Virus record (IMG/VR): IMGVR_UViG_3300017992_001436
Location: 1 to 21,766 of that record
Length of the DNA stretch: 21,766 nt
Strand: one strand, 5' to 3'
Origin: a virus
Shown here: positions 1 through 21,766 of the stretch, in pieces
How the letters are laid out: each line of letters opens with the position of its first letter
How positions within the stretch are numbered: the first letter of the stretch is position 1
Position numbers and translations under genes: made by a program
The notes under the pieces: generated by a model
Databases searched by the model: none
Told to the model about the DNA's origin: nothing
The model's input: only the letters and a program-made list of their open reading frames with translations

Positions 1-638
1 GCAAACGGGTCGAGTACCAGGTCACCAGGGTTGGTGTAGGCACGGATCAAGCGTTCGAGGTAGCGTTCTGGTAGTTGGTTGGGACTGCTTGCCCTTCGTT
101 CGATGCTTGTTCCCTGTACGCGACCCCAGTACGGTCCGTCAGACGGGACGCCGAACACAGTCCCAGGCAAACGCATTCCGCCGCGATCTGTCTCGTTGAC
201 CCGCTTGTCACCGTAGGTAACCCGGTCCGACTCGACCAACACATCTTCCGGATTCCAGGTGTACGTGTTGTGCTTGGCATAGATCAGACAGTGACACCGA
301 GCGTCGATCCAGTTGGATCGGGTACATTGCCCAAAACGGTAGTGCCAGTTGACCCAGGCGATTCGTCGCATCCCCAAACTACGTTGGATCTGCAGGTAGA
401 TCTCGACGAGAGCGTCTGGTCCGTGGAGAGCCATCACACCGTTGCAGGCTGTCCAGCATCGCGGAACAGCTTCCCACAAAAGTCGCTCAAATTCCGGATC
501 GCTATCGTCGTACCCCACATACGCCTGATCAATGTTGAACGGTGGGTCAGCAAAAATGAAGGAGAACTGCCCGAGATTCGGAACGATCTCCCGGCAGTCG
601 CCTTGCAGGACTACGGCGGCTCCGATTTCACTACTCAC
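1..638 (-). CDS. DNA methyltransferase, N4/N6 beta-class (partial, 3' end outside window)
   Basis: This is a SAM-dependent DNA methyltransferase that would methylate an exocyclic amine of adenine (N6) or cytosine (N4). The frame is open from a GTG at 638 to the window edge (212 codons seen). Residues 31-34 read DPPF, the catalytic motif IV. Near the edge, about residues 188-212, is NQLPERYLERLI followed by GDLVLDPF, the start of the SAM-binding FxGxG motif. Motif IV preceding motif I is the order of the beta class (Pfam N6_N4_Mtase). The GTG lies one base after the TGA of the upstream gene, with AAGGAAG about 12 bases before it. It is the last visible gene of the leftward operon. A lone phage methylase usually protects phage DNA or marks it for regulation. 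No partner restriction enzyme is seen. Target sequence and methylated base cannot be read from this fragment. Confidence 0.88.
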   Translation of the reverse strand, partial: MSSEIGAAVVLQGDCREIVPNLGQFSFIFADPPFNIDQAYVGYDDSDPEFERLLWEAVPRCWTACNGVMALHGPDALVEIYLQIQRSLGMRRIAWVNWHYRFGQCTRSNWIDARCHCLIYAKHNTYTWNPEDVLVESDRVTYGDKRVNETDRGGMRLPGTVFGVPSDGPYWGRVQGTSIERRASSPNQLPERYLERLIRAYTNPGDLVLDPF

Positions 639-639
639 G

Positions 640-945
640 TCAACCTACTTCCTTATCTGGCAGGATTAACCGATCTCCACCGTCTTCCGCCGGCGTCCCA
701 CGCCTCTGGTAGAACTTCACCATCTCGCGAATCTTCTTCTTGTTCGGCGTCTTCCGTAGCAGCGTGGCAACCGTGCGTACCGGTTCATTACAGCCTTCGA
801 ACTGGACGAGCACCCGTCGCGTTCCTTGCTCAAACAAAGCTTCGAGCAGAGTGACGAGAACGACCTGAAGTACCTCACCTTTCCCGTAGTGGGTAAGAAG
901 ACTGTGGTACACGGTGGCGCCGGGTTTTAGATCTTTCCAGTTCAC
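640..945 (-). CDS. Hypothetical protein, small beta-rich
   Basis: I do not recognise this 101-residue protein with confidence. It starts at GTG 945, nine bases after the upstream stop, with only a weak GAG-type ribosome site. The N-terminal half reads GATVYHSLLTHYGKGEVLQV, then a valine-rich strand (RRVLVQF) and a Thr/Leu strand. That spacing of short strands with a Tyr-Gly-Lys-Gly turn recalls small SH3-like barrels such as the DUF3553 or CarD-type folds, but this is only a shape resemblance. The C-terminus is highly basic (KTPNKKKIREMVKFYQRR), which would suit nucleic-acid contact. It sits directly before the DNA methyltransferase, one base apart, so the two are probably co-translated. Confidence 0.7.
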   Translation of the reverse strand: MNWKDLKPGATVYHSLLTHYGKGEVLQVVLVTLLEALFEQGTRRVLVQFEGCNEPVRTVATLLRKTPNKKKIREMVKFYQRRGTPAEDGGDRLILPDKEVG

Positions 946-954
946 TTGTTCTGC

Positions 955-1455
955 TCACGACAACAGCTCAATCGCCTGCCAGATCCGTCGGACCTGTCCG
1001 GGTGTGAAGAGGTACTTCGTCCCGATAACCCTGTCTGCCCAATCCTTTGCCGTCGGCGAAGCTGGGGTCAGCTCCTGCGCCATTGCCGTCCAGTCGCAAA
1101 CCATCTCAACGATGTCCGCGGAGGTCATGAGCTTTGTCGCCTCGTGATACTCCGGATGGTGCCGGTTCGCTCGGTAGTGTGCCTGAACAGCCAGCCCAAC
1201 CGTTTCCGCGACTCCCGGCGGATAGGCGAAAGGCTCGCCCGCGTTCTTGCACCGGTAGTATTCGGTGAGCCAGACATACGGAAGGAACTCGGCGTCACCG
1301 AATTTCGATTCGTCGTGCGTCTCTGCTCTCACGAGCAGCTCGTCGCGATACCGGAATTGCCCTGCTACTGCGCGCAGGTTCTGAGCAACGCGGGCAATAT
1401 GCTCGCGAGTCCGACTGCGGAATCTTGCGACCATTTCGTCGGTTGGTTGTTGCAT
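955..1455 (-). CDS. DUF5662-like protein
   Basis: This protein of about 166 residues has the pattern I associate with the phage-spread DUF5662 family. It has an N-terminal HIARVAQNL helix (His19), then HDESKF (His47-Asp48), then HYRANRHHPEY (His93, His99, His100, Glu102), then DIVEMVCDW (Asp114, Glu117, Asp121). The spaced His/Asp residues resemble a metal-binding helical bundle of the HD type; no reaction is established for the family that I can cite. I chose the ATG at 1455 (MQQPTDEM), which has AAGAG seven bases upstream. The frame extends to a TTG at 1506, but that would overlap the upstream gene, whose stop is at 1469. It is a member of the left operon, between the duplicated-motif protein and the small basic unknown. 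Confidence 0.75.
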   Translation of the reverse strand: MQQPTDEMVARFRSRTREHIARVAQNLRAVAGQFRYRDELLVRAETHDESKFGDAEFLPYVWLTEYYRCKNAGEPFAYPPGVAETVGLAVQAHYRANRHHPEYHEATKLMTSADIVEMVCDWTAMAQELTPASPTAKDWADRVIGTKYLFTPGQVRRIWQAIELLS

Positions 1456-1468
1456 GATTAGCTCTTGG

Positions 1469-1915
1469 TTAGGAATGACAAACTGTAGCTGGTTGTGGTG
1501 TGCCAAGGTCTCTTAGTATGCGGGCCGCCTCGCCCAAAGTATCAAGCTGCCGTTGTTGGGCGGCCGCGCATCTTTCCAAATCCGCTACCTGCCGTTTCGC
1601 CCGCAAGACACCCTCTGCCGACCAGCCGATCCAGTCCAAGTGATTCCTCAGCTCCTGAATGCGAGCAGCCTGGCGATCAATCTTCTCCAACAAAGCGTCT
1701 CGGTATTCTTGGGAGTGCTCCCAGTATGCGTTGCCGTCGAGCGTTACGGTTACCCGCGGAGTGTCGTCGAGTATCAATCCACACTCACCGAGCACCTGTT
1801 CCAGCTGCGCAACCTTGTCTTCCAACGCTTTTCGGTAGCCATACGAATCCGGCCAGTACCAGCGGCCGTCCAACTCCACCTGCTGATTAGACACCCCCAC
1901 ATCGCCAGTAGCCAT
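1469..1915 (-). CDS. Hypothetical protein with an internal duplication and coiled coil
   Basis: This 148-residue unknown starts at ATG 1915 behind a strong GGGAGG ribosome site. The longer frame up to 2014 would run into the protease gene. The visible structure is an imperfect tandem repeat. One copy reads VELDGRWYWPDSYGYRKALEDKVAQL and the other VTLDGNAYWEHSQEYRDALLEKI, sharing the skeleton V-LDG--YW-xS--YR-AL-xK. Each copy is a short aromatic strand or turn followed by a charged helix. The rest (residues 85-148) is heptad-like Leu/Ala/Gln helix that could form a coiled coil. The LDG-x-YW unit resembles carbohydrate- or peptide-binding beta-hairpin repeats, but I assign no function. There is no signal peptide or membrane segment. 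Confidence 0.72.
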   Translation of the reverse strand: MATGDVGVSNQQVELDGRWYWPDSYGYRKALEDKVAQLEQVLGECGLILDDTPRVTVTLDGNAYWEHSQEYRDALLEKIDRQAARIQELRNHLDWIGWSAEGVLRAKRQVADLERCAAAQQRQLDTLGEAARILRDLGTPQPATVCHS

Positions 1916-1941
1916 CACAACCTCCCTCTCATCAAGTGAAC

Positions 1942-2802
1942 CTAGTCCGACTTCGGAGCCTTTGCAGCCGTCATCTCCGCCTTCTGCCGCAAATCCTTCC
2001 TCGCTGCGAAACACTCCGAAGGCGTTTTCTCCACATCCACCAGAAACGTCAGGTGCTCATCGGCCAGCCATTTGCGCACGCGAGAAGCCGGTACAAAGTA
2101 AGCCATGTGCTCCACCGCCTGAGAGTGTGTGGCCCCTACACGACTAGGCACCCCGACGAAAAAGAAATTGCCGTTCTTCTGGACGAACATGGCGCCTCCG
2201 CTGTTACCGAAGATGATCGGCGCCGAGGCCATCCAGTACAGTTTGCGATCGATCACGTCGTCCAGGTAGGTAACCATTCCGTCCGCGGCAACCGGCGGGT
2301 GTAGCAGAGAGCAGCCTACCGACCACGCCGGCTCGAAAATGGTCACGGTTGTGTCTTTTGGTAGCAGCTTGGCCACATAGTCCAGCTTACGCGACGTCTG
2401 GATCTTCACCAGGGCGAGATCGTGATCCTTGTCGTGGGCTACAATCTCCGCACGATACGAGTCGCAGACGTCCTGCCTAAAACCGTCGGAGTAGCGGAAG
2501 ACCTCGACCTTGATCGGATCGTTGACCTCTCGCTTGACGTCCATCTGCAGCAGACTCGACCACGTCTTCTCCACTTTGATCGCAGCGTCCACGACGTGAT
2601 GGTTCGTCAGCACGTACGTCTGGCAGCCGTCTCCACGGTCTTCACTGTAGAGCACCGTACCAGATCCACCCCCACTTCCGACGGTCACCCGGACAACCGG
2701 GTAGAGCATCTCCTCGTGCTTCTTCTGGACGACCTCCGACGGCTCGCCGAAGGCTGCGGCTGCCAGTGATAACAACAGACTCCAAACCGTTACAAATCGC
2801 AT
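1942..2802 (-). CDS. Secreted trypsin-like (S1/DegP-type) serine protease
   Basis: This is a serine endopeptidase of the chymotrypsin fold, 286 residues. Residues 1-19 form a Sec-type signal peptide (short Arg, then a Leu/Ala core, with an AAFGE cleavage region), so the product should leave the cytoplasm. The catalytic triad is in order: TNHHVV (His69), DHDLALVKI (Asp128) and GNSGGAMF (Ser201). There is no PDZ domain, and the chain ends soon after the protease core. Cys60, Cys113 and Cys164 could form a disulfide in an oxidising compartment. The start ATG has GGAGGGT eight bases upstream. A secreted protease is unusual cargo for a phage early-type operon. It could act on the envelope of the producing cell, on virion proteins in the periplasm, or on competitors. 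Family assignment is secure; the target is unknown. Confidence 0.9.
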   Translation of the reverse strand: MRFVTVWSLLLSLAAAAFGEPSEVVQKKHEEMLYPVVRVTVGSGGGSGTVLYSEDRGDGCQTYVLTNHHVVDAAIKVEKTWSSLLQMDVKREVNDPIKVEVFRYSDGFRQDVCDSYRAEIVAHDKDHDLALVKIQTSRKLDYVAKLLPKDTTVTIFEPAWSVGCSLLHPPVAADGMVTYLDDVIDRKLYWMASAPIIFGNSGGAMFVQKNGNFFFVGVPSRVGATHSQAVEHMAYFVPASRVRKWLADEHLTFLVDVEKTPSECFAARKDLRQKAEMTAAKAPKSD

Positions 2803-2845
2803 GACACCCTCCGTGTCCGTAAACTAAACCAACCGGCCGAGCCGC

Positions 2846-3367
2846 CTACGCAGCAGCAGGCGAGGTTGTATCGTCCTTTTGTGCGTTGAGCCGCTGTACC
2901 GCGGCTTCCAAGGCTTCCTTTATTCGTGCTTGTGGCATACCGAGAGCATCTTTGAGGCGCTGGATCGGGGACGGGCCTTCGGGCGCTTTTGTTCCGTAAA
3001 CCTCAGTAGGGATTTGCCAACCGTCCAACTCCGTCTCAATCTCCGCCGTTGTCGAAGGAATCAACGAGGCGATCCAGTTCACGGCTTCGTCGAGACCAAA
3101 ATCTCCCGCTGCTCGCGGGTCGAGCACGCACTCGCGGATCGTCTCCGCGATCCGCATGGCGAGCTTCCGGCGAGCCTGGTTGATCGGAGTTGTGTCCGAC
3201 GGTTGCGAGTTTGCGAATGGAATCCGGTAGCGACAATCACCAGTTTCCTGGTCGACTGGAGGTTTGGCAAAATACGACTGGCTGTCGAGGTCGGGCGGTG
3301 CTTTGTATCTCCAGCACTCCCGCCTCTGCTCACAACCGGTCCCGTGGCACATCGTCATATCAGGCAT
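2846..3367 (-). CDS. Phage hypothetical protein with four-Cys N-terminus
   Basis: The N-terminus, with Cys7, Cys12, Cys18 and Cys45 and the phrases CHGTGC, ECWRYKA, QSYFAKPPVD and CRYR, matches a small module I have seen in many phage proteins of unknown role; it probably binds zinc. The rest of the 173 residues is helical. It has an Arg/Glu-rich stretch (RRKLAMRIAETIREC), a middle segment IASLIPSTTAEIETELDGW, and a C-terminal helix (IQRLKDALGMPQARIKEALEAAVQRL). No catalytic motif is visible. The start is ATG 3367, eleven bases after the thyX stop, with a weak ribosome site (GAAG). An internal ATG at 3358 is possible. It lies between thyX and the protease in the left operon. Confidence 0.75.
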   Translation of the reverse strand: MPDMTMCHGTGCEQRRECWRYKAPPDLDSQSYFAKPPVDQETGDCRYRIPFANSQPSDTTPINQARRKLAMRIAETIRECVLDPRAAGDFGLDEAVNWIASLIPSTTAEIETELDGWQIPTEVYGTKAPEGPSPIQRLKDALGMPQARIKEALEAAVQRLNAQKDDTTSPAAA

Positions 3368-3378
3368 CGCAGGTGCTT

Positions 3379-4032
3379 CTACACGTTGGGCTCGATGTCT
3401 TCAAACACGCACAACAGATCTCGCTTGAGTTCCGCGAGTAGCGGAATCATTATCTCGCGCATTTGCGGGTGGGCCGCTTTCGCCGTTCGCAGCCGCATGA
3501 TGTGCCGCCACTCCCGGAGGTTGGCCGTTGTGACGATCTCGGTTTTCAGGGAGTTGGGGAGAACGGATCGGGCTTGCTGTGGGGTCCATTTGGCACTAAG
3601 CAAACGAAGGTAACTTTGCTCCGCCTGTAGCATTGCCATCCCCCATGTCAATGGCGGGCCGCCAAGGAATTCTGATGTTTGCTTGAATGTTCCAGGCTGC
3701 AGATCCAACCACGGCGGAATCACAAACGTCACTTGCCCTGCCTTTCCGTAGTTGCAATATCGTGTTGATTCTTGCGAGAATCCACACAAGCGATGCCGCA
3801 CCAGCTCGTGCGAAACCCCACGATCGATAACAAAGCGAACGGAGAATCCGGCATGCTCCAAAACCGACTCGTGCCCGCGACGTATCAGCGACCGGACAAA
3901 CGTTCGCGATGAGTCCTCGGTGATGCAATCCTCACTCTTGTAGCAGGTGCGGCCAGCAAGCTCGATTCGCCTGAGCATCTTCTCAGGAGACTCAGGCAGG
4001 TTGACATCGTAAGACGGCTTAACGAGACGCAT
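3379..4032 (-). CDS. thyX: Flavin-dependent thymidylate synthase ThyX
   Basis: ThyX makes dTMP from dUMP using methylenetetrahydrofolate, FAD and NADPH, and phages use it to raise thymidine supply during replication. The signature RHR-x7-S is intact (Arg79-His80-Arg81, then Ser89) within the phrase GFSQESTRY. The C-terminal half has the family's ARSVLPNSLKTEIV and REWRHIMRLR stretches, which close the active site and bind FAD/dUMP. At 217 residues it is a normal size for the family. The start ATG has a near-perfect AGGAGGGA six bases upstream. It follows the RimI-like gene by ten bases. Together with the MazG-like gene in the same operon it forms a nucleotide-pool set. The motif is canonical, so I see no sign that it is a base hydroxymethylase variant. 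Confidence 0.97.
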   Translation of the reverse strand: MRLVKPSYDVNLPESPEKMLRRIELAGRTCYKSEDCITEDSSRTFVRSLIRRGHESVLEHAGFSVRFVIDRGVSHELVRHRLCGFSQESTRYCNYGKAGQVTFVIPPWLDLQPGTFKQTSEFLGGPPLTWGMAMLQAEQSYLRLLSAKWTPQQARSVLPNSLKTEIVTTANLREWRHIMRLRTAKAAHPQMREIMIPLLAELKRDLLCVFEDIEPNV

Positions 4033-4042
4033 TTTGTCCCTC

Positions 4043-4534
4043 CTAAAAGGCTAATCGGCTGATAAGTGTTACCGGTGAGGGCTTCTCTTCCGGCTGGTAC
4101 CGGTACTGCATGAGATAGGCATCTTCGGTGGTGTCGTCGTAGAAGTCCCGCAGCACGGAAATGGCTCGGAAGCCGGCGGTGCGGAAAAACAGCTGGGCGT
4201 CGAGATTGGTTTCCCGCACTTCCAGCATGATCCGGTTGCGGCGTTGGGACGACAGCTTACTGATCAACTTGGCGATCATTTGATCCCCGATGCCGTGTCG
4301 GCGACACTCGGGGTTAACTGCGAAATTGAGGATATGCAAGCGCGACTTGTGGAGTTCGTAGATCATGAACCCGACCACGCGCTCGTCGTATTCGGCGACC
4401 ATGCCGATACAATTCCGCTGCCTCAGACAGCGGATGAAATCCTCTTCGGACCACGGGAATTCGAAACTCTGTTCCTCGATCTGAAGCACTTCCGGCATGT
4501 CCCGGCGGATCATCCAGCGGATGTGAGTATGCAC
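4043..4534 (-). CDS. RimI-like GNAT N-acetyltransferase
   Basis: This is a GNAT-fold acetyltransferase of the RimI type (ribosomal protein S18 alanine N-acetyltransferase in bacteria). The chain has the family phrases FPWSEEDF (26-33), FAVNPECRRHGIG with the acetyl-CoA loop RRHGIG (78-83), and LEVRETN with the catalytic-type Glu105. The Tyr that acts as general acid in E. coli RimI (Tyr115) aligns with Phe117 here (LFFRTAGF), so catalysis may be altered or the substrate different. I chose GTG 4534 because AGGAGG lies seven bases upstream and the previous gene ends two bases before it. A longer frame to 4606 would overlap that gene. The wording of the protein resembles planctomycete RimI proteins as I remember them, suggesting capture from a host. 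The target could be ribosomal, phage or host protein N-termini. Confidence 0.88.
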   Translation of the reverse strand: MHTHIRWMIRRDMPEVLQIEEQSFEFPWSEEDFIRCLRQRNCIGMVAEYDERVVGFMIYELHKSRLHILNFAVNPECRRHGIGDQMIAKLISKLSSQRRNRIMLEVRETNLDAQLFFRTAGFRAISVLRDFYDDTTEDAYLMQYRYQPEEKPSPVTLISRLAF

Positions 4535-4536
4535 GG

Positions 4537-4881
4537 CTACGCCTCCTCCGGCAACCGCCGTTGTTCCGCTAAGTGCAGCAGGTACTCCATTCGGCTCTGG
4601 AACCACTCCAAGGTATCCGGTCGTAGGTGTTCCATCGCCGCACGTGTTTTTACAATCAACCTTCCTAGTGAGGTATTTGGAGGAGCCAGGGTTAGCGGTT
4701 CGTCATCCATGCGAGCAAACTCCGGATTCGCCTGGTAAAACGTGAGGAGTCCTTTTTTGTCTTCGATTGCCTCGGAACTTTTGTTGTAGGGGCCTGCCCA
4801 CTTCCGGTAACGATCTGGGACACCTGTGATGACCCAGTGACGACACCTCCGTAATCTCCGCAACCGTAATACCAGGTTCAT
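4537..4881 (-). CDS. Hypothetical protein, basic N-terminus
   Basis: I do not recognise this 114-residue protein. I place the start at ATG 4881, which overlaps the sigma-factor stop as ATGA and has GGAGG about ten bases upstream, giving translational coupling. The longer frame to 5007 lies wholly inside the sigma gene. The first 15 residues are very basic (LRLRRLRRCRHW). The middle has RKWAGPYNKSSEAIEDKKGLL, and the C-terminus is a predicted helix rich in Glu, Arg and Leu (MEYLLHLAEQRRLPEEA). It is immediately downstream of the sigma factor, so a role as a partner or antagonist of that sigma is conceivable, though nothing in the sequence proves it. Confidence 0.65.
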   Translation of the reverse strand: MNLVLRLRRLRRCRHWVITGVPDRYRKWAGPYNKSSEAIEDKKGLLTFYQANPEFARMDDEPLTLAPPNTSLGRLIVKTRAAMEHLRPDTLEWFQSRMEYLLHLAEQRRLPEEA

Positions 4882-5618
4882 CGGAGAAGCGCCTCCGAGG
4901 CGGAACGTGAGCCTCGTAACCGGATAATAATCCTGCTGTGTAGCTGGCTTACCCACGACTCTGATACCCCAAGCACCTCTCCGATTTGTTTCATTGTCGC
5001 TGAGCAAACGTAGTACAAGTAGACGATCGTCTGCTCCCGTAGATCCAGCCCCTTCATTACATGTCGCAGACAGTCTTCCCGGTCCATCTCCGGTTCTTCC
5101 GCCGACGCTACGAGCCGTTCTCGAAAGGCGACACTACGATTCTCTGTGAGCACAGAAACACAACGCTCCAAGGACAGCGTTTGTTGCCTGACTGCCGCAA
5201 GGTCAACAGGCGACAAGGAGCACTCCGCCAACAGTTCGGGTTCCGTTGGAAGCCGATGATACTGCTGCTGAAGCTTCTCCTCCGCCTGCTTAACCTGCTT
5301 CTGTCTGTCCCGGGTAGTGCGGCTTTTAGCGTCCTGCTCTCGGATAGCGTCCTTGATAGCACCGAAGATTCTCGGCGTGGCATACGTCTTGAAGGAGTTC
5401 CGGCGATGAGGCTCAAACTTACCCAGAGCATCACACAACCCAGAGTATGCCCCCGAGTAGATCACGTCCTCGTCTGCCCAGGTCGGCGCCCGCACCAGAA
5501 CTGACTTTGCCAGCTTCTCTGCAAACGGCATGTACTTCCGTGCCAACGATTCGCGAGCCGTTGTCGACCCGCGATCCTTGTATGCCTTCCACAGCCGAGC
5601 TTCTTCCTCGTCCAACAC
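4878..5618 (-). CDS. RNA polymerase sigma-70 family factor (FliA/WhiG/SigB-type)
   Basis: This 246-residue alternative sigma factor would bind host core RNA polymerase and redirect it. Region 2 spans about residues 18-95 (LARKYMPFAEKLAKSVL, then EDVIYSGAYSGLCDALGKF, then SFKTYATPRIFGAIKDAIRE), the core-binding and -10-recognising part. Region 3 covers about 100-150 (LPTEPELLAECSLSPVDL). Region 4 lies near the C-terminus (LDLREQTIVYLYY, then MKQIGEVLGVSESWVSQLHSRI), a helix-turn-helix for the -35 element. I chose GTG 5618 because AAGGA lies seven bases upstream and the previous stop ends one base away. The 5744 extension overlaps the DUF4177-like gene. It is the only complete sigma factor seen here; a second, shorter one lies at 11249 on the other arm. 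Confidence 0.92.
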   Translation of the reverse strand: MLDEEEARLWKAYKDRGSTTARESLARKYMPFAEKLAKSVLVRAPTWADEDVIYSGAYSGLCDALGKFEPHRRNSFKTYATPRIFGAIKDAIREQDAKSRTTRDRQKQVKQAEEKLQQQYHRLPTEPELLAECSLSPVDLAAVRQQTLSLERCVSVLTENRSVAFRERLVASAEEPEMDREDCLRHVMKGLDLREQTIVYLYYVCSATMKQIGEVLGVSESWVSQLHSRIIIRLRGSRSASEALLR

Positions 5619-5619
5619 A

Positions 5620-5826
5620 TCATGTTCCTTGCTGCGTCTTCTCTCGCTTGAACACCCACATGTCGATCGTTGCGGAAAATCCGCACAGCTCCCATCCGTC
5701 GGAGCCGAGCTTGTTGAGTCCAGCCGTAAGCTCGCGAGGCACATCAGCAGGTCCCGGGGACACGACTACCGATTGCCCTAGTTCCACTACGTTGTTCAGC
5801 TTGAGCAGCATGTATTCGAATTGCAT
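5620..5826 (-). CDS. DUF4177-like small protein
   Basis: This is a 68-residue protein with the layout of the DUF4177 family. It has an N-terminal strand (FEYMLLKLN), a middle helix with LNKLGSDGWELCGFS (matching the family's LN-x-LG-x-GWEL phrase), and a final strand MWVFKREK. Family members are small alpha/beta proteins of unknown role, common in bacteria and phages. The start is ATG 5826, two bases after the previous stop, with a weak purine-rich site. It lies between the RGP cassette and the sigma factor. Family match is good; no function can be assigned. Confidence 0.78.
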   Translation of the reverse strand: MQFEYMLLKLNNVVELGQSVVVSPGPADVPRELTAGLNKLGSDGWELCGFSATIDMWVFKREKTQQGT

Positions 5827-5828
5827 GG

Positions 5829-6101
5829 TTAGTTCTCTGAGGGTTCAAGTCCCTTCCAAGGTAGAGAGGGTTTTTGGGTGGGGGCCTGCTCCGGTGTAAA
5901 AAGAAACCCTTCCGCAACAGCTAAGCTGGTTTGTATCTCCTCGGAATTTGTTAGCGGGTAAACACCTTCAGGCCGATCTCTCAGTTCTAAGATGGCATCT
6001 GTTAGTACAGCAGATAGGCTCGGGTCATCCTGCGCCAACAGCTCCAGCAAGTCTTCCGGAGAACCTGCGATCGCCGACGTGTGGATCAAGCCGGTCCTCA
6101 C
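5829..6101 (-). CDS. Hypothetical small acidic protein
   Basis: This is a 90-residue protein I do not recognise. The chosen start is GTG 6101, which overlaps the stop of the RGP gene as GTGA and has AGAAGAAAG just upstream. The frame extends to 6170, but that part lies inside the RGP gene. The chain is acidic, with a helical first half (SPEDLLELLAQDDPSLSAVLTDAILEL) and a later segment AVAEGFLFTPEQAP, ending in a Pro-rich tail. Its position behind the glycosyl cassette, and the coupled start, suggest co-expression with that cassette. It has no signal peptide, Cys cluster or membrane segment. Confidence 0.65.
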   Translation of the reverse strand: MRTGLIHTSAIAGSPEDLLELLAQDDPSLSAVLTDAILELRDRPEGVYPLTNSEEIQTSLAVAEGFLFTPEQAPTQKPSLPWKGLEPSEN

Positions 6102-7129
6102 GCTTTCTTCTTGGTACGCGTAAAGCACGGGCTGTCCTTGTGCAAAAATTCTCGTATTTGAGATTCCCACCGCTGCCGTTTTTCCGCGTAGGTCTCCGCA
6201 AAAGCCGGTAACATCGCTTTACCGTGGTTCTGCCAGTAGGTCTCGTTGACCTGCAACCCGACTGCCTCCTGCCTAAGACTGGAGAAAACGTTCGAAGCGC
6301 GGACATGCTCCGCTACCGCATAACCCGACACCACTCCGTAATCGAGCCGGTCGCAAGCTTCCTTGATGTGGATGCCTGCCCAGATATCGTCGAAGCGTTC
6401 GCAACCCGGTGTACTGCTGACAGGTGCGTAATAGACATACGGCAACAGCTCCCGGCGGAAGGCCACGTTCATCCCACACATCGGGAAGTACGTTCCTCTT
6501 GGTATCACGCCCCGGAAGAAGCCGCCTGCGTACTCTGCATCGTCGCCTTTCACCAGCTGGGTTGGAGCATCCCAATCGGGTACGTTGTGCCAGACCCCGT
6601 GAGACAGCATCACAGGTGCTTCTTGGCGGATACCGTACGGAAAGCCTCTTGGGTACGCCGGAGCCTCCATCGTGTTGACCCACGAAATCGGCACCGATTG
6701 GTCCAATGCCGTTAGGTGCTGCTCAATGGTGTCTTCGCCTTTTTCCTGGATACCCAGCAGCAAGTCGCCATCATCCGCGTAGGAAACCGGTAGGCAGTCG
6801 TCGTCCAAGGTCACGATTACACTGACATCCTCAAAATACGCGGCGACCGCAGCGAAACCGAGGTTTCGACACGCAGGCGTGTACCTGTGGATAAAGTGAG
6901 CGTTGTGGTCAAGCACTCCGGGAGCCGATATTCGCTGCCCATCCAAAGGGTGGCAGTCGCTCTCGGAGTGGTCGAGCACCTGCAGATGCTGCTGATCACC
7001 GTCTCGAACTTTTAGCAGATACACCTCGTGCTTGCGGAAGATAGGCGACCAGGCGTTCAGGAACTCCTCCCAACACTCATCCCGGATTGTGGGCACCACA
7101 ACTGCAATACGACCGTCACGTACGTTCAC
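6098..7129 (-). CDS. Reversibly glycosylated polypeptide (RGP, GT75)-like protein
   Basis: This belongs to the RGP family, known in plants as UDP-arabinopyranose mutases that interconvert UDP-arabinopyranose and UDP-arabinofuranose and self-glycosylate on an Arg. Seen in the 343 residues: VVVPTIRDE at the N-terminus, the metal/nucleotide-sugar DDD motif (109-111), GFPYGIR (Arg168 aligns with the self-glycosylated Arg in plant GYPFSLR), LSHGVWHNVPDWDAPTQL, the hallmark FPMCGMNVAF (215-224), RFDDIWAGI and RASNVFSSL. The start GTG 7129 overlaps the previous stop as GTGA and has GGAGGTG upstream. It follows a GT-A glycosyltransferase and a class I methyltransferase, forming a sugar cassette. Likely roles are supply of a furanose sugar for glycosylation of phage DNA, virion or host surface. 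Family identity is very clear; the exact sugar is not. Confidence 0.93.
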   Translation of the reverse strand: MNVRDGRIAVVVPTIRDECWEEFLNAWSPIFRKHEVYLLKVRDGDQQHLQVLDHSESDCHPLDGQRISAPGVLDHNAHFIHRYTPACRNLGFAAVAAYFEDVSVIVTLDDDCLPVSYADDGDLLLGIQEKGEDTIEQHLTALDQSVPISWVNTMEAPAYPRGFPYGIRQEAPVMLSHGVWHNVPDWDAPTQLVKGDDAEYAGGFFRGVIPRGTYFPMCGMNVAFRRELLPYVYYAPVSSTPGCERFDDIWAGIHIKEACDRLDYGVVSGYAVAEHVRASNVFSSLRQEAVGLQVNETYWQNHGKAMLPAFAETYAEKRQRWESQIREFLHKDSPCFTRTKKKA

Positions 7130-7866
7130 GCCCGCACCTCCATGATTTGTAGGTTCCGGTTTTGTAGGAAGAAGCTGCCCCACTTCTTGTGCATATACCG
7201 GCACTGCGCCTGGTGCAACTCGTTGAGGTCCTCTTCCTGGACGATCGCCCACCGCCGCCGCCACGCTCTGTCAAGCGGCTTCCACGGGTGATACACAAGC
7301 ACATCGTGCAAGCAGGCACACTTGAACCCTTGCGACCGGACCTGCAGCGAGAGATCGAGGTCCGACATCCCAGAAGGACCCGGGATACTCTCATCCGCCC
7401 GCAGGTCGTCCAGGCGATCCAGATCGAACATCATGACGTAGCCTGGGCACCAAGGTCTCATCGAGATCCGTTCCAAGTGCGCAGCGCAGTTCGGGTTCGT
7501 GGAGGGATCGGCCAGATAGGCGTCCTTGTCTTTCTCGTCCTTCACCTCAAAGGGCACGAGCATCCCGATGTCCTCGTGCTCTTGCATGACGTCCAGCATC
7601 TTTTGCAGCCAGCCGTCAGTTAGGAACACGAGATCGTCGTCCATGATGACAACGTACCGGGATCGCACGCGGTCCAACACCTTGTTGATGTTTGCGTGAG
7701 CCGTGCCTGGCTCGAACACGTAGATCAGATTGAAGGACCGCCGCGTCCGCTGTGCCAGACTGGCCAGCTGTTCCGGGTGCAGCGGTCCGATGCGTTGCAT
7801 GAACATTCCGAGATCCGGAATCTCTCGCAGCGCAGACGTGGAGACAGTTTCTTTGGGTGCAGCCAT
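7126..7866 (-). CDS. GT-A fold glycosyltransferase (GT2-like)
   Basis: This 246-residue protein resembles family-2-type glycosyltransferases. It has a DDD motif in RYVVIMDDDLVFLTDGWL (76-78) for metal and nucleotide-sugar binding, a following MLVPFEVKD strand, a late acidic motif SDLDLSLQVRSQGF (Asp169/Asp171) in the position of the catalytic base, and His193 in VYHPWKP. It lacks the extreme N-terminal first strand of larger GT2 enzymes, so it is somewhat short. The start ATG 7866 has AAAGGA upstream and lies two bases after the methyltransferase stop. A longer frame to 8124 lies inside that gene. Its end overlaps the RGP start. Donor and acceptor are unknown; the neighbouring RGP suggests a furanose-type donor. 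Confidence 0.85.
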   Translation of the reverse strand: MAAPKETVSTSALREIPDLGMFMQRIGPLHPEQLASLAQRTRRSFNLIYVFEPGTAHANINKVLDRVRSRYVVIMDDDLVFLTDGWLQKMLDVMQEHEDIGMLVPFEVKDEKDKDAYLADPSTNPNCAAHLERISMRPWCPGYVMMFDLDRLDDLRADESIPGPSGMSDLDLSLQVRSQGFKCACLHDVLVYHPWKPLDRAWRRRWAIVQEEDLNELHQAQCRYMHKKWGSFFLQNRNLQIMEVRA

Positions 7867-7868
7867 GA

Positions 7869-8435
7869 TCAGTCCTTTACAAGTACGGCACCAAAGCCTC
7901 GGCAGAATCCGTACTCCAGTTCCTCGCGGTGTGCCTCTATCTCCTGCAAGTGCGTCTTTTGCAGCAAGCTGCGGAACATGGAATCGGTCCAGACTGTCTG
8001 GTGCCAGGACGTGATCCCATGCTCCCACACGGTCAACAGGTGGGGCTCGTGCTGCACCTCCGGCGGCCTCGAATCGAGAGGTATGGTGACTACAATACGA
8101 CCGCTGGGCCGGATCACCCTGCACGCTTCGAGGAGCACGAGGACCGCGGCGTCAAACGGGCAGTGCTCCAGCATTTCCCCGACCACGGCAACCTCGAAGG
8201 ACTCGTCGTCAAACGGCAAGGCGCAGGCGTCCGCTCGCACGAAGTTTGGCACCTCGTACAGACTGAGCCGTTCTTGCGGGTCGTAGTCGTTGATGTCGCA
8301 GTTGACCGCATCGAAGTCGCGGCCGAGTTTCGCCGGATCTTCCTTGCAACCTACATTGACTACCGGCCGAAGCTCGGCGCACTTACGGCGTTGGTAGTCG
8401 TGACAGGGCATCTGAGAGTAATCTGCTTCCGCCAT
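7869..8435 (-). CDS. Class I SAM-dependent methyltransferase (Methyltransf_11-like)
   Basis: This 188-residue methyltransferase has a Rossmann fold. Motif I is VNVGCKEDP (26-34), somewhat degenerate for the usual G-x-G-x-G. Motif II is DAVNCDIND (Asp47). Motif III is FVRADACALPFDDESFEVAVV, and the motif IV/V area is EACRVIRPSGRIVVTIP. These match small-molecule and sugar methylases rather than DNA methylases: there is no (D/N)PP(Y/F). The start ATG 8435 has AAAGGAG ten bases upstream. It is placed directly before the glycosyltransferase and RGP genes, so O-methylation of a sugar or of the glycosylated acceptor is a reasonable inference, not shown by the sequence. Confidence 0.88.
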   Translation of the reverse strand: MAEADYSQMPCHDYQRRKCAELRPVVNVGCKEDPAKLGRDFDAVNCDINDYDPQERLSLYEVPNFVRADACALPFDDESFEVAVVGEMLEHCPFDAAVLVLLEACRVIRPSGRIVVTIPLDSRPPEVQHEPHLLTVWEHGITSWHQTVWTDSMFRSLLQKTHLQEIEAHREELEYGFCRGFGAVLVKD

Positions 8436-8439
8436 CCCA

Positions 8440-8997
8440 CTACGCTCCTTTGGGAGAGGGTGTGTTGCCTTCCAGAATCTCGCGCTCCGTCGCGAGATCC
8501 CGGTTGGCAGCTTTTTCCGCGTCGAACTTCTCGGGATACCGGGATCGCAGCTTGGCGATGTTCCGCTCCATCACGTCTGCCGGATCGAAGCCGGTTGTGT
8601 CGCAGAGAACGGCGTCGTACCACCACCCGTCACCGAGTTCTTCGAAGACGTTGGTCATGTCCAGGTCTTGATCGCAAAACAAGTGCTTTCGTATCGCATC
8701 AAGCAGCTCCAACGCCTCTGTCGCCTTGCCGATAGCGGCATGGACGATCCTCGGGTTTACCTGGAAGCGGACGCGAGGTCGATCGTCTCGGTACACTTCT
8801 CTCCCATATACCCGCTCACCAGCTTTCCGCTCCGACTCGGAACTCACATAGAAGATGCTCTTCTTCAGCAGATCGAGGGTTTCCCCGTCGGCACACATCC
8901 GTCGGAGGAGGTCGTAGAGCATCCCGGCATCTGCAACCACGCAACCCACGATGCTCTCCGTACGAACCGCTTGCGAGATGTATTCCTTCGTGATCAC
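8440..8997 (-). CDS. MazG-like nucleotide pyrophosphohydrolase
   Basis: This is an all-alpha NTP pyrophosphohydrolase-type protein of 185 residues. The metal-binding ExxE...ExxD set is visible: TEALELLDAI (Glu94, Glu97), then EELGDGWWYDAV (Glu120, Asp123). It ends with the family's NIAKLRSRYPEKFDAEKA helix. The N-terminal 80 residues (SIVGCVVADAGMLYDLLRRM) are extra and not recognised. Such enzymes hydrolyse (d)NTPs to monophosphates, and phage versions are thought to influence dNTP quality or alarmone levels. I chose GTG 8997, overlapping the HTH gene stop as GTGA with AGGAGG eight bases upstream. It sits in the same operon as ThyX, fitting a nucleotide-supply role. Confidence 0.88.
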   Translation of the reverse strand: MITKEYISQAVRTESIVGCVVADAGMLYDLLRRMCADGETLDLLKKSIFYVSSESERKAGERVYGREVYRDDRPRVRFQVNPRIVHAAIGKATEALELLDAIRKHLFCDQDLDMTNVFEELGDGWWYDAVLCDTTGFDPADVMERNIAKLRSRYPEKFDAEKAANRDLATEREILEGNTPSPKGA

Positions 8998-9224
8998 GTA
9001 GCAGCCTCCTCTCCGTCGGTAACCTCTTGCTCCTGAAGCTCCGCGGGAATCGGGAAGCCGTGCTCCTTCAGGAACTTCAGCAGGTACGCCCGCGGAATAC
9101 GACGGTCCTGCGATCCAGGCAGGCGGTACCCCTTCAGGCGACCAGAATCGAACCACTTAGACACCGTTCGTGGCGCCACTTGGCAGATCTTGGCCACTTG
9201 CCCAGTTGTAAACGTGGTTGCCAT
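8994..9224 (-). CDS. Helix-turn-helix DNA-binding protein (BldC/MerR-like)
   Basis: This 76-residue protein is essentially one winged helix-turn-helix. FTTGQVAKICQVAPRTVSKW is the turn and recognition helix; RLPGSQDRRIPRAYLLKFL is the wing and following helix. This is the HTH_17/BldC arrangement found in small regulators and excisionases. The wording is close to HTH proteins I associate with planctomycetes, where they often sit in front of a receiver or other domain. Here only the DNA-binding part remains. A GGAGGGT site precedes ATG 9224. It is the second gene of the left operon and could be the operon's own regulator or an excisionase-like factor. No integrase is in view to support the latter. 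Confidence 0.88.
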   Translation of the reverse strand: MATTFTTGQVAKICQVAPRTVSKWFDSGRLKGYRLPGSQDRRIPRAYLLKFLKEHGFPIPAELQEQEVTDGEEAAT

Positions 9225-9266
9225 CTACTCACCCTCCACAAGAAAATGCTCACAGAACGACGGCAA

Positions 9267-10043
9267 CTACGCAGGCATGGGTGGAACCGGAGGAGCAGGT
9301 GCCGGAGCAGGTGCCGGCGGTTCCGGGGTCGGAGCAGGTGCCGGAGCAGGCGCCGGAGCAGGTGCCGGAGCAGGCGCCGGAGCAGGCGCCGGAGCAGGCG
9401 CCGGAGCAGGCGCCGGAGCAGGCGCCGGAGCAGGTGCCGGAGCAGGTGCCGGAGCAGGTGCCGGAGCAGGTGCCGGCGGTTCCGGGGTCGGAGCAGGTGC
9501 CGGAGCAGGCGCCGGCGGTTCCGGGGTCGGAGCAGGCGCCGGCGGTTCCGGGGTCGGAGCAGGCGCCGGCGGTTCCGGGGTCGGAGCAGGTGCCGTCGCC
9601 TCGCCGGTCGACGGCGGCGGATCGGTAACCGGTGCTACCTCTCCCTGCTGCAGCTCCGACTCCACGGCTGCCAGTTGCTTCTCCAGCGACTCGATCTCCC
9701 GATCGACCACGGCCTGCTGAGCCTGGGCGTCTTTGGTCTTGCCGGTCATCTGACTGCGAATCGTGCGAAGACCCTCCAACTGGTGCTGCAGGCGTGCGCG
9801 GCTCGTGCGTGGGCTGGGTTTGGCCGACACAGGCTCACACGTACCTCCTGTCACGTCGAAGAACCGGCTCTTGGCGATGTCGGCGTTCTTGGCAAGGATG
9901 TAGTTCTGGAAATCTCCGTGCGACAGATGGTAGGGTCGCACTCCCCGCTTCCCCTTCGCCGCCGCGCGGGCCTCCTCCAACGTGCTATACGGTCTGAGCA
10001 GGGCCTCGTCCGGTGGATTCCTCTTTGCAGTTTTCTTCGCCAC
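9267..10043 (-). CDS. Coiled-coil protein with long Pro/Ala repeat tail
   Basis: This 258-residue protein has three parts. Residues 1-80 are basic and soluble, starting AKKTAKRNPP with YHLSHGDFQNYILAKNADIA. Residues about 83-133 are a heptad-patterned coiled coil (LQHQLEGLRTI, then DREIESLEKQLAAVESELQ). Residues 150-258 are a nearly pure repeat of APAP and TPEPP units, like the stiff spacers of TonB or other extended linkers. I chose GTG 10043 because AGGAGG lies eight bases upstream. The frame runs back to 10322, but that region carries promoter-like and operator-like sequence. It is the first gene of the leftward operon, so probably strongly expressed. The tail could span a distance such as envelope or capsid, or serve as bait for binding. 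No function is recognised. Confidence 0.82.
   Translation of the reverse strand: MAKKTAKRNPPDEALLRPYSTLEEARAAAKGKRGVRPYHLSHGDFQNYILAKNADIAKSRFFDVTGGTCEPVSAKPSPRTSRARLQHQLEGLRTIRSQMTGKTKDAQAQQAVVDREIESLEKQLAAVESELQQGEVAPVTDPPPSTGEATAPAPTPEPPAPAPTPEPPAPAPTPEPPAPAPAPAPTPEPPAPAPAPAPAPAPAPAPAPAPAPAPAPAPAPAPAPAPAPAPAPAPAPAPTPEPPAPAPAPAPPVPPMPA
9292..9594. repeat. Tandem array of 12-bp and 15-bp units
   Basis: The plus strand shows nineteen 12-bp units GGAGCAGGYGCC (twelve in a row at 9331-9474) and five 15-bp units GGCGGTTCCGGGGTC, the latter mixed in at 9316, 9475, 9514, 9541 and 9568. Read on the minus strand, in frame, the 12-mer encodes Ala-Pro-Ala-Pro and the 15-mer encodes Thr-Pro-Glu-Pro-Pro. 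Units are multiples of three, so copy-number change would alter tail length without frameshift. Near-identity of the units implies recent expansion by slippage or recombination, and assembly of the exact copy number may be unreliable. Confidence 0.97.
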
Positions 10044-10106
10044 GGTCTCTCCTCCTACGGGTTCTCGGTCTACGAGGTTTCGGTATCGTTTCTCCCGACA
10101 ATTCAA

Positions 10107-10112
10107 ATTATA
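10107..10112 (-). promoter_or_regulatory. Candidate leftward -10 (PL1, gene-proximal)
   Basis: The minus strand reads a perfect TATAAT. Seventeen bases upstream is TTCGGA, which matches only three of six positions of TTGACA. It lies 63 bases before the GTG at 10043, giving a short leader. Either this or the distal element below could drive the left operon. Confidence 0.4.
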
Positions 10113-10137
10113 CGAATCTTGCGTGCGTTTCCGAACG

Positions 10138-10172
10138 ATTTTCTGGAAGAAACTCTGGATTTTCCAGAAAAT
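10138..10172. promoter_or_regulatory. Inverted repeat, candidate operator
   Basis: The sequence is ATTTTCTGGAA, a 13-base spacer, then TTCCAGAAAAT: 11-bp perfect arms. The spacer contains a further CTCTGGA, so there are two direct CTGGA cores and one inverted. The element sits upstream of the proximal -10 and just downstream of the distal one, where a bound dimer could block or activate leftward transcription. It has no T-tract after a GC-rich stem, so it is not a terminator. Confidence 0.6.
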
Positions 10173-10199
10173 ACGCGTCAGACGCGATGGGCTGGCCGT

Positions 10200-10205
10200 A
10201 TTATA
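10200..10205 (-). promoter_or_regulatory. Candidate leftward -10 (PL2, distal)
   Basis: The minus strand reads TACTATAATACGG, with a perfect TATAAT. No good TTGACA is found at 16-18 bases upstream; the area holds a small AGAGA/TCTCT inverted repeat at 10212-10226 instead. A poor -35 can indicate an activated or alternative-sigma promoter. Confidence 0.4.
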
Positions 10206-10603
10206 GTAGATAGAGAAACAATCTCTTCGCGTGTGGCGCCCGAGCGCAACGACATTCGGAGCCTCCCCTAACCGCAGCCGGGGTGAGAAGTAGGCTGCTG
10301 CTTCTGCGAGTTTCCAGACCATGATTGGTGTCCGACGTACACGCTGTCTGGCGTATCGCGGTGTGACAGGGTGAAAGCTGCTAGGTCACAGAAATTACTA
10401 GCAGTCGGTGCATGCGCGAGCGATAGCCTCAGCCATGCCTTGCCGCAACGATCTCTTCCCAAAGTCAGCTTTGGTGAAGGGGTCGGTGCGCACTCGCTCC
10501 TGCCTAGCCATGCCTAACGGTACTACCGTTTTCTACGGCAACTATCGTTATCTCTTGGTACGAGGATTGCGCGCTTGTCGGACTTCTGAAAGGAAGGTTC
10601 AGA

Positions 10604-11245
10604 GTGAGTAGTCCGAAGAAGTTCCGGTTTCAACGTAGAAGAGGGAAGAAGTCTCCTAGAGTCCATACGCAGGTTGCTGATGTAACGCTTCCTCTGAAAA
10701 CGGATGCCATTGTTTTAGGAATGATTCGATCTCGGCATCCTAGGAGATCACGAGAGCTGATCATTTCTGTTCTGAACGATTACCTACCGACAGTGAAACC
10801 TCTTAAACGGCGGAAGCTTTTGGAAAGGTGGAGGATTTGTCAGAAACCGGGTTCAAAGCTTCCCTACCCGAGACAACCCTCTGAAGCCGACATTGTGTTC
10901 TACCTGGCAAAGAACATCGAACAAGCCGGTTTCGACGTTCGCCTGGAAGTATCTGTTCGACGAGACGACACGACACACCGGTTTGATCTCGTTGTTTACG
11001 ATGAACACGTAGCTATCCTCTTGATCGAGGTTAAGAAACACGCGCACGGCGCCGTCCGAAGTTGGAAAGGCCAGGAAAGACCCGTTATCGCACCAGGCGC
11101 GCTGGAGAAGCAGCTTGAAAAGTACAGCTGTTTTCGTGTTCCGATTGATGTTGTTTGCGGGATGAAGGCGGCGAAGCAGTACGTCTCCGGTAAGCTATTT
11201 GCGCCCTACAACCGAAGTACCAAGAAACTTTGGCGGATCATTTGA
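10604..11245 (+). CDS. PD-(D/E)XK nuclease-like protein
   Basis: This is a 213-residue protein and the first gene of the right arm. The core RFDLVVY...AILLIEVKKH gives Asp128, then Glu142-Val-Lys144, the D-x(13)-ExK pattern of the PD-(D/E)XK nuclease superfamily. It is preceded by Glu96 in a helix (EADIVFYLAKNIEQ) and followed by an aligned Gln/Lys helix (LEKQLEKYSCF) and a strand (IDVVCGM). The N-terminus is highly basic (KKFRFQRRRGKKSPR), suiting DNA contact. The start GTG has AAAGGAAGG upstream. Possible roles are host DNA breakdown, recombination or repair, or a homing-type nuclease. The fold call is by motif only. Confidence 0.72.
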   Translation: MSSPKKFRFQRRRGKKSPRVHTQVADVTLPLKTDAIVLGMIRSRHPRRSRELIISVLNDYLPTVKPLKRRKLLERWRICQKPGSKLPYPRQPSEADIVFYLAKNIEQAGFDVRLEVSVRRDDTTHRFDLVVYDEHVAILLIEVKKHAHGAVRSWKGQERPVIAPGALEKQLEKYSCFRVPIDVVCGMKAAKQYVSGKLFAPYNRSTKKLWRII

Positions 11246-11248
11246 CCT

Positions 11249-11758
11249 ATGGACACATTTACGATCTATCAGAAAGACATTGCAAAAGCGCGCGAGTTTG
11301 ACAAAGTTTCCGATCAAATCGTTATCCAGAACTTACCGCTTGTTGTCTTTCTGGCGCGCAGGTTTCATAAGGCTCATACAGAAGTCGACATGGAGGAGCT
11401 GGTTGCTGCCGGTAACATCGGTCTTCTGAAAGCGGCACCTAACTACGACGCAAGCCGCAAATCCAAGGAAACCTTTTCTACTTACGCTTCCGCCGTTATC
11501 TACCGGGAGTTTCTCCGAGTTTACGTGGACCACCTCTATCGTGGAGTGCGCGTTCCTCGCAAAACCTATCATCAAGTTCGGGAAGTTCAAACGTTTCTGG
11601 AGAAACAAGGTCGCTTCCCGTCTATTTCGGAAGCAAGCTCGCTGTTTTCTCGTGAAGTCCGGTTGGACTCCACTCGGTGGCAAGAGATCCGTCGAGCGTA
11701 TGTGGCTTTCCAAAACTACGATCAGGTTCCGTCGGACATGATCTGCGAGGAGAACTGA
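11249..11758 (+). CDS. Short sigma-70-like factor lacking region 4
   Basis: This 169-residue protein clearly carries sigma region 2. IVIQNLPLVVFLARRF is followed by VDMEELVAAGNIGLLKAAPNYD (the core-binding helix) and ETFSTYASAVIYREFLRVY, with the Tyr/Ala/aromatic pattern that melts and reads the -10. A region-3-like part follows (VRVPRKTYHQVREVQTFLEKQGRFPSIS). The chain then ends at SDMICEEN, where region 4, the -35 reader, should begin. There is no downstream frame that restores region 4, so it looks genuinely short rather than frameshifted. Its ATG follows the nuclease stop by three bases, with a weak site. It may recognise extended -10 promoters only, or need a partner protein for the -35 side. 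Confidence 0.85.
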   Translation: MDTFTIYQKDIAKAREFDKVSDQIVIQNLPLVVFLARRFHKAHTEVDMEELVAAGNIGLLKAAPNYDASRKSKETFSTYASAVIYREFLRVYVDHLYRGVRVPRKTYHQVREVQTFLEKQGRFPSISEASSLFSREVRLDSTRWQEIRRAYVAFQNYDQVPSDMICEEN

Positions 11759-12348
11759 TGGCAGACGACTGGAGAACTCCGCTTGTACGGGATTTGGCTG
11801 CGAAGGCGTCCGCGATCGGCCTGAACCGGGCCGACCGCGCTGCCGTTGTCCGGCTGATCCACGAACTGGCAGTCGCCGAAGAGCGGTTGCCGGTGGAACA
11901 GCGGATCGGGTATCTGCGTGCTGTGGATTCCTACGGGCCGAAGGGCTTGTCGCAGCTGCATACGCTGGCGAAGAAGTTCTGGCCGGTGTCTGTGCCTTCT
12001 TACGGAGATCGAAGCGTGGCGGCGGAGCCGGTTGCCGTGGCTGACCCAGAACCGCCGACGCCCGAGGTTGTGCCAGTTGAGATCGAGGAGTTCGAGGTCT
12101 GTTACCAGATCCAACTCGACCAGGCGTATTCTCCAGAAGGAGTGCTTGAACGCGTCGAGCAGTTTGTTGGCGGGCACATCCGAGATCGCTCGTTTCAGGC
12201 AGATGCGATTCTTCAGAGAGACGTCGAGTACGACCTCCTCTGCCGGCAGACGTGTCCGGTGCCGGAGGTGACCGAGTTACTCTTGAGCATACCATGGGTG
12301 CAAGACGTGCTGTCGAAGCCGGTTAGTTTGCATGGCCGGCGCCTGTAG
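11758..12348 (+). CDS. Hypothetical protein downstream of short sigma
   Basis: I do not recognise this 196-residue protein. The ATG at 11758 shares one base with the TGA of the sigma gene, and GGAG lies eight bases upstream, so translation is coupled to the short sigma. The N-terminal 75 residues are helical (VRDLAAKASAIGLNRADRAAVVRLI and EERLPVEQRIGYLRAV). A Pro/Val/Glu-rich linker follows at about 85-108. A C-terminal domain then has strands (EFEVCYQIQLD) and helices (EVTELLLSIPWVQDVLS). Being coupled to a sigma that lacks region 4, it is a candidate partner subunit. No helix-turn-helix is evident, so this is only a positional idea. Confidence 0.75.
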   Translation: MADDWRTPLVRDLAAKASAIGLNRADRAAVVRLIHELAVAEERLPVEQRIGYLRAVDSYGPKGLSQLHTLAKKFWPVSVPSYGDRSVAAEPVAVADPEPPTPEVVPVEIEEFEVCYQIQLDQAYSPEGVLERVEQFVGGHIRDRSFQADAILQRDVEYDLLCRQTCPVPEVTELLLSIPWVQDVLSKPVSLHGRRL

Positions 12349-12371
12349 TAAGCAGAAACACGGAGGACGTA

Positions 12372-13334
12372 ATGGAGAAGTCGGTAAAGATTGCTGACAT
12401 CGTGGTTGGGGAGCGACATCGGAAGGACTTCGGTGATCTGGAGGCTTTGGCCGCAAGCATCGACCAGCTTGGGTTGTTGCAGTCGATCTTGCTTACAACC
12501 AAGAAGAGGTTGGTGGACGGAGAGCGGCGGTTACGCGCGGCGCAGGGTCTGGGTTGGAAGAAGATCGACGCAAGAATCCTCGACGTCCAGTCGTTGCTGG
12601 CGTGCGAGGAGGCCGCTAACAACTGTCACAAGCATTTCACGTTGTCCGAGAAGGTGGCCTTGGCCAAGGCGATCCGGGAGGAGCTGGATGCGTTGTCGCA
12701 GGAGAGGAGAGGCGCACCTGGCCAGACCAAAATACCCCCTGAGCAGGGGGAATTGTGGGCAGACTGCCCACAAAATACCTCGAAAGAGGGGGACTGTTCT
12801 GTAGACGTCCAGGCTGGTGAGAGGACCCGGGACGCGGTTGCCGAGGCGTCTGGTTTTTCCAGCGATCGGCAACTCCGGCGAGCTGCCTACGTGGTTGAAC
12901 ACGGCATCCCAGAACTCGTGCAGGCGATGGATGCGGGGGATGTCAAGGTGTCTCGGGCGGAGGCTGTGGCTGCGTTGGCCCCGGAGACGCAGCGTGAGTG
13001 TGTCTTTCAGTCGCGAGGTCGTTGGCGAGTGTCGCCGCCTCCCAAAGAACCTGTTGTGCCTTCCGATCCTCGCGTATCGGCTGCCATCAAGTGGCGAGAT
13101 CAGATGAAACCTGTTGTGAACTTCTGCCGAGCAGTAACCGCTCGTTACGAATCTCCAGAACACATGCTGCAAGATGAGGGGTGGGAGTCGTCGCCGGTAG
13201 AGGATCGTGTGGATGCGATCGAGTGGACGATTATGGCGGTGATCGAGCTGAAGGAGATCGCAGAGGCGATGCGACTGTACGCCGGTTACCGTGAGCTGGA
13301 GCTGCAGGTCGGGCTGGAGGGGGGTGCTGGCTAA
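12372..13334 (+). CDS. ParB-like nuclease-domain protein
   Basis: This 320-residue protein has an N-terminal ParB/Srx-type domain. IADIVVGERHRKDFGDLEAL, then SIDQLGLLQSILL, then RLVDGERRLRAAQGLGW form the NTP-binding and clamp motifs of the family. After a linker (about 112-150) there is a ParB-type HTH region (AVAEASGFSSDRQLRRAAYV and VKVSRAEAVAAL). The C-terminal third is not recognised. Phage ParB-like proteins beside terminase genes are common and may act in packaging, transcription or DNA binding rather than partition; no ParA is present here. The ATG has GGAGGACGT just upstream. The linker DNA at 12735-12789 is unusual: it consists of back-to-back palindromes (described separately). Confidence 0.86.
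   Translation: MEKSVKIADIVVGERHRKDFGDLEALAASIDQLGLLQSILLTTKKRLVDGERRLRAAQGLGWKKIDARILDVQSLLACEEAANNCHKHFTLSEKVALAKAIREELDALSQERRGAPGQTKIPPEQGELWADCPQNTSKEGDCSVDVQAGERTRDAVAEASGFSSDRQLRRAAYVVEHGIPELVQAMDAGDVKVSRAEAVAALAPETQRECVFQSRGRWRVSPPPKEPVVPSDPRVSAAIKWRDQMKPVVNFCRAVTARYESPEHMLQDEGWESSPVEDRVDAIEWTIMAVIELKEIAEAMRLYAGYRELELQVGLEGGAG
12735..12789. repeat. Run of three adjacent palindromes inside the ParB-like gene
   Basis: Three hairpin-capable palindromes follow one another. CCCCCT-GAGC-AGGGGG is at 12735-12750. TTGTGGGCAG-A-CTGCCCACAA is at 12753-12773, with 10-bp perfect arms around one base. CCTC-GAAA-GAGG is at 12778-12789, with a GNRA-type loop if transcribed. They encode the linker phrase IPPEQGELWADCPQNTSKEG between the two ParB domains. 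Codon needs alone would not produce this symmetry. Possible uses are a protein-binding or packaging-recognition site, an RNA structure, or an inserted palindromic element. Confidence 0.9.
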
Positions 13335-14179
13335 TGGGCAATCGCAGTTACACGGCGGAGCATCATAAGCGCGCGTTTGATATCTACTACGAAACGCGGA
13401 CGTACCGGCGAGTCACCGATGAGTTGAGCTTGGACTATGGAACCATTGTGCGGTGGGCGTCGGCAGAGTACCGATGCCGCTTCAATTGCCCGTACCACAA
13501 CTGGGAAGCGCTGCTGGCTGAGAAGGAACGAGCCGTTAAGGCGAAGATCCGACTGTATGAAGAGCACGAGTTCAACCCTATCCTGCACGATGAGGCTGTG
13601 CGGGGAGCTGTGCCGGCAACAGTTCCTGATGACGGTACGGTGGCGGAGCGACACCGCGCCGAGGAACTGACTGCACAGCGCCGGAACATCGTGGACAAGC
13701 TAGTACGGTCAGATGTGGAGCGGTTGGCGCAGTGGGAGATGCTGTGGTCTAAGGCCATGTACCATGCGACCGGTCAAGTGCTTGATTTCGAGGCGCTGGT
13801 AGACCCCGAGGGGAATCCTCTATCCGAGGACGACCTGAAGACGCTATACAAGCAGGGTCTCAAGTTCGGTTCGCTGGATGCTGGGATTCGGTGTTTGACT
13901 GCGATCCAGGATCAGATCGAAAAGGTCAAGGATCGGATCGGTCTTCGCCGGAAACTGGGCGGGGAAGACGAGGAGCAGACGAAGAACGGGCATGACCGGC
14001 CGCGGCTGACGCTCGATGATATGCGACGATTCCGAGACCTATTAGAAAACACTCCGCCAGAGCAGCAGGCGCTCCTTATGAAGCTGATGCGGGCGGATGA
14101 CCGGGCGTTTCAACTGTTGGACCAGCAAGGACAGGTAGTCAATGGACAGGGAAGTTCAACGGTTCCGCCAACAACTTGA
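13334..14179 (+). CDS. Putative terminase small subunit
   Basis: The N-terminal 50 residues (YTAEHHKRAFDIYYETRTYR, then RVTDELSLDYGTIVRWASAE) make a helix-turn-helix of the kind that small terminases use to bind the packaging start. The remaining chain is long for this role (281 residues) and helical, with Arg/Glu-rich segments (IRLYEEHEFNPILHDEAVRG; IQDQIEKVKDRIGLRRKL) that could form an oligomer ring. The call rests on the HTH and on position: it overlaps the large terminase gene by 38 bases. The ATG overlaps the ParB stop as TAATG. A packaging regulator without catalytic motifs would look the same. Confidence 0.75.
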   Translation: MGNRSYTAEHHKRAFDIYYETRTYRRVTDELSLDYGTIVRWASAEYRCRFNCPYHNWEALLAEKERAVKAKIRLYEEHEFNPILHDEAVRGAVPATVPDDGTVAERHRAEELTAQRRNIVDKLVRSDVERLAQWEMLWSKAMYHATGQVLDFEALVDPEGNPLSEDDLKTLYKQGLKFGSLDAGIRCLTAIQDQIEKVKDRIGLRRKLGGEDEEQTKNGHDRPRLTLDDMRRFRDLLENTPPEQQALLMKLMRADDRAFQLLDQQGQVVNGQGSSTVPPTT

Positions 14180-15698
14180 TGACCAGATGCTCCAGCACTA
14201 CTTGACGTTGGATCACTCTGGGAAATTTGTGAACGCGCCTTCGACGAATGAGGAGCTGGACGAGTTCATTCGGTTGGCGTACGGTTTTCGGCTGCCGCAG
14301 AAGGTGATTACTCCCGGCCATCGGACCGCGTTTGAGTTCGTTGCGGATCTCTTCTTCGAGCGGGTGAAAAACGCTCTCGGGTTCGCAAACAGGGCAGGCG
14401 GCAAGACTCTGGCCGTGGCAATGCTCAACCACCTAGACATGCTGTTCAAACCGGATTGTGAGGTTTCGTCTGCTGGGGCCGTCAAGGACCAGGCTGACAA
14501 ATGCTACCGGTATTTCCGGGAGTTCAACGAGAAGCCGTGGTTCAAGCGGGCGCATGAGCAGTTTCTGTGTACAACCGGGGAGCCGTTGCTAATCAATTCG
14601 ATCAAGTCGCGAACCGAGTACGGCAACGGATCGCTTCTGCAGGTGATCACGGCTTCCGAGAAGGGTTTTCGTGGGGAGCACCCACAGAAGTCTCGTGTTG
14701 ATGAGATTGATGAGATCCCGTGGGATGTTTTTCAAGTCAGTTTGTCGATGGCCCACTCGGCAAACGGTATTCGTGGTCAGAACGTGTTCACATCTACCAG
14801 GCAGCATGGGGACGGGTCGATGCAGCGCCTGCTGGACGAGGCGCATGACAAGGGCATCGCGATCTACGAGTGGAACGTTTGGGAGATGATCGAGCAGTGC
14901 TCCCGCAGGTGTTTTGATGACCCAGATCATGGTACTTGTCCGATCTACACGTTTTGCAAGGGACAAGCTCACCGGTGTGACGGATTCTTTGCCGTGGACG
15001 ATTTCATCGACAAGGTCCGGTTGATCGACCGAGACCACTTCGAGACGGAGTGGATTAACAGCAAGCCTTCGCGGCACAAGCTGGTATACCCCGACTTTGA
15101 GCCTTCTCGCCACGTGCTGTCCAGGGAGCAGTTTGCCCAGCTATCAGGTCGGCCGGAGCCGTCGTGGGAGTGGCCGATGTCGAGCGGCATTGATTTTGGC
15201 TCGTCGCCCGGCCACCCGTTTGTGTATGGGAAGAACGTTCGTTTGCCTAACGGCGCTTGGGTGGTGTGGTGTGAGTACGAGGCGGAGCAGCGGTTGTTGC
15301 GCGAACACGCGACAGCTATCCAACAGACACCTTTTTATCGGTCAGGTGAGGTGATCTACGCTGATTGGGATGCGCAGGATCGGCTGGAGTTGCAGGAGCA
15401 TGGGGTATACACGGTGCCTGCGGTGAAATCTGTCTCTCCTGGTATCGATTATGTCAAGTCGTTGCTCAAGGGGTTCCCTCCGAAAGAGGAGCCAATGCTT
15501 TATGTGATGGAGTGGTGTACGGGGCATATTCGGGAGTTTTCCAAATACAGGTGGCCGGTACGGTCGGATGGAACGCCAGATCGGTCGGGGCGGCCTGTTC
15601 CGGAGAACGACCATCACCTCGACAGATTACGCTATTCCCTCTTTTCATATCACAAGCAGGGCGGTCCGAAGTATCGAGGCCGTAGTCGACGGTGGTAG
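14142..15698 (+). CDS. terL: Terminase large subunit
   Basis: This is the ATP-driven packaging motor and headful or cos nuclease. Seen in the 518 residues: Walker A ANRAGGKT (82-89); an acidic Walker B region SRVDEIDEI (184-192); a coupling-type TSTR (217-220); a Cys cluster at 253, 257, 266, 272 and 279 that may bind zinc in the linker; and the RNase-H-like nuclease acids GIDFGS (Asp351), ADWD (Asp408/Asp410) and NDHHLDRLRYSL (Asp490/Asp494). The size is normal. The start ATG 14142 has AAGGACAGG upstream, inside the end of the small-subunit gene. The C-terminus is very basic (RGRSRRW). This assignment is firm. Confidence 0.96.
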   Translation: MDREVQRFRQQLDDQMLQHYLTLDHSGKFVNAPSTNEELDEFIRLAYGFRLPQKVITPGHRTAFEFVADLFFERVKNALGFANRAGGKTLAVAMLNHLDMLFKPDCEVSSAGAVKDQADKCYRYFREFNEKPWFKRAHEQFLCTTGEPLLINSIKSRTEYGNGSLLQVITASEKGFRGEHPQKSRVDEIDEIPWDVFQVSLSMAHSANGIRGQNVFTSTRQHGDGSMQRLLDEAHDKGIAIYEWNVWEMIEQCSRRCFDDPDHGTCPIYTFCKGQAHRCDGFFAVDDFIDKVRLIDRDHFETEWINSKPSRHKLVYPDFEPSRHVLSREQFAQLSGRPEPSWEWPMSSGIDFGSSPGHPFVYGKNVRLPNGAWVVWCEYEAEQRLLREHATAIQQTPFYRSGEVIYADWDAQDRLELQEHGVYTVPAVKSVSPGIDYVKSLLKGFPPKEEPMLYVMEWCTGHIREFSKYRWPVRSDGTPDRSGRPVPENDHHLDRLRYSLFSYHKQGGPKYRGRSRRW

Positions 15699-15699
15699 G

Positions 15700-16359
15700 G
15701 TGGATTACGAGCAAGCTAGGTTCCAGATTCGGACCGGAGATATTTTGGCCTGTCGGGGTGGGGGTTTATTTTCCAAGGCCATCTCTTGGCTTGGCGGGTT
15801 TCGTCGTTGGTTTCTGTATGGGGAGTGGGTTCCTGATCGGATAACTCACATTGGGATCGCGGTTTGGATCGATTTTGGGCTTTCCAGCTGCGAGCCTCGC
15901 CTATGTGTTTTGGAGCCGCGGGCGTTTCGTGGGGTGCGGTTGGCGCCTCTGAGTCACGTTTTGGCGGAGTACCAGAATTGTTCTGGGGCTATGTACTGGT
16001 GTGCGATCAAGTCAGAGGTAAACGGTTCTCGCGTTGCCGCTTACGCGATGCGGCACTGGGCCAAAGCGTATCCTTCGCTGTGGCAGTTTGTGGTGGCGGC
16101 TTCCTGGATCGTGCAGTGGTTGTTGCGGCGGGCCGGTCGTGATCTGGACACGAATGGGGATCGGTTTCACTGCTCCGAGCTGGCGACTCGATCGTTGATG
16201 TCCGCAGGTTATCCACACCCAGTGAGTCCGGCTGTCACGACTCCTCAGATGGTGGCTGATTTCCGCTGTCTGCGCTCGCCTGTATTACTAGAACTCCCGG
16301 TAGGCGGATCTCCGAATGGCAGAAGATCACGTAATTCACAACGAAGCTCAGGCGGGTAG
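15700..16359 (+). CDS. Permuted papain-like (NlpC/P60 or YiiX type) cysteine peptidase/amidase
   Basis: This is a 219-residue protein of the circularly permuted papain-like fold. It has GDILACRGGGLFSKAI near the N-terminus, THIGIAVW with catalytic-type His50, then VLEPRAFRGV, and late in the chain RFHCSELATRSLMSAGY with catalytic-type Cys158. The His-before-Cys order and the CSEL phrase are the permuted form. A Trp/Val/Leu-rich stretch (LWQFVVAASWIVQWLL) could be a membrane-proximal helix. I chose GTG 15700, one base after the terL stop, and it overlaps the portal gene by 44 bases. Family enzymes cut peptide or amide bonds, often in cell wall or lipids. A head-maturation protease is a possible but unproven role. 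Confidence 0.82.
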   Translation: MDYEQARFQIRTGDILACRGGGLFSKAISWLGGFRRWFLYGEWVPDRITHIGIAVWIDFGLSSCEPRLCVLEPRAFRGVRLAPLSHVLAEYQNCSGAMYWCAIKSEVNGSRVAAYAMRHWAKAYPSLWQFVVAASWIVQWLLRRAGRDLDTNGDRFHCSELATRSLMSAGYPHPVSPAVTTPQMVADFRCLRSPVLLELPVGGSPNGRRSRNSQRSSGG

Positions 16360-17899
16360 TGTCGGTTCCAACGCGTTTCTGGATCAGCGGCAAGACGATG
16401 CTGCGGTTGCGGCGGTGGAAAGTGTGGACACGCTCGGGGATTACGAGGCTTTGATCTACGCTCATCCCGACTACGTGGCTTGGTCTGAGAAGTGGCGGAA
16501 GTTCGAAGATTGTTACGAAGCCGAGGACATTTATCGGTTTGTACACCGCCACCCTCGCGAATCGCAGGACATGTTCGATGTTCGGCTAAAACGCGGCTAC
16601 TACTACAACTACTGCGCGGCGGTGGTTGATCTGATGGTTGCGTATCTGTTCCACGCGCCGATCGAACGTCTTCCAGGAAGTGCGGCCGAGGAGGAGTTTG
16701 AGAGACTGTACGCCGACGCTGATCTGCGAGGCACGACCTACGTCAATTTGCTCCAGGACGTGGCGGCATTTGCTCAGATTCACGGGCATTGTGGGGTGCT
16801 GGTAGATGCGCCCTCCGTGGAGGGGTTGGAGAGCGAGGAACAGCGGGAGGCGTTGGGAGTTCGTCCGTACCTGACGGTGGTCCGGGCACCTCAGATTCGC
16901 GACTGGGAGCTTGATCAGTACGGCAAGTTTGAGTGGGTCAAGATCGAGGTTGTGCGAGATGCTGTTCGATCGTTTCGCAAGGAGGTGCCTGCGAATCTCC
17001 GTTACTTTGTGATCTGGACCAAACAGAGCTGGGAGCTATGGCAGGCCGACGAGGGGGAGGAAGAGGCGCGACGGATAGATGAGGGGGAGAATCCGCTTGG
17101 AGTCGTTCCGCTGGTTATCATCTACAACGAGCGAGCCAAGAACCACCGGTGGTTCGGGTCGTCTCAGTTGCGGGACATTGCGGATATCAACATCGCCATT
17201 CTCAACTGGTCGAGCCTCGGGGACGAGGAGATTGCCGAGCGGTGCTTGAACATCCTGACCATGGAGGAGTCCGGCAACGATATGCCGGAGGTGTTAGCAC
17301 ACCACAACGTGCTGGAGTACCGAACGGGTACGCAGCCTCCGTCCTACTTAGTGCCTGGCGATACGCCGTTGAAGCTGATCGGAGAGTGGATTGATCGTGG
17401 TAAGGACGAGATCTTCAGGCTATCGAAACTGTCCGGTTCTACCGGATTGTTGGGTGTGCGAGAGGCTACCTCCGGTATTGCATACGCCTATGAGTTCAAC
17501 GAAACCAATCAGTCGTTGGGCAAGAAGGCCGAAGGTTTGGAGCAAGGGGAGACCGAAATCCATCGGTTGGTGGCAAAGTGGGTGAAGGCGGAGTGGGACG
17601 GAAAGGTAGCTTATCCGCGAGAGTTCGGCGTGGACGACTTCTTGATGGAGTTCCAAGTGCTCACGGGCGCGAGAACTAATCTTACCAGTGAGACGGCTAT
17701 CAAAGAGGTCGAAAAGAGGGTGACGTCGAAGATGTTTGCGAGGCACCCAATGAAGCTTCGCAAAACGATCGAAGGCGAGATCGAGCAGGCGAACCCAATT
17801 TTGGTCGGCATGGCCGAGAGTTTTCAGAAGTTACCGGCTGGACTTACCAATCCGAGTTCAGGACAACCGGGAAGCGGCGAAGCCGCTGACGAGGATTAG
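16316..17899 (+). CDS. Portal protein
   Basis: This is a 527-residue portal protein, the dodecameric ring that joins head to tail and through which DNA passes. Evidence: position directly after the terminase module and before scaffold and capsid; an N-terminal region with WSEKWRKFEDCYEAEDIYRF and KRGYYYNYCAAVVDLMVAYLF; a middle strand pattern RYFVIWTKQSWELW; NPLGVVPLVIIYNERAKNHR; and SSQLRDIADINIAILNWSS, the phrases I link with DUF4055/SPP1-type portals. The C-terminus has a long helix (ETAIKEVEKRVTSKMF) and a flexible Ser/Gly tail. The ATG has AGGCGGA upstream and lies in the preceding peptidase gene. Confidence 0.92.
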   Translation: MAEDHVIHNEAQAGSVGSNAFLDQRQDDAAVAAVESVDTLGDYEALIYAHPDYVAWSEKWRKFEDCYEAEDIYRFVHRHPRESQDMFDVRLKRGYYYNYCAAVVDLMVAYLFHAPIERLPGSAAEEEFERLYADADLRGTTYVNLLQDVAAFAQIHGHCGVLVDAPSVEGLESEEQREALGVRPYLTVVRAPQIRDWELDQYGKFEWVKIEVVRDAVRSFRKEVPANLRYFVIWTKQSWELWQADEGEEEARRIDEGENPLGVVPLVIIYNERAKNHRWFGSSQLRDIADINIAILNWSSLGDEEIAERCLNILTMEESGNDMPEVLAHHNVLEYRTGTQPPSYLVPGDTPLKLIGEWIDRGKDEIFRLSKLSGSTGLLGVREATSGIAYAYEFNETNQSLGKKAEGLEQGETEIHRLVAKWVKAEWDGKVAYPREFGVDDFLMEFQVLTGARTNLTSETAIKEVEKRVTSKMFARHPMKLRKTIEGEIEQANPILVGMAESFQKLPAGLTNPSSGQPGSGEAADED

Positions 17900-17935
17900 A
17901 CCGATTCCGTGACGTAATCACGAGGAGGATTAGCG

Positions 17936-18778
17936 ATGTTGTTGCGCAGTATGGCGTCTCCGTTCCAAACGTGGTCCTTTTTTCGTCTGGAGCAAGACGG
18001 CGGTGAGGGCGGTTCTGGTAGTGGCGGGGACGGAGCAGGGGGCGAAGGTGGTTCCGGCGGCGAGAAGACATACACCGAGGCGGAATACAAAGCCGGTATT
18101 GAGGCCGCGATCAAGAAGCGTGTGGCCAAGGCTCAGCGGGATCTGAAGGTCAAGGAGAAAGAAGCAGGGGATCTCCAGACTCGGGTTACAGATCTGGAGA
18201 ACCAGTTGGCCGAAGTCAACGAGGCGTTGGAGAAGGCCAAGGGGGAGCCCGACGAGAAGCACAAGGGCGAGTTGGAGCTGCTGACCAAGCGGTTTGAGAG
18301 GGAGATCGACAGCCTCCGGGAAAACCTGGATGTCGAGAAGGAAGCCCGGAAGCAGGCCGAGGAAAAACAGAAGGTTACCCAGCGGGACAACATCCTGATC
18401 GCGGCTTTGAAGGATGTGGGGTGCAAGGACATGACCGCCGGGGAGCGGTATTTCAAGCCGCAACTGGAGTGGGATGACGTCGAGAACGACTGGATGTTCC
18501 GGACGAATACCGGGAACGTCGTGACGATCCAAGAGGGGGTGGAGGAGGAGCTTCCGACGTACCTTCGGCCGCCGAAGATGGAAGGCGGAGGTTCCGGAAC
18601 CGGACCGGGGTCTCCAGGTCGCAAGAGTGAGAAGCGGCAGGAGCTGGAGGTTGCGGAGAAAGAGTTGAAGGCTGCGAAGAAGGCTGCTTTTGCGAATCGA
18701 GGAGACAACGCGGCGGTTACAAAGGTGACCCAACTTCGCAGAAAAGTGGAAAAACTGAAATCTGAGCTGAACAGTTAG
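17936..18778 (+). CDS. Scaffolding protein (coiled-coil)
   Basis: This 280-residue protein stands between portal and major capsid, the usual scaffold position. After a Gly/Ser-rich flexible N-terminus (residues 22-43) comes a long charged coiled coil with heptads rich in Glu, Lys and Leu (KRVAKAQRDLKVKEKEAGDL, then LENQLAEVNEALEKAK, then LLTKRFEREIDSLRENLD). A short globular part follows (ERYFKPQLEWDDVENDW). The end is again a Lys/Glu helix (AEKELKAAKKAAF, then VTQLRRKVEKLKSEL) that would bind capsid protein. A GAGGAGG ribosome site precedes the ATG. A 5-bp stem, CGTGA-CGTAA-TCACG at 17908-17922, ends two bases before it. A GPE-like protease fusion is not seen. Confidence 0.88.
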   Translation: MLLRSMASPFQTWSFFRLEQDGGEGGSGSGGDGAGGEGGSGGEKTYTEAEYKAGIEAAIKKRVAKAQRDLKVKEKEAGDLQTRVTDLENQLAEVNEALEKAKGEPDEKHKGELELLTKRFEREIDSLRENLDVEKEARKQAEEKQKVTQRDNILIAALKDVGCKDMTAGERYFKPQLEWDDVENDWMFRTNTGNVVTIQEGVEEELPTYLRPPKMEGGGSGTGPGSPGRKSEKRQELEVAEKELKAAKKAAFANRGDNAAVTKVTQLRRKVEKLKSELNS

Positions 18779-18809
18779 TCAGGTGGCGGCTGATTCAGCC
18801 TACACCTGA
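18779..18809 (+). other. Nested hairpin between scaffold and capsid genes
   Basis: The leader of the capsid gene begins at the scaffold stop with TCAGGTG-GC-GGCTG-ATT-CAGCC-TA-CACCTGA. That is a 7-bp stem, a 2x2 internal loop, a 5-bp stem and a 3-base loop. No U-tract follows, so it is not an intrinsic terminator. It may be an RNA processing or stability element that lets capsid exceed scaffold. Confidence 0.7.
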
Positions 18810-18838
18810 TCTGTTCGCCAGACGCGAGGGAGGAAGAG

Positions 18839-19981
18839 ATGACGTTTACTGGATTGGCTCTGTACGATAGTGGCGTGTTCAACGGCGTTGCCGAGGACGT
18901 CAGCGAAGAGATCGGCATGATCGCGCCGTTCGAGACGCTGTTGCTCAATGCTTTGGCCCAGGCGCCGGCTCCTGCGGACAACGTTCTGCACGAGTGGTTG
19001 GAGGAGGATCTGGGTCCGAACACGGTTTCGGTTTCGGTGACGCAGGACGACGCCGCGACGTACGTTGTTCCCCACATGGCCGGCACGGCTGCATATCCAT
19101 ACCTGCAGGCCGGCATGACCATGGAGAACGAGACGACCGGTGAGCAGGTGCAGATCTCCTCGGTGGGCGTCAACACGATCACGATCACTCGCGGGTTTGG
19201 CAGCACGACCGCAGCCACGATTACCGCGGGTGACAACTTCTTCGTGATTGGCGATGCGGCGCTCGAAGGTGCCGATGTCAGCGGGGACCTGAGCCGACCT
19301 CGTGATCGTCGAACCAATTACTGCCAGCTCTTCCAGAAGCCGATCGTGGTGAGCGGGACGATGCAGGCAGTTCGGAAGCTGGGCGGCATCACCGATGAGT
19401 ATGACCACCAACGGATGCAGCGTCTCCGCGAGTCGCTGCGAGACCTGGAGAAGACCGTGATTCGCGGTCGACTTTCTGGAAACACGATCGGGGGTTCCGC
19501 GGTGGCCAACACCCGGACGATGAAGGGTCTGTGGCAGGCCATTGCCACCAATGCGACCTCGACTGGTACGCTTACCCAATCGACGTTGGACACGGTGATC
19601 CAGGGCGCCTGGTCGAACGGTGCGACGGATCTTGACCTGATCGTGTGTGACAAGGTCATGAAGCGGATCATCGACGGATGGAACTCCAGCCGGATCGACG
19701 TGACGCAGGGTTCGGCCGGCGACGAGACCTACATGCGGAAGGTAACCTACTACGAAGGTACCTTCGGCGAGATGGAAGTGCAGCTCAACCGGTGGATGCC
19801 GAGCGGCTCGCTGATGGTCATCTCGACCAAGCGGATTCACGTGGTGCCGTTGCGAGGCCGGTCGTTCCGTCACGAGCGGGTGGCGAAGACGGGTGATGCC
19901 GAGAAGGGCCACGTGCTCGGCGAGTACACGCTGGAATTCCGGAACGAAAAGGGTCTGGCCAAGGCGTACGGCTGCAGCTGA
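18839..19981 (+). CDS. Major capsid protein, SU10 family (HK97-like fold)
   Basis: This 380-residue protein forms the shell. The sequence follows the SU10 major-capsid family (DUF5309). It has an early EEIGMIAPFETLLLN helix and HEWLEEDLG. A beta insert of about residues 60-145 contains YLQAGMTMENET and INTI-like strands around TITITRGFGSTTAATI. The phrase NYCQLFQKPIVVSGTMQAVR is followed by a long helix (RMQRLRESLRDLEKTVIRG), then MKGLWQAIATNA, and late P-domain strands (DLIVCDKVMKRIIDGW; RWMPSGSLMVIS; GEYTLEFRNEKGLAK). A GGGAGGAAGAG ribosome site precedes the ATG. It is the last gene before a strong terminator. Confidence 0.93.
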   Translation: MTFTGLALYDSGVFNGVAEDVSEEIGMIAPFETLLLNALAQAPAPADNVLHEWLEEDLGPNTVSVSVTQDDAATYVVPHMAGTAAYPYLQAGMTMENETTGEQVQISSVGVNTITITRGFGSTTAATITAGDNFFVIGDAALEGADVSGDLSRPRDRRTNYCQLFQKPIVVSGTMQAVRKLGGITDEYDHQRMQRLRESLRDLEKTVIRGRLSGNTIGGSAVANTRTMKGLWQAIATNATSTGTLTQSTLDTVIQGAWSNGATDLDLIVCDKVMKRIIDGWNSSRIDVTQGSAGDETYMRKVTYYEGTFGEMEVQLNRWMPSGSLMVISTKRIHVVPLRGRSFRHERVAKTGDAEKGHVLGEYTLEFRNEKGLAKAYGCS

Positions 19982-20014
19982 TCCTGCGTCAGTGATAGCG
20001 GGATAGGGACCGTT

Positions 20015-20053
20015 AGGCGGGTCGAGTGTCACACTCGCCCCGCCTTTTTCTTT
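20015..20053 (+). terminator. Intrinsic terminator after the capsid gene
   Basis: GGCGGGTCGAGTG (20016-20028) pairs with CACTCGCCCCGCC (20032-20044), a 13-bp stem with one mismatch and a TCA loop, followed by TTTTTCTTT. This is a textbook terminator placed 34 bases after the capsid stop. It should separate head genes from the following surface-protein gene, whose start lies 23 bases downstream. Confidence 0.93.
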
Positions 20054-20075
20054 ACTACCTCTGAATGGTTTAATA

Positions 20076-21766
20076 GTGTCCGAAGTCTGGCAATCCACCG
20101 ATCACGCCCAGCGCGCGAAGATCGCGGTTCAGTCGGCCGATGTCGACTCGAATCTGTCAGACTTTACGTTTCTCGTGGTGATCGACGGCACGAAAATCCT
20201 ATCCGCCGACATCACGTCGAAACGCTATCGATTCTATATCGAAGGCGACCCGGACCCGTTGCCGTACGACGAATTGCAACTCGACACGGGCGACACTTAC
20301 GCCGTCGGTTGTGCGGCCGTCAAATGCGATCCAACGGCCGCGGCCGACGGGTACTTGTGGATCTATTTTGATGGTGACCCTGGCAGCGATCAGGATGATG
20401 CGGCTAACGCGTACGACGACAACACGGTGGCTTTAGTTCCGCTGAATGAAAACGGCAGTACGTTTTACGACCGGACAAGCAACAACCACGACTGGACTGC
20501 CCAAGGCACGCTGCCTAATCAGGTGGATGGTGTGGCAGGATGTTCGCGGCAAGAGTTCAACGGGAGCGGGGCCGCAGACAAAGCCTATCCGGCGAGCTTT
20601 TTTGATATTCCCTACACGGGACAAGTTTCTTTCGTTGTCAATTCGGATTACGCGTTCAGTAGCACGAACGCCCATTTGATTCGGGCAGTATACAGTGAAA
20701 GCAAATCATTTGAACTTGGAATTTTTGCTGGGACAGTTTACGGCGGTTGGTATCAGGCTTATAACGATGATCGGGTTAACGGCAGTATTTCGGGCTCGGC
20801 AGGAACTGATTACTGGCTTCGACTGTATTGGACCAATGGTGGTGCGACAACGGTACAACTGGATGGATCAACAAAGGCAACCGGAGGCACGCTTGACGCT
20901 CAGTGGGCAACGAGCGGAGCCACAGTGTTTCATATCGGGTACAACAACTGGCCCGGAACTGGACATTATTTTGAAGGCAAACTACAGTTTTGTTGGATCG
21001 ACTCGGCAGTACGAACATCTGCTTGGGACAAGCTGCGACGGCTCAACGCGCTCAGCGGCGACAACTCGCAGACGTGGAGCGCTGCCGAGGACAAGCCGAG
21101 CGTAAGCGACTGGCACACGGCTTCTACCGAATCGACCGATAATTCCGTCGGAACCGTCGATTGGGACACGACCGGTAATGCTGATGACGACGATAACAGC
21201 TACGACACTGTTGACAGCGCTTCGATCGTTGATACCTACTACCTTACGCTCACCAACCTGGGATTTGATACAGACGACTTCCCTGCTGATGCTGACATCG
21301 AATCCATTGAAATCGAGATCATCGCTAAGGCGTCGCACAAAGCCGGGCCGATCTACGTTACCATAAATGCCTCACGACTAATTGTTGCCGGAAGCATCCA
21401 ATCTGTTGATCTGCTGGGCGTTGACGACGCTTTTGAGACATCGGAAACGACCTACCAACTCAGCGGTGATGACGACCACGCTGGTAAAACGCTTGGAGGC
21501 AGTGATCTGCACGCCAGCAATTTCGGCGTGGCTCTGTCTCTGCACCTGCAAACGACAGCCAGCATAAACGTCACCGGTTATGTTGAACGTGTGCGGGTTC
21601 GGGCGTGGTATACGTCCGACTCTTCTCCGAGTGCATCGGAGTCAGCGTCAGTTTCGGCATCCCCGAGTGCTTCGGAGTCAGCGAGTCCATCGGCATCCCA
21701 GAGTGAGTCGGCATCGCCGTCGGCCTCGGAGTCAGCGTCAGTCTCGGCATCGCCGTCGGCCTCGGA
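20076..21766 (+). CDS. DUF2341/LamG-like surface or tail protein with Ser-rich repeat (partial)
   Basis: The frame is open from GTG 20076 to the window edge (563 codons), with no stop. The N-terminal 100 residues (FTFLVVIDGTKI, then YRFYIEGDPDPLPYDE, then GYLWIYFDG) match the DUF2341 style of extracellular beta domain. Residues about 117-345 resemble a LamG/concanavalin-like lectin (ALVPLNENGSTFYDRTSNNH, then EFNGSG, and TGHYFEGKLQFCWIDSAVR). A further beta domain follows (345-510), then from residue 516 a Ser/Ala/Pro/Glu repeat (SPSASESASVSAS) runs off the edge. Such layouts occur in phage decoration, fibre or host-adhesion proteins. No ribosome site is visible. The start codon could differ, but the reading frame is secure because it is free of stops and its composition fits a surface protein. 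Confidence 0.85.
   Translation, partial: MSEVWQSTDHAQRAKIAVQSADVDSNLSDFTFLVVIDGTKILSADITSKRYRFYIEGDPDPLPYDELQLDTGDTYAVGCAAVKCDPTAAADGYLWIYFDGDPGSDQDDAANAYDDNTVALVPLNENGSTFYDRTSNNHDWTAQGTLPNQVDGVAGCSRQEFNGSGAADKAYPASFFDIPYTGQVSFVVNSDYAFSSTNAHLIRAVYSESKSFELGIFAGTVYGGWYQAYNDDRVNGSISGSAGTDYWLRLYWTNGGATTVQLDGSTKATGGTLDAQWATSGATVFHIGYNNWPGTGHYFEGKLQFCWIDSAVRTSAWDKLRRLNALSGDNSQTWSAAEDKPSVSDWHTASTESTDNSVGTVDWDTTGNADDDDNSYDTVDSASIVDTYYLTLTNLGFDTDDFPADADIESIEIEIIAKASHKAGPIYVTINASRLIVAGSIQSVDLLGVDDAFETSETTYQLSGDDDHAGKTLGGSDLHASNFGVALSLHLQTTASINVTGYVERVRVRAWYTSDSSPSASESASVSASPSASESASPSASQSESASPSASESASVSASPSAS
21621..21766 (+). repeat. Ser-rich tandem repeat (partial)
   Basis: Imperfect 6- and 9-bp-stepped repeats of TCG/TCA/AGT with GCA/GCC, CCG and GAG codons encode SPSASES and SASVSAS units. 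Synonymous Ser codons vary between copies, so the repeat is selected at the protein level and is not simply a recent DNA expansion. It continues past the window end. Confidence 0.9.

Follow-up and report, generated by a model that had tools for sequence, protein, structure and literature searches.

What would a bacteriophage do with a reversibly glycosylated polypeptide (RGP), a protein of the GT75 enzyme family, known chiefly from plant cell walls, whose gene is coupled to those of a glycosyltransferase (GT) and a methyltransferase (MTase)? The question is raised by the stretch of DNA analysed here (the window), an IMG/VR record of 21,766 bases. It is a fragment of a tailed phage, as seen from the terminase, SPP1-type portal and SU10-type major capsid genes on its plus-strand half, which also carries ParB-like and scaffold-like genes.

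A coupled cassette in an early-type operon

On the minus strand (6098-8435), three genes are coupled stop to start in the order MTase, GT, RGP, with the MTase ATG starting 4 nt after the MazG stop, the GT ATG starting 2 nt after the MTase stop and the GTG start of the RGP gene overlapping the GT stop as GTGA. The relevant features of the window are as follows:

6098-7129, minus strand: RGP/GT75 protein, predicted NDP-pyranose/furanose mutase; 343 aa, GTG start; PF03214, 1.6e-42
7126-7866, minus strand: GT-A fold (GT2-like) glycosyltransferase; 246 aa from ATG; PF00535 (Glycos_transf_2), 2.1e-9
7869-8435, minus strand: class I SAM methyltransferase, Methyltransf_11 type; 188 aa; PF08241, 7.6e-10
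8440-8997, minus strand: MazG-like pyrophosphatase, directly upstream in the operon; PF03819, 9.7e-8; phrog_229, 6e-40
20076-21764, plus strand: protein downstream of the capsid gene, running off the contig; C-terminal Ser-rich tract

The cassette lies within an early-type operon, apart from the structural genes, with HTH and MazG genes upstream and genes for a sigma factor, GNAT, ThyX, a trypsin-like protease and an N6/N4 DNA methylase downstream. A first-pass annotation of this DNA had described the three coupled genes and an operon common to the cassette, ThyX and MazG; gene calls, profiles and junction spacing bear out the former, and Pfam matches in the window the latter. Between two divergent operons, a gene at 9267-10322 encodes a long Pro-Ala-Pro repeat protein (12-nt tandem repeat, GC 67%) that matched no known family. 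The product of 10604-11245, which adjoins a Sigma70 region 2 protein, has a weak match to the HSDR_N restriction-nuclease N-terminus (3.4e-5, just under the cut-off).

Searches of PHROGs and NCBIfam assigned neither the RGP nor the GT. The GT carries a DDD motif within MDDDL and the acceptor-side motif SDLDLSLQ...YHPW; its structure prediction, made from a two-sequence alignment, was of no use (pLDDT 38), and its PDB profile matches to designed TIM barrels were rejected as artefacts. The best named matches of the MTase are weak (NCBIfam mycofactocin oligosaccharide MTase MftM, 4.4e-7; PDB MitM, 1.9e-8). Although its family is generic, we lean towards a sugar as the probable substrate of this enzyme.

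Family, catalytic residues and substrate pocket of the RGP protein

The RGP profile PF03214 matches over 336 residues, covering profile positions 2-326 of 342 (E=1.6e-42, 146 bits against a cut-off of 23.8). By sequence, the closest PDB entries are OsUAM2 (8cid, 5.7e-23) and MtdL, the sole solved relatives. An AF2 model built on an alignment of 39 viral and cellular homologues reached a mean pLDDT of 85.7 and a pTM of 0.89, and its best seven Foldseek matches in the PDB were all GT75 (OsUAM2, MtdL; E 1e-15 to 3e-14), with the eighth at 4.6e-5. Profile, PDB sequence and predicted fold agree, and membership of GT75 is firm. Structure prediction and a GT75 search, proposed earlier as the check on this protein, both return GT75, and the features whose loss was to count against the assignment (family membership, the DDD motif and the arginine) are all in place.

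With residue roles carried over from the study of MtdL (PMC9937993), the catalytic set is complete (D109-D111, R161, D185, R245, D248, H275). Asp185, Arg245, Asp248 and His275 correspond to MtdL D195, R257, D260 and position 287, respectively; in terms of function, Asp185 and Asp248 form the catalytic aspartate pair, Arg245 is the arginine for the beta-phosphate and His275 the histidine for the metal. Arg88 and Arg277 are likewise kept. Arg161, in the motif PRGFPYGIR, aligns with MtdL R159 and OsUAM1 R158, the catalytic or self-glycosylated arginine of GT75. Across 92 viral and cellular RGPs, Arg161, Asp185, Arg245, Asp248 and His275 are invariant and Asp109 and Asp111 nearly so; Asp187, close to Asp185, is also invariant or nearly so. 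Arg168, the second arginine of the motif, is kept in the window clade but not across the family. The RGP signature reported by the first-pass annotation stands, with the self-glycosylation site at Arg161 rather than Arg168. Some clade members (the RGPs of L010-L012) have DTD for DDD, with Thr at position 110 and the two metal/sugar aspartates retained. Since the protein belongs to GT75 and has every catalytic residue mapped from MtdL, it is likely to be a pyranose-furanose NDP-sugar mutase.

The identity of the sugar is less readily transferred. GDP-using MtdL has Thr13, Asn42 and Ser86 at the base-selectivity positions, where UDP-type plant enzymes have Pro, Asp and Asp (PMC9937993); the window RGP has Pro13, Asp45 and Thr84, two of the three being plant/UDP-like. 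The next residue (MtdL Asp87, AtRGP2 Ser91) is a sugar contact in MtdL, and neither enzyme works without it, AtRGP2 S91 mutants being dead as mutases (PMC9937993). At this position the window RGP has Pro85 instead of Ser, so that the sugar/base-contacting pair reads Asp-Ser in plants, Ser-Asp in MtdL and Thr84-Pro85 in the window; across the nine-member viral clade it is Thr-Pro, Ser-Pro or Cys-Ala. A loss of the Asp/Ser position unique to the window clade was rejected, as 11 of 46 cellular RGPs carry Ala there; Pro is limited to the window, L002 and L013. As judged from the aligned residues, the variant pair argues against transferring the plant arabinose assignment as such: the enzyme could be altered or could use a different sugar, and UDP-arabinose is one candidate substrate among others. 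The earlier proposal of a furanose nucleotide sugar remains the natural reading of GT75 membership and an intact catalytic core, and it is the choice of arabinose that the replacement of Asp-Ser, whose Ser is essential in AtRGP2 (PMC9937993), calls into question.

Relatives and gene neighbourhoods

One profile scan of IMG/VR yielded 51 viral RGP loci, a lower bound. In a quick tree of 95 rows, long branches included, the window RGP falls within a nine-sequence viral group (SH-aLRT 98) with no cellular member. A profile of the window clade found no cellular relative among 84,980 species genomes, and a broader RGP profile found 47 in cellular genomes (Patescibacteria, Planctomycetota, Acidobacteria and Chloroflexi), none within the window clade.

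The cassette recurs in one related phage. Contigs G001 (105.7 kb, IMGVR_UViG_3300017992_000017) and G002 (30.8 kb) share overlapping sequence at either end (>99.9% identity), which implies a single circular map of about 118 kb; a reading of the L002 and L003 contigs as two phages was dropped on the same grounds. The MTase, GT and RGP of L002/L003 are 46%, 38% and 42% identical to those of the window (in L002, E 6e-50 for the MTase and 2e-49 for the GT) and stand in the same order beside MazG. In L002, MazG lies upstream of the cassette, an HD-type protein is encoded before the MTase and a peptide deformylase before the RGP. Gene identities, the GT75 fold with its catalytic residues, the coupling of the genes and the conservation of the set in this relative are all supported by computation. 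Terminase, portal, capsid and ThyX of the two phages are 53-57% identical, and independent transfer of the module between unrelated phages was rejected on the shared terminase (57%), portal (53%) and capsid (54%) of the window and L003. Because the orthologues sit in one related phage with 57% terminase identity, the synteny may partly reflect shared descent. Outside these orthologues, a GT encoded immediately after the L015 RGP has a weak match to the profile of the window GT (E 2e-5), and the MTase has weak matches only, in other RGP contigs.

The relative encodes NeuB (9.8e-78), a GT29 sialyltransferase (1.5e-22), two CTP_transf_3 proteins (CMP-sugar synthetase-like), a sulfotransferase and several GTs, and no PF00303 protein (thymidylate synthase/dCMP-hydroxymethylase) was found in its two contigs of about 118 kb. 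Together, these results describe a phage that invests in glycan synthesis without a known route to hydroxymethylated cytosine. The NeuB, CMP-sugar synthetase-like and GT29 genes (G001 about 48.6-62.7 kb; L113:8625-12508, L114:1821-2696) amount to a pathway of nonulosonic-acid type in a phage. A 1,258-aa multi-domain protein with GT4-like and GT2 domains (L111:9708-13484) has an intein with an HNH endonuclease inside its glycosyltransferase part.

Genes around other viral RGPs are likewise rich in glycan functions, with some assignments in window-clade loci read by eye from the sequence. An RmlB-like 4,6-dehydratase adjoins the RGP in L006 and L009-L012, glycosyltransferase-like and FkbM or Methyltransf_24 genes in L010-L012, L014 and L029, and a DUF3431 gene in L006, L009 and L013; in window-clade relatives the RGP set often comes immediately before the terminase. 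Over all viral RGP loci, Glycos_transf_2 accounted for 12 of 146 near neighbours versus 2 of 146 farther genes (Fisher p=0.011, indicative only, as are all such neighbour p-values, because the contigs that supplied the near and far genes are related). GDP_Man_Dehyd was found in 7 near versus at most 1 far gene, 'at most 1' being the count given to any family unlisted in the far set by tallies of 25 Pfam families, and Methyltransf_24 in 8 near versus 2 far. DUF3431 stands beside RGPs both in phages and on a Planctomyces plasmid (L006:1697-2185, L013:5420-5998, L005:9258-9995), a recurrence that suggests a glycan enzyme.

More distant relatives occur in cultured and huge phages. The cyanophages Synechococcus phage S-T4 (L108:6809-7717; MH412654.1 77002-77910) and Sf-CH8 (L109:6860-7717) encode an MtdL homologue (tblastn 3e-18) that is annotated as a hypothetical or membrane protein, lies below the detection limit of the Pfam RGP profile and sits in a cassette with heptose kinase, cytidylyltransferase, fucosyltransferase and methyltransferase genes; Sf-CH5 is a further cultured cyanophage with an MtdL-like protein. 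GT75-like genes of two huge phages (L110:4767-5780 in LR756501.1, 735 kb; L004:9995-10930 in LR756511.1, 595 kb) adjoin sugar, sulfotransferase or methyltransferase genes.

Proposed acceptor of the sugar and comparison with known systems

We infer the mutase activity, the identity of the sugar, the order of steps, the acceptor and the action of the MTase on the sugar from the evidence above. In the proposed sequence, the RGP would act as a metal-dependent GT75 mutase with Arg161 as the nucleophile at C1 of an NDP-pyranose, whose ring would open and reclose as a furanose before the NDP-furanose leaves the RGP. The coupled GT-A enzyme would then move the furanose onto an acceptor and the coupled MTase would methylate the sugar, probably as a cap, the acceptor being a glycan on a virion protein in the first place and the host envelope in the second. 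We rate the chances as about even that the cassette both produces a furanose sugar and builds it into a glycan specified by the phage, with a virion protein as likeliest acceptor. A virion target, taken by itself, falls slightly short of even and ranks above the host envelope and DNA. Surface glycans are preferred to DNA because of the glycan-rich RGP neighbourhoods and the NeuB and GT29 genes of the relative, which lacks PF00303. The virion target also has a precedent, since mycobacteriophages glycosylate capsid and tail-tube proteins by their own glycosyltransferases (PMC12363180). In the window, the C-terminal tract of the 20076-21764 protein is 52.5% Ser/Thr over 40 residues, and this Ser-rich tail is a speculative candidate for an O-glycan acceptor.

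A furanosyl glycan made by these enzymes could instead decorate the envelope of the host, whether LPS, capsule or S-layer, changing receptors as in serotype conversion or superinfection exclusion. The early-type operon, in which MazG, ThyX and a sigma factor also lie, would suit this, and the NeuB and GT29 of the relative could remodel a host glycan too. We nevertheless hold it to be a tentative second choice, in that most window-clade relatives have the RGP set just before the terminase, outside an early operon, and a non-systematic reading of the genes flanking the cassette recognised none for a membrane flippase, a translocase or a GtrA-like protein. A furanose, for example arabinose and perhaps methylated, could also be attached to phage DNA to evade restriction. 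This would fit an operon that encodes MazG, ThyX and a DNA methyltransferase too, and arabinosyl-hmC is known in RB69 (PMC6024577). It is improbable here: the complete relative lacks a PF00303 dCMP-hydroxymethylase/TS homologue (the window itself being a fragment), and three RGP queries matched no arabinosyl-DNA phage among 50,697 phage records. No known base-hydroxylating enzyme was found either, but the Tet_JBP search, which matched no control, carries no weight. The missing PF00303 enzyme, the lack of RGP matches and the glycan-rich neighbours weaken the earlier suggestion of DNA as a possible target.

Two further alternatives concern the enzymes themselves. GT75 enzymes also show reversible arginine autoglycosylation, the only activity of AtRGP2 on UDP-glucose (PMC9937993), and the Ser91 essential to the plant mutase is Pro in the window; the RGP might then be mainly a self-glycosylating carrier or an arginine glycosyltransferase. 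All other mutase-critical residues are kept, however, and the clade-wide conservation of D185 and D248 fits ring isomerisation, which makes a non-mutase role very improbable. The three genes could also be mere operon neighbours, with the MTase acting on nucleic acid, protein or a small metabolite, as its generic 188-aa Methyltransf_11 domain, its mixed named matches and its poor showing in other RGP contigs would allow. Against this, which we consider unlikely, the MTase is kept between MazG and the GT in the relative at 46% identity, the junctions in the window measure 4 nt and 2 nt, and viral RGPs repeatedly have methyltransferases of other families as neighbours.

The virion glycan thus remains our preferred reading. 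A bolder and rather doubtful extension is that the virus-only GT75 branch, with its rebuilt sugar pocket, makes a furanosyl donor unlike known GT75 products, from which the GT and MTase would build an O-methylated furanose coat. The RGP is a phage-only variant of a known enzyme family of which few bacterial members have been studied; our literature search found neither a functional study nor a cassette description for phage GT75. If active, it would mean that phages carry their own furanose-donor synthesis, and it would widen GT75 substrate chemistry. The cassette offers a concrete enzyme set for asking which sugars phages place on particles or hosts, and the MtdL-like proteins of S-T4, Sf-CH5 and Sf-CH8 open the wider question to laboratory tests.

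Phage-encoded RGPs had been recorded before, with GT75 appearing among the auxiliary genes of soil phages (PMC12016548) and a 'Reversibly glycosylated polypeptide' fragment from an uncultured Caudovirales phage in BFVD/UniProt (A0A6J5N5Z7), but, unlike the window cassette, these are catalogue entries only. The pentosyl-cytosine phages RB69 and Thanatos resemble the present reading in combining a pentose nucleotide sugar with a phage transferase, but they need hydroxymethylated cytosine, and no RGP match to them was found among the phage records. Mycobacteriophage virion glycosylation (Che8 gp110, Corndog gp38) relies on phage-encoded GTs, and the window likewise encodes a GT, the GT2-like protein at 7126-7866, with a putative acceptor. 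Plant RGPs, which are UDP-arabinopyranose mutases (UAMs; OsUAM1, AtRGP1-3, OsUAM2 8cid), share with the window RGP the fold, the DDD motif, the catalytic arginine, Asp185/Asp248, Arg245, His275, the FPMCGMN motif and the UDP-type Pro13 and Asp45, at about 21% identity to 8cid over the fold alignment. They differ in having Asp-Ser rather than Thr-Pro at the sugar/base pocket, and the window protein is encoded by a bacteriophage gene coupled to its own GT and MTase. MtdL/Hyg20 are bacterial GT75 proteins, GDP-L-galactose or GDP-L-fucose mutases of antibiotic pathways. Thr13, Asn42, Ser86-Asp87 and Ser228-Gln229 of MtdL are Pro, Asp, Thr-Pro and Gly-Met in the window RGP (about 22% identity), whereas the catalytic and metal residues are alike, and, as proposed for the cassette, these enzymes belong to a biosynthetic set that provides a furanosyl donor for a glycosyltransferase.
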